Positions 1 to 64,000 of a stretch of 64,000 nucleotides of DNA are shown here, in pieces (position 1 is the first letter of the stretch; each line of letters begins with the position of its first letter). Source of the DNA: Aggregatimonas sangjinii (GTDB lineage: Bacteria > Bacteroidota > Bacteroidia > Flavobacteriales > Flavobacteriaceae). Where the stretch lies: positions 3,393,501 to 3,457,500 of the forward strand of contig NZ_CP040710.1 in NCBI RefSeq assembly GCF_005943945.1, read 5' to 3'. Position numbers and translations under genes: made by a program. Below the pieces are notes generated by a model, which was not told where the DNA came from, ran no database searches, and saw nothing but the letters and a program-made list of their open reading frames with translations.

Positions 1-366
1 GTCGAGATCTTCAATGGAAATTCCATATTCAACGGCCACCAATTCCATACCTCCCGAGCTGGTCTCGATAAAAATCAAAACCTCAGGATTCTCCAAATCG
101 AAAGTGTCATCCAACAAGCCGGCATTCAAGTAATGAAAGCCCATTTGGGTACGATATTCGGTAGCTTTAATATCATAGCCTTTGCTTTTTGCGTTATCAA
201 AATTTTTAAATGGTTCAACGGCTATTTTAAGCCGTGCCACTTCATTTTCCCAAGGTCTTATATTCTCCTTGTCGCAGGCATTGAGTATCAAGAAGGCCAA
301 GATCAGTAGTACAAACCAGAAAAATGATTCAAAACCGGTATTTTCTCCACTTTCTAATTTTTTCAT
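1..366 (-). CDS. Putative lipoprotein, partial (C-terminus outside window)
   Basis: Reading leftward from an ATG at 364-366, 122 codons stay open to the window edge, so only the N-terminal part is seen. The N-terminus is a long hydrophobic stretch ending in LILNAC at about residue 35, which looks like a lipobox. The rest is hydrophilic and mixed, and I recognise no family. It lies 144 bases downstream of the DUF4242 gene in the same direction. The role is unknown; location at the inner or outer membrane is inferred from the lipobox only. Confidence 0.6.
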   Translation of the reverse strand, partial: MKKLESGENTGFESFFWFVLLILAFLILNACDKENIRPWENEVARLKIAVEPFKNFDNAKSKGYDIKATEYRTQMGFHYLNAGLLDDTFDLENPEVLIFIETSSGGMELVAVEYGISIEDLD

Positions 367-510
367 GATGTTATCATTTAAAGGTTATTGGTTCAAAACA
401 AAATTTTGGGGAATCTTATTTTTTGAATGGAAATAGTTTGGGAAACCACCCGTCATTCGCTTTTGAAAAGTCCTGATGGGTAGATTTCCGCCTAACACTA
501 ACTCAAACAT

Positions 511-903
511 TCAATTTTTGGCTGTAGCAGGATTGATTATGGTTGCCAATTCGGTAATGCTATTTGCAGGAAAACCGCCTTTTTCGGCGTGTTCTTTAAG
601 GGCTTCTTCATTTTCAGCCTTGTATACACAGTACACTTTATTTTCAGTTACATAACTATGTACCCATTCTAAGCCTTTGCCCATTTCTGCAACAACGGCA
701 TTCGATTTTTGTGCGATTCCCGCCAATTGCTCCTGTGAAAGTTGACCGGCATTGGGTATATCGCGTTCTATGAGGTAGGTTTTTAAGGCTGTCGATTCCA
801 TATTTTTTGTGGTTTGGTTCTTATCCGTTTTTTGGGCATGCGACCCCATGGTCGTCAATACCATTGAAATGATAAGCACTTTGAATACCCCCTTGGCTTT
901 CAT
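511..903 (-). CDS. Secreted DUF4242 (SCO4226-like) protein
   Basis: This is a 130-residue protein with a Sec-type signal peptide (hydrophobic core, cleavage probably after SHA near residue 23). It is followed by one ferredoxin-like DUF4242 domain, with YLIERDIPNAG near residue 43, WVHSYVTENKVYCVY, and HAEKGGFPANSI. The family includes the Streptomyces SCO4226 nickel-binding protein, so metal binding is possible but not shown. The export signal is notable because the family is usually cytoplasmic. The AraC regulator 327 bases upstream carries a domain of the same family, which suggests a regulatory link (inference). Confidence 0.75.
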   Translation of the reverse strand: MKAKGVFKVLIISMVLTTMGSHAQKTDKNQTTKNMESTALKTYLIERDIPNAGQLSQEQLAGIAQKSNAVVAEMGKGLEWVHSYVTENKVYCVYKAENEEALKEHAEKGGFPANSITELATIINPATAKN

Positions 904-1230
904 ATTTTCCTTGTTTAGAATTTATACTTCAAAAGTAGCGGAGCATTTTCCCAAGAACGCCTACATTTCATTCAAAAAATGAAACAAATAATGCACAATG
1001 AGCTACCTCGATTCAGTAATACGGGATATCCCTCGAAATGTCGGGTTCAATAAAAACAAAGTCCAAAATCCAACAGAAAAATACATGCCACTCGAAATTA
1101 AACCCTAAGAGATTAAAGTGTAGACACACCGCTTTCAGTTGACAATATCATATTGACCAACAAACCGTTATACTGTCTTTTAAAAGTATAAGACGGTGTA
1201 AAAATTAGGTGAAGGGATTTTGGTTTTGCA
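904..1230. other. Intergenic region between regulator and DUF4242 gene
   Basis: This 327-base stretch holds no convincing ORF. It must contain the promoter of the secreted DUF4242 gene if that gene is not co-transcribed with the AraC gene. A short inverted repeat, TTCATTC-aaaa-ATGAA, at roughly 967-982 lies about 65 bases upstream of the DUF4242 start and is a weak operator candidate. I see no clear terminator after the AraC gene. Confidence 0.35.
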
Positions 1231-2325
1231 CTACATCTTAAGGTATTGTAATGGCGCTAATCCGAAACGTTTTTGAAAACATTTCGTAAAATAGGAGGGA
1301 CTGCTAAATCCGGTTTCGAAGGTCGTTTCCGAAACGTTGTAACCAGCCTCTAGCATATGAAGGGATTCGACCAAACGGTATTCCCTGATTAAATTATTGG
1401 GCGACATCTTAAAAAGTGCAACACATTTTCGATACAACTGCGATTTGCTTAGGCTATGTTTACGACAACAGTCTTCTACGGTAAAATCGGCATCTTGCCA
1501 GTTCTTTTCCAAAACTTGCATCATCAGTTCCAAGAATTTTTCTTCCCCGATGGTCATACTTTTTACGCGTTCTAATCGCTGGTCATTTTGACGATCCGAC
1601 TTATTCAACTCATCAACTATTGAGGCCAGCACGATTTGGTTGCTATCGGCTATAGTGCAGAGGTGGCGCGCGAACCTAATAGTGGTACCGAACAGTCTAT
1701 CGCTCTTATCAACCGGTAAGCCGGCATTGAGGCTCATGCCCAAACCTATTTCCTCCGAAAGACCGGCCACTTCATTTTGAATACCAAATGCACAGTTTAT
1801 TCCTTGTGAGGCAGAAATGAACGAGACTACGAATCCCTCACCCTCCATTTCAACGAGACGCCCCTCATGTTTTGCGATCTGCTGCTTGACATTCTTTGTA
1901 AACTCGTACAAAACTTCCCTTGCCTTGGTAGTTCCTAAATCGTGCTCAAGCAGTTTTGCTTTAATTGTGGTAATAACCAATATGATTCGAAAGGCAGGGT
2001 CGTTAAAAATCTTCAGACCGGTATCAGCGGAAACACTGTGGTTTTCGGGGTATTTTATTCTTCCTAAAAAAGCTTGTACAATACCGCTATTCACTTCTAT
2101 GATTTCGTGGGGTATGAGTCCGTGGGCATCATTGTGCATCTCGATAACCGATTCTTTGTCTGGCGCTTCAAGCAAGCAAAATGCGCTGCCATGGGCCTCA
2201 TCGACCCAATATGTCATTACCCTACAACCATAATTCCCTTGTATCTTAAGGTCTTCCTGATGCGCTTCCGCAACATGTTCGGCGATTACTCCGGGAACAA
2301 TATGTAAATCCATATAAATAGGCAT
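1231..2325 (-). CDS. AraC-family regulator with N-terminal DUF4242 and degenerate cyclase-like domains
   Basis: A 364-residue protein with three modules. Residues 1-92 form a DUF4242 domain rich in His (H8, H17, H22, H45, H64, H68, H73). Residues 112-240 resemble a class III nucleotide cyclase domain; the normal catalytic first Asp region reads ILVITTIKA and the second metal site reads EGEGF, so catalysis is unlikely. Residues 262-364 form a typical AraC double helix-turn-helix with the SSPSYFTKCFQKRFG signature. It probably senses a ligand or metal through the N-terminal module and binds DNA through the C-terminal one. The next gene downstream encodes a secreted DUF4242 protein, a likely target. 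The ATG at 2323-2325 fits the start of the domain. Confidence 0.8.
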   Translation of the reverse strand: MPIYMDLHIVPGVIAEHVAEAHQEDLKIQGNYGCRVMTYWVDEAHGSAFCLLEAPDKESVIEMHNDAHGLIPHEIIEVNSGIVQAFLGRIKYPENHSVSADTGLKIFNDPAFRIILVITTIKAKLLEHDLGTTKAREVLYEFTKNVKQQIAKHEGRLVEMEGEGFVVSFISASQGINCAFGIQNEVAGLSEEIGLGMSLNAGLPVDKSDRLFGTTIRFARHLCTIADSNQIVLASIVDELNKSDRQNDQRLERVKSMTIGEEKFLELMMQVLEKNWQDADFTVEDCCRKHSLSKSQLYRKCVALFKMSPNNLIREYRLVESLHMLEAGYNVSETTFETGFSSPSYFTKCFQKRFGLAPLQYLKM

Positions 2326-2547
2326 AGTGGGCTTATTGTGTTATGACTCAAGATACTCAAATGTCACGAAGATTCATTTTCTGTGGCAAAGAAACGAGGT
2401 CTAGACATCTAAAAATGACAGATTTAGTTCAAATACTTGTAGAAATAAATCACTATTCCGCAGTGCCAATTCAAAAACTAGGCAGTAAAAACTGTAACAT
2501 TTTGCGATTTTTGTAACTAACATGTGGTATGCAACTAAACTACGCTT

Positions 2548-3303
2548 ATGATTAAAATAGACAACCTCACCAAATCCTTTACCTCTAAAACCGGGAAGGG
2601 ATTCAAAAAAGAAACGGTTACCGTAAACGCGGTCAACGAAGTTTCTTTTGAATGTAAACCTGGAAGAATCTTTTCTCTTTTAGGACCCAATGGCGCCGGA
2701 AAAACTACGACACTACGAATGATCGCGGGTATTATAAATCCTAGTTCAGGTACTGCCGTTGTAGATGGGATAGACATTTCGCAAGGCAATGACGAAGTAA
2801 AAAAGCGCATTGGCTTTCTCACTGGCTCGACCGGACTTTACGAACGGCTGAATCCCGATGAAACACTTGATTTTTTTGGAAAGCTTTACAAACTGCCAAC
2901 GGCAGCATATGAAGAGCGCAAAGAATATCTTTTTGAAAAGTTGGGGATCAACGAATTCCGTAAAAAAAGGGTAGGACAAATGAGCACGGGAATGAAACAA
3001 AAGGTTTCCATCGCGCGGACACTGATCCATGACCCAGAAGTGCTGATTTTCGACGAACCCACCTCCGGGCTTGACGTCATTACCGCAGATAGCATAATCG
3101 ATTTGATTCGGGAATCGAAAGAAAACAATAAAACGGTTATTTTTTCCTCGCATATCATGAGCGAGGTCGACCTACTTTGTGATGATCTGGCGATCATCGA
3201 TAAAGGATCGATAATCTATAACGATTCTTTCGAGAATTTTAAAAGGGAAATGAAAGCCGACAACCTAACCCAAGAATTTATCAACCGCGTTAAAGAAGCC
3301 TAA
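2548..3303 (+). CDS. ABC transporter ATP-binding protein, NatA-like
   Basis: A 251-residue ABC ATPase. Walker A GPNGAGKTT is at 46-54, the signature STGMKQK starts at 146, and Walker B LIFDEPTSGLD at 166-176. The closing region FSSHIMSEVDLLCD carries the H-loop. Similarity in layout to NatA suggests it powers export by the membrane partner that begins one base after its stop codon (Na+ or another substrate; not determined by sequence). It would act at the cytoplasmic face of the inner membrane. Confidence 0.88.
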   Translation: MIKIDNLTKSFTSKTGKGFKKETVTVNAVNEVSFECKPGRIFSLLGPNGAGKTTTLRMIAGIINPSSGTAVVDGIDISQGNDEVKKRIGFLTGSTGLYERLNPDETLDFFGKLYKLPTAAYEERKEYLFEKLGINEFRKKRVGQMSTGMKQKVSIARTLIHDPEVLIFDEPTSGLDVITADSIIDLIRESKENNKTVIFSSHIMSEVDLLCDDLAIIDKGSIIYNDSFENFKREMKADNLTQEFINRVKEA

Positions 3304-3304
3304 A

Positions 3305-4483
3305 ATGAACGAGTTATATATTATCATAAAAAAAGAGCTTACCGAATTGCTACGGGACAAAAAGACCATTATCAACTCTATCGTGCTCCCGACCTTACTC
3401 GTACCGATCCTCATCTTTGGAATGATCAAGGTAACCGAGATGATCGATAAGAGCGAGCAGGAGAAATCGGTTAAAATCGGATTGGTAAATGCGCCCGAAG
3501 ATTTTACACAATTGGTAGCCAATGATACCCTGAACAAGATTACCACCTATGGTGAATCCATTGATTTTAAAACGCTCATCGATGATCAAACCATACAAAC
3601 GGCCGTAGTTTTCCCTAAAGATTGGAACGCCCAGATGGATAGCCTCCGCTCCGCCGACGTACAGATTTATCGCAACGGGACCAAGGACAACGTAAATGGC
3701 CGCATTTCCAAGATGCTGGAAATCTATGAAGCCGGCATCAAGGAAAAACGTTTGAACCGCTTGCAAATTTCCACCGAAAAACTAACCCCTTTCAATAAGA
3801 ATTATGTGGAAGTGGGCGAACAAAAAGAGCTTATCGGAAAGCGCATCGGCGGTTTTATCCCTTACCTATTCATCCTTACGATGTGGGGCGGGTGTTTGTT
3901 GGCGGCAATCGATCTAGTGACCGGCGAAAAAGAACGAAAGACCATAGAGACGACCTTATCGTTACCGGTCTCGAAATTCAAGGTATTGCTGGGTAAGGCC
4001 ATCGTAGCTTCCATTTTGGGTTTTGTACCCGCGCTGTTAAACTTGATAGGGTTGATCCTGGGACTTAAGTTCATTCCCGGAATACCGGAAATGTTCAAGT
4101 CGGCCATAGATGAAATGCTAAACTTTCAATCGATAACGATGATCATGCTCTTGTTGATTCCGTTCGCCATTTTCCTGGCCGGTTTTATCATTGCACTGGT
4201 CGCGGGGGCAACTACCTTCAAGGAAGCGCAAAGCAAAGCGGCACCCATCATCATGGTCATTATCATACCCTTGGTCTTGGCCATGATGCCGGGTATTGAG
4301 TTTACCTGGGCTACGGTTTTTATCCCGGTGCTCAACATAGGTCTTGGGGTAAAGGAAATAATGGCCGGGACTATAAACATGGGGATGTATGCCGCCATGC
4401 TAACCTCGTTGATCGCGTTTGCGGTAGGAGCCATTTATTTCAGCTACAGAAAGTTTTCGGATGAGAATGCAATTTTGAAGTAG
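3305..4483 (+). CDS. ABC transporter permease, NatB-like
   Basis: A 392-residue ABC-2 type permease. One N-terminal membrane segment (about 24-42, with the KKELTELLRDKKT cytoplasmic lead-in) is followed by a large extracytoplasmic domain to about residue 180, and then five or six membrane segments to residue 385. The motif DLVTGEKERKTIETTLSLP after the second segment is typical of NatB/CcmB-like permeases. It starts one base after the ATPase gene ends, so translation is probably coupled and the two form one exporter. Confidence 0.85.
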   Translation: MNELYIIIKKELTELLRDKKTIINSIVLPTLLVPILIFGMIKVTEMIDKSEQEKSVKIGLVNAPEDFTQLVANDTLNKITTYGESIDFKTLIDDQTIQTAVVFPKDWNAQMDSLRSADVQIYRNGTKDNVNGRISKMLEIYEAGIKEKRLNRLQISTEKLTPFNKNYVEVGEQKELIGKRIGGFIPYLFILTMWGGCLLAAIDLVTGEKERKTIETTLSLPVSKFKVLLGKAIVASILGFVPALLNLIGLILGLKFIPGIPEMFKSAIDEMLNFQSITMIMLLLIPFAIFLAGFIIALVAGATTFKEAQSKAAPIIMVIIIPLVLAMMPGIEFTWATVFIPVLNIGLGVKEIMAGTINMGMYAAMLTSLIAFAVGAIYFSYRKFSDENAILK

Positions 4484-4504
4484 GATAAAAAAAGACGAAA
4501 GACC

Positions 4505-4595
4505 ATCACGCCTGAGGCGTGATTCCTAGAAACAAGAGCCAAGACTCCATTTACGCACCTGTTAAAGGGGCAATGAAACCTTGGTTCTTTGTTCT
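4505..4595. repeat. Hairpin and imperfect inverted repeat after natAB-like genes
   Basis: A perfect 8-bp hairpin ATCACGCC-tga-GGCGTGAT lies at 4505-4523, just after the permease gene. It has no T-run on the plus side. A longer imperfect inverted repeat follows (4528-4548 against 4575-4595, 15 of 21 positions pairing). The region separates two convergent genes and could act as a terminator or be a decayed dispersed repeat. Confidence 0.45.
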
Positions 4596-4674
4596 TGGCG
4601 CTATTGTCCTTAAAAATCTTTCTTATTCACCCCACAACGTTCGAGCCAGAAAGTTGGAGAAAAGTCTCCTCCGC

Positions 4675-5703
4675 CTATTTCACCGGATAGTAGATATCAG
4701 TTTGTATTTCATTTTCCTTGACCAAAGTAGGGTCGTTCACATACTTTTCGTAAACCGGACCGGCCGCCGTGAGGTTATTGGCCTTCATGTATTCGGCAAT
4801 CGCTATATGGGCTTTCTCGTCACCTGTTCCGTAATTTCCGAACTTGGATACCATGACGACTTCACCCTGTGGTATGCTAACCTTCTTCATACCTTCTGCT
4901 GGAGGCAGATCTTTTTCCAGAAAAAGGCCTATAATCATATCGACCTCCCCGGTTTCCATATCCCAATTATTAAAGATGGCAGATGGCATATATTCCTTAG
5001 GGGCCAGGCCTTTTTGGGAGGCGTACATGCCCGCCTTCGGCATCGACTCTTGAAAAAGCTGCATCGCCTCCTCGGTAGTGGAAACATGAGGGTACCCGAT
5101 AAAGGTTTGGGCATCCATCGTCTTCTTGGTAATTTCGCCCATAGACCAGGTTCCGGCCGGTTTATAGTCTTTTGCCGTTATCTGAACGATGCTGTCCAAT
5201 TTCTCAAGGCCCCTTTCGAACATAGGCCCCATCATATTGTCGTAGCCCCCGCTAACCGCACTGATCAATTTCATCATGTAGGGTGATTCTTCGGTCTTCA
5301 TTCCCCAGGTCACCTCTGTTCCGTTTTCTATCGGCTTAAAATTCCAAAATCCTCTGGCAGAACCCATTCCTTCAAATGTCATTTCGTTTACAATGGCTTC
5401 ATTTCGCTTTGCTTCTACCATTTCCATACTTCCATTTCCGCTTGAGCTGGTCCAGCTGTAGGAAGCTCCCTCACCTTGTGTTTGTTCATCGTATGCAAAG
5501 GTCATGTTTGGATCTTCCTCTTTCCAAGGACCCCATGCCTCCCAATTCTTATAATCGGAAACATTGTTGTAGACTACTTCTACAGGAGCGTTCAGAACTC
5601 TTGTGCGCTTTACCTCATAGGCATCGGGTTGTACGGCCGCGTAAATGGCCAGACCGAGGACTACTATCAATACGAACAGTAAAATGTACTTTAAAATTTT
5701 CAT
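4675..5703 (-). CDS. Membrane-anchored SRPBCC + GyrI-like ligand-binding protein
   Basis: A 342-residue protein. Residues 5-25 form one hydrophobic anchor or uncleaved signal. Residues about 30-175 match the SRPBCC / polyketide-cyclase-like fold (VLNAPVEVVYNNVSDYKNWEAW, then WSFKP-like FWNFKP). The C-terminal half resembles the GyrI-like/AraC effector-binding fold (PAGTWSMGEITKK, then IGLFLEKDLPPAEGM and YGTGDEKAHIAIAEYM). There is no DNA-binding domain. Both folds bind small hydrophobic ligands, so a periplasmic binding or carrier role is possible, but no substrate can be named. It stands alone between a convergent ABC operon and the P450 gene. Confidence 0.75.
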   Translation of the reverse strand: MKILKYILLFVLIVVLGLAIYAAVQPDAYEVKRTRVLNAPVEVVYNNVSDYKNWEAWGPWKEEDPNMTFAYDEQTQGEGASYSWTSSSGNGSMEMVEAKRNEAIVNEMTFEGMGSARGFWNFKPIENGTEVTWGMKTEESPYMMKLISAVSGGYDNMMGPMFERGLEKLDSIVQITAKDYKPAGTWSMGEITKKTMDAQTFIGYPHVSTTEEAMQLFQESMPKAGMYASQKGLAPKEYMPSAIFNNWDMETGEVDMIIGLFLEKDLPPAEGMKKVSIPQGEVVMVSKFGNYGTGDEKAHIAIAEYMKANNLTAAGPVYEKYVNDPTLVKENEIQTDIYYPVK

Positions 5704-5996
5704 GGTGTTTGTTTTTAGGTTGTTGTTTTCCCATCATTCCCATGAAGAAGTGCCTTCCTCAATGGTCAAATGAGATTATCTTAAAAAGCTAACAGCTGGT
5801 TTCTAGGCGTTTAGATAAATAAATATACAATAATTTATAATGTAAATGGAAAATGACATACAGGTTCACATACTTCCGATGATTCTAAATATCGCGCCGT
5901 CAGGCTCGGTAATCCCCCTTTTTGAGAATTGAAGTTCTATGGATAACACCTTTGTGGAAATTTCGTCAAACTATCAACTTAGCATAGTCCAGCTAC

Positions 5997-7382
5997 CTAC
6001 CTTAGGGAGAATTTAACGGGTACTTTCGCCGGTTTCAAAGAAACCAAAGGATTGATCTGTACTTCGCTGTCGGAAGTTGACAGACGGTACTTTTTGACCA
6101 AAAGCCCTACCGTTAGCATCATTTCGTACATCGCAAAATTGTTCCCCACGCACATACGCGGTCCGGCCCCAAAAGGAAAGTAGTAATCGGAGTAGTCTTT
6201 TTTATTCGCGGCATTAAAGCGTTCGGGACGAAATTCAGAAGGATGTTCCCAAAAATCGGCATGGCGATGTAACTCATAGATGCTCATCAGCCAAACCGTA
6301 TTTTTTTTAAAAGTGTGACCATCTATGGTATCTTCGGCCAAACTGACCCTATCGATAACATAGGCCGGCGGATAAAGGCGCATGGCTTCTTCAAGACACT
6401 GTTTGGCGAACGTCAACTTGCCCATCGCCTGCATTAGGTCTTCCTTGTCAAAATCGATTTGACCGACCTCTTGAAATAATTTCTCCTGAATTTCTGGATG
6501 CTTTGCAATCAAAAACAACGTAAAGCTAAGCGTATTCGCTGTAGTCTCAAAACCGGCGGTGAACAGAATCAACACCTCATCAATAAGCTGCTGTCGCGAC
6601 ATACCGGTACCATCTACGTACCGCGCCTGAAGTAGCATATCGAGCAAGTCATCTTTTTCCATTTCTGACGTTACCCGTTCTTCTATGACCTCATCCAGAA
6701 TCTTTTGGCCTTCTTTTGAAAAATTGATATGTTTTCGAATCGCCCCACTCAAATGAAACCACCATTTCAAATAGGGCTGCCGCATTTCCTTGATCAGCAT
6801 TTGTTGATTCGTCATGGTAATGCGCTGCAGTTTTCGCATACGCTCCCGAATATCCCCGGCACTGAACAGCGATTTGGCAACTACTTGAAAGGCAAGGTCG
6901 CCCATTAAAGGAAAGATATCGCGTTCTACATCCGGTCGTACTTCTTTTAATTCCGTCTGGATGGCGGAAAGCATAATTCCCAACAAACCCTCCAACTTCT
7001 TTTTATGAAAGGCGGGTTGTACCATTCGGCGATGGGTTCGCCAAAATTCCCCGTTCGACGTTAAGATACCTTTTCCGATGTATTTGGCCAGATCCTTGGA
7101 TTGTAACGAAGACTTGTGATAGTTTTTATGGTTTTTCTGCAAGATGTATTTGATGGTCTCCGCATTGCGGGTAAAGACTACCTTACTTGCGGGGCCGATG
7201 TGTACCATAAAGGTATCACCGTGTTTCTCGAACCGCTCGTTATGAAAAGGCAATGGATTGGTGAGGATTCGTTTACGGTTTTTGAATACCTCTGCCTGGG
7301 AGACCGAAACAAGGGGCGTTTTGAGAGTTTCTGCAGTGTAAGATGGGTTGTTTTTAGCTGTTTCGGGCATTTTCATTCGCAT
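5997..7382 (-). CDS. Cytochrome P450
   Basis: A 461-residue soluble P450. The oxygen-binding I-helix motif AGFETT is at 276-281, the ExxR of the K-helix is in EEAMR at 331-335, PERF is at 386-389, and the heme loop FGAGPRMCVG has the thiolate ligand Cys411. Length and motif order fit a complete class. There is no N-terminal membrane anchor. The substrate cannot be deduced; fatty acids or terpenoids are common for bacterial relatives. It starts 33 bases after ruvB ends on the same strand, so it is probably co-transcribed with it. No ferredoxin or reductase gene is nearby, so electron donors must come from elsewhere. Confidence 0.93.
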   Translation of the reverse strand: MRMKMPETAKNNPSYTAETLKTPLVSVSQAEVFKNRKRILTNPLPFHNERFEKHGDTFMVHIGPASKVVFTRNAETIKYILQKNHKNYHKSSLQSKDLAKYIGKGILTSNGEFWRTHRRMVQPAFHKKKLEGLLGIMLSAIQTELKEVRPDVERDIFPLMGDLAFQVVAKSLFSAGDIRERMRKLQRITMTNQQMLIKEMRQPYLKWWFHLSGAIRKHINFSKEGQKILDEVIEERVTSEMEKDDLLDMLLQARYVDGTGMSRQQLIDEVLILFTAGFETTANTLSFTLFLIAKHPEIQEKLFQEVGQIDFDKEDLMQAMGKLTFAKQCLEEAMRLYPPAYVIDRVSLAEDTIDGHTFKKNTVWLMSIYELHRHADFWEHPSEFRPERFNAANKKDYSDYYFPFGAGPRMCVGNNFAMYEMMLTVGLLVKKYRLSTSDSEVQINPLVSLKPAKVPVKFSLR

Positions 7383-7415
7383 GTATCATTGTCAATTCCC
7401 GAACTCTCGTTGCTA

Positions 7416-8438
7416 CTAAAAGAGTCCGCCTTGTATATTTCCTTTGATTCGACCGAGATGTTTATAGGCCAACTCGGTAACTTCCCGGCCTCTCGGGGTT
7501 CTCATGATAAAACCTTGTTGTATCAAAAAGGGTTCGTAAACCTCTTCGATCGTTTCCGGGCTCTCCGAAACGGCGGTCGCTATAGTTGATATGCCTACCG
7601 GGCCGCCTTTAAATTTATCGATAATAGTGGTCAAAATCTTATTATCCATCTCATCCAGGCCATGGGCATCGACGTTCAATGCTTTTAGACCGAATTTTGA
7701 GATGTTCATATCAATATGGCCATTACCCTTAATTTGGGCAAAATCACGTACGCGCCGTAAAAGGGCATTACAGATCCGGGGTGTGCCCCTGCTGCGGCCA
7801 GCAATTTCTATGGCGGCATCCTGTTGAATCGGCACTTTTAAAATTTCGGCACTGCGCTCGACTATTGTCGACAGCAATTCGGTGGAATAATATTGTAAGC
7901 GGCTTTGAATACCGAACCGGGCACGCATTGGTGCAGTTAATAATCCAGATCGGGTAGTCGCACCGATGAGCGTAAACGGATTCAGATTGATCTGTACCGA
8001 ACGGGCATTAGGACCAGTCTCGATCATGATGTCGATTTTGTAATCCTCCATGGCCGAATAGAGGTACTCTTCGACGATCGGGCTTAAACGATGTATCTCG
8101 TCTATAAACAGTACATCGCGCTCTTCTAAATTGGTCAAAAGTCCGGCGAGGTCACCGGGCTTGTCCAGTACCGGGCCTGAAGTGATCTTGATACCCACGC
8201 CCAGTTCATTGGCCAGAATATGGGCCAAGGTAGTCTTACCCAATCCCGGAGGGCCATGAAACAACGTATGGTCTAGGGCTTCGTTTCTTCGATTGGCCGC
8301 TTCCACAAAAATCCTAAGATTTTCCAACACTTGTTCCTGTCCCGTAAAATCATCGAAAGTGACGGGACGCAAGGCTCTTTCAATATCCAACTCCTGGGAA
8401 GAAAAACTATCCGAGGTCGGGTCTAAGTGCTCGTTCAT
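7416..8438 (-). CDS. ruvB: Holliday junction branch migration ATPase RuvB
   Basis: A 340-residue AAA+ motor that drives Holliday junction branch migration together with RuvA and the resolvase RuvC. Walker [10 protein letters not shown] begins at residue 62, Walker B is LFIDEIHR, and the sensor region is [14 protein letters not shown]. The C-terminal winged helix ends with [13 protein letters not shown]. The frame is open for 17 more codons upstream, but the family start is MNEHLDP. A TATCTTTG promoter box sits inside that extension, so the ATG at 8436-8438 is chosen. ruvA and ruvC are not in the window. Confidence 0.96.
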
Positions 8439-8445
8439 ATGACCA

Positions 8446-8453
8446 CAAAGATA
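8446..8453 (-). promoter_or_regulatory. Predicted -7 box upstream of ruvB
   Basis: On the minus strand this reads TATCTTTG, a perfect match to the Bacteroidota TAnnTTTG element. It sits 8 bases before the chosen ruvB start, so the transcript would have almost no leader. A TTG-containing -33 element lies further upstream but at a loose distance. Confidence 0.45.
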
Positions 8454-8535
8454 GCGAAAAGAGCAAAGACCTTTGTGCAATCGGCTCAATAGAATCCAAC
8501 GCGTTTTGAAGTAAATAAATTCGTAATTTCAGGAC

Positions 8536-10803
8536 ATGAAAAAGTTTGACTATTCCCTCCGTATTCTGCCCTACATTCCTTTCTTTTATGTGATTTGGTC
8601 GGATGATTTATTGTCTACCTCCGAAATTACCGTAATTCAAAAAAACCTCGACGAAGACGATTCTTTGACCAAGGACGATAAAAAGCTGTTGAGTGCATGG
8701 TTGAAACGGGATAAGCCGCCTGCCGATTCAGAATTCAAAGGATGGAAACTGTTGGTACATAATTCCGGTGTAAAATTGATCGAGAGCGACACCTATCCTT
8801 TAACCGCACTAAGCCAGCGGATGGCCACGTATTACAAATCGAACGATGCCTTTAATGAACAACTAAAGCAAATCGAAATCAACCTGGGTATACAACCCAA
8901 CCACTACAACCATTTGTTCGATGTAGAGGTGGAACACGAAACGACTTCCGACTATTACGATGCCAAGGAAATAGATACTACACTAAAAGGGAAACATGCT
9001 AAGCTCATCGATGGGTTTCGTGCGGTACTGAACGACCCACTTTTCGACTGGGATATTCATAGAACCAAAGAAGCCTTTCGAGAAGTTGTTTTGGAACAGG
9101 TAAAGTTCTTGGCCGATAGAGGTTACGGCGCGATTGCGTATCCGGAAACCTATGGAGGAACCAACGATATGGAGGGCTACGCCTATATGTTCGAAAACAT
9201 GATGTTCGTCGATGGTAGTCTGACCATTAAATTCGGAGTACAATTCGGATTATTTGGGGGTAGCATTCAAAAACTCGGAACCCAAAAACATCACGATCGG
9301 TATCTCAACGCTACCGGTAAGGCCGAACTGCTGGGCTGTTTCGCAATGACGGAAACCGGTCATGGATCGAATGTTCGCGGGATAAAGACCACCGCCACCT
9401 ATAATAAGGAAACCGACCAGCTTGTCGTTCATACGCCAGGAAACAACGACAATAAAGAATATATCGGAAATGCGCTGCATTCTAAAATGGCATCGGTTTT
9501 CGCACAACTGATCGTCAATGGCAAGAATGAAGGCGTGCACGCCATCTTAGTGCCTGTTCGCGACGAAAACCACCAGCTCTTGCCTGGCATTAAAATCGAG
9601 GACAATGGTTATAAACTTGGTTTAAATGGGGTAGACAATGGCAAAATATGGTTTCACCAAGTTGCCGTCCCGCGTGAAAATTTATTGAACAAATACGGGA
9701 CCATCAAAGACGACGGAAGTTACCATTCCGACATCAAGAATCCGAACAAACGCTTTTTTACGATGTTGGGCACCTTGGTCGGTGGCCGTATCTGTGTTGC
9801 CCGAGCCGGACTGGGCGGGGCGAAAATGGCTTTGGCAGTTGCGGTCAAGCACGCGCTCAAAAGAAGACAGTTCAACGACAGCATAAAAATTCAGGAAGAT
9901 TTGTTGATGGATTACCCCATGCATCAATTACGATTGACCCCGCTTGTGGCGAGTGCCTATGTCTATCACATTACCTTGGATAAAATGATGCAAGACTATT
10001 GCGATGATTCGCAGCCGGATAAACGTGTGGTAGAGACCCAAGTGGCGGGACTGAAGTCGATGGTAACCTGGTATGCCAATGAAACGATTCAAGAGTGTCG
10101 GGAGGCCTGCGGGGGAAAAGGCTATCTGCTGGAGAATCGTATTGCGGACCTAAAGGGCGATGTCGATATTTTTACCACTTTCGAAGGAGACAATACCGTT
10201 CTGCTATTGCTGGCGGCCAAAGGGGTGTTGTCAGATTTCAAGGCCGAATTCAATAGTTCCGGGTTCTCATCGGTTCTGAAACTTTTAAGTACACAGCTCA
10301 GCGATAAATTGGCCACAATCAACCCGATGTACTCGAACAAGGTCGATGCGGCGCATTTGTACAATCCGAAATTTCATAAACATGCATTTGACTACCGTAC
10401 CCGCAGACTCACCTATACGTTAGCGATGCGCATTCGGGACTATATTAAAAAGGGGATGCCTTCGTATCAGGCGTTCATGAAAGTACAGACTCATTTGATC
10501 ACTTTGGGTAAAGCCTATGCGACGGAATTGGCCTACAACACTTTTTCGGATTTTGTAGCGACCATGCCGGACGGGAAAAATAAGGAACTATTCGAAAAAC
10601 TAGGTACCCTACATGCCCTACATGAGATTCGTAGCGATGCCCATTGGTATTTGGAACAGGGGTATATCGGAAACTCCAAATCGAAGGCGATACGGTCTCG
10701 GGTCGAACGGCTCTGTACCGAACTCCGACCCCATATTGAGGTGTTGGTCGATGGTTGGGGCATTCCAGAATCTTGTATGAGTGCACCTATTGCGAAAAAA
10801 TAG
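8536..10803 (+). CDS. Acyl-CoA dehydrogenase / acyl-CoA oxidase-like flavoprotein
   Basis: At 755 residues this is far longer than a normal bacterial acyl-CoA dehydrogenase (about 380-400) and has the size and plan of acyl-CoA oxidases. The FAD/substrate core includes CFAMTETGHGSN near residue 270, then an inserted beta domain, and ACGGKGYL followed by TTFEGDNTVLLLL near 550. The family oxidises the alpha-beta bond of acyl-CoA in fatty-acid breakdown. Whether electrons go to oxygen or to an electron-transfer flavoprotein cannot be told from the sequence. It is divergent from ruvB with a 97-base gap. Confidence 0.85.
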   Translation: MKKFDYSLRILPYIPFFYVIWSDDLLSTSEITVIQKNLDEDDSLTKDDKKLLSAWLKRDKPPADSEFKGWKLLVHNSGVKLIESDTYPLTALSQRMATYYKSNDAFNEQLKQIEINLGIQPNHYNHLFDVEVEHETTSDYYDAKEIDTTLKGKHAKLIDGFRAVLNDPLFDWDIHRTKEAFREVVLEQVKFLADRGYGAIAYPETYGGTNDMEGYAYMFENMMFVDGSLTIKFGVQFGLFGGSIQKLGTQKHHDRYLNATGKAELLGCFAMTETGHGSNVRGIKTTATYNKETDQLVVHTPGNNDNKEYIGNALHSKMASVFAQLIVNGKNEGVHAILVPVRDENHQLLPGIKIEDNGYKLGLNGVDNGKIWFHQVAVPRENLLNKYGTIKDDGSYHSDIKNPNKRFFTMLGTLVGGRICVARAGLGGAKMALAVAVKHALKRRQFNDSIKIQEDLLMDYPMHQLRLTPLVASAYVYHITLDKMMQDYCDDSQPDKRVVETQVAGLKSMVTWYANETIQECREACGGKGYLLENRIADLKGDVDIFTTFEGDNTVLLLLAAKGVLSDFKAEFNSSGFSSVLKLLSTQLSDKLATINPMYSNKVDAAHLYNPKFHKHAFDYRTRRLTYTLAMRIRDYIKKGMPSYQAFMKVQTHLITLGKAYATELAYNTFSDFVATMPDGKNKELFEKLGTLHALHEIRSDAHWYLEQGYIGNSKSKAIRSRVERLCTELRPHIEVLVDGWGIPESCMSAPIAKK

Positions 10804-10983
10804 GAATTGTACTTTTTTACGCAACAAGGATTCACGTTTACCGATGAGATTTAATGGAAATTGAAGAAGCGAGTAAGTGTCATCGCGGAGTACTTTGAAC
10901 ACGATTTGAAAAATCCTATTTGTCCTATTTTCCATTCATTTCGGAAGCACTTTAGAAATCGTTTGGAGGGATTTTCGAATTCA

Positions 10984-11298
10984 TTACCTTGAACTCGACC
11001 GCAAATGACTTAGGGGTTGGCTTATAATCTTATGCATCTTTTGACACAGATTTTCATGCAACAATTTATACGTATTGGCGTCGATGAACAAGTAGCGTTC
11101 AAAAAGTAAAAAATCGTCCAGCAAGGAAGTAATCGGGTTGTTGGGCGTGCAGCGTACCACGTCGAAATCTGAATTATCGGATACCATCAAGGTCTGCGGA
11201 GAATCCTCGAACAAACCTAAAGCCTTATCACTGCCGTATAGGATATAATTGGTACTACCCAATCGATTGCTTCGCGATATGTCTTTAGAAGATGTCAT
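10984..11298 (-). CDS. Hypothetical protein, 104 aa
   Basis: I recognise no family. The ORF encodes a mixed, soluble 104-residue protein with a central leucine/phenylalanine-rich helix (LLDDFLLFERYLF) and a basic C-terminus (HLRSSSR). Its start is preceded by GGGGAG, a rare good ribosome-binding site for this phylum. It is divergent from the CI-like regulator gene, sharing a 113-base control region. The composition looks coding, but the gene could still be spurious. Confidence 0.5.
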   Translation of the reverse strand: MTSSKDISRSNRLGSTNYILYGSDKALGLFEDSPQTLMVSDNSDFDVVRCTPNNPITSLLDDFLLFERYLFIDANTYKLLHENLCQKMHKIISQPLSHLRSSSR

Positions 11299-11334
11299 TA
11301 TTTTCGCTCCCCGGATACTAAAAAATTTAGAATT

Positions 11335-11388
11335 TCAACGATAATCGAGACGAACCGTTGATAAATACACGTATTTTCCGTATATTTG
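11335..11388 (+). promoter_or_regulatory. Promoter with overlapping candidate operator for the CI-like regulator
   Basis: A perfect -7 box TATATTTG lies at 11381-11388. A -33 element containing TTGA is at 11358-11361, exactly 19 bases upstream, which is the preferred Bacteroidota spacing. A 6-bp inverted repeat TCAACG-N15-CGTTGA (11335-11340 and 11356-11361) overlaps the -33 element. Its half-sites are 21 bases apart, two helical turns, as expected for a dimeric repressor. Autoregulation by the downstream HTH protein is the simplest reading (inference). Confidence 0.55.
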
Positions 11389-11411
11389 GGGTATAAATAT
11401 ATATTCAATTT

Positions 11412-11831
11412 GTGGATAATACTAATTCAAATACCCAAAATGCCACTTTTATTTTAAAAAGGGTGAAAGATTTGGTCAATGTAAAGCGAGATTTCCATCT
11501 GGCACGCCTCTTGAACATTGCACCTACGACCTTATCTAATTGGAAAAAGAGGAATAGTATTGATTACAAGCTTCTCATTGAGTTCTGCGTAGCCCAAGGT
11601 TTCGATTTGGATTACGTGCTGGCTGGTATAGAGAAGGATAAGGTAAATACACAAATGGAAAATCTTGCCGGATATCTAATCGACAAGGTACGCAATGAAT
11701 TCAAATCGGATTTTCAGGAAATCAGAACTGCTCAAAAGCAGTTGGTAGAAAATTTAGATAAGCTGAAAACGAAGGAAGAAATTGCGTTGGCAAAACAAAA
11801 ATTATCGAAGACCATAGCCCACAATAATTAG
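11412..11831 (+). CDS. Phage CI-repressor-like HTH regulator
   Basis: A 139-residue protein with a GTG start. Residues about 10-65 form a CI-repressor-like helix-turn-helix, with LARLLNIAPTTLSNWKKRN as the recognition region and the family-typical LIEFCVAQGFDLDYVLAG after it. The C-terminal half (about 75-135) is a predicted amphipathic/coiled-coil helix and lacks a LexA-type Ser/Lys peptidase domain, so SOS self-cleavage is not expected. It ends only 3 bases before the convergent small gene. No phage structural or integrase gene is nearby, so it looks like the regulator of a small local cassette. Confidence 0.75.
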   Translation: MDNTNSNTQNATFILKRVKDLVNVKRDFHLARLLNIAPTTLSNWKKRNSIDYKLLIEFCVAQGFDLDYVLAGIEKDKVNTQMENLAGYLIDKVRNEFKSDFQEIRTAQKQLVENLDKLKTKEEIALAKQKLSKTIAHNN

Positions 11832-11834
11832 CGG

Positions 11835-12038
11835 TTATCGATTGTTCGTTTGATGTACGTAACTTAGTAGTAATTCTGACATCTCCTTGGTCTGCATATC
11901 CGCAACGATACGATTGTAGTCGTTCTCAACATCGTCTATAAGCCGACCGAACTCATCAACCGATATTTTGCCTTCATCAAAAAGCGCAGTAGCTCCTTGA
12001 ATCAATAAACGTATGTTGGTAAATCTACTTTGTTGCAT
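11835..12038 (-). CDS. Small hypothetical protein, 67 aa
   Basis: An unrecognised acidic, helical, soluble protein with no Cys and no signal peptide. Its ATG at 12036-12038 lies 14 bases inside the end of the upstream membrane-protein gene, so translation is probably coupled. The sequence looks like a small helical adaptor (LFDEGKISVDEFGRLIDD, loosely similar to short dimerisation helices). Its function probably depends on the membrane partner; this is an inference from overlap only. Confidence 0.6.
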   Translation of the reverse strand: MQQSRFTNIRLLIQGATALFDEGKISVDEFGRLIDDVENDYNRIVADMQTKEMSELLLSYVHQTNNR

Positions 12039-12540
12039 CTTGCATTTTAGCTTTTAATAGCTTCTCCTTAGCTTCTTGTATCATTAATTTCGTACTTCTT
12101 TCTGAAGACTTCCGTGCGAATTGCATAATAAGCAACAAAATAACGGTAATTCCAAAAGAATACGAGTAACTGTACCCATTATCGACCAAACTATAATCTA
12201 TCAGTATAAAATAAAACTGTAGCACATAACAATAGATAGGAACAATATACGCATAAAAATACGGTTTCAATATCGATCCGACAATAATTAACAATGGAGA
12301 AACGGTTACTCCTACCAACCATATAAAAAATGAAGGGTCAATTTGATTTTCTACGAACTTATCGGGCATCAAAGCTTCAACATCAACATTAACCATAGCT
12401 TTGTCGAGATATAGGATCAATCCCGACAAAGCTATAATTATGGATGCCACAACACTAGTACGTTCGTTCAGGGAATTATTACTTCCCCCCTGCCGTACCT
12501 GGTCTATGACCTTTTGTAAGATCGACCGATTCTTGCTCAT
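12025..12540 (-). CDS. Small integral membrane protein, 171 aa
   Basis: No family is recognised. There is an N-terminal cytoplasmic amphipathic segment (1-27), and then four hydrophobic segments at about 29-46, 68-88, 92-115 and 124-141. A charged C-terminal helix rich in Lys and Glu follows (about 142-171). The pattern is a four-helix membrane protein with a cytoplasmic tail. Its start lies inside the gene of the tiny lipoprotein, in a different frame (62-base overlap), and its end overlaps the next small gene. The three are almost surely one transcript facing the CI-like regulator. Confidence 0.7.
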   Translation of the reverse strand: MSKNRSILQKVIDQVRQGGSNNSLNERTSVVASIIIALSGLILYLDKAMVNVDVEALMPDKFVENQIDPSFFIWLVGVTVSPLLIIVGSILKPYFYAYIVPIYCYVLQFYFILIDYSLVDNGYSYSYSFGITVILLLIMQFARKSSERSTKLMIQEAKEKLLKAKMQDATK

Positions 12541-12640
12541 ACAATTCGTCTTCTGCTGCTGTGTCAGGTTTTGTGCACGAAGTCATTGCAATAGCGGATA
12601 CAAATGTCAAAGCGAAAATAATTCTTTTTAAATCTTTCAT
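12479..12640 (-). CDS. Tiny lipoprotein precursor, 53 aa, overlapping the membrane-protein gene
   Basis: From the ATG at 12638-12640 a 53-codon frame runs to TAA at 12479. The N-terminus is a classic lipoprotein signal: MKDLKRII, a hydrophobic core, then the lipobox MTSC with Cys22. The mature part is only about 32 residues, acidic first (AAEDELYEQE) and ending in a basic, Gly/Pro-rich tail (KGHRPGTAGGK). Its last 62 bases are shared with the membrane-protein gene in another frame. It could be a small surface lipoprotein, or a precursor from which a signal peptide or C-terminal peptide is released. The latter is speculation. Confidence 0.65.
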   Translation of the reverse strand: MKDLKRIIFALTFVSAIAMTSCTKPDTAAEDELYEQESVDLTKGHRPGTAGGK

Positions 12641-12824
12641 AACTAAATGTTTAAGGGTTTACAATGCCCCCAAACTATGAAAGTTTTTTTAAAAAATGTC
12701 GTGATTTCCGACTTATTCTTTGTATTTAACGCAAATTGTAAATACCACGATAAAAACCGATGACATTACGAATATAACAAAATACTATTAATGTGCTAAT
12801 ATCGAGCACTTTTTTCTTAATAGC

Positions 12825-13649
12825 CTATTCTTTCTCCTTATGCAATTCGGACGTATCCAAAAATTCGATGATGTCGATTTTCGGGTTTCCCGTTAAATAC
12901 GTTTTGGATGAGCCGCGCGAAGTAAGTTCGAAATCCTTCAGGGCAAATACTCTTGCGCTTGGGGAGCCTTCGGCAAAAACTTCTACCCCTTCTGCCTCCA
13001 ATTTGCTCGCTCTTAAATTCGAGTTGTCGAACAAATGCGCACTTAGTCCGTAAGCCGTTCCTTCCATTTTTATATTTGCGCTTGAGGTTAAATCCACATT
13101 CGTCCATTCGCTGATCGAATATACTCGTACATCCACTCTATCTTTAATGACAAGATTCAAGGTGTCGGATTGAAAATTTAGATCTCCGGAGCTATTTCCT
13201 TCCATCTCTAAATCAATAACACTGGCATTCACATTCATATCCATTTTAGCGGAACCGAACAATTTGGCATCGAAAACGTCTGAAACAACATTGTCCTTTG
13301 TCTCTATTCGTCCGTCGCGTGCAATAACGGATTGTAATTCGGTATAGCTTACGACGATATCAAGTTTCTTTTTTGCGGTAATCTTATAGAAAGAACTTAT
13401 TTCCAACACCCCATTGACCACCTCAAATTTCAAAACGTCGATCAAGTTGTCATCCGCATTGATGAAAACACCTTCTTGCCTTCCTTTACGGAGCTCGATT
13501 CTAAGGTCGTCATTGAGCTCGATAGCGTTGAACGGGGGTAAATCTTGCTGCACCTCTATAACGCTCTTATTGCCCTTTATTTTGGGTTTACGTTGGGAGA
13601 ACGCTTGAAGGCAAAAGACCAGCGCAATCAATAGTGTTATTTTTTTCAT
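12825..13649 (-). CDS. DUF2807 (GIN-domain) secreted protein
   Basis: A 274-residue protein with a Sec signal peptide (MKKITLLIALVFCLQAFS, cleavage near residue 19). It is followed by a beta-helical DUF2807 / autotransporter-adhesin-head-like domain (PPFNAIELNDDLRIELRKG near residue 38, then repeated short strands such as LEMEGNSSGDLNFQS and ANIKMEGTAYG). Such proteins are common, abundant exported proteins in Bacteroidota with no firm function. It stands alone after the terminator of the oxidase operon. Confidence 0.82.
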   Translation of the reverse strand: MKKITLLIALVFCLQAFSQRKPKIKGNKSVIEVQQDLPPFNAIELNDDLRIELRKGRQEGVFINADDNLIDVLKFEVVNGVLEISSFYKITAKKKLDIVVSYTELQSVIARDGRIETKDNVVSDVFDAKLFGSAKMDMNVNASVIDLEMEGNSSGDLNFQSDTLNLVIKDRVDVRVYSISEWTNVDLTSSANIKMEGTAYGLSAHLFDNSNLRASKLEAEGVEVFAEGSPSARVFALKDFELTSRGSSKTYLTGNPKIDIIEFLDTSELHKEKE

Positions 13650-13715
13650 TATTTGTTTCTTCTTTGGATTTTAAAGATATTATAAAAATAAACATATCCT
13701 TTTGTATCTACCTGC

Positions 13716-13749
13716 AATAAAAATGCCCAACTGTTTCGGTTGGGCATTT
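13716..13749 (-). terminator. Terminator of the act-cox operon
   Basis: An 11-bp perfect stem (13721-13731 with 13739-13749) has a 7-base loop. On the minus strand it is followed by TTTTTA, a good intrinsic terminator 24 bases beyond the coxA stop. Confidence 0.85.
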
Positions 13750-13772
13750 TTTATATAAATAATTACGTTCGT

Positions 13773-15605
13773 CTAGTGTTGCAGTTCCTCTTCGTCTTCT
13801 TGAAGAGGTACGGTCTGAGGTACAAAATCCTGTCCTGGAATAATGTATTCCCCGTTTTCGTCCACCTTACTGTAATCGTAAGCCCAACGGTGAACTTCAG
13901 GAATCGGACCATCCCAGTTACCGTGAATATGCTTCATTTCAGCCGTCCATTCCAGTGTATTGGATTTCCAAGGATTTTTTGGACCAACCTTTCCGTAAAA
14001 AATGCTATAGATAAAATTGGCAGCGAATACCAGCTGGGCAGCAGCCGCGATGAAAGCGAAGACGGACATCAATACCTGAACATCGGTAAACTCGTCGAAC
14101 ATCGGGAAGGCCGTGTTTTCGTAATAACGCCTCGGGACTCCCGCCATTCCCACAAAGTGCATGGGAAAGAATATACCATAGGCCGCAAAGGCGGTCACCC
14201 AGAAATGTACGTAGCCCAAGTTCTTGTTCATCATTTTGCCTTCGAACATTTTCGGGAACCAGTGGTAGACACCCGCAAACAATCCGTACAGCGCAGAAAT
14301 ACCCATTACCAGGTGAAAGTGTGCCACCACGAAATAAGTGTCGTGCACATTGATATCCAATGTACTATCTCCGAGGATAATTCCGGTTAGACCTCCCGTG
14401 ATAAAGGTGGATACCAATCCTATGGAAAACAGCATCGCAGGGTTCAGCTGCAAATTCCCTTTCCATAAAGTTGTGATGTAGTTAAAAGCTTTTACCGCAG
14501 ATGGAATCGCAATCAATAAAGTCGTAAATGTAAATACAGATCCCAAGAACGGATTCATACCGGATATGAACATATGGTGACCCCAAACGATAGTCGATAG
14601 AAAGGCTATGGCCAAAATAGATGCGACCATGGCACGGTATCCGAAAATAGGCTTGCGTGCATTGGTAGACATTACCTCTGAAGTAATACCCAATGCTGGA
14701 AGCAGTACAATATACACTTCTGGGTGTCCTAGGAACCAAAATAAATGTTCGTATAATACCGGTGACCCACCTTGATAATGCAATACCTCCCCTTGCAGAA
14801 AAATATCCGAAAGGAAGAATGAGGTTCCAAAACTTCTGTCCATAATCAACAGCAACGCTGCAGATAACAAAACCGGAAAGGAAATGACACCGATAATGGC
14901 CGTTACGAAGAACGCCCATATCGTCAGTGGCAATCTGGTCATAGACATGCCCTTGGTTCTTAAATTAATTACCGTTACGATATAATTCAAAGAACCCAGT
15001 AAGGACGATGCGATAAATATCGCCATTGAAACCAACCACAGGGTCATACCCATACCTGATCCCGGTTGGGCCATGGGCAATGCACTCAATGGAGGATAAA
15101 TCGTCCAACCTGCCGCTGCGGGTCCCGCCTCAACGAACAAGGAACAAATCATGACTACACTGGCCACGAAGAACATCCAAAAAGAAAGCATGTTCAAAAA
15201 GCCGGATGCCATATCACGTGCACCGATTTGTAACGGAATCAATAGGTTACTAAAGGTACCGCTCAATCCGGCAGTGAGTACAAAAAAGACCATAATGGTA
15301 CCGTGCATGGTAACCAACGCCAGATAAATATCGGCATCCATAATCCCATCAGGAGCCCATTTCCCTAAAAAGGTATCGAAAACCAAAAATGATTCCCCAG
15401 GCCAGGCCAATTGCATTCTCATTAGTAAAGACATCGCAATACCAATGAAGCCCATAACCAATACCCCAAGAATAAGGTATTGTTTGGCGATCATTTTATG
15501 ATCTTGGGAAAAAATGTATTTGGTTACAAATGTCTCTTTATGGTGATGATGTCCATGATCGTCGTGTGCGTGCTCTTCTACGTGCGCCTCTATTGTTGCT
15601 GACAT
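13773..15605 (-). CDS. coxA: Cytochrome c oxidase subunit I (aa3-type)
   Basis: A 610-residue, twelve-helix heme-copper oxidase subunit that reduces O2 and pumps protons across the inner membrane. Visible features are the GHPEVY motif (CuB His, cross-linked Tyr, and A1-type Glu), the WGHHMF CuB histidines, VAHFHLVMG heme ligands, RDMASGFLN of the D channel, and RKPIFGY with the K-channel Lys. These place it in the A1 group. The N-terminal 25 residues contain a His-rich stretch (HAHDDHGHHHHKE), possibly metal-binding. It is the last gene of the operon, 79 bases after coxB, and is followed by a strong terminator. Confidence 0.96.
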   Translation of the reverse strand: MSATIEAHVEEHAHDDHGHHHHKETFVTKYIFSQDHKMIAKQYLILGVLVMGFIGIAMSLLMRMQLAWPGESFLVFDTFLGKWAPDGIMDADIYLALVTMHGTIMVFFVLTAGLSGTFSNLLIPLQIGARDMASGFLNMLSFWMFFVASVVMICSLFVEAGPAAAGWTIYPPLSALPMAQPGSGMGMTLWLVSMAIFIASSLLGSLNYIVTVINLRTKGMSMTRLPLTIWAFFVTAIIGVISFPVLLSAALLLIMDRSFGTSFFLSDIFLQGEVLHYQGGSPVLYEHLFWFLGHPEVYIVLLPALGITSEVMSTNARKPIFGYRAMVASILAIAFLSTIVWGHHMFISGMNPFLGSVFTFTTLLIAIPSAVKAFNYITTLWKGNLQLNPAMLFSIGLVSTFITGGLTGIILGDSTLDINVHDTYFVVAHFHLVMGISALYGLFAGVYHWFPKMFEGKMMNKNLGYVHFWVTAFAAYGIFFPMHFVGMAGVPRRYYENTAFPMFDEFTDVQVLMSVFAFIAAAAQLVFAANFIYSIFYGKVGPKNPWKSNTLEWTAEMKHIHGNWDGPIPEVHRWAYDYSKVDENGEYIIPGQDFVPQTVPLQEDEEELQH

Positions 15606-15684
15606 ATTCGTAATTCTTTAAATATTAATCTTCCTTTTATAGCCTTTTTCAAATTGAAATCAATGCACTGTGTTCGTGCCGATC

Positions 15685-16779
15685 TCATTCTACCCCAAGG
15701 GTAGTGTTAAATGCAGGTTCCGGCTCATTGCCGGCCATCGTCTGCCCAAATGTTTGTTGTGTATTTATCCAAGCGTCATACTCCTCCTGCGTCTCAACAA
15801 TTATTTTCATTTGCATATTGTAATGTGATTTACCACAAATCTTATTACATAATAGTACATAGTCAAATTCCCATGGATCTGCGTTGTCCTCACCTCGAGC
15901 CGCTCTTTCAGCCCTTATCTCGTTCGTGCGCTTTACCTTATCCATGACATCGGGGTCGCGTCGAATTTCTTCCGTTGTCTTGGTCGGAGTAAATGAAAAT
16001 TCGGTTATCATACCAGGAACACAATTCATTTGCGCCCTAAAATGAGGCATATAGGCTGAATGTAGAACGTCTTGGGACCGCATTTTAAAATTAACCTTTC
16101 GCCCCACGGGTAAATGAAGCTCCTTTACAATAACATCATCGGCGGCGTAGGTATCGCCTTCATCCAAACCAAGAACATTAGCCCTATCAATATCGATCAT
16201 CCTTACATTGGCACCACCCAAAACATTGTCCTCACCACCATATCTGGCCGTCCAGTTAAACTGCTGAGCATAAAGCTCAACGATCATAGGGTCGTCTTCT
16301 TCATTCACATCCATAATCTCTGTCCATGTATATAGACCCCACAGGATCAATCCGGCCAGTACGATTACAGGAATAATCGTCCAAATGAACTCCAAACGAT
16401 CATTATCGGCATAAAACAATGCCTTATTACCTTTCTTACCACGGTATTTGTAACCAAAATAATGCAATAAAAATTGGGTGATGAACTGCACTATAAATAT
16501 GATTACGAATGAGACCAATAACAGATAGTCATACTCCTCACCATGTGCCGAAGAGGCATCTGGTAAAAAGAATTTTGAGTATTTCCAAAAACAGAATATC
16601 GTAATCAAGTAGGTGAACACCATAAAAGCGAACAGCATATAGCCATTGTTTTTATTATCACCGTCATTTGCAATTTGACTGGATTCAGTTCGCAACTGCG
16701 ACAGTTCGAAAATCTTGGTCATTTGCCAAATCGCAATTGCCACTAGAACCAGAACAATAAATATCAATAATGTCGTCAT
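15685..16779 (-). CDS. coxB: Cytochrome c oxidase subunit II
   Basis: A 364-residue subunit that carries the CuA centre receiving electrons from ActE/ActA cytochromes. The CuA ligand set is visible: His in LHSAYMPHF, and CNKICGKSHYNM near residue 310. The usual Glu between the two Cys is Lys here; that residue binds copper through its backbone, but its side chain normally touches the subunit I Mg/Mn site. There are four hydrophobic segments (about 2-20, 48-70, 82-108, 130-150), two more than the simplest family members. No C-terminal heme c motif exists, so the oxidase is aa3, not caa3. Confidence 0.94.
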   Translation of the reverse strand: MTTLLIFIVLVLVAIAIWQMTKIFELSQLRTESSQIANDGDNKNNGYMLFAFMVFTYLITIFCFWKYSKFFLPDASSAHGEEYDYLLLVSFVIIFIVQFITQFLLHYFGYKYRGKKGNKALFYADNDRLEFIWTIIPVIVLAGLILWGLYTWTEIMDVNEEDDPMIVELYAQQFNWTARYGGEDNVLGGANVRMIDIDRANVLGLDEGDTYAADDVIVKELHLPVGRKVNFKMRSQDVLHSAYMPHFRAQMNCVPGMITEFSFTPTKTTEEIRRDPDVMDKVKRTNEIRAERAARGEDNADPWEFDYVLLCNKICGKSHYNMQMKIIVETQEEYDAWINTQQTFGQTMAGNEPEPAFNTTLGVE

Positions 16780-16807
16780 CGTATGTTGTACTATTATACG
16801 TTAAATC

Positions 16808-18187
16808 TTAGTAATGGAAATGTTTACTTTCTTCAATAAACGGATTCCGTTTGGGTTGTAACGGTTGACTTGCCAATGCCCTGAAAATCCAGAATATGAA
16901 TAGTCCCGCAAAGAACAATATAGCCCCGATTTCAGGAATACCGATATACCATTGATCACCTACTGTTGCCGGCATGATGGCATTGAAAATATCCATATAG
17001 TGGCCTGCAAGTATTACGATACCGGCCATGATCACAAACCAATTGATGCGTTTGTAATCACTATTCATTAGCAGTAATACAGGAAATAGGAAATTCATGG
17101 CGACCATACCAAAAAACGGTAATTTATAATCCGCGATACGGGTTACATAATACGTTACCTCTTCGGGAATATTGGCGTACCAAATAAGCATGAACTGCGA
17201 GAACCAAAGGTATGTCCAGAATATACTGATACCGAACATGAACTTGGCCAAATCATGAATATGGCTATCGTTCACAAGTTCTAAATAGCCTTTTGATTTT
17301 AGGTAGACCGTTACCATCGCAATTACGGTAATGCCCGAAACGAACATACTGGCAAAAATATACCAACCAAAGAGTGTACTAAACCAATGTGGGTCTACGC
17401 TCATGATCCAGTCCCAAGACATCATAGACTCGGTGATCAAATAAAAGACCAAGAAAGCTGCCGAAATCCTAAAATTCATCTTGAAGTTGGAATCGTCGGT
17501 TGCTTCATCCTGTTTTAAGGATAATTTTCTAGAATACTCCCTGTAGAGTATCCATCCCCCTAAAAAGATGACTGCCCTTAAAAGAAAGAACCATCCATTC
17601 AAATAACCGGATTTACCTTGAATCAATTCATCGTGGGCCACTACTTCCGGGTCCATCCAAACGAACAAATGGTTCATATGTAACACCGATAGCACCAAGA
17701 TTACGAATACGATAATACCCCCGGGTACGATATAAGCCGTAATGCCTTCCATCACTCGAAATAAAAGTGGCGACCATCCTGCTTGCGCAGCTCGTTGTAT
17801 CGCATAAAACGCAAGAACGCCCAAAGCAATCATAAAGAAAAAGAAAGCCGCTACATAGAGCGCTGCCCATGGTTTGTTCTGTAACTGGTGCAATACATGT
17901 GTTTCATGCGACATAGCGTGTCCTGTCTCAACCTCTGCATCTTCCCCCCCTTCGGTATGCTCTCCCTCCTGTTCCAAAATAGGACCTCGGGCCACCCCTT
18001 CGCCTTCATCTAAATGCGGGACGGAAGACTCATGATCACCTTCGTGGCCATCTCCATGGGAAGCCACCATCTCCATGGCTTCCGCCTCGGTACTAGGTGC
18101 GGCGAGGAAACCCCAACCAATGCCTAGGGCGCCAACAACCATCAAAATAATGGAACCTAATTTTATTTTACTTGAAATCGTGTACAT
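16808..18187 (-). CDS. actF: Alternative Complex III membrane subunit ActF
   Basis: A 459-residue polytopic membrane protein, the second quinone-type subunit of quinol:cytochrome c oxidoreductase (related to ActC/NrfD). About ten membrane helices are predicted. After the first helix an extracytoplasmic insert of about 70 residues is very rich in His, Glu, Gly and Asp (HGDGHEGDHESS, then EGEHTEGGEDAE). The helices around FRISAAFLVFYLITESMMSWDWIMSVDPHW match the family. The gene is 13 bases after actE and 28 bases before coxB, inside one operon. Confidence 0.93.
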   Translation of the reverse strand: MYTISSKIKLGSIILMVVGALGIGWGFLAAPSTEAEAMEMVASHGDGHEGDHESSVPHLDEGEGVARGPILEQEGEHTEGGEDAEVETGHAMSHETHVLHQLQNKPWAALYVAAFFFFMIALGVLAFYAIQRAAQAGWSPLLFRVMEGITAYIVPGGIIVFVILVLSVLHMNHLFVWMDPEVVAHDELIQGKSGYLNGWFFLLRAVIFLGGWILYREYSRKLSLKQDEATDDSNFKMNFRISAAFLVFYLITESMMSWDWIMSVDPHWFSTLFGWYIFASMFVSGITVIAMVTVYLKSKGYLELVNDSHIHDLAKFMFGISIFWTYLWFSQFMLIWYANIPEEVTYYVTRIADYKLPFFGMVAMNFLFPVLLLMNSDYKRINWFVIMAGIVILAGHYMDIFNAIMPATVGDQWYIGIPEIGAILFFAGLFIFWIFRALASQPLQPKRNPFIEESKHFHY

Positions 18188-18200
18188 ATTATTCTATGTA

Positions 18201-18761
18201 TTATTTTGATAACTCTTCTTTCAGTTTCATTACGTATTCGGAAACCTGCCACATTTCATGGTTGTTCATCTGGGAAGCATATGCCCCCATGGCGTTCAGA
18301 CCATACTGCTGTACGTGATATGCAGTACCTACGGTGATGTTTCTCGCCGCATCATCATAGCTCGGAATGCCCAATATCTTTTCCTGCTTCACCAACCAAC
18401 CTTGTCCATCGCCCTTATCGCCATGACAAATAGCACAGTAAATCGTATACAACTGGCCACCAACAGCTAGATTCTCCTCGTTCTGTAGTGAATCTAACGG
18501 ACTTGCCTTTGCCCTCGCCAGCTCCTTACCTTCGGGAGTATTCTCAAATTCGTAGGGCATCCAACCGCGGGTTATCGTATGTTCCGGTGGTAACATTGCT
18601 TCTTGACCGCTTGGCAAAAAGTTAACTTCCTGATAGGTCTCATAGCCCACTGGCTCGTACATGTTCGGCATATACTGATAATTAGGCCTACTATTGTCGG
18701 CACAGCTCGCCATAAAGGCCACTAAGCTTACTACCAATCCTATTTTTATAAAACTGTTCAT
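18201..18761 (-). CDS. actE: Alternative Complex III monoheme cytochrome c subunit ActE
   Basis: A 186-residue lipoprotein cytochrome c. The signal ends in MASC (Cys20), so it is tethered to the outer face of the inner membrane. The single heme motif CAICH is near residue 109. A Met ligand probably lies in NAMGAYASQM near 157. It is expected to pass electrons from the complex to the oxidase CuA site. The gene starts 2 bases after actD ends. Confidence 0.94.
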   Translation of the reverse strand: MNSFIKIGLVVSLVAFMASCADNSRPNYQYMPNMYEPVGYETYQEVNFLPSGQEAMLPPEHTITRGWMPYEFENTPEGKELARAKASPLDSLQNEENLAVGGQLYTIYCAICHGDKGDGQGWLVKQEKILGIPSYDDAARNITVGTAYHVQQYGLNAMGAYASQMNNHEMWQVSEYVMKLKEELSK

Positions 18762-18763
18762 AT

Positions 18764-19294
18764 TTAATGAAGGTTTTTTTCTACTATATTGATTTCAACT
18801 GTACCGGTATCGGCCAATAAATCTTTCAATTCGTTCTCGTTATCGTGAATTTCTATTTCCATAATAAAATGGTCGTCCGTGGTTCTTACGTCGGGATTCT
18901 CGGCCTTCTTGAACGGCCATAGTCTACTTCTCATGTAGAAAGTAATCACCATTAAGTGCGCCGCAAAGAATACCGTAAGCTCGAACATAATGGGAACAAA
19001 GGCAGGCATATTCTCTATATAGCTGAAACTGGGCTTACCACCGATATCCTGAGGCCAATCTTCTATCATGATAAAGTTCATCATCAAAACAGCGACTCCC
19101 AAGCCAATACAGCCATAAATGAAAGAAGTAATCGCTATACGTGTGGGTGCAAGGCCCATCGCCTTGTCCAACCCGTGCACGGGAAAAGGACAATAAACCT
19201 CTTCGATATGATGCTTTGCTGCCTTGACCTTTTTCACGGCAAGCATCAACACATCATCGTCGTTGTAATAAGCATGTAAAACTTTAGATGCCAT
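18764..19294 (-). CDS. actD: Alternative Complex III subunit ActD (DUF3341)
   Basis: A 176-residue DUF3341 protein with two membrane helices (about 55-78 and 95-115) and cytoplasmic ends. The conserved YCPFPVHGLD near residue 35 and FELTVFFAAHLMV in the second helix identify the family. In known structures this subunit packs against ActC and ActF at the membrane. It lies 97 bases downstream of actC; the gap holds a small hairpin (TCTGC-ctgta-GCAGA near 19313) but no gene. Confidence 0.93.
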   Translation of the reverse strand: MASKVLHAYYNDDDVLMLAVKKVKAAKHHIEEVYCPFPVHGLDKAMGLAPTRIAITSFIYGCIGLGVAVLMMNFIMIEDWPQDIGGKPSFSYIENMPAFVPIMFELTVFFAAHLMVITFYMRSRLWPFKKAENPDVRTTDDHFIMEIEIHDNENELKDLLADTGTVEINIVEKNLH

Positions 19295-19391
19295 ATTTTA
19301 AAATTCAAGCCTGTCTGCCTGTAGCAGATTCAAGCGATTAATTACTATTTCTTATCAGTTTCAGCAACAAGACAATGGAGCCTTTAAAAGC

Positions 19392-21149
19392 CTATCGTTG
19401 TTTTTTATTGCTTAAAATCAACGCCTGTCCCGCCCAATCGTCACGTTCGGCGCGACCTGGGAATGCTTCCGTTATCGTGTCCAGCAAATCATATTCTTTC
19501 TGTGTCATTCGTGCCACTTGTGCAAAAGTGAAAATACCGATTTCATTCAAGGTCTTTTCCATTTTCGGCCCGATACCTTTTACTTTCTTCAAATCGTCGG
19601 CCGTTTCCTTAGTGGCATCAAAGGTGCCGATCGTACTTAAGAGTTCGTTCACTCCTTGTTTATCGCCTTTTGCCGGAACAACTTCTCCCATTAATACATC
19701 CTGCGTAACCAATTCATCCTTCGGGATTATAGGTGTCCTGCTTTGCGGGATTTGATACAACGGCTTGCCCGCATCACGGAGTTTTTTATATTTTTCACCG
19801 GAAGACTTTAAAATCGATTTTACTTCCGCTTGCGCAATAACCGGGAAGGTTCTCGCATATAATAGGAACAACACGAAAAAGAATCCGATGGTACCGATAA
19901 AGATTCCAATATCCACGAAAGTGGGAGAGAACATCGTCCAAGAAGAAGGGAGGTAATCCCTATGCAAAGAGGTAACAATAATCACGAAACGCTCGAACCA
20001 CATACCGATATTAACTATAATCGAGATAAAGAAAGAGAACATAATGCTCGTACGCAATTTCTTGAACCACATGAACTGCGGCGAGAACACATTACAAGTC
20101 ATCATAGACCAGTACGCCCACCAATAAGGCCCGGTAGCCCTATTCAAGAAGGCATATTGTTCATATTCCACTCCAGAATACCAAGCCATAAACAACTCGG
20201 TAATATACGCACAACCCACAATAGAACCCGTTAACATGATTACGATGTTCATCAGTTCAATATGCTGTACGGTAATATAATTTTCGAGGTTGCACACTTT
20301 CCGCATAATGATCAAAAGCGTGTTTACCATCGCAAAACCCGAAAAAATCGCTCCAGCAACAAAATATGGTGGGAATATCGTTGTATGCCATCCAGGAATT
20401 ACCGAGGTGGCAAAATCGAAGGATACAATGGTGTGTACCGAAAGTACCAGCGGTGTTGCCAAACCTGCCAAGACCAAGGATACTTCCTCGAATCGTTGCC
20501 AGTCTTTTGCACGACCACTCCAACCGAAACTTAACAGACTGTATATTTTCTTTTGAAAAGGCAAGATCGCACGGTCCCGCAACATGGCGAAATCGGGTAA
20601 CAAACCAGTCCACCAGAAAACCAATGAAACGGAGAGATAGGTCGAAATCGCAAATACATCCCAAAGCAAAGGCGAGTTAAAGTTAACCCACAGTGAACCG
20701 AATTGATTCGGAATAGGAAGTACCCAATAGGCCAACCAAGGACGACCCATGTGTATGATCGGAAACAGACCTGCCTGTATTACCGAAAAGATGGTCATCG
20801 CTTCCGCGGAACGGTTGATCGCCATTCTCCACTTCTGACGGAATAAGAGCAGTACCGCCGAAATAAGCGTACCGGCATGACCGATACCTACCCACCAAAC
20901 AAAATTGGTAATATCCCAAGCCCAGTTTACGGTTTTGTTCAGACCCCAAGTACCGATACCTGTGGATATCGTGTAGATAATACACCCTACTCCCCAAAGA
21001 AATGCGATAAGCGCAATGGAAAAAACAATCCACCAATGCTTATTCGCCTTGCCCTCGACAGGAGCGGCAATATCCACGGTTACATCGTGGTAGCCTTTGT
21101 CCCCAGTTACTAAGGGTCTTCTAATAGGTGCTTCGTAATGCGACGCCAT
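19392..21149 (-). CDS. actC: Alternative Complex III quinol-oxidising subunit ActC with C-terminal HhH domain
   Basis: A 585-residue protein. Residues about 40-450 form the ten-helix NrfD/PsrC-like membrane domain that binds menaquinol (HAGTLISAVLLLFRQKWR, then HMGRPWLAYW and SVHTIVSFDFA). A cytoplasmic tail follows. Residues 517-585 are a helix-hairpin-helix domain, ADDLKKVKGIGPKMEK with FTFAQVARMT. Plain NrfD-type ActC is around 100 residues shorter. The same tail type occurs on ribosomal protein S2 in this window. The tail could dock to a partner or bind nucleic acid; neither is shown. Confidence 0.94.
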   Translation of the reverse strand: MASHYEAPIRRPLVTGDKGYHDVTVDIAAPVEGKANKHWWIVFSIALIAFLWGVGCIIYTISTGIGTWGLNKTVNWAWDITNFVWWVGIGHAGTLISAVLLLFRQKWRMAINRSAEAMTIFSVIQAGLFPIIHMGRPWLAYWVLPIPNQFGSLWVNFNSPLLWDVFAISTYLSVSLVFWWTGLLPDFAMLRDRAILPFQKKIYSLLSFGWSGRAKDWQRFEEVSLVLAGLATPLVLSVHTIVSFDFATSVIPGWHTTIFPPYFVAGAIFSGFAMVNTLLIIMRKVCNLENYITVQHIELMNIVIMLTGSIVGCAYITELFMAWYSGVEYEQYAFLNRATGPYWWAYWSMMTCNVFSPQFMWFKKLRTSIMFSFFISIIVNIGMWFERFVIIVTSLHRDYLPSSWTMFSPTFVDIGIFIGTIGFFFVLFLLYARTFPVIAQAEVKSILKSSGEKYKKLRDAGKPLYQIPQSRTPIIPKDELVTQDVLMGEVVPAKGDKQGVNELLSTIGTFDATKETADDLKKVKGIGPKMEKTLNEIGIFTFAQVARMTQKEYDLLDTITEAFPGRAERDDWAGQALILSNKKQR

Positions 21150-21183
21150 AGACTTCTATTATAGTTACTTTCTAATTATTGGT

Positions 21184-24100
21184 TTAAGCTTCGTCGGTAT
21201 TCCTTACCTTAACATGATAGAAAACATTCGGTTTCGTACCCACACTCTCCAAGAGATGGTACATACGATCGCTTTCCGCCAATTCGGCAATCTTACTTTC
21301 TTTATCGTTGACATCGCCAAAGACAATCGCTCCGTTGGAACAAGCCGATGAACAAGCTGTTTGGAACTCGCCATCTTTGATGACACGACCGTCTCTTTTC
21401 GCATCCAAAATCGTCTTTTGCGTTTTTTGGATACACATCGAACATTTTTCGATAACCCCACGCGAACGTACGTTTACATCGGGATTGACAACCATTTTCC
21501 CCAAATCATTGTTCATATGGTAATCGAACTCATCGTTGTTGTTGTACAAGAACCAGTTGAAACGACGTACCTTATACGGGCAGTTATTGGCACAATATCG
21601 TGTACCTACACATCTGTTGTAGGCCATGTGGTTTTGACCTTGACGGCTATGCGATGTGGCCGCAACAGGACAAACCGTTTCACATGGCGCATGATTACAG
21701 TGCTGGCACATGACAGGCTGGAAGGCCACTTGCGGGTTTGCCGCCGGATCTTCCAATTCTCCGAAACCACCTAGGGAACCTTTATCCCCGGATAAGCCAT
21801 CAAATTCGTCCTTCTTGATATCATCTTGCTCGAAGGTGTCTTCCGAAGAATAGTACCTATCGATACGCAACCAGTGCATATCCCTTGAACTTCTCACTTC
21901 CTGCTTTCCGACTACGGGAACATTGTTCTCGGCATGACAGGCGATTACACAAGCTCCACATCCGGTACAAGCATTCAAATCGATGGACATATTAAAGTGA
22001 TGCCCTATCGAACGATCGAAACTATCCCAAAGGTCTACGCTCGTTGCCGGTACTTCCTGGTGATCTAAAGAAACCACGGGTACCTCATTCCATTCCGAAT
22101 GGTTTTTCGTGTTGAAAATCTCCAAGGTCGTTTCCTTGATGACATCACCCCTACCCATCAAGGTTTTATGCAATTGAATACAGGCAAACTCATGGTTTCC
22201 TGCGGCTTTTTCAACCGTGACCGATTGAATACTTTTAAAATCCTGATATAAGGGATAGGCGTTGACACCAGTCTGCATTTCTGATTTCATACCGGCCTTC
22301 TTGCCATATCCAAAAGACAAACCGACCGAACCTACTGCCTGCCCAGGCTGAATAATGACCGGTACATTGTTTACCGTAACCCCGTTCACGGTCACGTTGG
22401 CGTAACTACCATCTAGACCGCCATTGGCGACATTTTCATTTTCAAGCCCCATTTTTTCCGCATCGGCTTTGGAAACAGTGATGTAATTGTCCCAAGACAC
22501 CCGCGTAATCGGATCGGGAAACTCCTGCAACCAAGGGTTGTTCGCCTGACGGCCATCGCCCATTCCTACTTTGGAATACAAGGTCAATTCCATGCCCTCT
22601 ATATTGGCATTCGCCAATTCGCGTACCGCAGTGGCTATGGAAATAGTAGAAACGTTTGTAGATTCGCTTTCAACGGTAGTTTCCGACTCCTCCTTATCTT
22701 CTTCCTGTGCTGCGATTACAACGGGGTCGGCCTCCAAGGCATCCACATCCATCATCATCCCATTTGATGCAGTATATACCCCATCGTGCAAAGCTTTATT
22801 CCAGTCGCTACCGTTTAAAATGAAAGAGCTCCAGGTTTCTTTGATGTAATCGTAATAGGTTTTATCGCTACCCATCCAAGTCAACAGGACAGACTGAAAT
22901 TGTCTGGTATCGAACAACTCCCGAATGGTGGGTTGCACTAGACTGTAATGACCCTTTTTTATCTGCACATCGCCCCAAGATTCCAAATAGTGATTGGCTG
23001 CAGCCGTATATTGTACGACTTCCGCCGTTTCGTTATAGTTGGTAGAAAACAGTACGGACAAGTCTACACTCTTGAGTCCTTCTACAAAATCCGCCGAGTT
23101 TGGCAGGCTGTATACCGGATTCACACCATCCATTATCAGCGCACCTACCCTTCCGGCCTTCATATCGGCGATCAAAGTATTTACCGCCTTGCTATTTCCT
23201 TGACGTACGTAGCGGGGTGCTTTCGCATCGAAAGCGTTACTACCCAACATTTCGTTTATGGCGAGAACGACCGCCTGAGCGTTTACATCGTCGATTCCGG
23301 ATACCACAACGGCACCGTTTCTATTTTTTCTTATTTCCGCTACGGCGGCATCCAAAGCCCGTCCAACATTTTCAGGAAGTTCGCCACCGGCAGAAGTCCC
23401 ATTCAATTTGGCGTACAAATTGGCCAAGGCGATCATCTGCATCGAAGGTGTTAACGGAATGCGCTTATCGGCGTTCGCACCGGTAAGCGTCATATTCGCC
23501 TCGAATTGTATGTGTTTGGACATTTTCCCGTTCTTGGGGATACGCCCTTTTGAATAACTGCTATCAAAACCACCACCCTGCCAGTCGGAAAGGAAGTCCG
23601 CACCGAACGAAACAATGATATCGGCTTTTTCAAAATCGTAATCGGCCAAGGCCCGTTCGCCATAGCGCGCTTCGAAAGCCGTTAGTGCGGCATCTTCCGA
23701 AATCGCATCATAGGTCACGTGTTTTACGTTACCATTCGTGGCGGCAAGTTCAGAAACCAATCTTGACGTTGATGGGCTAGCGTAAGTCTGCGTTAAAAAT
23801 GCTACTTGCTTGCCACTTTGCATTGCCAGTTTCGCCGCTACGTCGATCTCGTTCCAGTCAACACTCTCGCCCCCTTTCATAGGTCCTTGCAATCGCGTAC
23901 TATCGTACAAACCAAGTACCGAAGCTTGCACTCTGGCATTTGCCCCACCACTAATAGTTGCGTCGGTGTTATTCTCTACTTTGATCGGTCGACCTTCTCG
24001 GGTCTTGATCAGGATATTGGCAAAATCGAAGCCGTTGGCAATAGTAGTCGCATAAAAATTCGCAACCCCGGGAACGATCATATCAGGCTGCACCACGTAA

Positions 24101-24339
24101 GGAATGGACTTGATTACAGGACCTTCACAAGCAGCCAAAGTAGCTGCCGCGGTACTGAAACCAACATACTTCAAAAAATCCCTACGGTTCGTCTGAGTGG
24201 AAGAAAGGGTTTCCTTGTCGCCCAAAAACTCATCAACGGGTATCTGCTCTGTAAATTCGTTCTGTCTTAGCGCCTCAACAATGGAATCGTTGGGATTTAA
24301 CTCCGCTTCGTTCTTCCAGTATTTTTTGTTTGATGCCAT
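21184..24339 (-). CDS. actB: Alternative Complex III iron-sulfur subunit ActB
   Basis: A 1051-residue exported protein that fuses an N-terminal molybdopterin-oxidoreductase-like domain (cofactor probably absent in this family) to a C-terminal ferredoxin domain. The N-terminus has a Tat-like NRRDFLKYVGFS (Arg52-Arg53) followed by LAAC (Cys71), suggesting a Tat lipoprotein signal. Four Fe-S cluster motifs are visible near the end: CTGCGACVIAC, CQHCNHAPCETVCP, CVGTRYCANNCP, and CSMCIQ with CSSACSNGA. An acidic low-complexity insert lies near residues 545-565. It conducts electrons from ActC toward ActA. The gene is 33-34 bases from its neighbours. Confidence 0.95.
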   Translation of the reverse strand: MASNKKYWKNEAELNPNDSIVEALRQNEFTEQIPVDEFLGDKETLSSTQTNRRDFLKYVGFSTAAATLAACEGPVIKSIPYVVQPDMIVPGVANFYATTIANGFDFANILIKTREGRPIKVENNTDATISGGANARVQASVLGLYDSTRLQGPMKGGESVDWNEIDVAAKLAMQSGKQVAFLTQTYASPSTSRLVSELAATNGNVKHVTYDAISEDAALTAFEARYGERALADYDFEKADIIVSFGADFLSDWQGGGFDSSYSKGRIPKNGKMSKHIQFEANMTLTGANADKRIPLTPSMQMIALANLYAKLNGTSAGGELPENVGRALDAAVAEIRKNRNGAVVVSGIDDVNAQAVVLAINEMLGSNAFDAKAPRYVRQGNSKAVNTLIADMKAGRVGALIMDGVNPVYSLPNSADFVEGLKSVDLSVLFSTNYNETAEVVQYTAAANHYLESWGDVQIKKGHYSLVQPTIRELFDTRQFQSVLLTWMGSDKTYYDYIKETWSSFILNGSDWNKALHDGVYTASNGMMMDVDALEADPVVIAAQEEDKEESETTVESESTNVSTISIATAVRELANANIEGMELTLYSKVGMGDGRQANNPWLQEFPDPITRVSWDNYITVSKADAEKMGLENENVANGGLDGSYANVTVNGVTVNNVPVIIQPGQAVGSVGLSFGYGKKAGMKSEMQTGVNAYPLYQDFKSIQSVTVEKAAGNHEFACIQLHKTLMGRGDVIKETTLEIFNTKNHSEWNEVPVVSLDHQEVPATSVDLWDSFDRSIGHHFNMSIDLNACTGCGACVIACHAENNVPVVGKQEVRSSRDMHWLRIDRYYSSEDTFEQDDIKKDEFDGLSGDKGSLGGFGELEDPAANPQVAFQPVMCQHCNHAPCETVCPVAATSHSRQGQNHMAYNRCVGTRYCANNCPYKVRRFNWFLYNNNDEFDYHMNNDLGKMVVNPDVNVRSRGVIEKCSMCIQKTQKTILDAKRDGRVIKDGEFQTACSSACSNGAIVFGDVNDKESKIAELAESDRMYHLLESVGTKPNVFYHVKVRNTDEA

Positions 24340-24372
24340 ACGTTTATCTCTGTATTTAGCTGATCGTTCTGA

Positions 24373-25752
24373 TTAATAGTGACACTTTCCGCATTCCAGA
24401 CCACCCATTTGTGCGGCAGTAAGGTTTTCCACTCCATATTTCTTCGAAAGCTCTGCGTGTATTTTTTCGTAATACGCATTGCCTTCGACCTTCACATTCG
24501 TCTCTCGGTGGCAATTGATACACCAACCCATGGTCAGTGGCGAATACTGGTACATGATTTCCATCTCTTCTACAGGACCGTGACAGGTCTGACACTCGAT
24601 ACCGGCGACCGATACGTGCTGCGAGTGGTTGAAGTAGGCGAAATCAGGGAGGTTGTGAATGCGAACCCATTCCACTGGCTCGCTTTCTCCGGTGTATTTT
24701 TGATTCTCCTCGTCCCAGCCAACGGCCTTGTACAATTTTTTGATCTCTTTGGTGTAGAACTCATTGGTGTAACCGTTCGCCAAATCTTCCTGACTCGGCC
24801 CATCGGCAGTACCTTTGTATTCATAGATACTCTTATGGCAGTTCATACAAACGTTCAAGGAAGGAATACCTGAATGCTTCGATACCCTTGCGGAGGAATG
24901 ACAATATTTACATTCGATTTTATTGACACCTGCATGTATCTTATGCGAATAATGAATGGGTTGAATCGGAGCGTACCCTTGATCCACACCCACTTGCATC
25001 ATCCAACCGTACGCGAAATACGCACTACCGAGCAAGAGGAAAATTACGGTAACCAAGACCAAGAATTGGTTTTGCACAAAGGCTTTCCAAATCGGTTTTC
25101 TTTTGACCGTGGCCTCCTGTTCAACGACCACTCCGTTCGCCTCGGCGATTCTTCGAAGGGTTTTGTTTACGGCGAACAACATGAAGACCAGCATACCGAA
25201 CACCAACACCAAGGCCCCTAGAATGATTTCGTTGGAGATTCCTGACGTTGCACCAACAGCAACATCCACTTCACCGCCTGGCGGAGGAGGCGGCGGCGGT
25301 GGAGTAGGCGCAGCAGTATATGCCAAAATATTATCGATATCCTCGTTCGAAAGCGTCGGGAAAGCGGTCATGGCCGCTTGGTTGTATTCGTTGTAAATTT
25401 TAACGGCATATGCGTCACCGGACTTAATCATACCAGGGCTGTTCTTGATCCAACGGTACAACCACTCCTTGTCCAAACCTTCTTCCTCGGCCAATCGCGT
25501 CTCTACATTCGCAAGTGCAGGTCCGGTCATTTTACGATTCAGGGCATGACAAGCAGCACAGTTTTGATTGAAAAGCGACTTTCCCTTAACAGGATCCGCA
25601 TCCGATCCGGCGGCAGCTTCCTGAGCAGGAGCAACGGCCTCTTCCGTAGGGGTTGGTTCCTGAGCATTAAGTGAAATAGAAAAGAGTAGAAAAACTAACA
25701 GGCTAACTGTTAAAACCTTAGGTAGTCGATGGCGATTAAAAACCTTCTTCAT
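24373..25752 (-). CDS. actA: Alternative Complex III multiheme cytochrome c ActA, six CXXCH
   Basis: A 459-residue cytochrome and the first gene of the operon. After a signal peptide (cleavage near residue 30) an N-terminal monoheme domain carries CAACH (65-69). A Pro-rich linker (149-158) and two membrane helices (about 173-195 and 229-250) follow. The pentaheme part has CKYCH 281, CMNCH 302, CQTCH 387, CINCH 411 and CGKCH 454. The basic family plan is pentaheme, so this form has an added N-terminal heme domain that could reach the oxidase or a soluble cytochrome. Confidence 0.95.
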   Translation of the reverse strand: MKKVFNRHRLPKVLTVSLLVFLLFSISLNAQEPTPTEEAVAPAQEAAAGSDADPVKGKSLFNQNCAACHALNRKMTGPALANVETRLAEEEGLDKEWLYRWIKNSPGMIKSGDAYAVKIYNEYNQAAMTAFPTLSNEDIDNILAYTAAPTPPPPPPPPGGEVDVAVGATSGISNEIILGALVLVFGMLVFMLFAVNKTLRRIAEANGVVVEQEATVKRKPIWKAFVQNQFLVLVTVIFLLLGSAYFAYGWMMQVGVDQGYAPIQPIHYSHKIHAGVNKIECKYCHSSARVSKHSGIPSLNVCMNCHKSIYEYKGTADGPSQEDLANGYTNEFYTKEIKKLYKAVGWDEENQKYTGESEPVEWVRIHNLPDFAYFNHSQHVSVAGIECQTCHGPVEEMEIMYQYSPLTMGWCINCHRETNVKVEGNAYYEKIHAELSKKYGVENLTAAQMGGLECGKCHY

Positions 25753-25838
25753 ATTTAAATATTTCTAACACGATTTTGGTACGGTTTTTAATGTTTATGG
25801 GGAATAAACCCGCTTAATTAACGTTCCTAAATCGAACG

Positions 25839-25846
25839 CAAAAATA
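25839..25846 (-). promoter_or_regulatory. Predicted -7 box of the act-cox operon
   Basis: The minus strand reads TATTTTTG, a perfect TAnnTTTG element, 86 bases before the actA start. The -33 position reads TTTTC rather than TTTG, so the call rests on the -7 box and its place upstream of the first operon gene. Confidence 0.5.
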
Positions 25847-25946
25847 CGACATAGACTTTATTTTGAAAATCTTAACGGATTGATAATTTCTAATTTATAA
25901 TAGTTCTAAATAAGAGGTATTTTATTCTGTTTAGACTTTAAAAAAT

Positions 25947-25954
25947 TACTTTTG
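25947..25954 (+). promoter_or_regulatory. Predicted -7 box of the SPOR gene
   Basis: TACTTTTG matches TAnnTTTG and lies 33 bases before the ATG. A -33 element (GTTTAG near 25929) is weak. Confidence 0.45.
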
Positions 25955-25987
25955 TAAAGTACACATTAATCCAAGTCACCGCACGAC

Positions 25988-26350
25988 ATGAAAGCACTCG
26001 CATACATTACGTTTACAGTACTTACCCTCAGTTTTACCCATGCTCAGAAGGGAAAAGTAAATATTGAACAAGACGAAAGAATTACCGAGTTGTTGGAGGT
26101 ATATAAATCAGCAATTGAAAACTCGGGATATTATCGAATTCAAGTAGGTTTTGGCACTTATGCAAGAGCCCAACGTATTAAATCGGAGGTCGATGTAGAC
26201 TTCCCTGGATTGTACTCGAAAATTGATTTCGATTCCCCGACGTATAGGGTAAGAGTGGGGCGTTTTAAAACCAAAATCGAAGCTGAACGAAAGTTCAATG
26301 AAGTACGTAAGAAGTACCCACAGGCGATGCTTTTAAAACCTAGCAAATAG
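25988..26350 (+). CDS. SPOR-domain periplasmic protein
   Basis: A 120-residue protein with a signal peptide (cleavage after HAQ near residue 19). Residues about 45-117 form one SPOR domain (YYRIQVGFGTYARAQRIKSEV, then YRVRVGRFKTKIEAE). SPOR domains bind denuded peptidoglycan at division sites. With nothing else in the protein it may be a small septal or cell-wall binding factor. It is convergent with infB and ends before a shared terminator. Confidence 0.88.
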   Translation: MKALAYITFTVLTLSFTHAQKGKVNIEQDERITELLEVYKSAIENSGYYRIQVGFGTYARAQRIKSEVDVDFPGLYSKIDFDSPTYRVRVGRFKTKIEAERKFNEVRKKYPQAMLLKPSK

Positions 26351-26394
26351 GTATATCGCCCTTAAAATATGGCGATTTTCGGCCCTAAAATAAT

Positions 26395-26430
26395 AAACCT
26401 CACAGCTCTTAAAGACCTGTGAGGTTTTTT
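26395..26430. terminator. Bidirectional terminator between SPOR gene and infB
   Basis: An 11-bp perfect stem (26395-26405 with 26417-26427) with an 11-base loop is followed by a run of T to 26430. It serves the SPOR gene well and infB less well, since the minus-side tail is TTTATTA. Confidence 0.85.
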
Positions 26431-26458
26431 TATGTTCAAATGCTCCGAAAAAAAGACC

Positions 26459-29170
26459 TTATTTCAGTTTCTTCTTAACAGCCACTTCTTGGAAACTCTC
26501 AACGATGTCGCCGATATGAATGTCATTGTAGTTTTTGATCTGTAAGCCACAGTCATACCCTTTGGCCACCTCTTTCACATCATCCTTAAATCGTTTCAAT
26601 GATGCCAATTCTCCTGTGTAGACCACCACTCCGTCGCGTATCAATCGCATACCGGCGTTTCGGATAATTTTTCCGTTGGTCACCATACAACCCGCGATGG
26701 TGCCCACCTTGGAAATTTTGAAGGTTTCACGAATCTCGGCGTTTCCGGTAATCTCTTCCTTGATTTCAGGGGAAAGCATTCCTTCCATCGCATCCTTCAG
26801 GTCATTTATCGCATCATATATGATGGAATACATGCGGATATCGATTTCTTCCTTATCGGCCATATCCCTAGCATTCCCCATCGGTCTTACATTAAAGCCG
26901 ATAATGATCGCATCGGAGGCAGAAGCCAATAGCACATCGGATTCCGTAATCGCTCCAACGCCCTTGTGAATAATGTTCACCTGTATTTCGGCGGTCGATA
27001 ATTTCTGGAACGAATCGGTTAAGGCCTCTACGGACCCATCCACATCACCCTTAAGGATGATGTTAAGCTCTTTAAAGTCGCCCAAGGCGATTCGACGACC
27101 AATTTCATCAAGTGTAATATGCCGTTGTGTACGAACAGACTGCTCACGTTGCAATTGAGATCTTTTGGTGGCGATCTGCTTCGCATCACGCTCGTCTTCC
27201 ATGACATTGAACCGATCACCTGCCTGAGGCGCGCCATCCAACCCTAGAATCGAAATCGGCGTTGCAGGACCAGCTTTTTCAATCTCTTTGCCCCGTTCGT
27301 TTTGCATGGCCTTAATCTTACCGCTATTGGTACCTGCCAAGACATAATCCCCGATTTTAAGAGTTCCAGCTTGCACCAAAATAGTGGAGACATAGCCTCT
27401 TCCCTTATCCAAGAAAGCCTCTACTACGGTACCCACGGCCAATTTGTCCGGGTTTGCCTTCAGCTCTAATAATTCTGCTTCGAGCAAGACTTTTTCCAAT
27501 AGTTCCTTGACTCCATCTCCAGTCTTTGCGGAGATATCGTGCGATTGTATTTTTCCGCCCCAGTCCTCTACCAAAAGATTCATATTGGCAAGACCTTCCT
27601 TTATCTTGTCCGGATTCGCGGTAGGCCTATCGATTTTATTGATTGCAAAAACCATGGGGACCCCTGCCGCTTGCGCGTGTGCGATCGCCTCTTTGGTCTG
27701 TGGCATGATGTCATCATCCGCCGCGATTACGATTACCGCAATATCGGTTACCTGTGCACCCCTTGCCCGCATCGCCGTAAAAGCTTCGTGACCGGGAGTG
27801 TCTAAAAAGGTGATTTTTTGTCCGTCTTCCAAGGTAACCCCATAGGCTCCGATATGCTGGGTAATACCACCACTTTCGCCTGCGATCACATTGGCGTCAC
27901 GCACATAATCCAAGAACGATGTCTTTCCATGATCAACGTGCCCCATAACCGTTACGATCGGTGCTCTAGGTTTCAAATCCTCGGGCTTGTCCTCGACTTC
28001 CTCAATGGCTTCCTCCAGTTCCGCTGTAACAAACTCCACTTCATAACCGAATTCATCGGCTACGATGGACAGGGTCTCGGCATCTAAACGCTGGTTCATG
28101 GTAACCATGAGTCCTAAGGACATACAGGCCGAAATAATCTCGGTGGTAGACACATCCATCATGGTCGCAACCTCACTCGCCGTCACGAACTCCGTAACCT
28201 TGAGCGTTTTGTTTTCAATTTCCTGTAATTCCAGATCCGCTTCCGATTGCATACGGTGCTGATCTCTTTTATCTCTTCGGTATTTGGCGCCTTTCCCTTT
28301 TTTGGATTTCCCTTGAAGTTTCTCTAGGGTCTCACGTACCTGTTTTTGTACGTCTTCCTCGGTAGGCTCCACTTTAGGGGCTCCGTATCGTTGTCCTCCA
28401 GCTCTTCCGCGTTGACCTCCTGACCCTCGTCCACCAGTGCCGGTATTACCTGTTTTGGTAACGATTCTTCTTCTTCTTTTTTTCCGGTCGGTATTATCGC
28501 CCGATTTGGCCTCTTCTTTCTTCTTCTTGGGCTTCTGGAATTTGCTCAAGTCGATCTTGGCACCAGCAATAGTAGGACCTGACAGCTTCTTGTACTGCGT
28601 GGTCAACTTTTCAGGTTCCGAGCTTTCCTCTGCCTCGACGGCCTTTTCAGGCGCTGCTTTGGTAGTTTTTGCCGTCGTTTCGGCTTTCTTTGAGGCTTCT
28701 TTTTCAGCCGTTTCTTCTACAGCTTTTTCGGTGGGCTTGTTCACAGCCTTTGTTTCCTCTGCTGGAACGGCGGCTTCTTTTTTGGCAGCACTTGCTTTCT
28801 TACCGGCGTCCAAGTCTATCTTACCGACGGTCTTCGGGCCGGAAAGCTCAGCTTTTGCCTTGATCACTTCAGAAGCTGCGGCTCGGCGTTCGCGCGCCAA
28901 TCGTCTATCTTCCTGTTCTTGCTCCAGCTGAATTCTAAGCGCTTCTTTTTCCTTGCGTTTTTCCTCGCCGACTTCCTTTGAAGCAACCTTCTTGCTCATA
29001 TCGGTCTGGAACTCGCTTTGGAGCACTTGATATACCTCATCGGATATCTTGGTAGTGGGCCTGGCCTCAATGGTGTGGCCCTCTGAAGCAAGATAATCTA
29101 CCGCCCTGTCCAAAGAGATATTTAGTTCGCGAAGAACCTTGTTAAGCCTAATTCTTGCATTTTCTGCCAT
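26459..29170 (-). CDS. infB: Translation initiation factor IF-2
   Basis: A 903-residue GTPase that brings fMet-tRNA to the 30S subunit. An IF2_N helical domain (1-50) precedes a long Lys/Glu/Ala-rich low-complexity region (about 60-300). The G domain has [16 protein letters not shown] and NKID, and the C-terminal initiator-tRNA-binding domains are intact. The length is usual for Bacteroidota. It is the last gene of rimP-nusA-infB, with 43 bases to nusA. Confidence 0.97.
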
Positions 29171-29213
29171 ATACTGTATTCCCTATAATTCTATAATTTC
29201 GTCGCTAAGATAG

Positions 29214-30446
29214 CTAATCTTCCAATTCTTCTTTTAGTATGCGTACAACTTCGGTAATGGTTTCCTCTTCCAAATCGGTACGTTTTACCAACTCATCAAC
29301 GTCTTGTTCTAAAATACTTCTTGCGGTATCCATACCGATTTTCTTGAATTCCTCGATAATCCACGAATCGATTTCATCGGAGAATTCGGTCAATTCCACA
29401 TCCTCCTCTACTCCTTCGCGGAACACATCAATCTCATAGCCGGTTAGTTGTCCCGCCAACCTTATGTTATGACCGCCACGACCGATTGCCTTCGAAACCT
29501 CTTCAGGTTTCAGGTATACCTGTGCGGTCATTTTCTCATCGTTCAACTTGACCGATGATACACGGGCAGGACTCAAGGCCCTGGTCACCATTAGTTGCGG
29601 ATTCGCCGTCCAGTTGATTACATCTATGTTCTCATTACCCAACTCCCTTACGATACCGTGAATACGGGAACCTTTCATACCCACACAGGCACCGACCGGA
29701 TCTATACGATCATCATAGGAGTCTACGGCCACTTTTGCTTTTTCCCCAGGAATACGCACCGCTTTTTTGATGGAAATCAAACCATCGAAAACCTCCGGAA
29801 TCTCCTGAAAAAACAGTTGCTCCAAAAACTTGGGCGAGCTTCTCGACATGATGATGGAAGGTTTGCTTCCCTTTAACTCGACACTTTCAATGATTCCCCG
29901 TACGTTATCCCCTTTTCTGAAAAAATCAGATGGAATCTGGCGGTCTTTGGGAAGAATGATCTCATTTCCCTCATCATCCAACAAAATAATGGCCTTGTGG
30001 CGAATGTGATGCACTTCAGCCGTATAAATCTCACCTTCAAGCTCTTTAAAATGCTTGTAAATGGTCGTATTGTCGTGTTCGTGAATTTTGGAAATTAGAT
30101 TTTGACGCAAGGCCAAAATCGCCCTTCTTCCCAAATTGATCAATTTCACCTCTTCGGAAACATCTTCGCCAACCTCGAAATCAGGTTCTATCTTTCGCGC
30201 TTCACTCAAAGCAATTTCCTCGTTTGGCTCTTCTACCTCTCCATCTTCTACAACGATTCGATTACGCCATATTTCCAAATCACCCTTGTCCGGGTTGATG
30301 ATAATATCGAAATTATCATCCGATCCGAATTTCTTTTTTAACGCGCTCCTGAACACCTCTTCCAAGATGGCCATTAGCGTTACCCTATCTATAAATTTAT
30401 CGTCTTTAAATTCCGAAAAAGATTCGATCAACGCAATATTTTCCAT
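29214..30446 (-). CDS. nusA: Transcription termination/antitermination factor NusA
   Basis: A 410-residue RNA polymerase-associated factor. The N-terminal RNAP-binding domain (1-125) is followed by an S1 domain, and then two KH domains including the GRGGHNIRLAGQLTG loop near residue 330. It is shorter than the E. coli protein because the acidic C-terminal repeats are missing, as is normal for this phylum. It starts 10 bases after rimP ends. Confidence 0.96.
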   Translation of the reverse strand: MENIALIESFSEFKDDKFIDRVTLMAILEEVFRSALKKKFGSDDNFDIIINPDKGDLEIWRNRIVVEDGEVEEPNEEIALSEARKIEPDFEVGEDVSEEVKLINLGRRAILALRQNLISKIHEHDNTTIYKHFKELEGEIYTAEVHHIRHKAIILLDDEGNEIILPKDRQIPSDFFRKGDNVRGIIESVELKGSKPSIIMSRSSPKFLEQLFFQEIPEVFDGLISIKKAVRIPGEKAKVAVDSYDDRIDPVGACVGMKGSRIHGIVRELGNENIDVINWTANPQLMVTRALSPARVSSVKLNDEKMTAQVYLKPEEVSKAIGRGGHNIRLAGQLTGYEIDVFREGVEEDVELTEFSDEIDSWIIEEFKKIGMDTARSILEQDVDELVKRTDLEEETITEVVRILKEELED

Positions 30447-30456
30447 TTTGCTTCTA

Positions 30457-30921
30457 TTAAAATTTCAACATGACTTTTGCTTCCTTGATATCGGCAAAAC
30501 CGATTTTCTTTATTTTCTGAACGGTCACCTTGCCTTTACCAATGGGCTTGGGCTCACGTGCTTTCCATTCCAACGTAATACCTTCCTCTGAAACCGAAGT
30601 AAGATTACCTTCATAATTATCTTCCTCGGTGCGAACTGCCATCTTTCGCCCTAAATTCTTCTTATACTGTCTGGGTAATACCATTGGGGCTGCTGCCCCT
30701 GCCGACGCCACCTCTAAGGCGAAATCAACTTCTTCCCGATCTAGATTGTGCTCGATGGCCCTACTGATTTTTATACAATCTTGAACGGTAACCCCATTAT
30801 CGCCGTCTATAACGACCGTAATCTTATTATCCGCGGTAATCGAAAAGTCGATAAGGAAGAGGTTTTCATCTTCCGCAAGCCCTTCATTCAGAAATTCCGT
30901 AACCTTATCTTTAAACATCAT
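30457..30921 (-). CDS. rimP: Ribosome maturation factor RimP
   Basis: A protein of about 154 residues needed for 30S subunit assembly. The family core is visible as FLIDFSITADNKITVVIDGDNGV and DREEVDFALEVASAG. The frame extends to a TTG at 30948, but the adjacent ATG-ATG at 30916-30921 fits the family start better (MFKDKVTEFL). It leads the conserved rimP-nusA-infB operon. Confidence 0.92.
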   Translation of the reverse strand: MMFKDKVTEFLNEGLAEDENLFLIDFSITADNKITVVIDGDNGVTVQDCIKISRAIEHNLDREEVDFALEVASAGAAAPMVLPRQYKKNLGRKMAVRTEEDNYEGNLTSVSEEGITLEWKAREPKPIGKGKVTVQKIKKIGFADIKEAKVMLKF

Positions 30922-31363
30922 ATTCGTCAGGTTTCCCGAAGAATTCAATCGTTAGTATCGAGATTCAGCTTCTTATTCCTCGTATAACCGAACGGCCTAA
31001 AACGCTCGAACTATCGGCGCAAAATAGCATCCTAAAACGTAAGAGAATGCATCTTTTTAGGTCGCCTAGTACATCTGGGAAAGGAAAATCCCGCAAATAA
31101 AAAAGAGGACTTAATGGTCCCCTCATGAATACTCCTATATCCTTTCAGCGGTGCAAATATACACTTTTTTTTAATTTTTTACATCATATTCAAAAGCTGG
31201 AATACAAAAGGTAAAACACTTTTATTTTTTATGCGTTCCGAAAATATAATGACCAAAAATTCGTTTTCCAACAAGATGTTGTACTTTTATTTTAACGAAG
31301 CAATTGCGGCTCTTTTCTGACACCGCGACAAACTCGGCAACTAAATCAACCAACTTACTTCTT
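30922..31363. other. Divergent control region between rimP and antiporter gene
   Basis: About 440 bases hold no supported gene. On the minus strand a perfect TATATTTG box (31154-31161) could start rimP transcription and would give a leader of more than 200 bases. A small imperfect stem (AGAGGAC with GTCCCCT, near 31110-31126) lies within that leader. No plus-strand promoter for the antiporter is clear. Confidence 0.4.
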
Positions 31364-32758
31364 ATGGGTGCACTTTCGTCTTTTGATTTGATTATTGCCG
31401 CGGCGGTAATCGTGATTCTTTCGTTTTGGTTTAACGGACTTGCCAAGAAAACGAGCATTCCTTCGGTATTGATGCTCATTGTATTGGGTATTATCGTACA
31501 ATATGCGTGGAGGCAATTTGTGGGTCCCATTCCAGATTTTTCAGGGTCTTTAGAAATACTTGGCACGGTAGGTTTGATCATGATCGTCTTGGAAGCCGCC
31601 CTGGAACTGGAACTAAAACGGGAAAAACTGGTCCCGATCATTAAAGCAGTGGCCATAGCACTTATCGGTCTTATAGGTTCTGCTTGGGTTGCAGCACTCA
31701 TCATTTATCAATTTATTCCCGAGATGACCATGCAATCGGCATGGCTTTATGCCACCCCCTTATCGATTTTATCCAGCGCGATCATCATTCCGAGTGTCGG
31801 CGGCCTACAAGAAGACAAAAAGGAATTCCATATTTACGAAAGTACCTTTTCCGATATCATGGGTATTATGATGTTCTACTTCCTCGCGGCGGATTTCGAC
31901 CCGGCCCAAGATGGAGGTGTGGTCGGTTTTGCCGGAAATATTGTACTTACCATGGTAATCGCGGTTGTGGCCGGTTATGCCATCATACTTGTGTTCCAGA
32001 AAATAAAGAGCTCTGCTAAACTTTTTTTGCTGATCGCCATTCTGCTCTTATTGTATGCCATAGGAAAGAAAATGCACCTTTCGCCCCTGATCATCATCTT
32101 GATTTTCGGTTTGATCATCAAGAACATAAAACTCTTTTTTCCTGGGAAAACGGCCATCTTTCTTGACAAAGAGCGCATTCACCAGATGTACCACGAACTG
32201 CATATCATTACGTTGGAGACCGCCTTTGTGGTGCGCACCTTCTTTTTCGTCATTTTTGGTATCACCATCGTTATCGCTTCGTTGTTCAGTCTTAACGTCG
32301 CCCTGATCAGCGTCTTGATCATCGCATCGATTTATGCGATTCGCTTTGTATTGTTAAGGGTTTTTATCGGTAAGGATTTCTTACCGCAACTCTTTATCGC
32401 CCCTAGGGGATTGATTACCGTACTCTTATTCTACGGTATTCCCGAAAGTGCCCAAATAGAATCGTTCGAATCCGGCGTACTGTTATTCGTGATTATCGCC
32501 ACTAGCTTGATCATGACCTTTGCCATGATTCGCGATAAGCGAAAAATGGGAACCATACTCGATGAATTGGACGATGAAGTCGCGGCACGAAATAAGGCTG
32601 AGGATGTATTGCGCGAAAGGTCCGAGGATGCCGAAACAACGGAGTCGACCGAGGAGCAAACAACCGAGGACGAAATCGATTTGCCGGAAGAACCCAAAGA
32701 CAATGAGCAAGGCGATGGCCCTGAGACGGACCAAATCGACAAAAAAAAGGACCTGTAA
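31364..32758 (+). CDS. Monovalent cation:proton antiporter (CPA1-like)
   Basis: A 464-residue sodium/hydrogen-exchanger-type protein with about 12 membrane helices (residues 1-400). The pore region includes SILSSAIIIPSVGG and ESTFSDIMG, where the acidic pair lies. APRGLITVLLFY is the characteristic late helix. The C-terminal 65 residues are hydrophilic and very acidic (TTESTEEQTTEDE). It probably exchanges cytoplasmic Na+ or K+ for protons. The ATG at 31364 is preferred over a TTG 20 codons upstream, because the extra residues are hydrophilic and do not belong to the first helix. Confidence 0.85.
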   Translation: MGALSSFDLIIAAAVIVILSFWFNGLAKKTSIPSVLMLIVLGIIVQYAWRQFVGPIPDFSGSLEILGTVGLIMIVLEAALELELKREKLVPIIKAVAIALIGLIGSAWVAALIIYQFIPEMTMQSAWLYATPLSILSSAIIIPSVGGLQEDKKEFHIYESTFSDIMGIMMFYFLAADFDPAQDGGVVGFAGNIVLTMVIAVVAGYAIILVFQKIKSSAKLFLLIAILLLLYAIGKKMHLSPLIIILIFGLIIKNIKLFFPGKTAIFLDKERIHQMYHELHIITLETAFVVRTFFFVIFGITIVIASLFSLNVALISVLIIASIYAIRFVLLRVFIGKDFLPQLFIAPRGLITVLLFYGIPESAQIESFESGVLLFVIIATSLIMTFAMIRDKRKMGTILDELDDEVAARNKAEDVLRERSEDAETTESTEEQTTEDEIDLPEEPKDNEQGDGPETDQIDKKKDL

Positions 32759-33168
32759 ACACACGGCCTGTATTTTCGCACAAGATGGTATAGTATATTC
32801 ACTCCTTATTTGGTAATTGGCTACAACGGGAATCAATACCCCAGCGCGAGCTCGATTCGGACATGATAAAGCGCTAAGGGAAATCGCATTATCATTTTGA
32901 CGATATTCCGGTCGTCCTTCTTTCCATGAGAATTACTGTAGCAATTCCTGATATTGCTGGATTTCACACTCCTCCCTATTCCTCAGATTACCTTACTTTT
33001 CGAGCGTGCAAAAGGATTACGTCGGATTTTTTACCCGATGAAGCGCTATTTTTGATATTTCCTTCTTTTCAAGGGAAATTTGCATAACGACGAACAACAC
33101 TACGTTAATTTTTAGTTTGTTGGCGTCCAAGCTACCTAATACTACGTATTGAATAAAAAGCAATTTCG
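32759..33168. other. 410-base intergenic region
   Basis: No gene, tRNA or strong hairpin is seen. The last 100 bases are AT-rich and must carry the promoter of the secreted protein that follows. An AAATTTGC near 33077 resembles a weak -7 element. Confidence 0.4.
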
Positions 33169-36100
33169 GTGAATCGATACCTACTAGATTACAGTAAACA
33201 GCTACCGTTCTCCCTACTATTTCTATTATTCGCTCAAATAATAGGTGCTCAGGTAACCTTTGAAGTAGCCTTCCCCAATCTCGATTTTGATTTTGCGGTC
33301 GAGCTGCAGCACGCGGGCGATGGCAGCGACCGTTTGTTCGTGGTCGAGCAATCGGGACGCATACAGGTATTTCCGAACAACGATGCCGTTGCTTCGACCG
33401 AACAACGTACTTTTCTAGATATTTCAGATGAAATCAGTTACAGTGCGGGCCAAGAAATCGGCCTATTGGGATTGGCCTTTCATCCCGATTATGCCCAGAA
33501 CGGGTATTTCTACGTGTATTACACTCGAGCAAGCTCATTGTCTGGCGTGAACACTGAAATGGTGCTCGCCCGTTTTACGGTCAGTGACGAACCGGACCTT
33601 GCCGACCCGAACTCGAGGATGGAAATTTTCAGTTTTGACAAAAATCAGTTGGATTCCAACCACAATGGTGGCAAAATCGCATTCGGCCCGGATGGCTATC
33701 TATACATATCGGTGGGAGACGGCGGTGGTGCTGGCGACCCGAACGACAATGCGCAAAACCTTCAGAATGTTTTTGGGAGTATTTTACGTATCGATGTGGA
33801 TGTAGATGGCAACAACCCTCTGGAATCGAATCCCGATTTACCGAATGGCAACTATGAGATTCCCTCGGACAATCCAAGAGTTGGTTTGGATGGATTGGAT
33901 GAACTATACGCCTGGGGATTGCGGAATACTTGGAAATTCTCCTTTGATAATGCTACCGGAAACCTTTGGGGAGCAGACGTCGGACAAGGTAGTTTTGAAG
34001 AAATCAATTTAATTTCCCGGGGAGGGAATTATGGTTGGGACCGGTTCGAGGCGAATTCGCTATCCGATTCCGGAACCACCTTAGCTACCGATGGCGATAT
34101 TGACCCTATATTTTATTACGACCATAACGGGGGCGACGTATCCGTAACCGGAGGATATGTTTACCGGGGCAGCAGTACTGACCCACTACTCGATGAAAAA
34201 TACATTTTCGGGGACTACGTTTCGGGCAGGGTTTGGTCTTTGGATTACGACTCGAGCTCCGGTACAGCCGCCACTACCTTGCTTTTTAGAACTAGCGGTC
34301 AGTTCATTTCCAGTTTTGGCCTTGATGCAAGTGGAGAGCTGTATTTCAGTGATTACGGCATCGGCAAAAACCTCTACAGGATTTCTGGAGGTACCAGCGA
34401 GCCTGTTCAAGAAACAGCGGAAGGCGTTGGTTTCTGGGATAATCTGGAAAACGGCGTACAAGGGGTGGTCAACGCTGTGGCGACCTCCCAATCAAATATC
34501 GTATATGTTGGCGGGGAGTTTGAGATGGCAGGTGATGTAATTGCCAATAATATCGCGGTTTATGCCTCTGAATCAGGCTGGAACAACCTAGGAACCGGAA
34601 CAGACGGAACTGTTGATGCCATCGTTACAATGGCTGACGGCTCAGTGTACATAGGAGGATCGTTTACCAACGTAAATGGCGTTCCCGCCAATAATGTTGC
34701 CGTATGGGACGGTCAGAATTGGTCTGCCTTGGGTGAGGGTACGGATGGACCCGTACAAGCGCTACAGCTAGACGCCGACAACAATTTATTCGTTGGAGGA
34801 AACTTTCAAAACGCGGGGGGCGTTCCAGTGCGAAACATTGCACAATGGACCGATGGGCAGTGGTCGTCGCTAACGGATGAAACGAACGGAGTTCAGGGGG
34901 CGAACAACGAAATAAGGGCCATTGCCGTCGGAAATGAAAACAGGGTGTACATTGGTGGAAATTTCGATAATGTCGGAGGAAATTCTGCCTCTAGAATCGC
35001 CGTTTGGGATGGAAATCGATGGAGTAGTCTCGGGACCGGGACCAGCGGATTCGTACAGGCCATCTTGGTCACGGAAGCGTATGTTTATGCCGGAGGCAAT
35101 TTTTCCTTGGCCGGGGACCAGACCGTAAATAGGATAGCACGATGGTCGCTACAAGATTCGGAATGGCAAAGCCTGGGCGATGGTGTAAGCGGGAATGTGA
35201 ATGCCTTGGATTACGATGGCACCTATTTATATGTTGGTGGAAGCTTCGAAACGGCCTCCGATAATATTGAAACGGAAAAAATCTTGCACAACATCGCCAG
35301 ATGGAGTAGCGGTATCGGCTGGGAAGCGCTAGGTGCCGAAACCGAGGTCGGTGTAACAACACAGGTGAACGATCTGGCCTTCGATACCGATTTTTGGCGA
35401 TTGTATGTGGGCGGTAACTTTTCGAATGCCGGTGCGATAGGGGCCAATAATGTCGCGCTATGGTACGAAGAAGATCGACCCATTGTACTCAGCGATGATA
35501 GTTTTACCATTTCGGCCGTCGATAGCGATTGCCCTGATACAAATAATGGTGCGATTACCGCAAGGGCGAACCAGACCGCGGAATATGAACTTACCTTATC
35601 CGCCGAAAGCGGCGTTTCGACCTATACTTTCACCGACAGCTTGGAAATTACAGACCTGTTCCCGGACGCCTACACTATCGATATTGAGGCCATTGATCGT
35701 CCGAACTATAAAGCGAACTATGAGCTTACCATAGCGGCCCCAGAAGCCTTACAGGTGGTAACTGAACTTAACGCTGTTACCAAAACCTTAACACTGAACA
35801 TGTCTGGAGCTGCTTCGTATACTATAGCAGTCAATGGAAGCATCACAAGAACCGCAGCAGACGAGCTGACCATTGACCTTACGGAAAACGTTACGACGGT
35901 ACGCGTCACGACCGACACGGATTGTCAAGGTACTTTTGAGCAAACCTTTACCTTAAACGAGGAAGGGGTAGTGGCAGCAGCAGATGTTGAAATAGTATAC
36001 CTGAACCCGTTCGACGACCTCATCAATCTTAGTCTTTCTGGAATGGAAGAGGGGGCTCAAATCGAGGTCTTGGTTTTTACAATTTCCGGGGTGCAGCTGA

Positions 36101-36228
36101 TTTCAGAACTTTGTGAGGTGCAAAATAGCGCCATCACCCTAAACACCGAAATATTAGCCGATGGTATTTATATCGTACGCTTGGAAATCGGCGATACGTT
36201 GCAATCCTTTAAGCTGATTAAAAATTAA
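33169..36228 (+). CDS. Secreted PQQ-type sugar dehydrogenase-like protein with propeller repeats and T9SS tail
   Basis: A 1019-residue protein with a GTG start. It has a signal peptide (1-28), then a glucose/sorbosone dehydrogenase-like six-bladed propeller (about 30-410: VEQSGRIQVF, GLLGLAFHPDY, HNGGKIAFGPDGYLYISVGDGGG). From about 420 to 765 there are tandem repeats of roughly 45-55 residues built on YVGGNF-NAGG-NNIA-WDG-WSSLG, probably a second propeller. The last 80 residues form a type IX secretion sorting domain (ADGIYIVRLEIGD near the end). It is likely an outer-surface or secreted enzyme acting on sugars. Activity of the dehydrogenase part is not proven. Confidence 0.87.
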   Translation: MNRYLLDYSKQLPFSLLFLLFAQIIGAQVTFEVAFPNLDFDFAVELQHAGDGSDRLFVVEQSGRIQVFPNNDAVASTEQRTFLDISDEISYSAGQEIGLLGLAFHPDYAQNGYFYVYYTRASSLSGVNTEMVLARFTVSDEPDLADPNSRMEIFSFDKNQLDSNHNGGKIAFGPDGYLYISVGDGGGAGDPNDNAQNLQNVFGSILRIDVDVDGNNPLESNPDLPNGNYEIPSDNPRVGLDGLDELYAWGLRNTWKFSFDNATGNLWGADVGQGSFEEINLISRGGNYGWDRFEANSLSDSGTTLATDGDIDPIFYYDHNGGDVSVTGGYVYRGSSTDPLLDEKYIFGDYVSGRVWSLDYDSSSGTAATTLLFRTSGQFISSFGLDASGELYFSDYGIGKNLYRISGGTSEPVQETAEGVGFWDNLENGVQGVVNAVATSQSNIVYVGGEFEMAGDVIANNIAVYASESGWNNLGTGTDGTVDAIVTMADGSVYIGGSFTNVNGVPANNVAVWDGQNWSALGEGTDGPVQALQLDADNNLFVGGNFQNAGGVPVRNIAQWTDGQWSSLTDETNGVQGANNEIRAIAVGNENRVYIGGNFDNVGGNSASRIAVWDGNRWSSLGTGTSGFVQAILVTEAYVYAGGNFSLAGDQTVNRIARWSLQDSEWQSLGDGVSGNVNALDYDGTYLYVGGSFETASDNIETEKILHNIARWSSGIGWEALGAETEVGVTTQVNDLAFDTDFWRLYVGGNFSNAGAIGANNVALWYEEDRPIVLSDDSFTISAVDSDCPDTNNGAITARANQTAEYELTLSAESGVSTYTFTDSLEITDLFPDAYTIDIEAIDRPNYKANYELTIAAPEALQVVTELNAVTKTLTLNMSGAASYTIAVNGSITRTAADELTIDLTENVTTVRVTTDTDCQGTFEQTFTLNEEGVVAAADVEIVYLNPFDDLINLSLSGMEEGAQIEVLVFTISGVQLISELCEVQNSAITLNTEILADGIYIVRLEIGDTLQSFKLIKN

Positions 36229-36347
36229 GATGTGGCATGGCTTTAGAGCCCTACCTATCCCAAATTCATTTTATTTTGAAGCTTTAAATGCGCTTCCACA
36301 GGCGGGCCAGCATCACTTCTCAGAAAGAAGCAAACCCTACCACATCG

Positions 36348-36691
36348 AAAATAAAAATTCCAACATCAAAAGAAATCGGGAATATTGTCACCATTCGCTG
36401 CACAAAGATGTTCTTCTACAAAATGTGTATGGAACGAGTTAGAGATGCTCAGGATTTCCCAACGCTTCCTTCGGGGACTCATCTTCCACTTAATACAAAA
36501 CAAAAATCCCGATATCGAAAGACATCGGGACTAATTTCTAATTGTTGGCCCACAAGGACTACCTTCGACTGCGCTCAGGATGAACCTGTCTTCCGTCCAG
36601 GCAGGCTTCTCGTAGCCCTCCAGATTGAAAACAAAAATCCCGACATCAAAAGACATCGGGACTAATTTCTAATTGTTGGCCCACAAGGACT
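36348..36691. repeat. Triplicated tRNA-Gln 3' end / terminator repeat
   Basis: A 64-bp unit is present at 36497-36560 and again at 36628-36691 with two mismatches. A third, decayed copy of its left part is at 36348-36386. On the minus strand each intact unit reads as the last 16 nt of tRNA-Gln followed by a hairpin (TCCCGAT with ATCGGGA) and a T-run, i.e. the tRNA 3' end plus terminator. Only the rightmost copy is joined to the complete tRNA. The copies are 149 and 131 bases apart. The spacer after the first intact copy contains CCTTCGACTGCGCTCAGGA, a sequence that looks like a dispersed repeat. Confidence 0.75.
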
Positions 36692-36747
36692 CGAACCTTG
36701 AATGACGGTACCAAAAACCGGAGTGTTGCCAATTACACCATGGGCCA
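36676..36747 (-). tRNA. tRNA-Gln (TTG anticodon)
   Basis: A 72-nt cloverleaf can be drawn on the minus strand. The acceptor TGGCCCA pairs with TGGGCCA. The D stem is GTGT/ACAC with the GG-containing loop, and the anticodon loop TTTTGGT has TTG at 34-36. The T arm is CAAGG-TTCGAGT-CCTTG, and the discriminator is A. The CCA end is not encoded. A terminator hairpin follows at 36635-36662. Confidence 0.93.
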
Positions 36748-37275
36748 ATACCAACTGCTGGAATGTTGAAACAAAATGAACGAAAACAAGTTCAGCATTC
36801 GAGCGTGCAAATTTAAAACAAAGTTTGGTTCGCACAAACATTTTCGTACACAATAATCCAAAAAACGCTTGATGCTTGTTTCGGTCACACCCCTCCCTTT
36901 GGGAACAGCGAGATAGCGCTGTATGCAAATCAGTCGTATGGAAAAACAAGCACATTCATCTAAATAAATGCTTTACCGCTTTCTATATGCGAATTACAGG
37001 GCGGAAACTCCCCTGTTAAAGGTTTATAAAAAATGGTAGTCATATCTATTTTGAATTCGTAAATTCGCCCCCAAGGATAAAAAATTTCGTCAAACAGACT
37101 GTTGCTGAAAGGAATCATGGGAATATTTAGGACGGATTGACTCGTAGTAATGATCGGTTAACGAAATTTTGTATTTGCCCTTCCCGAAAGGGAATTTAAA
37201 ATGGAAAACCTAGCATGTAAGCAGGTAGACCAGAGGCAATTTATCGAGGAATTATATTGATTTAATAGATCCTTC
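36748..37275. other. 528-base intergenic region upstream of DUF2723 gene
   Basis: No gene is supported. It should contain the tRNA-Gln promoter (minus) near 36750-36860 and the promoter of the DUF2723 gene near 37200-37270, but I see no clean TAnnTTTG box for either. Confidence 0.35.
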
Positions 37276-40200
37276 ATGTTTGCAAAGAACTTCGAGAAAT
37301 GGGACACCATCCTTGGGTGGTCCGTCTTTTTTATAGCGCTTATCGTTTATACCCTTACCGTAGAACCGACCAATAGTTTTTGGGATGCTGGCGAATACAT
37401 CGCCACTTCCGCCAAATTGCAGGTCGGTCACCCCCCAGGAGCTCCGCTGTTGCAGATGATCGGCGCCTTTTTTGCCATGTTTGCGATAGAGCCAAGTAAA
37501 GTGGCCTATATGGTCAACTATGTCTCCAGTGTATCGAGTGCCTTTACGATTCTCTTTATGTTTTGGACCATTACCAATCTGGTTCGCAAACTGATCGGCC
37601 GCTCCGAACCTTTGACCGAAAGTAAAACCATCGCCGTATTCGGTAGTGCACTTGTCGGCTCCTTGGCCTTCACCTTTTCCGATAGTTTTTGGTTCAATGC
37701 CGTTGAAACCGAGGTCTATTCCATGGCGAGTTTTATCATGGCACTATTGCTGTGGCTCGGTCTAAAATGGACGGACAACCTGGACGACCCTCGCGGCAAT
37801 CGCTGGGTGGTCTTGATTTCCTTTGTTGTCGGGCTCACCTTTGGGATTCAATTCATGGGCTTCTTGGCGATACCGACCATAGGTCTACTTTTCTACTTTA
37901 AAAAATACAAAAACGGGAATGCCGGTTCGTTTTTGATAGCAAATATCGTATCGGTGGCCATTCTTATGTTGGTCTACAAATTCTCGCTCACTTTCGTACT
38001 GCAGCTTTTTGGTTGGAGTGAGGTATTCTTTGTAAACAGTATAGGTCTTCCATTCAATTCCGGCACCATAATCATGGGCCTGATCATCATCGCGGTTTTT
38101 TATTTTGCGCTTAATTTTACTAGAAAGAACAACTACAGGGTTGCCAATACCATTACGCTCTGCTTAATGTTCTTGATGCTAGGCTTTTCTTCTTGGCTCA
38201 TGTTACCCATACGGGCCAACGCCAAAGTAGTCATCAACGAGAACAATCCTGAAGATGCCAGAGCCCTATTGGCCTATTACAACCGAGAACAATATCCAGG
38301 GGTAGACAGTCCTGTTTACGGGGCATACTACTCCAGTATTTTTGGAACCCCGGGCGATGATGAAGACGAAGCCCCCAAATATGAAAAAGACGAGAATACC
38401 GGTAAGTACGTTATCGTCAACTATTATAAAAATGCAGTGCAGGGCGATGACCCTGAACACGTGGGCCTACTGCCGCGGATGTGGAGCGGACAGCATGCCG
38501 AAAACTATATGAAATATTATGGCCGTCTCGACTTTAAGACGAAAATCTCCAACGAAAGGCTAAACGAGCAGGTCGCACTTTATAAAAATGGCTTCGACAA
38601 TGGTGAGATCGGCGCAAAACAATACATCGACTTCCTGAACAGTGTAGACGAATACATTGAAGTTGAACCACCAAGCCTCTGGCAGAACATAAAGTATATG
38701 TTCGATTTTCAGTTCGGGTATATGTACACGCGCTATTTCATGTGGAATTTTACCGGCAGGCAAAACGACGTGCAGGGTCGTTATAATGGCGAAGGAAATT
38801 GGCTGAGCGGCATCCCTTTTATCGATAGTATGCGATTGGGCAGCCAAGAAAATCTACCAACGGAAGTTTTAGAGAACAAAGGTCGAAATACGTATTTTTT
38901 CCTCCCCTTCATTCTTGGCTTGATCGGACTGATTTTTCAGGTGTCTAAAAACCCGAAGCAGTTCTGGGCGTTGTTCGTATTTTTTATGTTTACAGGAATC
39001 GCAATACAATTTTATACCAACCCCTACATCTTTCAACCCCGCGAACGGGACTATTCGCTAGTAGGATCTTTTTACGTTTTCGCGTTATGGATCGGCCTTG
39101 GAGTTTATGGGTTATATGACGGCTTTAAGACTATGATCGCTCCCAAGATATTGGCGCCTGCCGTAACCATTGTCTGCCTTCTAGCAGTACCGTCGGTCAT
39201 GGCGTATCAGAATTGGGATGACCATGACCGATCGAACCGGTATACGGCGAATTCTTCGGCCAAGGCCTATTTGGATTCGACGCAAAAAGATGCCGGTGCC
39301 ATTCTTTTTACCATCGGAGACAACGATACCTTCCCACTATGGTATGCTCAAGAAATCGAGGGCTACCGTACCGATGTTCGTATCGTTTGTACCAGCCTGT
39401 TCGAAACGGATTGGTATATAGACCAAATGAAGCAGAAAGCCTATACGAGTGATCCAATACCGTCGATCATTTCACATAAGAAATACCGGTGGGGTTCACG
39501 GGATGTGCTCTACAATCAAAACGTAGACCCGCTTTTTAATAAGGAGATATCCAAAAGCCGTTGGAGCATCAAAGACTTTATCAACTGGGTAGACAGCGAC
39601 AAACCCACCACCAAAATCAAGTACATTTTCTCCCAGCAGGAGAACATCGATATTGATGCCTACTCGGAAAGCTTTTTAAATACGGTCTACTATCCGACGA
39701 ACAAAATCAGGATTCCGGTGAATAAGGAAAATGCGTTGTCAAGTGGTCTGGTCAAGGAAAAAGACTCCGCGCTGATCGTCGATTACATCGACATCGATTT
39801 GCCGGGTGCTATTACCAAGAAGAGCATGATGATGTTGGATATTATTGCCCAAAATGAATGGAAGCGGCCCATTTATTTCTCCGGTGGAAGTTTTGACGAT
39901 GCGGAATTTATTTGGATGAAAGACTATCTGCAATTAGATGGCATGGCCTATAAATTGGTGCCCATTCGTACGGAGCGGGACAATGGTTTTGATATGGGTC
40001 GAATCGATACCGACCTGATGTACGACATTGTGAAAAATTGGCAATGGCGCAACATGGGCAGCGATAAGATTTATCACGACACCCAAACACGAATTCAAGG
40101 GTTATCGTACCGAAGTAATCTGGCCCGTTTGATGGAAAAATTAATCGAGGAGGAAAAAATAGAAAAGGCGAAAGAGATCATCGACTTGACCTTGGAAAAA

Positions 40201-40662
40201 ATGCCCGTTGACAAATTCGGTTTCTATACCATGGTAGTTCCTTTTATAGATGGCTATTACAAAGTAGGTGAAGCGGGTAAGGCAAAGGAACTCTTCGGCA
40301 AAATGAAAAAGTTGTACCAGGAACGCTTAAGCTACTATGCCGGTATGTCTAAAGACGAACAGTACCAGAATATCGATGCCATTATTTCGGATATGGAAGC
40401 GTATCGCAGGAATATAGATGTACTTATCAACAATAGCGATAGGCAATTGGCGGAAAAGGAAACCTTGATTTTCAATGAATACATAGATAAGTTCAGCCAT
40501 TTTTACCAAAACGAGGCCGAAGATGGGGAAATCAGCATTCCGCCCCAAGATCCCGATATGGATGGGCCAAAACCTCCTGCAGATACCATTCAACCTGATG
40601 CCACTAAAGTTTCTGACGATGAGATTATTGATTCGTTGGCACCGGAAACCGGCGGGAACTAA
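37276..40662 (+). CDS. DUF2723 family membrane protein (GT117-like)
   Basis: A 1128-residue membrane protein typical of Bacteroidota. The N-terminus (TNSFWDAGEYIATSAKLQVGHPPGAPL, here within residues 30-60) has the acidic motif of protein-mannosyltransferase-like glycosyltransferases. About ten helices follow to residue 640, with an extracytoplasmic loop at 315-520. The last 480 residues are soluble, with GDNDTFPLWYAQEIEGYRTD at about 680 and a TPR-like helical region near 960-1080. It probably transfers a sugar from a lipid carrier to proteins outside the inner membrane. The acceptor is unknown. Confidence 0.88.
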   Translation: MFAKNFEKWDTILGWSVFFIALIVYTLTVEPTNSFWDAGEYIATSAKLQVGHPPGAPLLQMIGAFFAMFAIEPSKVAYMVNYVSSVSSAFTILFMFWTITNLVRKLIGRSEPLTESKTIAVFGSALVGSLAFTFSDSFWFNAVETEVYSMASFIMALLLWLGLKWTDNLDDPRGNRWVVLISFVVGLTFGIQFMGFLAIPTIGLLFYFKKYKNGNAGSFLIANIVSVAILMLVYKFSLTFVLQLFGWSEVFFVNSIGLPFNSGTIIMGLIIIAVFYFALNFTRKNNYRVANTITLCLMFLMLGFSSWLMLPIRANAKVVINENNPEDARALLAYYNREQYPGVDSPVYGAYYSSIFGTPGDDEDEAPKYEKDENTGKYVIVNYYKNAVQGDDPEHVGLLPRMWSGQHAENYMKYYGRLDFKTKISNERLNEQVALYKNGFDNGEIGAKQYIDFLNSVDEYIEVEPPSLWQNIKYMFDFQFGYMYTRYFMWNFTGRQNDVQGRYNGEGNWLSGIPFIDSMRLGSQENLPTEVLENKGRNTYFFLPFILGLIGLIFQVSKNPKQFWALFVFFMFTGIAIQFYTNPYIFQPRERDYSLVGSFYVFALWIGLGVYGLYDGFKTMIAPKILAPAVTIVCLLAVPSVMAYQNWDDHDRSNRYTANSSAKAYLDSTQKDAGAILFTIGDNDTFPLWYAQEIEGYRTDVRIVCTSLFETDWYIDQMKQKAYTSDPIPSIISHKKYRWGSRDVLYNQNVDPLFNKEISKSRWSIKDFINWVDSDKPTTKIKYIFSQQENIDIDAYSESFLNTVYYPTNKIRIPVNKENALSSGLVKEKDSALIVDYIDIDLPGAITKKSMMMLDIIAQNEWKRPIYFSGGSFDDAEFIWMKDYLQLDGMAYKLVPIRTERDNGFDMGRIDTDLMYDIVKNWQWRNMGSDKIYHDTQTRIQGLSYRSNLARLMEKLIEEEKIEKAKEIIDLTLEKMPVDKFGFYTMVVPFIDGYYKVGEAGKAKELFGKMKKLYQERLSYYAGMSKDEQYQNIDAIISDMEAYRRNIDVLINNSDRQLAEKETLIFNEYIDKFSHFYQNEAEDGEISIPPQDPDMDGPKPPADTIQPDATKVSDDEIIDSLAPETGGN

Positions 40663-40745
40663 TCAATTTCGGTGAAAGTTCGATTTTAATTTAAGAGCAA
40701 TAATGAGGCAAAACGTCGGGATTATAAACCCTTTGGAGCATAAAA

Positions 40746-40770
40746 AATGGCTGAATAAAATTCAGCCATT
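40746..40770. terminator. Bidirectional terminator after DUF2723 gene
   Basis: A 10-bp perfect stem AATGGCTGAA / TTCAGCCATT with a 5-base loop has A-rich sequence on the left and AT-rich on the right. It lies between convergent genes. Confidence 0.75.
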
Positions 40771-40846
40771 ATATATTACTATACTTTCCTTTATTTAGTG
40801 CCTTTATATCTAAACTACTAAGCGACAGACAAGCTAAGACAAATTT

Positions 40847-41143
40847 CTAAACGTACTCGTTAAGGATTCCGATAAGCGTATTGGCATCTTGTTCGCCACT
40901 TTGCCGCCATACCATTTCACCCTTTTTATAAATCATTAAAGTAGGCAAACCCTTTACCCGTAAGGCTTGGGAAAGTTCTTTGTTCTTGTCCACATCTATC
41001 TTAATGATTTTACCCTTATCGCCCAAGGCAGCGGCAACGTCCCGCATCACAGGATGCATTGCCGTAGACTGATCGTTCCATTCTGCATAAAAATCCAACA
41101 GTACCGGAACCTTGGCATCTATAAGTTCACCAAATTTTGACAT
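40847..41143 (-). CDS. Thioredoxin-fold protein lacking the CXXC active site
   Basis: A 98-residue, cytoplasmic, single-domain thioredoxin fold (VPVLLDFYAEW, then KIIKIDVDKNKELSQALRVKGLPTLMIYKKGE). The cis-Pro region LPTLM is intact, but the active site that normally reads WCGPC reads WNDQS (residues 22-26). The protein has no Cys at all, so it cannot do dithiol-disulfide exchange. It may be a binding or chaperone-like thioredoxin. The nucleotide sequence around 41065-41085 is clean, so this is not an obvious frameshift. Confidence 0.88.
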   Translation of the reverse strand: MSKFGELIDAKVPVLLDFYAEWNDQSTAMHPVMRDVAAALGDKGKIIKIDVDKNKELSQALRVKGLPTLMIYKKGEMVWRQSGEQDANTLIGILNEYV

Positions 41144-41235
41144 AATTATATCCTTGGATTATTCCCTCAAAAGTAGTAAAAAATGTTAAATTGTATTATT
41201 TGCGGGAGTTTTTTGATGTTTTCACGGCGTTAAAG

Positions 41236-42465
41236 TCATGTTAATGACTTTTTCTTGAGTGTGATTACCGTAATCTCCGGCCAGATACCAAATCTGCCGG
41301 GGTATCCCAAAAAGCCGAATCCACGGTTTACATTAATGAATTGGCCCATATCTTCATAGATGCCCGCCCATTGCTCATAACGCCATTTTACCGGGCTCCA
41401 TTTGATCCAGCCCGGAATCTCGATTCCGAATTGCATGCCGTGGGTGTGACCACTAAGCGTGAGGTGAAAATTATAGGAATCGGGAATGACCTCCTCTTTC
41501 CAATGGCTGGGGTCATGGCTCATTAAAATCTTAAAATCCTCTTTGGAAACGGCTGTTTTCGCTTTCTGGAGATCTCCCGCTTTTTTAAATCCGCCTTTGC
41601 CCCAATTCTCCACACCGATCAAGGCGATCCGATCATTCCCTTTTTGAAGAAACCTGCTCTCGTTCAGCAACAAGTCAAAACCCATTTCCTTTTGAAGGTC
41701 CTTCAAAGCTTGTAAATTGGCACTTTTGGCTTCGGGGCTATCCCATTCTATATAATCCCCATAGTCGTGATTCCCGAGTACCGAGAATTTACCGTCTTTT
41801 GCTTCTAACTTTGAGAATAGCTCCTTCCATGGCCGCATTTCTTCCGTCTTATTGTTAACCATGTCACCCGTGAACAAGAGCACATCGCTTTGCTGCTCAT
41901 TGATCAAGTCGATAGCATATTCTATTTTCTTCCGATTATCGAAACTACCGCTGTGCACATCCGAAATCTGGGTAATCTGGTAGCCGTCGAAAGCGTCGGG
42001 CAGATCCTCGTATTCCATGGTATAGCGCAATACTTTGAAGTTGTATTTGCCCTTGTACATTCCATATAAAAGCGCGCCAAAAGGCAAGGCTGCGATACTT
42101 AACCCTAAGAGGCTTAAAAAACGTCTACGCTGCGGTAGGCTGAACTCCTTGGTATTTCCTGAAATTCTATGATAAGCTCCCGATAGCAATCTGAAAATAT
42201 CCTCCGAAAAAAGAAACAGAATGGTAATGAGTTGAAAGGCCATTACAGCCAGTAAAAATCCGAAGGCATAACTTTTCGGGCGACTAAGCACGCGACCGGG
42301 CTCCTCCCCTATTGTGAACTGATAGATGAAATTCCCTGCCACCAAGACCGCCAATAGAATAAAAATATACTGTGCCCATGGATATTTGGTAGCTGTCTTC
42401 AACGCTTGTAGAGTGTAGAAGCCCAAAGCGGCATAAATGATAAGAAAAATTATCCAACGCAACAT
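41236..42465 (-). CDS. Membrane-bound metallophosphoesterase
   Basis: A 409-residue protein with about four N-terminal helices (1-140). It is followed by a calcineurin-like phosphoesterase domain whose metal ligands are visible: ISDVHSG, TGDMVNN, GNHDYG and SGHTHGMQFG. The plan is that of the YkuE/YaeI class that acts on lipid phosphoesters such as UDP-diacylglucosamine or other envelope substrates. The exact substrate is unknown. It lies 92 bases before the thioredoxin-like gene on the same strand. Confidence 0.88.
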   Translation of the reverse strand: MLRWIIFLIIYAALGFYTLQALKTATKYPWAQYIFILLAVLVAGNFIYQFTIGEEPGRVLSRPKSYAFGFLLAVMAFQLITILFLFSEDIFRLLSGAYHRISGNTKEFSLPQRRRFLSLLGLSIAALPFGALLYGMYKGKYNFKVLRYTMEYEDLPDAFDGYQITQISDVHSGSFDNRKKIEYAIDLINEQQSDVLLFTGDMVNNKTEEMRPWKELFSKLEAKDGKFSVLGNHDYGDYIEWDSPEAKSANLQALKDLQKEMGFDLLLNESRFLQKGNDRIALIGVENWGKGGFKKAGDLQKAKTAVSKEDFKILMSHDPSHWKEEVIPDSYNFHLTLSGHTHGMQFGIEIPGWIKWSPVKWRYEQWAGIYEDMGQFINVNRGFGFLGYPGRFGIWPEITVITLKKKSLT

Positions 42466-42522
42466 AAAATCGATTTTTACAAATGTATTTGTTCTGAAGT
42501 TTCAGCATGATGCAATTGGGTT

Positions 42523-43245
42523 TTATTTAACGGCACGAACTATTTCTTGAATGGTTTCGAAATGGGACACTGCCACTGAATCATCGGATAGCATCCTGGG
42601 GGAATTCATACTCACTTTCGGGCTCTCCTGCAATGTTTGATTCATTTGAACCGCCGATAAGTGTATCGCCTTAAAACCCCTTTCCTTAAAGAGGTGGGCG
42701 TTACCTGCGTTTATCCCAGATCCAGGCATAATAATCGTATGCGATGCACGTTCACTGAGTTCGGTAAGGAAATCAATACCCTCGAGGGCCGAAGGTTGTT
42801 GTCCAGAACTTAGAATGGTATCTATACCAAGGTCATCGAGCTTTTGTAACGTCAGAATAGGGTCGGCCACCCAATCGAAAGCGCGATGAAAGGTGATTTT
42901 CAGCTTCGCTGCAAGATGGCCAATCTCGATATGCCGCCTCTCATCCATTACGAAATTAGGATGTAGGAGCCCGATAGCAATACCATCAAAACCCATTTCG
43001 TTGCAGAGTTTAATGTCTTGCTTCATGATGTCGAATTCGGCATCGGAATAGGTAAAATCGCCGCTTCTGGGGCGAATCAACACACGTACCGGAATCGAAA
43101 TCTTCTCGCTTACGGCTTTTAAGAGCCCGTAGGAAGGGGTCACTCCGCCCACGGCAAGCTCCGAGCACAGCTCAATTCTATCGGCACCCGCCCTTTGGGC
43201 ATTGAGGGCGGATTCAAAAGAATTGGCACAAACTTCTACTAGCAT
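42523..43245 (-). CDS. cutC: CutC family protein
   Basis: A 240-residue TIM-barrel protein (MLVEVCANSFESALNAQ, then IRPRSGDFTYSDAEF and HRAFDWVADP). CutC was named for copper homeostasis in E. coli, but its true role is unclear. In Bacteroidota its genes often sit near glycan-degradation genes, and here it is divergent from a glycosylasparaginase. The frame opens at a TTG five codons earlier; the ATG at 43243-43245 is the family start. Confidence 0.9.
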   Translation of the reverse strand: MLVEVCANSFESALNAQRAGADRIELCSELAVGGVTPSYGLLKAVSEKISIPVRVLIRPRSGDFTYSDAEFDIMKQDIKLCNEMGFDGIAIGLLHPNFVMDERRHIEIGHLAAKLKITFHRAFDWVADPILTLQKLDDLGIDTILSSGQQPSALEGIDFLTELSERASHTIIMPGSGINAGNAHLFKERGFKAIHLSAVQMNQTLQESPKVSMNSPRMLSDDSVAVSHFETIQEIVRAVK

Positions 43246-43390
43246 AAAAAGAAAATTCAAATGGAAAACCAGCTATCGAATGTCAACCCTTTTTTGCGGA
43301 GTATCGCATTCAACATATTCATTTCAATAAATCTATGGAGTTATCGAATAACCCCTATATTTAAAGTCCTAATTTAATGAACACAAACCG

Positions 43391-44386
43391 ATGCAAAGAA
43401 GAAACTTCCTAAAAAATTCAAGTACGGCGGCAGTCGGATTGCTTTCTACACCCATTATAGCTTCTTGTCAAGAAATAAATGAGTCTAATAAGGCCGTAGC
43501 GGTAGCTTCAAAAGAAATCCGCCCCATCGCGATCTGCACGTGGAATTTTAAAAACGCTACGGCCAAGGCATGGGAAATTCTGGAAGCTGGCGGGAGTTCG
43601 TTGGATGCCGTGCAAGAGGGTGCCATGGTCGAAGAGGCCGATGTGAACAACCAGACCGTTGGCGTGGGCGGCCGTCCCGACCGCGAGGGCAACGTAACAT
43701 TGGATGCCTGTATTATGGACAAGGATGGCAACTGTGGCGCAGTGCTCTGTATGCAGAATATCGCTAGTCCAGTTTCCGTGGCACGCAAGGTTATGGAGGA
43801 AACCCCCCATGTGATGCTCGCAGGAAAAGGCGCCGAACAATTCGCCTATGAGCAAGGCTTCGAAAAGACCGACTTGCTTACCGAACAGTCGAGACAAGAA
43901 TGGCTGGAATGGAAAAAGACCTCCGAATACAAGCCCGTTATCAATATTGAAAATCATGATACCATCGGAATTTTAGCCATTGATAGCAAAGGGGATATTT
44001 CAGGAGCTTGTACCACCAGCGGTATGGGGTATAAATATGCGGGACGTGTGGGCGATTCCCCCATCATCGGAGCCGGCCTATTCGTAGACAACGAGATCGG
44101 TGCGGCGACGGCCACGGGAGTTGGGGAGGAAGTAGTACGAACCGTCGGTAGTTTTTTAATCGTAGAATTGATGCGACAAGGCAAGTCGCCACAAGAAGCC
44201 TGCGAAGAAGGTGTAAAACGGATTATGGCCAAAAACAAGGGGAGAACCGATTTTCAGATCGGCTTTATCGCCATCAATAAAAAAGGCGAGACTGGCGGTT
44301 ATTGCATTCAGCCCGGGTTTAGCTATCGCACCTATTCAGAAGCGGGACACGCCGATAATCCTTCAGAATCATTTTTGAAAGTCTAA
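43391..44386 (+). CDS. N4-(beta-N-acetylglucosaminyl)-L-asparaginase
   Basis: A 331-residue Ntn-hydrolase that cleaves the GlcNAc-Asn link left after N-glycoprotein breakdown. Autoproteolysis is expected before Thr191 in NHDTIG, giving the catalytic N-terminal Thr of the beta chain. GRVGDSPIIGAGL and TGVGE also match the family. The N-terminus MQRRNFLKN plus LSTPIIASC suggests a Tat-type export signal with a lipobox (Cys26), so it is probably periplasmic. It is divergent from cutC with a 145-base control region. Confidence 0.92.
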   Translation: MQRRNFLKNSSTAAVGLLSTPIIASCQEINESNKAVAVASKEIRPIAICTWNFKNATAKAWEILEAGGSSLDAVQEGAMVEEADVNNQTVGVGGRPDREGNVTLDACIMDKDGNCGAVLCMQNIASPVSVARKVMEETPHVMLAGKGAEQFAYEQGFEKTDLLTEQSRQEWLEWKKTSEYKPVINIENHDTIGILAIDSKGDISGACTTSGMGYKYAGRVGDSPIIGAGLFVDNEIGAATATGVGEEVVRTVGSFLIVELMRQGKSPQEACEEGVKRIMAKNKGRTDFQIGFIAINKKGETGGYCIQPGFSYRTYSEAGHADNPSESFLKV

Positions 44387-44516
44387 TGGCGATGTGCTAC
44401 TAATGCTCGAGACAAAAACTACTTTTCGTATTTCTTTTACGTCCTCAATTTGTACTTTTAAAAACTTTAGCAATTTCAACCGCATTCCTCATACTTTGTA
44501 TTTCTAACTTGTAGCC

Positions 44517-47354
44517 ATGGCAGACCAAAAACGACTCTTTTTACTTGACGCATACGCACTGATTTTTCGCGGATATTACGCCTTGATCAAAAACCCTAGA
44601 ATCAACTCCAAGGGAATGGATACCTCTGCTATAATGGGATTTATGAATTCTCTTTTTGATGTTATCAAACGTGAAAAACCCGACCATTTAGCTGTCTGTT
44701 TCGACAAAGGTGGCAGTGCCGAACGGACAGAAATGTTTCCCGAATATAAGGCAAACCGTTCCGAAACCCCGGATGCTATTCGCATTGCCATACCCTATAT
44801 TCAGGATATTTTGCAAGCCATGCATATTCCTTCGGTCGTTTTGGAAGGTTGGGAGGCCGACGATATCATCGGCACCTTGGCAAAGCAGGCCGAAAAGGAA
44901 GACTATAAAGTTTTTATGGTAACACCGGATAAGGATTTCGGACAGCTGGTTTCCGAAAATATCTTTATGTACCGGCCCGCTCGAATGGGCAATGGCATCG
45001 AAATATGGGGTATTCCGGAAATTCAAAAACGTTTCGGGGTAGAACGACCGGAACAGGTCATTGATTATTTGGGGATGATGGGCGATGCGAGCGACAACAT
45101 TCCCGGCTTGCCTGGAGTGGGAGATAAAACAGCGAAAAAATTCTTAGAACAGTTTGGTTCCATGGAAGGCCTATTAGCCAATACCGATCAACTCAAAGGT
45201 AAAATGAAAGAGAAGGTCGAAGAGAACGCAGAACTGGGCCTACTTTCGAAAAAACTGGCAACAATCTGTACCGATTGCGATGTAACCTTCAATGCTTCGG
45301 ATTATGAATTGTCGGTACCCGACAGCAAAAAAGTTCAGGAACTATTTGAAGAGCTTGAATTTAGAAGGCTGAAAGACCAGTTCATCAAGATATTTTCCGG
45401 GGAAGAAGATACTCCGCAAACCCAAGTGACCAGCACCCCTACCGCCAAGGCCCAAGCAAAGGAAGCGGGCGGCGGACAATTTTCACTTTTCGGCGCAGAC
45501 CCTTCCCAAGCCGCGGGTACCATCAAAGACTACAACAGCCGCAAAACCATTGCCGACGTACCACATTCGTACCAAAGTATCGCACCGGGTATGGCCATGA
45601 AATTCTTCTTACAGAATTTAATGAAACAAACTTCGGTTTGTTTTGATACCGAGACTACGGGGTTGAATCCTCTGACTGCTGAGCTCGTGGGCATCGCATT
45701 TTCTTGGGAAGCTACCAAAGGCTTTTATCTTCCCTTTCCCGAGGACCGGACCGAGGCCCAAGCCCTGATCGAACAATTGCGTCCGTTCTTTGAATCGGAG
45801 TCCATCGAAAAAATCGGTCAAAACCTAAAATATGATATCAAGGTACTTCACAAATACAATGTGCAGGTAAAAGGAAAGCTTTTCGATACCATGCTGGCCC
45901 ATTACCTCATCAATCCGGATATGCGCCATAATATGGATGTACTTTCGGAAACCTATTTGAACTATACGCCGGTCTCCATCACTGAACTCATTGGCAAAAA
46001 AGGAAAGAACCAACTCAGTATGCGGGATGTTCCCCTAGAAAAACAGACCGATTACGCAGTCGAGGATGCGGATATCACCTTTCAATTGGCCCAACATTTT
46101 AAACCCGAATTGGCAGAGGCCAAGACCGAAGACCTTTTTAATGATATTGAAATCCCGCTACTACGCGTACTTGCTGATATGGAGTTGGAAGGCATCAAAT
46201 TGGATGAGGAATTTTTATACTCCCTTTCCGAAGACCTCAATAATGACATTGCCTCACTTGAGAAAAAAATATACGAAGCTGCCGAGGTGGAGTTCAATAT
46301 TGGGTCTCCCAAACAATTGGGCGAAATTTTATTCGATAAGATGAAGTTGGTCGACAAACCCAAAAAAACCAAGACTGGGCAATATTCCACCGCCGAAGAT
46401 GTACTTTCCTATTTGGCGAAAGACCATGAAATCATTCAAAACGTACTGGATTACCGAGGACTATCCAAACTAAAAAGCACCTATGTAGATGCACTTCCCT
46501 TGCAAGTTGAGAAAAGTACCGGCAGAATACACACCGATTATATGCAAACCGTTGCCGCGACAGGGCGATTGAGTAGCAATAATCCAAACCTACAGAACAT
46601 TCCGATTCGAACGGAAAGGGGCCGGCAAGTGCGAAAAGCGTTCGTACCAAGGGATGAAAATCACACCCTTTTGGCCGCGGATTATTCACAAATAGAACTA
46701 CGGATTATTGCCGCATTGAGCGAGGAAACGACCATGATCGAGGCCTTTAAAAACGGGGAGGATATTCACGCCTCTACCGCCGCCCGCGTTTTCAATGTTC
46801 CCTTGGAGGAGGTAACCCGCGAGCAGCGAAGCAATGCCAAAACCGTCAATTTCGGCATCATTTACGGCGTTTCTGCCTTTGGGCTCAGTAATCAGACCGA
46901 TCTTTCCCGTTCGGAAGCAAAAGAACTTATTGAAACCTATTACAAAACCTACCCGAAGCTACGGAACTACATGGGCGAACAGGTAGACTTCGCGCGTGAC
47001 CACGGTTATGTGCAGACCGTTCTGGGCCGACGCAGGTACCTAAAGGACATTAATGGAAGCAATGCCATCGTACGGGGCGCAGCGGAACGGAATGCCGTAA
47101 ATGCCCCAATTCAAGGTAGCGCCGCGGATATCATCAAAGTGGCCATGATCAACATCCATAAAAAGCTAGTGGAAGAAAACTACAAAAGCAAGATGCTCCT
47201 GCAAGTGCATGATGAATTGGTTTTTGACGTGTACAATCCCGAGATGGAGCAACTCAAGACCATGGTCAAATCGGAGATGGAAAATGCTTACAAACTAGCG
47301 GTACCCTTGGATGTTGAACTGGGTATTGGGGAAAACTGGTTGGTGGCGCATTAA
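44517..47354 (+). CDS. polA: DNA polymerase I
   Basis: A 945-residue repair and Okazaki-fragment polymerase. A 5'-3' exonuclease domain (1-290: DAYALIFRGYYA, GEGVGDKTA-like LPGVGDKTAKKF) is followed by an active-looking 3'-5' proofreading domain (FDTETTGLNP near 380, YAVEDADIT near 515). The polymerase domain has DYSQIELRI near 720 and VHDELVF near 900. All key acidic residues are present. The ATG at 44517 gives the family N-terminus. Confidence 0.97.
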   Translation: MADQKRLFLLDAYALIFRGYYALIKNPRINSKGMDTSAIMGFMNSLFDVIKREKPDHLAVCFDKGGSAERTEMFPEYKANRSETPDAIRIAIPYIQDILQAMHIPSVVLEGWEADDIIGTLAKQAEKEDYKVFMVTPDKDFGQLVSENIFMYRPARMGNGIEIWGIPEIQKRFGVERPEQVIDYLGMMGDASDNIPGLPGVGDKTAKKFLEQFGSMEGLLANTDQLKGKMKEKVEENAELGLLSKKLATICTDCDVTFNASDYELSVPDSKKVQELFEELEFRRLKDQFIKIFSGEEDTPQTQVTSTPTAKAQAKEAGGGQFSLFGADPSQAAGTIKDYNSRKTIADVPHSYQSIAPGMAMKFFLQNLMKQTSVCFDTETTGLNPLTAELVGIAFSWEATKGFYLPFPEDRTEAQALIEQLRPFFESESIEKIGQNLKYDIKVLHKYNVQVKGKLFDTMLAHYLINPDMRHNMDVLSETYLNYTPVSITELIGKKGKNQLSMRDVPLEKQTDYAVEDADITFQLAQHFKPELAEAKTEDLFNDIEIPLLRVLADMELEGIKLDEEFLYSLSEDLNNDIASLEKKIYEAAEVEFNIGSPKQLGEILFDKMKLVDKPKKTKTGQYSTAEDVLSYLAKDHEIIQNVLDYRGLSKLKSTYVDALPLQVEKSTGRIHTDYMQTVAATGRLSSNNPNLQNIPIRTERGRQVRKAFVPRDENHTLLAADYSQIELRIIAALSEETTMIEAFKNGEDIHASTAARVFNVPLEEVTREQRSNAKTVNFGIIYGVSAFGLSNQTDLSRSEAKELIETYYKTYPKLRNYMGEQVDFARDHGYVQTVLGRRRYLKDINGSNAIVRGAAERNAVNAPIQGSAADIIKVAMINIHKKLVEENYKSKMLLQVHDELVFDVYNPEMEQLKTMVKSEMENAYKLAVPLDVELGIGENWLVAH

Positions 47355-47442
47355 AACCGAAGTTTTTTTCTAACATTTTTTTGTGATTTGGCCGGTACTA
47401 AGCTATCGACTTAGACGTTATGCAAGTACCAAACCAAAAGAT

Positions 47443-47790
47443 ATGAAGAAGTTTTTCCTGACCATTGCACTTGCTCTGGTCGTCTGTTTCGCCCAAGCGC
47501 AAACGGACAACACGAAGGAATCTGATGCCGAAATCATACAGATGGCCCCGCCCAAGCTCAAAGTATTCCCTAACCCAGCTACCAGCGTAGTGAATGTTCT
47601 GGGCGTTTTAAATTCGAAAAAGGCCGACATTACGATATCTGACCTCTACGGAACTACCTTGGCGACATACCAATGGGAAATACGCAACAATGCCCTGAAT
47701 ATTCCGATTTCAAACTTAAAGGCAGGTATCTATTTGATCTCCATTTATTCTAAGGAACAAACGGTACAGACAAAATTTTACAAGCAATAA
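47443..47790 (+). CDS. Small secreted protein with T9SS sorting domain
   Basis: A 115-residue protein made of a signal peptide (MKKFFLTIALALVVCFAQAQ), a 20-residue acidic spacer, and a type IX secretion C-terminal domain (LKVFPNPATSVVNVLG, then LKAGIYLISIYSKEQ). There is no room for another domain, so the cargo is essentially the sorting signal itself. The ATG at 47443 is chosen because the signal peptide starts there. It follows polA by 88 bases. Confidence 0.8.
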   Translation: MKKFFLTIALALVVCFAQAQTDNTKESDAEIIQMAPPKLKVFPNPATSVVNVLGVLNSKKADITISDLYGTTLATYQWEIRNNALNIPISNLKAGIYLISIYSKEQTVQTKFYKQ

Positions 47791-47818
47791 CTTTATTTGG
47801 CCTTACGACCAATAAAAA

Positions 47819-47848
47819 AACCCTCGACCATTAACACGATCGAGGGTT
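47819..47848. terminator. Bidirectional terminator
   Basis: A 9-bp perfect stem AACCCTCGA / TCGAGGGTT with a 12-base loop has an A-run on the left and ACTTTTTG on the right, between two convergent genes. Confidence 0.82.
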
Positions 47849-47869
47849 ACTTTTTGCTTTTCAATTGTT

Positions 47870-48373
47870 TTATCTTCGCTCGAAAATCAATTCCCCACTG
47901 GCATTAAAATTAGGAATATCCAAACCGCTTGCATCTATGGTCAGGGTATCGCCATCGACCGTTGCCGCAGTGGTAACTGTTTGTCCGTCACTATTAAGGA
48001 TGGATAAGGTCGTACCATCATAAACATAGGTACTAGTATCGGTATCTTTTTCGGTCGGGCAAGGAATGTCTAAACCCGTGCCTTCGGCATTTACGCCCGG
48101 TCTAAGATAATTTACAGAGTTTTCCGCTACCACGGTCAAATCTTGATTAAAGGTGAACGTAATAACATAGCAGTCCCTCGCGGTCAAAAAATCCAACGCA
48201 TCGCGACCGTTCTTGGCATCATCACTGGCCGTTTGATCATCTATTCTTAATTCGGTAGCCTGCCAACTGCCGACGATGGCACTGGAATCGGTTTCACTGC
48301 TTTTGTCATCGTCCTTCGAACAAGAACAGATTAAGGTAGTCGCCATGACAAGTAAGAGAATTTTGGATTTCAT
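47870..48373 (-). CDS. Lipocalin-like lipoprotein
   Basis: A 167-residue lipoprotein (MKSKILLLVMATTLICSC, Cys18). It is followed by a Ser/Asp spacer and a small beta-barrel of the lipocalin-like type common in Bacteroidota (IVGSWQATELRID, ITFTFNQDLTVV, TYVYDGTTLSI). It is expected to be tethered to the outer membrane. The ligand is unknown. Confidence 0.8.
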   Translation of the reverse strand: MKSKILLLVMATTLICSCSKDDDKSSETDSSAIVGSWQATELRIDDQTASDDAKNGRDALDFLTARDCYVITFTFNQDLTVVAENSVNYLRPGVNAEGTGLDIPCPTEKDTDTSTYVYDGTTLSILNSDGQTVTTAATVDGDTLTIDASGLDIPNFNASGELIFERR

Positions 48374-48452
48374 CTTTTCTGTATAATTTTTAGTTGTACA
48401 CCATTTAAACGTTCATTACAAGAATATCGTATGTATTTTAAAAAATACGCTC

Positions 48453-48842
48453 TTAGAGCACGAAACGATATGTCGCTTTGATCAAAAAGGTGTTGTTCAC
48501 CTTCTGATTCAATATTTGTCCATCTAGACTACGGCCCAAACTATCCGTCGGATCCCCGAAACCCGTTACGCCTTGCGACCTGACCAGAAATATCTCGGAA
48601 CCTGGAATATACTCCCATCGGGAAACGAGGTTCGAACGAAACTGAACAAATGAAAAGTCAGGGTCGGCTATTTCATAGTCGGTAAGACCATCGCTATTTT
48701 CATCCATTTGATATGGACCGTTACCATACTGTTTAGCTACCTGAAGATTATTACTTTTAACCGCATGTTGGAAATAGTCCTTAGTTTCTTCCTTATAAGG
48801 ATTTTCCAAAGTTAGGCCCAACACTGCTGCACCACTACTCCT
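48453..48842 (-). pseudogene. C-terminal remnant of a DUF5916 family protein
   Basis: The readable part (about 130 residues) ends in the C-terminal beta strands of DUF5916 outer-membrane proteins (FRSNLVSRWEYIPGSEIFLVRSQG, split here between residues 83 and 107, then NNTFLIKATYRFVL). Full members are 700-900 residues. The coding-like sequence continues a few codons above the first possible start and then meets TAA at 48843-48845. No N-terminal part or signal peptide exists upstream, so this is a 5'-truncated fragment. Confidence 0.75.
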
Positions 48843-48937
48843 TTACATTTATTTAACAGAATAACGCACTAAAACTGCGTTATTTTTAATGAAAATTATA
48901 CCGGCTTCTAAAATCTAAAAATATTCCGAAACAAGCG

Positions 48938-48968
48938 TTTGTATATCAAGTAATTTAATGTACATTTG
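48938..48968 (+). promoter_or_regulatory. Promoter of the rplM-rpsI-rpsB-tsf operon
   Basis: A TTTG -33 element (48938-48941) and TACATTTG -7 element (48961-48968), with a 19-base spacer, match the Bacteroidota consensus fully. The start codon follows 46 bases later. Confidence 0.8.
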
Positions 48969-49014
48969 CACCCCATTTATGGGATAGTATTGTTTAATAA
49001 AAAAGAATAAAGTA

Positions 49015-49470
49015 GTGGATACATTAAGCTACAAGACAATTTCGGCCAATCGCAAGACTGTTGACAAGCAATGGTTATTGGTAGATGCCGAAGGAGAAAC
49101 ACTAGGTCGTCTTGCCTCGAAAGTTGCTAAATTAATTAGAGGGAAACACAAACCTAACTTCACACCACACGTTGATTGTGGCGATAATGTAATTATTATC
49201 AATGCTGAAAAGGTACACTTAAGTGGTAACAAGTGGGAGGATAAAACGTACCAGCGTTACACAGGTTATCCAGGTGGGCAACGCGAAACCACTGCTAACG
49301 AATTACTCGCCAAGCACCCAGCGCGTATCGTTGAGAAAGCGGTTAAAGGGATGTTGCCTAAAAACAAGCTCGGTGCCGAATTATTCAGAAATCTTAAGGT
49401 TTATGTTGAATCTTCCCATGAACAAGAAGCACAAAAACCAACCGTATTCAATTTAAAAGAATTTAAGTAA
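49015..49470 (+). CDS. rplM: 50S ribosomal protein L13
   Basis: A 151-residue protein with a GTG start, giving the family N-terminus [31 protein letters not shown] and GMLPKNKLG are diagnostic. It is an early-assembly 50S protein. The next gene begins on its last stop-codon base (TAATG). Confidence 0.97.
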
Positions 49471-49856
49471 TGGACATCATTCACAAAATCGGTAGGAGAA
49501 AGACCGCTGTAGCCCGAGTTTATGTTTCTGAAGGAAAAGGAAAGATAACCGTGAACCAAAGAGAGTTAAACGACTATTTTCCTACGGCCACTTTGCAATA
49601 CAAGGTAAAGCAACCGTTCACATTGACCGAAAATGACGGTAATTTTGATGTGAAGGTAAATGTTTTTGGTGGAGGTATAACCGGTCAGGCAGAAGCCATC
49701 CGTCTGGCTCTTTCAAGAGCAATGGTTGCCCTTGATGAGGAAAACAGATCGGTTTTGAAGCCGGAAGGATTGATGACCAGAGATCCAAGAATGGTAGAGC
49801 GTAAGAAATTCGGTCAGAAAAAAGCCCGTAAGAAATTCCAGTTCTCCAAACGTTAA
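49470..49856 (+). CDS. rpsI: 30S ribosomal protein S9
   Basis: A 128-residue protein with the family hallmarks GRRKTAVARVYV and the basic tail KKFGQKKARKKFQFSKR, which reaches the P-site tRNA. It overlaps rplM by one base, so translation is coupled. Confidence 0.97.
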   Translation: MDIIHKIGRRKTAVARVYVSEGKGKITVNQRELNDYFPTATLQYKVKQPFTLTENDGNFDVKVNVFGGGITGQAEAIRLALSRAMVALDEENRSVLKPEGLMTRDPRMVERKKFGQKKARKKFQFSKR

Positions 49857-49864
49857 TATTTATG

Positions 49865-49922
49865 CTGAACTTGTTTCGGCACATGATATACTTATTTTTA
49901 TTAGATACTGAAACAAGTTCAG
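49865..49922. repeat. Large hairpin in the rpsI-rpsB gap
   Basis: A 13-bp perfect inverted repeat (CTGAACTTGTTTC with GAAACAAGTTCAG) encloses a 32-base AT-rich loop. It sits 8 bases after rpsI. The motif looks like a dispersed flavobacterial hairpin element. The rest of the 275-base gap holds a smaller palindrome (CCTTCGAAATTTCGAAG near 50013) and could include an S2 leader. Confidence 0.6.
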
Positions 49923-50131
49923 TATAAACCCAGTTCATTGAAAGCCCTTGCGAAAGGGCACTTAAAAAACCTGTCACATTCTAAATCGGTGTGCAGGTAT
50001 TGACCCTGAAACCTTCGAAATTTCGAAGCAGGGCAAGTTAGTTTAGCATCTAAATGGTGAAGGCATTCCGACATACGTTCGGGATACCGATTTGCCATTG
50101 CTAATTCATAAGAACGTAAACTAAATTAAAA

Positions 50132-51364
50132 ATGGCTAAAAAAGTCGAAGTAAAAGATTTATTGGAAGCAGGTGTGCATTTCGGACACCTTACAAGAAAG
50201 TGGAATCCCAACATGGCGCCCTACATCTACATGGAGCGTAACGGAATACACGTCATCAACCTTTATAAAACAGTTGCAAAATTAGAGGAGGCACGACAGG
50301 CGTTGAAGCAAATTGCTTCTTCCGGTCGAAAAATTCTTTTTGTTGCCACTAAGAAACAGGCGAAGGACATTGTTGCCGAAAAAGTAGCAAATGTGAACAT
50401 GCCCTACATTACCGAGCGATGGCCAGGTGGTATGTTGACCAACTTCGTGACCATTCGTAAGTCCGTCAAAAAAATGACAGCCATCGACAGAATGAAAAAA
50501 GACGGTACTTTTTTGAGTCTTTCCAAAAAAGAACGTCTGCAAAAAGACCGTTTGCGTGCAAAATTGGAGAAAAACTTAGGTTCTATCTCTGAAATGTCAC
50601 GCTTGCCGGGTGCCCTTTTCATTGTTGACACGATGCGCGAGCACATTGCCGTTAAAGAAGCCATGAAATTGAACATTCCGATTTTCGCAATGGTCGATAC
50701 CAATTCAGACCCTAGAGAAATCGATTACTTGATTCCATCAAACGACGATGCCTCAAAATCCATTGAAATCATCATGCAGCAGGTTTGCGATGCGGTTGCC
50801 GAAGGGTTAACGGAACGCAAGACCGAAAAGCAAGCCGAAAAAGAAGGTGCGGATACCCCCAAGGCAAAAACCGAAACGAAAAAAGAAGAGGCTATTGTTA
50901 AAGAAGCCCCGGCTATCGCAAAAGACGTGAAAGTTGCCAAACCGGATTCTGATGTAACCAAGGAAATTGACGCTGTCCCTGTAGTTGAAAATAAGGAAAC
51001 ACCTGAGCCAACGCCAGAAACCGTTGAGACCAAAGCGCCTCCTGTCGTAGCTAAAAACCCAAAGACCGAGGTTGACGCGGAGCCAATGGAAAAAATTAAG
51101 AAGAGCGACAAGGCCGATGACCTTACTAAAATCGAAGGTGTTGGGCCCAAAGCAGCTGAGTATCTTGTAGCGGCCGGTGTCGATACGTTTGCAAAGGTAG
51201 CTGAGACAAAGGCTGATAAGATGAAAGAAATTTTGACAGAAGCGAGTTCAAGAATGGGTCACTTAGATCCTACTTCATGGCCAAAGCAGGCTAAAATGGC
51301 TGCCGATGGAAAGTGGGATGAACTAAAGGAATGGCAAGACAACGCTAAGGGTGGTGTAGAATAA
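50132..51364 (+). CDS. rpsB: 30S ribosomal protein S2 with C-terminal HhH extension
   Basis: A 410-residue protein. Residues 1-230 are a complete S2 (VHFGHLTRKWNP, GGMLTNFVTI, DTNSDPREIDYLIPSNDD). A Lys/Glu/Pro/Ala-rich linker of nearly 100 residues follows. Residues 328-410 then form a helix-hairpin-helix domain (ADDLTKIEGVGPKAAEYL, TFAKVAE, ending in a WDELKEWQDN helix). Normal S2 is about 240-260 residues. The same domain type ends ActC in this window. The tail could touch rRNA or mRNA near the 30S platform (inference). Confidence 0.96.
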   Translation: MAKKVEVKDLLEAGVHFGHLTRKWNPNMAPYIYMERNGIHVINLYKTVAKLEEARQALKQIASSGRKILFVATKKQAKDIVAEKVANVNMPYITERWPGGMLTNFVTIRKSVKKMTAIDRMKKDGTFLSLSKKERLQKDRLRAKLEKNLGSISEMSRLPGALFIVDTMREHIAVKEAMKLNIPIFAMVDTNSDPREIDYLIPSNDDASKSIEIIMQQVCDAVAEGLTERKTEKQAEKEGADTPKAKTETKKEEAIVKEAPAIAKDVKVAKPDSDVTKEIDAVPVVENKETPEPTPETVETKAPPVVAKNPKTEVDAEPMEKIKKSDKADDLTKIEGVGPKAAEYLVAAGVDTFAKVAETKADKMKEILTEASSRMGHLDPTSWPKQAKMAADGKWDELKEWQDNAKGGVE

Positions 51365-51434
51365 AGGCCTCAATCGTTTTTGCAGAAAAGTAACCCTTAT
51401 CTTTCTAAAAGAAAGGTGAAATATTAACTAAGAG

Positions 51435-51454
51435 ATTCTCGCCTTCGCGAGAAT
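51435..51454 (+). promoter_or_regulatory. Hairpin between rpsB and tsf
   Basis: An 8-bp perfect stem ATTCTCGC-cttc-GCGAGAAT is followed by an A-rich tail, not a T-run, so it is not a standard terminator. A second small stem (CTTTC with GAAAG, 51401-51415) precedes it. They may tune tsf expression by processing or attenuation. Confidence 0.5.
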
Positions 51455-51475
51455 AAAAAATAAATAGTATAAATT

Positions 51476-52441
51476 ATGGCAAAGATTACCGCCGCAGAAG
51501 TAAATAAATTAAGAAAGGCCACCGGTGCCGGAATGATGGATTGCAAAAATGCTTTGGTCGAAGCTGAGGGCGATTTTGACAAGGCTATCGAAGTATTGCG
51601 CAAAAAAGGTCAGAAAGTAGCTGCCAAGAGAGCCGATAGGGATTCTTCAGAAGGTGCGGCCATCGCAAAAGTAAATGACGACAAGACCGTAGGTGTTGCC
51701 ATAGTATTGGGTTGTGAAACCGATTTCGTAGGAAAGAACGAAAACTTCGTAGCCCTAGCCAATGAGATTGCAGATCTTGCTTTGCACCAAAATAGCAAAG
51801 AGGAGTTGTTGGCTGCCGATTTTGGTGGTATGACCGTAGCCGAGAAACTAATCGAGCAAACGGGAGTTATTGGTGAAAAACTGGAAATCAACGCTTTTGA
51901 AAAATTAGAAGCGTCTTATGTGGGTTCCTATGTGCACATTAATAAAATCGCTGCTTTGGTCGGTTTATCGGCACGAGTGGATACCGCTGAGGAGTTGAGT
52001 AAAGACGTTGCCATGCAAGTGGCTTCAATGGGTGCGACCACCTTGTCTTACAAGGATTTTGACCCTGCGTTCATTGCTTCTGAAACCGAAGCACGGATTG
52101 CGGTTATCGAAAAAGAGAACGAAGAGCTTGGCCGTTTGGGCAAGACGCTCAAAAATGTGCCGCAATACATTTCAATGGCCCAATTGACCGACGAAGTTAT
52201 CGCCAAGGCGGAAGCGGACGCGAAAGCGCAGTTGCAGGCAGAAGGGAAACCAGAGCAGATTTGGGACAAAATCCTTCCTGGGAAAATGGAGCGTTTTATC
52301 TCGGATAATACCACCTTGGACCAAGAGCAATGTCTGCTGGACCAGAACTTCATCAAGAATGACAAAATCAACGTGGCACAATACGTTGAATCCCATGGTG
52401 ATGTTCACGTTTCGGGCTTCAAGCGCGTTACGTTAGGATAA
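51476..52441 (+). CDS. tsf: Translation elongation factor Ts
   Basis: A 321-residue nucleotide-exchange factor for EF-Tu. The N-terminal UBA-like domain has TGAGMMDCKNAL, and the core has VGVAIVLGCETDFVGKNENF. The length includes the family's two dimerisation domains. It closes the operon and is followed by a strong terminator. Confidence 0.97.
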   Translation: MAKITAAEVNKLRKATGAGMMDCKNALVEAEGDFDKAIEVLRKKGQKVAAKRADRDSSEGAAIAKVNDDKTVGVAIVLGCETDFVGKNENFVALANEIADLALHQNSKEELLAADFGGMTVAEKLIEQTGVIGEKLEINAFEKLEASYVGSYVHINKIAALVGLSARVDTAEELSKDVAMQVASMGATTLSYKDFDPAFIASETEARIAVIEKENEELGRLGKTLKNVPQYISMAQLTDEVIAKAEADAKAQLQAEGKPEQIWDKILPGKMERFISDNTTLDQEQCLLDQNFIKNDKINVAQYVESHGDVHVSGFKRVTLG

Positions 52442-52465
52442 GCAAACTCAGACTAATTCAAATAA

Positions 52466-52499
52466 AAAGACCGCTTCCTTTTTTAGGAAAGCGGTCTTT
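52466..52499. terminator. Terminator after tsf
   Basis: A stem of about 14 bp (52466-52479 with 52485-52499, one bulge) with GACCGCTT core is followed by TTTTATT. The A-run on the other side makes it usable for the convergent DUF4097 operon as well. Confidence 0.85.
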
Positions 52500-52524
52500 T
52501 ATTCGTTAAACTACAAGCGACGAA

Positions 52525-53337
52525 TCAATTAGACCTAATCATAATATCGCCGTTCATGGTTTTAAAAAGTAGTTCTTCTCCTCCGCCATTAATGGTACCC
52601 GTCACCCATTTATCGACAGTTACCTTGTAAACTCCAGCGGATGATTTTTTTTCATCCTTACTGATGTCACGGGTCATTTTCATTTCGTAATCCGTGTAGA
52701 TTTCCCCGTTATCGGTCTTTGCTTTAACGTTGGCCGACAAGTTAGCTGGAAACGTCACATCCAGATCGCCGTTCAAACTGGTAAAGGCCATGGGCGACTT
52801 TGCATAACCTTTTGTAAAGGACACCACGATATTCTTGTTCAATGCATCCGCAATGACCGAGCCACCAATATTGACCAAGGAAATCGCGCCGTTTAGATTA
52901 CTGATTTCCATTTCCCCGATTACCCCTTCTACCTTAATATTACCGTTGTTCGTTGCACGCAGATCCAGTGAGAAATTCTCCGGTACCTTGATCAGAAAAT
53001 CGACCGTTTTATTCTGCTTACGTGATCTGACCGTTACTTTGTTATTGTACTCCTCTACGGAAAATTCAATGGATGTATCCCCGATTTTCCGCATGCCATC
53101 CTTCGTTTTTTGCGACTTGGAACTTTGCTTACTCGTCGTTTCTACAATAACGTCCTCTCCTTGATGTGCTTCTACGGTAATCGAGCCGTAAAGCAATCCT
53201 ATTTTCAAGTATCCCGCTTCCCCTGGGGTACTCAGAGGTATCGTAACGGTCTCCTTCTCATCGGCTTGGGCCACTATACTCCCAAAAGAAAGTAAAAGGA
53301 CTAAAAATGTGACCATGTGTATTCTTCTATTTCCCAT
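52525..53337 (-). CDS. DUF4097 family secreted beta-repeat protein (second copy)
   Basis: A 270-residue protein with a signal peptide (cleavage after VAQA near residue 25). The rest is short beta-strand repeats of the DUF4097 type (NNGNIKVEGVIGEMEISNLNG, here around residues 130-150, then FTSLNGDLDVTFPANL). It starts 4 bases after its paralogue ends, so it is the last gene of the sigma-factor operon. Function unknown; envelope location is inferred. Confidence 0.8.
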   Translation of the reverse strand: MGNRRIHMVTFLVLLLSFGSIVAQADEKETVTIPLSTPGEAGYLKIGLLYGSITVEAHQGEDVIVETTSKQSSKSQKTKDGMRKIGDTSIEFSVEEYNNKVTVRSRKQNKTVDFLIKVPENFSLDLRATNNGNIKVEGVIGEMEISNLNGAISLVNIGGSVIADALNKNIVVSFTKGYAKSPMAFTSLNGDLDVTFPANLSANVKAKTDNGEIYTDYEMKMTRDISKDEKKSSAGVYKVTVDKWVTGTINGGGEELLFKTMNGDIMIRSN

Positions 53338-53341
53338 CGTT

Positions 53342-54211
53342 CTATTTTTTTAATGTTGCATCACCGTTTAAGAGATTGAAATCCAATTGAATTCCCCCGT
53401 TTCCTATTCTATACGACTGTTCGGAACTCATATTGTATTTTGCTTTTTTTCCATTCTTGGTTTTGGTTTGTACCAAACGCGGACTCAGTTTTTCGGTGTC
53501 GTAATTGGTATACATATCACCGTTTAAACTTTTGAAGGAAACCTCTGCATTCAAATCGGCTTGAAAAGTAACGTTGACATCCCCATTTAAGGAATGGTAC
53601 TTTGAATCGCCGCTGGGGTTCTTATAGTAGGTGATGTTAATATCCCTGTTCAAGGCATTTACATCGGTCTTCCCTGTAATATTATCCAAAGTAATCGCCC
53701 CGTTGAGGTTACTCACGATAATTTCTTCGCCATGAACGTTCTTCGCATAAATATCCCCGTCGTTCATCGTAGCCAGTTTTACATTGGTGTTTTTGGGTAC
53801 TTTTAGCTTGAAATCGAGATAGTAGCGATAGTCCGGTTGTTCCCATCTGCCGTTTTTCTTTCTGTTCGAATACCTGCCAATTGCGGTATCAAAATCGTTC
53901 CATGGTGATTCCAGATATACATAGATACGCTGACCTACTTCTTCGATTTTCAGCTGTATATCACGCCTACCCTCTTCTAAAAGGGCCTGACTTCTGGCCG
54001 AAATAGTTTTTTCAACCTCAATTTTGATGGTCTTTCCATCATAGCCTTCCACGCTTATGGGTCCGTTTACATTTTGGACTACTAGCATGTTCTCCACGGA
54101 ATTTGAAGAAAAACCTATTTCCTTGGCAATGGTTTCCGTTGACTTCTGGGCCGCAATACCATAGCTACATAAAAAGCTTAGTACGGTCAGTCCTGTTTTA
54201 ACTGTTCTCAT
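53342..54211 (-). CDS. DUF4097 family secreted beta-repeat protein (first copy)
   Basis: A 289-residue paralogue of the next gene, with a signal peptide (1-21). It has the repeated strands MNDGDIYAKNVHGEEIIVSNLNGAI (within residues 148-172), HSLNGDVNVTFQADLNAE and KSLNGDMYTNYD. It follows the anti-sigma candidate by 61 bases. The pair probably forms envelope proteins whose expression is set by the sigma/anti-sigma pair upstream in the transcript. Confidence 0.8.
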   Translation of the reverse strand: MRTVKTGLTVLSFLCSYGIAAQKSTETIAKEIGFSSNSVENMLVVQNVNGPISVEGYDGKTIKIEVEKTISARSQALLEEGRRDIQLKIEEVGQRIYVYLESPWNDFDTAIGRYSNRKKNGRWEQPDYRYYLDFKLKVPKNTNVKLATMNDGDIYAKNVHGEEIIVSNLNGAITLDNITGKTDVNALNRDINITYYKNPSGDSKYHSLNGDVNVTFQADLNAEVSFKSLNGDMYTNYDTEKLSPRLVQTKTKNGKKAKYNMSSEQSYRIGNGGIQLDFNLLNGDATLKK

Positions 54212-54272
54212 GATTGTTCGTTTTTTGATGCGCTGCGCCCGCCTTGTATCTGATAGGTACGCTCGGCTGTGT

Positions 54273-55076
54273 TTATATGATGTGATTGATTGATTCCTCT
54301 AATTTTTGCTTGACCGTTGAGTTGATATCGGGTTTTTGCAATAACTGTTTCATAGACTCAATGGAGGTCCTCTCCTGTAGGGCAACCATTAAATCGGCCA
54401 AGGCGATTTGAACCAAAGGCGAATCTTGCAACGCAATGGATTTGACCAAACCCATCCGCACTTCCGGCGTCTCAACATATTTGGTCAAAGACTCGATGGC
54501 CACCAAGCGCACATTGATGTTCGGGTCATTGTTCAAGGTCGAAAAAAGGGCTTTTATGACACGTTCATTGGCATCGTTCAACTTGGCTGCTTCATTCACC
54601 GCCTGTAAACGTTTATTCGCCGAGGGTTGCTCCAACAAGGTCAACACTAATTCTTGGCGCACCTCCTCGGTCTCATTGTTGACCACTGCCGGCACATTAA
54701 CTGTCGGGTTTGGATTACTGGTATTGAACACATAGCCAACGGCAAGCCCAATAGTTAACAAGAGGACGCCAAGAGCCAATTGCGGTCTGTGTATCGGGCC
54801 AAAAAAAGATTTTAAATTTCGAAACCAACCGGACTTCTCAATGGAATTCTTTTCCATTTTAGCGTTCAACATCTCGAAAAAAACGGTATCCATTAGTTTG
54901 GATGGTTCCGGGATTTTGGTTTCTTCTAAATTATGCCAGGTACCGGCCAGCGCTTCGAATTCTTCTTTGTGCTTCAAATGGTTTTGGAGATACCTTTCAA
55001 ATTCTCGTTGTCCGTTTTCATCCAGCTCGCCGGATAGGTATTCCATCATCCATATTTCAAACTTTTCCTGTTCCAT
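54273..55076 (-). CDS. Anti-sigma factor candidate with periplasmic HEAT repeats
   Basis: A 267-residue protein. Residues 1-60 form a short helical cytoplasmic domain typical of zinc-less anti-sigma factors (MEYLSGELDENGQREFERYL); there is no His/Cys zinc motif. One membrane helix (about 97-116) follows, and then a helical HEAT-like repeat domain outside (LQAVNEAAKLNDANERVIKAL, NVRLVAIESLTKYVE, SPLVQIALADLMVAL). It begins 2 bases after the sigma factor gene ends. The HEAT part may sense an envelope partner, possibly the DUF4097 proteins. Confidence 0.82.
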   Translation of the reverse strand: MEQEKFEIWMMEYLSGELDENGQREFERYLQNHLKHKEEFEALAGTWHNLEETKIPEPSKLMDTVFFEMLNAKMEKNSIEKSGWFRNLKSFFGPIHRPQLALGVLLLTIGLAVGYVFNTSNPNPTVNVPAVVNNETEEVRQELVLTLLEQPSANKRLQAVNEAAKLNDANERVIKALFSTLNNDPNINVRLVAIESLTKYVETPEVRMGLVKSIALQDSPLVQIALADLMVALQERTSIESMKQLLQKPDINSTVKQKLEESINHII

Positions 55077-55078
55077 AG

Positions 55079-55633
55079 CTATCTTGTTTCCAATTGTAGA
55101 AAAATCGTTCGCAACTCTTTCAACGCTCGGTGCGCCTTTACTTTGGCTGCCCCCTCAGTGCATCCTAAAATCTCACTTATCTGACTGAATTTCATCTCCT
55201 TAAATTTGCTCAATATCAGGACTTCCCGTTCTTCGGGAGCCAATATTTGCATGGCCCGATGCAATACCGATATGTCGTCTTTTTGTTCCATATCCTTTTC
55301 AACAGCATTCGAATCCTCAAGTTTATAGGCAACGGAAGCTACTTCGCTCTGATGAAACGCGATTTTATTTCTTCGATAGTAATCGAAATTCACATTGCGC
55401 GCCGTACGGAACATCCAAGCCGTAAACGAACCTTCACCGGTATAGGTATGTTTATACTTGAGCATGCGAACAAAGACATTTTGTACCAGGTCTTCACTTA
55501 AGGACGCGTTTCGGTTCATGTTATAAAAAAATCCGAAAAGTCGCTTTTTATGACGCTCGTACAGCAGTCCCAGCTTATCGACATCGCCTGCCTTTACTTT
55601 GAGCATTAATGCATTGTTGGTTGGTTCTTGCAT
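55079..55633 (-). CDS. ECF RNA polymerase sigma factor
   Basis: A 184-residue ECF sigma factor. Region 2 has SEDLVQNVFVRMLKY and AWMFRTARNVNFDYYRR. Region 4 has LAPEEREVLILSKFKEMKFSQISEILGCTEGAAKVKAHRAL, its core HTH near residues 125-165. It heads a four-gene operon with an anti-sigma candidate and two DUF4097 proteins. Upstream, GTAACC near 55679-55685 (minus strand) resembles an ECF -35 element and could allow autoregulation (weak). Confidence 0.93.
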   Translation of the reverse strand: MQEPTNNALMLKVKAGDVDKLGLLYERHKKRLFGFFYNMNRNASLSEDLVQNVFVRMLKYKHTYTGEGSFTAWMFRTARNVNFDYYRRNKIAFHQSEVASVAYKLEDSNAVEKDMEQKDDISVLHRAMQILAPEEREVLILSKFKEMKFSQISEILGCTEGAAKVKAHRALKELRTIFLQLETR

Positions 55634-55727
55634 TTAATTTCTTAGGTATACAAAAGGGTAAACTGCGTTTTTAAGAGAAGGTTACATAAAAATCCAATTT
55701 TTAAGGTAATTTTTTTCATAAATAAAA

Positions 55728-55763
55728 GGGGCGGTCCAAAAAGTATACTTTTTGGACCGCCCC
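55728..55763 (-). terminator. Terminator of the M61 peptidase gene: perfect 36-bp palindrome
   Basis: Two 18-base arms pair with no unpaired base in the centre (TACT/AGTA at the tip). On the minus strand it is followed by TTTTATTTAT, an intrinsic terminator 33 bases beyond the M61 stop. It also separates that gene from the sigma-factor operon. Confidence 0.85.
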
Positions 55764-55796
55764 GAAATTTATTATCCTATGAAAAAACAGATGCGA

Positions 55797-57668
55797 TTAT
55801 CCTTTCATCCAAGCGTTGCGTAAGACGATCTGCTCATCGCTCGCGTTTTCCAGAGGAACGATTTTCTTTTCGTTCACCATGGCCTTTCCGGCAAGACCCT
55901 CTACGGTCATTTCGGCCCCATCCCGTTCAACGACCATTTTAACGGGTGTTTCGGGTGTCCAACCGAAACTCGTTCCGATAATTCCACGAATGGCCTCGAG
56001 GTTTATAGGGGTGTCATTTATGCTTTTTATGATATCACCACCTTGCACACCAAGACCCGTAAAGAAACTATTGAGTGCGATACCTTTACGGATGAAAATA
56101 GCATTATCATTTTTCTGATCAACGTCAATATACGGCACCTCTCCTTTGAGAAAGTAACCGCTTTCAATCTCCTGCTCGGCATTGGTCAGCCCCACTTTTA
56201 CCAAATAGGAATCGTAGTCTATGGGGGTGTCTCCCAATACATGCATATCGAAGAAGGTTCGTATTTCCGGGTAGGTCATGGCTACGATTTCATCGATAAG
56301 GGCATCGTCTTCAAAAGGGGTGCTATCCCCGTATTTTTTAGAAAGTTCCTTCATCAACCATAGCACTCCCTTTTCTCCATTGCTCAATTCACGCAAGCGA
56401 ATATCCAAGGCCATATTGATCAAAGCCCCTTTTTCATACACATTCCCATATTCGTCTTTATAGGGTTCTTCCAATACGTTTTTACTCATTTCTGTAAAAG
56501 ACAATCTGTCGTTGTAAGAGGAGGCATTCTCGATTTTATCCATGATACGTTTGTAGAACTCGGTCTCATCGATAAGCCCTTCATGAATCTGGAATAGATT
56601 GGCAAAATATTCCGTCGTGCCTTCGTACATCCACAAATGTTGTGACATTTGAGGATTGTTGAAATCGAAATACTGAATTTCGTTCGAATGCACGTTCAAG
56701 GGTGTGACGATATGGAAAAATTCGTGCGAAACCACGTCGACCATCGCCTGCTCCAACGCTTCTTTTTGCATTACCTCGGGCAGTACCACTACGGTGGAAG
56801 TATGGTGTTCCAAAGCTCCAAAACCATTTGCATCGGTATCGCCCATTTGAGAAAGATACAATAGGATGCTGTATTCCTTGGTACTGTCGATATCACCTAG
56901 AAAAGCCTTTTGGGCAGTCATCATCTTTTCCATTCGGTCCTTTAGACTGGCTGCGGTGTAGGTGCCGTTCGGAGAATACACGCTGAGGGTTACTGTGATA
57001 TCATTGATTTGAAAGGTCTCTGTATTCGGTTTGGCATATAGAATGGGATTATCGATGACCTCAAAATAACGGCCCGCGGTAAAGACGTCGGCATCAACAT
57101 TTTCCACGTCGTCGACCTTCTTCGGAAGGGATGTTGTTGCCTCCAAATCGGAAGGCTTGCTAATACCAAGTTCGTAAGGGACTTCTTCATAACCTTTGAA
57201 GTATCCAACGAAACCATGCAGATTGAGCATAAAATTCTCTCCCGCAAGAATATTCGTTCCCGCTGGCGAGAATACCGCTTCTTCCTGTTCGTTTTCAGAA
57301 TCGAAGGTATCGTTTACGTAGTAGGTAATCTTATCCAATGCTTTGGCATTGGCGATATTCCATGTATTATCATCTGCCTTGGTAACAGCCAGGGTTGCAC
57401 CGTCGTAATCCAGGGCCTTTAATCCTTCGATGTATTTACCATAATCATCCGTGCTATATGTGCCCGGAACGGTTTTTGGAATCCGAAACGAAACGCTATC
57501 CGAAGTGAATGCCCCGGGATCGATACTGACCATTACTTTATCATCGGTCACATTTTTCAGATCCATCGAAACCATTATGGGCGTCTTATCGGCGGTTACC
57601 AACGTCTTCGTGGCGCCACAACCAAGCAAAAGCATTACGGACAGGGAACTACATACTAATTTTCTCAT
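55797..57668 (-). CDS. M61 family aminopeptidase lipoprotein with PDZ domain
   Basis: A 623-residue metallopeptidase. The signal MRKLVCSSLSVMLLLGC (Cys17) marks a lipoprotein. The N-terminal beta domain is followed by the gluzincin domain with HEFFH (zinc ligands and catalytic Glu) and a downstream YEGTTEYF carrying the third ligand. A PDZ domain lies near the C-terminus (GLGVQGGDIIKSINDTPI). The family removes N-terminal glycine or similar residues from peptides. The frame is open 49 codons further upstream, but only this ATG begins a signal peptide. Confidence 0.9.
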   Translation of the reverse strand: MRKLVCSSLSVMLLLGCGATKTLVTADKTPIMVSMDLKNVTDDKVMVSIDPGAFTSDSVSFRIPKTVPGTYSTDDYGKYIEGLKALDYDGATLAVTKADDNTWNIANAKALDKITYYVNDTFDSENEQEEAVFSPAGTNILAGENFMLNLHGFVGYFKGYEEVPYELGISKPSDLEATTSLPKKVDDVENVDADVFTAGRYFEVIDNPILYAKPNTETFQINDITVTLSVYSPNGTYTAASLKDRMEKMMTAQKAFLGDIDSTKEYSILLYLSQMGDTDANGFGALEHHTSTVVVLPEVMQKEALEQAMVDVVSHEFFHIVTPLNVHSNEIQYFDFNNPQMSQHLWMYEGTTEYFANLFQIHEGLIDETEFYKRIMDKIENASSYNDRLSFTEMSKNVLEEPYKDEYGNVYEKGALINMALDIRLRELSNGEKGVLWLMKELSKKYGDSTPFEDDALIDEIVAMTYPEIRTFFDMHVLGDTPIDYDSYLVKVGLTNAEQEIESGYFLKGEVPYIDVDQKNDNAIFIRKGIALNSFFTGLGVQGGDIIKSINDTPINLEAIRGIIGTSFGWTPETPVKMVVERDGAEMTVEGLAGKAMVNEKKIVPLENASDEQIVLRNAWMKG

Positions 57669-57793
57669 ACTATTTTTTGTTTCATCAATTGGTCGCAAGT
57701 TCATAAAAAAATTTCTACCCTGCATACTGTGGCTGTTAATAATTCCTAAAGAACGGTCCAAAAATGAGCAACTGTTGGCATAAGTTTTTTGAT

Positions 57794-57801
57794 TATTTTT
57801 G
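57794..57801 (+). promoter_or_regulatory. Predicted -7 box of pyrH
   Basis: TATTTTTG is a perfect TAnnTTTG match 19 bases before the pyrH ATG. A TGTTGG about 20 bases upstream may act as the -33 element. Confidence 0.55.
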
Positions 57802-57820
57802 TGACAACTAAACAAGCAAA

Positions 57821-58528
57821 ATGCACTATAAACGAATACTTTTAAAATTAAGTGGCGAAGCGCTCATGGGCGAGAAGCAATATGGGATAGACTCAAAAAG
57901 ACTAGAGGAATACGCCGACGAAATAAAAGAGGTAGTCGATAAGGGCATTGAAGTGGCCATTGTTATCGGGGGTGGCAACATTTTCCGTGGATTGGCCGGA
58001 GCCGCTACAGGTATGGATCGTGTTCAGGCAGATCATATGGGTATGTTGGCCACCGTGATCAACGGTTTAGCGTTGCAAAGCGCCCTAGAGCTAAAAGGCG
58101 TACAGACGCGACTACAGTCCGCGATTAAAATCAACGAAATGGCCGAACCGTTCATCAGAAGACGGGCCATGCGCCATTTGGAAAAAGGCCGAGTGGTCAT
58201 TTTTGGTGGCGGTACGGGCAACCCTTATTTTACGACCGATTCGGCCGCCGTACTTCGGGCGATAGAAATCGAGGCGGACGTGATTTTAAAAGGAACGCGC
58301 GTAGATGGCATCTATACCGCAGACCCTGAAAAAGATGTGAACGCTACAAAATTCGATACCCTATCATTTAAGGAAGTATTGAGTAAAGGTTTAAAAGTAA
58401 TGGATACAACAGCCTTTACACTTAGCCAAGAAAATTCTTTGCCGATCGTGGTTTTCGACATGAACAAAACGGGCAACCTTTCGAAGATAGTTGACGGGCA
58501 AAACATCGGTACGGTCGTAAATGTGTAG
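57821..58528 (+). CDS. pyrH: UMP kinase
   Basis: A 235-residue hexameric kinase that turns UMP into UDP. Amino-acid-kinase motifs are present: [10 protein letters not shown] at the N-terminus, [10 protein letters not shown], and [14 protein letters not shown]. It precedes frr by 59 bases, the usual pairing of these two genes. Confidence 0.97.
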
Positions 58529-58587
58529 TTTACACACCAAACGATTTGGAACAATATTTGCCTATTATTTTATAAATTTAGGAACAC

Positions 58588-59145
58588 ATGAACGAAGAAA
58601 TCAGTTTTATTCTTGACACTTGTAAAGAGGCCATGGAAGCCGCAATTTCCCATTTGGAGAAGGAATTCGTAAAAATTAGGGCAGGGAAAGCCAGCCCTGC
58701 GATGCTTTCCTCGGTCATGGTAGACTACTACGGGTCACAGACCCCATTGCATCAAGTGGCGAACGTTAACACGCCGGACGGGAGAACGATTACGGCCCAA
58801 CCTTGGGAGAAGGCCATGCTGCCGGAAATCGAAAAAGCCATCATGAACGCCAATCTCGGTTTCAACCCTATGAGCAACGGGGAAAGCATTATCATTAATG
58901 TACCACCCTTGACGGAGGAACGCCGTATTCAATTGGCGAAACAGGCCAAAGCGGAAGCCGAACACGCAAAAGTCGGTGTTCGTAATGCGCGCCAAGAGGC
59001 CAATAAGGACATACGAGCCTTAGATGATGCCTCCGATGATCTTAAAGATAACGCCGAGACCGATGTTCAGGAATTAACGGACAAGTACACCAAAAAAATA
59101 GACACCTTTTTAGAGGCCAAGGAGGCAGAGATCATGAAGGTGTAA
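58588..59145 (+). CDS. frr: Ribosome recycling factor
   Basis: A 185-residue factor that splits post-termination ribosomes with EF-G. KIRAGKASPAMLSSVMVDYYG and the C-terminal helix region (LTEERRIQLAKQAKAEAE) match the family over full length. Confidence 0.97.
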   Translation: MNEEISFILDTCKEAMEAAISHLEKEFVKIRAGKASPAMLSSVMVDYYGSQTPLHQVANVNTPDGRTITAQPWEKAMLPEIEKAIMNANLGFNPMSNGESIIINVPPLTEERRIQLAKQAKAEAEHAKVGVRNARQEANKDIRALDDASDDLKDNAETDVQELTDKYTKKIDTFLEAKEAEIMKV

Positions 59146-59500
59146 AAAGTTCTAACGAACAGAAAGTGAGCGTTCCCAAGTGTTTTCAATCCTAAGCGCA
59201 ATCCAATACGCAATGGGAACGCCAATCTAGAGCCCACCGATGATATCCGACAACTTATTTCGCTTTGCCTCTACTGATGTTTAGTCAAAGCTTTAACACC
59301 CCTTCATTTCCGATGGAAACATATCATCCTATCACCTAGGAACACTCCATCTCGTTTTTTACCTTTGCCTGCCTTGGGACAAATTTTTAATCAGTCTCTT
59401 AATACAAATAATTAAAAAGCCCTGCACCGATGCGGGGTTTAATTCGAACTAACCACTATCAAAATAGCGTTGCCTTTTCGATAGCGGAAGTCTCATTTAA
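59146..59500. other. 355-base intergenic region with inverted repeat
   Basis: No gene is supported. A perfect 9-bp inverted repeat GCGTTCCCA / TGGGAACGC (59170-59178 and 59214-59222) has a 35-base loop soon after frr. A GC-rich hairpin near 59415-59440 (GCCCTGCA with TGCGGGG, followed by TTTAATT) is a possible terminator. Confidence 0.5.
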
Positions 59501-61891
59501 ATGGTAGCAAAACTTACACAAGGTTTTTGGGCCAAAACGGCCAATATCATCCTCAGGAATCGAATTTTGATTCTGCTTATGGTTGTGGGGATGACGGTTT
59601 TTCTAGGCTTTCAATGGGATAAGATGCGTTTTTCGAATTCCCAAGCCAACCTCTTGCCTGATGACCATCCCGTTAACGTAGAATACCAATCCTTTCTCAA
59701 AAAGTTCGGCGAGGAAGGCAATGCCATTGTTTTTGCCATACGCGATAGCAGCCTGTTTACGCCCGAAAATTTTAACCGCTGGAACAAATTCAGCAAGCAA
59801 TTGGCGGCATTCCCGGAAGTAGATTTGGTCATCTCCACCGAAAACCTGAAGGAACTCGTCAAGGACAACGACAAGCAACAGTTTACCATGCGCCCGTTGA
59901 TCACTTCGGAATCGCGCACCAAAGCGGAAGTCGATAGCATCAAAAACCACCTTTTCAACAACATGCCGTTCTACGACAATCTCTTGTTCAATGCATCGAG
60001 TGGTACGGTTCGTACGGTAGCGAACCTAGACTCCGATATCGTAAACACGACCGTTCGAAAAGATTTTATTTTACAAGACCTCAAAAACCTGGTCAGCCGT
60101 TTCGAGCAAGATACAGGCATGGACGTTCGAGTTTCGGGTATGCCCTATATTCGTACGATGAACTCCCAAAACATCATCGATGAGATCGGGAAGTTCATCT
60201 TGGCCGCACTAGGGGTGACCTCTTTGATTTTCTTTTTCTTCTTTAGGAGTTTCCGGGCGACCTTTATTTCGATGCTCGTGGTTATCGTAGGGGTCATGTG
60301 GGCCTTTGGAACCCTCGGTTTATTGCAATATGAGATTACCGTGCTTACGGCATTGATTCCTCCGCTGATCATCGTTATCGGTATTCCGAACTGTATTTTC
60401 CTTATTAACAAATACCAACAAGAAGTCAAAAAACATGGGAATCAAGCCCTTTCCCTACAACGGGTAATCGCTAAAATAGGGAACGCTACCTTAATGACCA
60501 ATGTGACCACGGCCTCCGGATTTGCCACCTTCATTATTACTGACAGCAAATTACTAAAGGAGTTTGGTGTGGTAGCCTCCATAAATATCCTGGGTATTTT
60601 TATCCTTTCCCTTTTGATTATTCCCATAGTGTACAGTTTTATGCCGTTGCCGAAAACGAAACACCTTAAGCATCTGAACAAACGCTGGATAGACACCTTC
60701 GTCAATTGGATGGAAAACATTGTACGCAACAAACGGATTTCGGTATATGTGGTCTCCCTCATCCTTTTGATCGCCAGCATTATCGGTATTTATCAAATAC
60801 GTATTTCGGGAAGCATCATCGAAGACATGCCCAAAAATGCGGAGTTCTTCAAAGACATTCGCTTTTTCGAGCAGGAGTTTGACGGTATCATGCCCGTAGA
60901 AATCGTTGTCGATACCAAAACGCCACGTGGCGTACTGAAACCTGCCAATCTCAAGAGAATCGATCGCCTAGGCACGCTGATCGATGAAACGCCCGAACTA
61001 TCCAAACCCGTTTCCATCGTGAACCTGGTTAAATATTCGAAGCAGGCTTTTTACAACGGAATTCCCAAATACTATCAATTGCCCACCTCGCAGGAGAATA
61101 CCTTTATCATGGATGTTGCCAAAAATTCCGCGGACAACGGCAACATGCTCAATTCATTTGTTGACAGTACTGGTCAAACTGCACGTATAACCACCTTCAT
61201 GCAAGACGTAAAAACGGAACGTATGGAAGCCATTGAGGCCGATCTCAATGAGAACATTTCGAAAATTTTTCCGAGCGAACGTTTTAATGTGTACATGACG
61301 GGAGGCGCACTTATTTTCTTAAAGGGCACGAAATATTTGGTTAAAAATCTAATTTTATCGCTTGCGCTGGCCATCGGTCTGATCGCCCTTTTTATGGCCT
61401 ATCTGTTTCGCTCGTTCCGGATGATCATTATCTCTTTGATTCCGAATCTGTTACCCTTGGTCGTTACCGCTGGGGTCATGGGTTTTGTGGGGGTTCCTAT
61501 TAAGCCTTCCACGATTTTGGTATTTAGTATCGCCTTTGGCATTTCCGTAGACGACACGATTCACTTTCTCGCCAAATACCGACAGGAATTGCTCGCCAAT
61601 AATTGGAAGATCAAGGTCTCCGTTTATGCCGCCTTGCGGGAAACAGGGGTAAGCATGTTCTATACTTCCATCGTATTGTTCTTTGGGTTTTCGGTCTTTA
61701 TCATTTCGAATTTCGGCGGTACTGTTGCTTTGGGCGCATTGGTTTCTGCAACCCTGTTGTTCGCCATGCTCGCCAACTTGATACTCCTACCCTCTTTGCT
61801 CTTATCGCTCGAGCGGAATATCGCCAACAAGAAAGTGCTCAAAGAGCCGCAAATCGATATTCTTCCCCAAGATGGGAACGATGCCGGTTAA
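59501..61891 (+). CDS. RND/MMPL-type exporter
   Basis: A 796-residue protein with two halves. Each has one helix, a large periplasmic domain and a bundle of helices (about 225-395 and 605-775). The second bundle contains FSIAFGISVDDTIHFLAKYRQE, whose Asp residues are the proton path of the MMPL/HpnN group. There is no adaptor or outer-membrane gene beside it. Lipid or hydrophobic-compound transport is likely, but no substrate can be named. Confidence 0.87.
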   Translation: MVAKLTQGFWAKTANIILRNRILILLMVVGMTVFLGFQWDKMRFSNSQANLLPDDHPVNVEYQSFLKKFGEEGNAIVFAIRDSSLFTPENFNRWNKFSKQLAAFPEVDLVISTENLKELVKDNDKQQFTMRPLITSESRTKAEVDSIKNHLFNNMPFYDNLLFNASSGTVRTVANLDSDIVNTTVRKDFILQDLKNLVSRFEQDTGMDVRVSGMPYIRTMNSQNIIDEIGKFILAALGVTSLIFFFFFRSFRATFISMLVVIVGVMWAFGTLGLLQYEITVLTALIPPLIIVIGIPNCIFLINKYQQEVKKHGNQALSLQRVIAKIGNATLMTNVTTASGFATFIITDSKLLKEFGVVASINILGIFILSLLIIPIVYSFMPLPKTKHLKHLNKRWIDTFVNWMENIVRNKRISVYVVSLILLIASIIGIYQIRISGSIIEDMPKNAEFFKDIRFFEQEFDGIMPVEIVVDTKTPRGVLKPANLKRIDRLGTLIDETPELSKPVSIVNLVKYSKQAFYNGIPKYYQLPTSQENTFIMDVAKNSADNGNMLNSFVDSTGQTARITTFMQDVKTERMEAIEADLNENISKIFPSERFNVYMTGGALIFLKGTKYLVKNLILSLALAIGLIALFMAYLFRSFRMIIISLIPNLLPLVVTAGVMGFVGVPIKPSTILVFSIAFGISVDDTIHFLAKYRQELLANNWKIKVSVYAALRETGVSMFYTSIVLFFGFSVFIISNFGGTVALGALVSATLLFAMLANLILLPSLLLSLERNIANKKVLKEPQIDILPQDGNDAG

Positions 61892-61939
61892 TGTGCGGAT
61901 AATAACCACTTCTTCTTCTGTTCTTTTTGCCCAAAAGGC

Positions 61940-61947
61940 TATCTTTG
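61940..61947 (+). promoter_or_regulatory. Predicted -7 box of asnS
   Basis: TATCTTTG, 17 bases before the asnS ATG, matches TAnnTTTG perfectly. The -33 element is not clear at the right distance. Confidence 0.5.
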
Positions 61948-61964
61948 AGTTTTAATTTTTTAGA

Positions 61965-63407
61965 ATGAAATCAGTAAGCATCAAAGCAGTTCTCGCTACT
62001 GCGCCCGAATCGCAACAAGTTACCGTAAACGGCTGGGTAAAGAGTTTTAGAAACGATCGTTTTATCGCGCTTAACGATGGTTCGACCCTGAAAAATATAC
62101 AATGTGTGGTAGAGTCGAATCAATTTAACGAGACGATACTCCAGCAGATCACTGTCGGTGCCGCATTGAAGGTAACCGGTGCCTTGGTCGAAAGCCAAGG
62201 TCGCGGACAAACCGTCGAGATTCAAGTTACTGACATTTTCGTTCATGGTACCGCCGACCCGGAGGAAGTGAAATTAACCATTCTTTCCCCCAAAAAACAT
62301 TCGCTGGAATTTTTAAGGGAACAGGCACACTTACGTGTTCGCACCAACACTTTTGGCGCCATCATGCGGGTACGATCGGCATTGTCGTTTGCCATTCACC
62401 AGTATTTCAACCAAAACGGATTCCAATATTTTCACGCGCCGATCATCACCGGTTCAGATGCCGAAGGCGCCGGGGAAATGTTTAAGGTAACCACCTTGGA
62501 TGCCAAAAAAACGTCTTTAAACGAGGCCGGGGAAGTTGATTATAAGGAAGATTTCTTTGGAAAGGAAACCAATTTGACCGTATCCGGACAGTTAGAGGCA
62601 GAAGCTTATGCCATGGGACTTGGCAAGGTTTATACCTTCGGACCTACATTCCGTGCCGAGAATTCGAACACCTCAAGGCACTTAGCCGAGTTTTGGATGG
62701 TCGAGCCCGAGGTAGCGTTCAACGATCTTAATGACAACATGGACCTCGCCGAAGATTTCATCAAAAGCGTGGTTCGCTATGCCCTGGATAATTGTATGGA
62801 AGATTTAGCGTTCCTTCAGGAACGCCTGTTAAACGAAGAAAAGAGCAAACCTCAGGTCGAGCGCAGCGAAATGGCCCTAATTGAAAAATTACGCTTCGTG
62901 GTAGACAACGATTTTAAACGTATCACCTATACGGAAGCCATCGATATATTGAGAAACAGCAAACCGAATAAAAAGAAAAAGTTCACCTACCCGATTGACG
63001 AATGGGGTGCCGATTTACAGAGTGAACACGAGCGCTTCCTCGTCGAAAAGCACTTCAAGTGTCCCGTAATCCTCTTCGATTATCCTGCGAAAATAAAGGC
63101 GTTTTATATGCGATTGAACGAAGATGGAAAAACGGTGCGCGCCATGGATATCCTCTTTCCCGGTATTGGGGAAATCGTAGGTGGCTCGCAACGTGAAGAG
63201 CGTTTGGATGTACTCAAAAGTAAAATGGAAGCCTTGGGCATTCCCGAGGAAGAACTTTGGTGGTATTTGGACCTACGAAAATTCGGAACCGCCGTACACA
63301 GTGGTTTTGGCCTTGGGTTTGAGCGTTTGGTTTTGTTCGCAACGGGCATGGGCAACATCAGGGATGTGATTCCGTTTCCGAGAACGCCCCAGAATGCTGA
63401 ATTTTAA
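61965..63407 (+). CDS. asnS: Asparaginyl-tRNA synthetase
   Basis: A 480-residue class IIb enzyme. An N-terminal OB-fold anticodon-binding domain ([19 protein letters not shown]) is followed by the catalytic core with motif 2 ([15 protein letters not shown]) and motif 3 ([15 protein letters not shown]). The length and insertion in the core are normal for AsnRS. Confidence 0.97.
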
Positions 63408-63448
63408 TTCTAAAATCTCTATTTTTATAGGAAAGGACAATACTACCA

Positions 63449-64000
63449 ATGTTAAAACAACACTTACAGTTTAAATTATCGCAAAAGCTATCGCCTCAGC
63501 AGATTCAGTTGATGAAGTTGATACAATTGCCCACCCAGGCATTCGAACAACGGCTAAAGCAGGAACTGGAGGAAAACCCGGCATTGGAAAGTGGTAAGGA
63601 GGAGAGTGAAACCATTGACGACGACTTCGATTCGGAGTTCGATGACAGCACTGATAACGAGACCATCGAGACCGAGGACATTAATATTGACGATTACCTG
63701 AGTGACGATGAAATTCCCGATTATAGGACCAAGGCCAATAATTATAGTGCAGATGATGATGAAAAGAGTGTTCCCTACGCTGCGGGCACATCTTTTAATC
63801 AGTATCTGATCAGCCAATTGAATACCGTTTACCTTAGTGATGAGGAATGGAGTATCGCCGAATTTCTGGTTGGTAGTGTCGACGAAAGCGGCTATATCCG
63901 CAGACCGATTACAGACATTCTAGACGATCTGGCCTTTACCCAAAACATTTATACGGACGAGCAGACGATTCTGAAAGTACTGAAAATGGTTCAGGAATTG
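63449..64000 (+). CDS. rpoN: RNA polymerase sigma-54 factor, partial (C-terminus outside window)
   Basis: From the ATG at 63449, 184 codons remain open to the window edge. The N-terminal activator-interacting region is clear (LKLSPQQIQLMKLIQLP-like, then FEQRLKQELEENPALE). A highly acidic linker follows (about 50-110), and then the start of the core-binding domain (FNQYLISQLNT). The DNA-binding RpoN box lies beyond the edge. GAAAGGA upstream may help translation. It follows asnS by 41 bases. Confidence 0.93.
   Translation, partial: MLKQHLQFKLSQKLSPQQIQLMKLIQLPTQAFEQRLKQELEENPALESGKEESETIDDDFDSEFDDSTDNETIETEDINIDDYLSDDEIPDYRTKANNYSADDDEKSVPYAAGTSFNQYLISQLNTVYLSDEEWSIAEFLVGSVDESGYIRRPITDILDDLAFTQNIYTDEQTILKVLKMVQEL

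Follow-up and report, generated by a model that had tools for sequence, protein, structure and literature searches.

What does a dense group of five small genes, with little sign of function beyond one repressor-like domain, do for the chromosome or the element that carries it? The question is raised by genes A to E of the window – the 64,000-nucleotide stretch analysed here, part of the 4.72-Mb chromosome of a Flavobacteriaceae species. A preliminary description had presented them as a five-gene cassette. The cassette is real, conserved and recurrent; the recurrent unit comprises four genes, E-D-C convergent with B, and gene A is not a core member. Taken as a whole, it has the appearance of a switch, hitherto undescribed, for peptide sensing or for exclusion. 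Coordinates are collected in the table.

Features of the cassette (positions within the window)
Feature	Position	Strand	Length	Description
A	10984-11298	-	104 aa	uncharacterised; divergent from B; optional neighbour
A-B divergent regulatory region	11299-11411			candidate operator; promoter-like element and inverted repeats
Promoter-like element TTG-N20-TATATTTG	11358-11388			within A-B region; overlaps the inverted repeats
Inverted repeat AAATACACGTATTT	11363-11376			A-B region; candidate operator
Inverted repeat TATATTTGGGGTATAAATATA	11381-11401			A-B region; candidate operator
B	11412-11831	+	139 aa	GTG start; CI-like HTH regulator; convergent with C
C	11835-12038	-	67 aa	helical soluble protein; SHOCT-like (sub-threshold)
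D	12025-12540	-	171 aa	predicted four-helix inner-membrane protein, N-in/C-in
E	12479-12640	-	53 aa	predicted exported lipopeptide precursor; lipobox TSC; acidic spacer
E tail VDLTKGHRPGTAGGK	about 12482-12526	-		C-terminal part of E
Insertion interval	about 10797-12818		~2.0 kb	from genus-mate comparison of flanking genes

The architecture proved to be exactly as first described: there are five frames, of which E and D overlap by 62 nt and D and C by 14 nt, and 3 nt separate the stops of C and B. The repressor-like helix-turn-helix reported for B was likewise recovered (Phage_CI_repr, E=3.8e-12; 46.8 bits against a cut-off of 22), and D is predicted, as had been claimed, to span the membrane four times and to leave its tail in the cytoplasm. 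The cassette idea had been said to fail if the small frames were not conserved at codon level. They are so conserved: in pairs drawn from independent loci (window/L032, L006/L007 and L009/L031), substitutions in A to E are mostly most frequent at codon position 3 and least frequent at position 2, as befits protein-coding genes. Alignment Z-scores for the A to E pairs range from 5.5 to 43, and all five homologues occur in identical order in L032, L006 and L007.

The history of the site is legible from related genomes. The cassette is flanked by mutually convergent genes for an acyl-CoA oxidase (ACOX, 8536-10803) and a DUF2807 protein (12825-13649), which in six genomes of the same genus (G001, G002, G003, G005, G006 and G007) lie only about 20-90 bp apart; the cassette is absent from the site in these genus mates and is therefore an insertion of about 2.0 kb. 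The D proteins of genus mates are encoded elsewhere and are only about 30-40% identical to that of the window, neighbouring CoxA is 90-93% identical among the same relatives, and the closest D belongs to another genus (Croceitalea, L032/L057; 54% identity). The empty site, the divergence of D within the genus and the foreign nearest relative together indicate that the cassette was acquired horizontally. No recombinase gene was found in the cassette, and the only target repeats there were short and of the kind expected by chance; the module stands by itself here as an insertion of about 2 kb that probably stems from a conjugative element. Since two genus mates (G004 and G008) carry a different insertion at the ACOX-DUF2807 junction, the junction may be an insertion hotspot. 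The different insert seen there in two genus mates (L102 and L103) encodes secreted proteins of 1229 and 1041 aa.

Recurrence at unrelated sites had been proposed as the sign of a mobile or selectable unit, and it is found: E-D is present at 23 other mobile loci, all in Flavobacteriaceae, with B convergent in 17. Counting each locus once, and including the window and a prophage (L178), E-D occupies 24 mobile-type loci, with E upstream of D at every one; most of them also have C, and at 18 of them B faces C or D in convergent orientation. The membrane protein and the small proteins, which the idea needed to co-occur, do so. The spacing of the B and C stops usually ranges from a gap of 49 nt to an overlap of 32 nt. 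Five complete loci have E-D and lack B (L035, L036, L037, L051 and L053), and several core and mobile pairs lack the E/D overlap, which is thus not essential.

The carriers are diverse, and the phages among them are Mu-like or otherwise temperate. They include Mu-like phages with MuA-type transposases bearing rve or Mu C-terminal domains (L064, L054 and L068), a phage with an integrase (L055), and a phage whose late operon has E-D-C immediately ahead of a gene identified as tape measure by PHROG (L053; E=1e-210); the arrangement in the late operon of phage L051 is probably the same. Conjugative elements carry the module beside TraE-F-G (L007), beside a relaxase (L009) or, in the ICE of L060, with E-D right after TraM-TraN. 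A conjugative Aquimarina plasmid (NZ_CP053591) carries it too, and the window, L036 and L037 are chromosomal. Searches of phage and plasmid records with D returned only spurious phage matches and one real plasmid; in class and phylum samples, D is essentially restricted to the Flavobacteriaceae. Response regulators flank the module in four conjugative elements (L006, L007, L009 and L031), with no sensor kinase seen adjacent to them. Gene A is conserved in four cassettes; its relatives stand alone in seven loci (L171-L177), which makes it an optional neighbour. An unnamed small protein of mobile elements, it lies in two cases (L173 and L175, judged by eye) beside genes for a relaxase and a TraG-like ATPase.

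Across the E proteins, conservation lies in the C-terminal tail, whereas export signal and spacer vary. In mobile E proteins the tail carries the motif VDxxxVxRPGxxGG, which is kept across unrelated carriers, most of it being lost in the L006 cassette. Three kinds of export signal stand in front of the tail: a lipobox; a plain Sec signal, used by the core family described below; and a double-glycine-type leader. The last belongs to the prophage version of the module (L178:5144-8419), where the leader ends KTIKGG, followed by EDATTVPPAVTDEEDIDRGGGRPKTNG, and matches to the Bacteroid_pep and ComC leaders are sub-threshold. Most E proteins are predicted to be lipid-anchored; mature E is acidic, hydrophilic and about 3 kDa. 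When E was set by eye against the SusD-type signal for surface export known from Flavobacteriaceae (PMC5080379), it had many acidic residues following the Cys, but the resemblance was not clear enough for us to claim surface exposure.

Four E proteins contain the tail in two to four tandem copies. Silent differences between the copies outnumber replacing ones by 8:1, 4:2, 9:0 and 13:4 (P=5e-5, 0.02, 3e-7 and 6e-6), an excess confined to the E frame. Because the repeats differ mainly silently, each of them is, by this substitution pattern, under purifying selection as protein. The description of E as a tiny lipoprotein is correct in that it has the lipobox TSC, and falls short in that E is paired with D and has a core chromosomal version beside porX-tsaE.

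D offers a plausible partner. D46, K47 and W74 are invariant and D120 nearly so, and all four are predicted to face the periplasm; W74 is followed by further conserved residues at P82, P101, Y105, Q108 and Y127 as well, and the cytoplasmic tail is, on the predicted topology, basic. The structural model is only moderate (pLDDT 79.5, pTM 0.60). D matched no family above cut-off in Pfam, NCBIfam, PHROG or PADLOC and no fold among PDB and viral models at E<=0.001, and the alignments varied too much to be scanned for patterns. When 39 D proteins were placed in a tree, mobile copies formed a separate clade (100/100), inside which phage, ICE, plasmid and chromosomal copies are interleaved. Two assignments were tried and abandoned: a lysis-cassette or spanin role, suggested by the overlap of a small lipoprotein gene with a membrane-protein gene and set aside since D has no periplasmic domain and the pair is also chromosomal and core, and a protease like signal peptidase or AgrB, rejected because no Cys or His is conserved and the core family does not retain the D46/D120 pair. 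At L139 and L156, D-D fusions of about 400 aa lie beside tsaE; an HTH gene converges on them, and no E was found there.

A second group of D proteins, weakly found by the D profile, is homologous to the first in profile comparison (hhalign probability 98.1, E=8.8e-14, 118 columns), and we take this core D as a remote homologue of mobile D. Downstream of porX, 212 of 300 sampled Flavobacteriaceae genomes (about 70%) carry it in the interval from tsaE to ald, with at most one doubtful case beyond the family among 247 in a class-wide sample. It is usually preceded by an E-like exported peptide that has the acidic spacer of mobile E and a related Asp/Lys motif as its tail; C is missing, and usually B. 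The porX-tsaE-ald locus of the window genome has no E-D, its copy lying instead between the acyl-CoA oxidase and DUF2807 genes. Loci with the core pair include L120-L138 (20 genomes), L041, L043-L046, L048 and L049, and some genomes have up to seven D-type matches. In two core E peptides (L135:3280-3501 and L136:3029-3310), V(D/N)KTQLINGDK is repeated in tandem three or four times, and most of the differences between the copies are silent.

The regulator departs from its phage relatives in a specific way. The C-terminal S24 peptidase domain is absent from window B and from the other cassette B proteins scanned, whereas all four of the nearest CI-like phage relatives scanned (among L166-L170) have it as their C-terminal half. 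Cassette B proteins, of 118-188 aa, end after a short coil; 12 of the 13 B relatives found outside cassettes, in a sample of 150 family genomes, have 194-243 aa and an extra C-terminal region (a weak S24 match in only two of the 12), and the thirteenth is short, with no D nearby. Without the C-terminal domain of those phage relatives, B probably escapes induction through RecA/SOS cleavage. In the Mu-like phages L064, L054 and L068, B occupies the site of the master repressor, and a small DNA-binding-type gene and MuA diverge from it. A repressor so placed, and without S24, suggests that E-D-C provides the input that S24 cleavage otherwise supplies.

What, then, is the cassette for? The reading that we prefer, though tentatively and with somewhat less than even confidence, is a mobile switch built of peptide, receptor and repressor: E the ligand, D the receptor, C the relay and B the repressor. 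E would be exported, with its C-terminal tail – to judge from conservation and repeats – the active part; the tail would bind the conserved periplasmic face of D; and D, through its basic cytoplasmic tail and C, would alter the activity or location of B, a CI-like repressor presumably outside SOS cleavage control. In phages and conjugative elements such a switch would tie lysogeny, transfer or renewed entry to the peptide. We favour this reading because E-D recurs at mobile-type loci, mostly with B convergent, among neighbours such as MobA relaxase, TraE/TraF/TraG, TraM-TraN, MuA or integrase; because the tail is kept across unrelated carriers, follows three export signals and, where repeated, differs mainly silently in the E frame only; because D46, K47, W74 and D120 lie on the predicted periplasmic side; because B holds the repressor position in three Mu-like phages without the S24 domain of its relatives; and because D-type proteins recur beside HTH genes, even as fusions without E. 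Several facts count against it. The five complete loci without B, together with the core pair, show that the link to the repressor is not universal. Most E proteins are lipid-anchored and so are not freely diffusible signals. The HTH families of B vary among cassettes (some, as in L009 and L054, with no Pfam HTH match), the SHOCT similarity of C is sub-threshold (15.4 bits against a cut-off of 27 for the L034 homologue, no match for window C), and the fold searches with D were uninformative.

A bolder version we consider rather unlikely: that the mobile elements of Bacteroidota use E-D-C-B for peptide signalling. Flavobacteriaceae phages, ICEs and plasmids would then have an exported peptide code, VDxxxVxRPGxxGG, in common; D would be the new receptor family that reads it; and the system would replace SOS induction in the decision over lysogeny or transfer, having been exchanged with the core host peptide-receptor pair beside porX.

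The main rival is superinfection or entry exclusion, which we hold to be somewhat unlikely: E and D, in the envelope of the carrier, would stop the entry of DNA from related phages and conjugative elements, and B would only regulate their expression. Prophages, ICEs and a conjugative plasmid are exactly the carriers that use exclusion, and the placement of E-D after TraM-TraN and of E-D-C before tape-measure genes adds to its credibility. There are also precedents: the TP-J34 lipoprotein Ltp, HK97 gp15 and P22 SieA (an inner-membrane protein of 162-164 aa) block DNA injection (PMC10883804), and exclusion in conjugation involves the small lipoprotein TrbK as well as TraS/TraT (PMC8923210; PMC11733297). 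However, no cassette protein matches any exclusion family in sequence; the same E tail is kept by carriers that are unrelated, although exclusion tends to be specific to its target; and exclusion gives no obvious reason for the core version, the tandem tail repeats or a B without S24.

Alternatively, E-D could be at heart a housekeeping envelope pair of the Flavobacteriaceae (porX-tsaE-E-D-ald), with the mobile copies as paralogues that alter or add to it without doing anything particular for the mobile element. The abundance of the core pair, its homology to mobile D, the shared acidic spacer and Asp/Lys tail and the absence of the core pair from the window genome all fit; yet mobile D forms its own clade in which carrier types are mixed, and mobile units add C and a convergent B and are strongly enriched on mobile elements, so that we regard this as improbable. 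A toxin-antitoxin or bacteriocin-immunity system, with E the toxic peptide and D or C its protective partner, is very improbable: a small exported peptide beside a multi-span membrane protein, with a double-glycine-type leader in one case, recalls such systems, but mature E is acidic and hydrophilic (grounds on which a bacteriocin was rejected), the genes read in the surroundings of the window cassette and of L178 showed no transporter, and no toxin, immunity or defence family was matched above cut-off – none in PADLOC-DB, none among NCBIfam toxin/antitoxin models, and in Pfam only the HTH. An Rfam search also found nothing. The suggestion of signalling, immunity or toxin control rather than housekeeping survives for signalling or exclusion; no family match supports toxin control.

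Comparison with known systems brings out both parallels and differences. In ICEBs1, too, a CI-like repressor is governed by signalling between cells that uses a small exported peptide (PMC10233336); there RapI reads the peptide and the protease ImmA cuts the repressor ImmR, whereas the cassette has a membrane protein and a small helical protein, with no match to an ImmA-type metalloprotease or any peptidase among its proteins and no Rap/TPR gene. Arbitrium and other RRNPP systems, described for Firmicutes, have an intracellular receptor (PMC10075063); a phage-borne peptide thought to inform lysogeny is common ground, and E is propeptide-like, but the candidate receptor here is a four-span membrane protein, and A, B, C and D give no TPR match. 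TraS-TraT and TrbK also bring an inner-membrane protein and a lipoprotein to conjugative elements, without sequence similarity to the cassette, which also occurs in phages and as a core version; TraT, moreover, is about 24 kDa as against about 3 kDa for mature E. The prophage-encoded envelope proteins P22 SieA, HK97 gp15 and TP-J34 Ltp offer a parallel, some of the present modules adjoining tape-measure genes; they are dissimilar in sequence, and each is a single protein, not a membrane protein paired with a peptide whose tail is conserved and repeated. Phage CI (Phage_CI_repr plus Peptidase_S24) resembles B in its N-terminal HTH and in repressor position, and differs in the S24 domain. By the defining features tested, the cassette thus appears to lie outside each family considered. 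As a candidate for an undescribed system it stands: D has no family model, and no published description was found in literature searches outside subscription journals.

D and E, then, represent an unnamed family with a mobile version on at least three kinds of element in addition to its widespread core version. If E is a ligand, its repeated, selected tail is a ready-made synthetic peptide with which peptide control of Bacteroidota phages and ICEs could be examined; if exclusion is true, the family would be one of exclusion genes common to phages and conjugative elements. Both outcomes are testable in cultivable marine bacteria. A further gene sometimes accompanies the module: in phage L051 it is adjoined by the gene for a secreted DUF4468 protein (6769-7284; TBP-like fold), and similar genes lie near it in L038 and L055.
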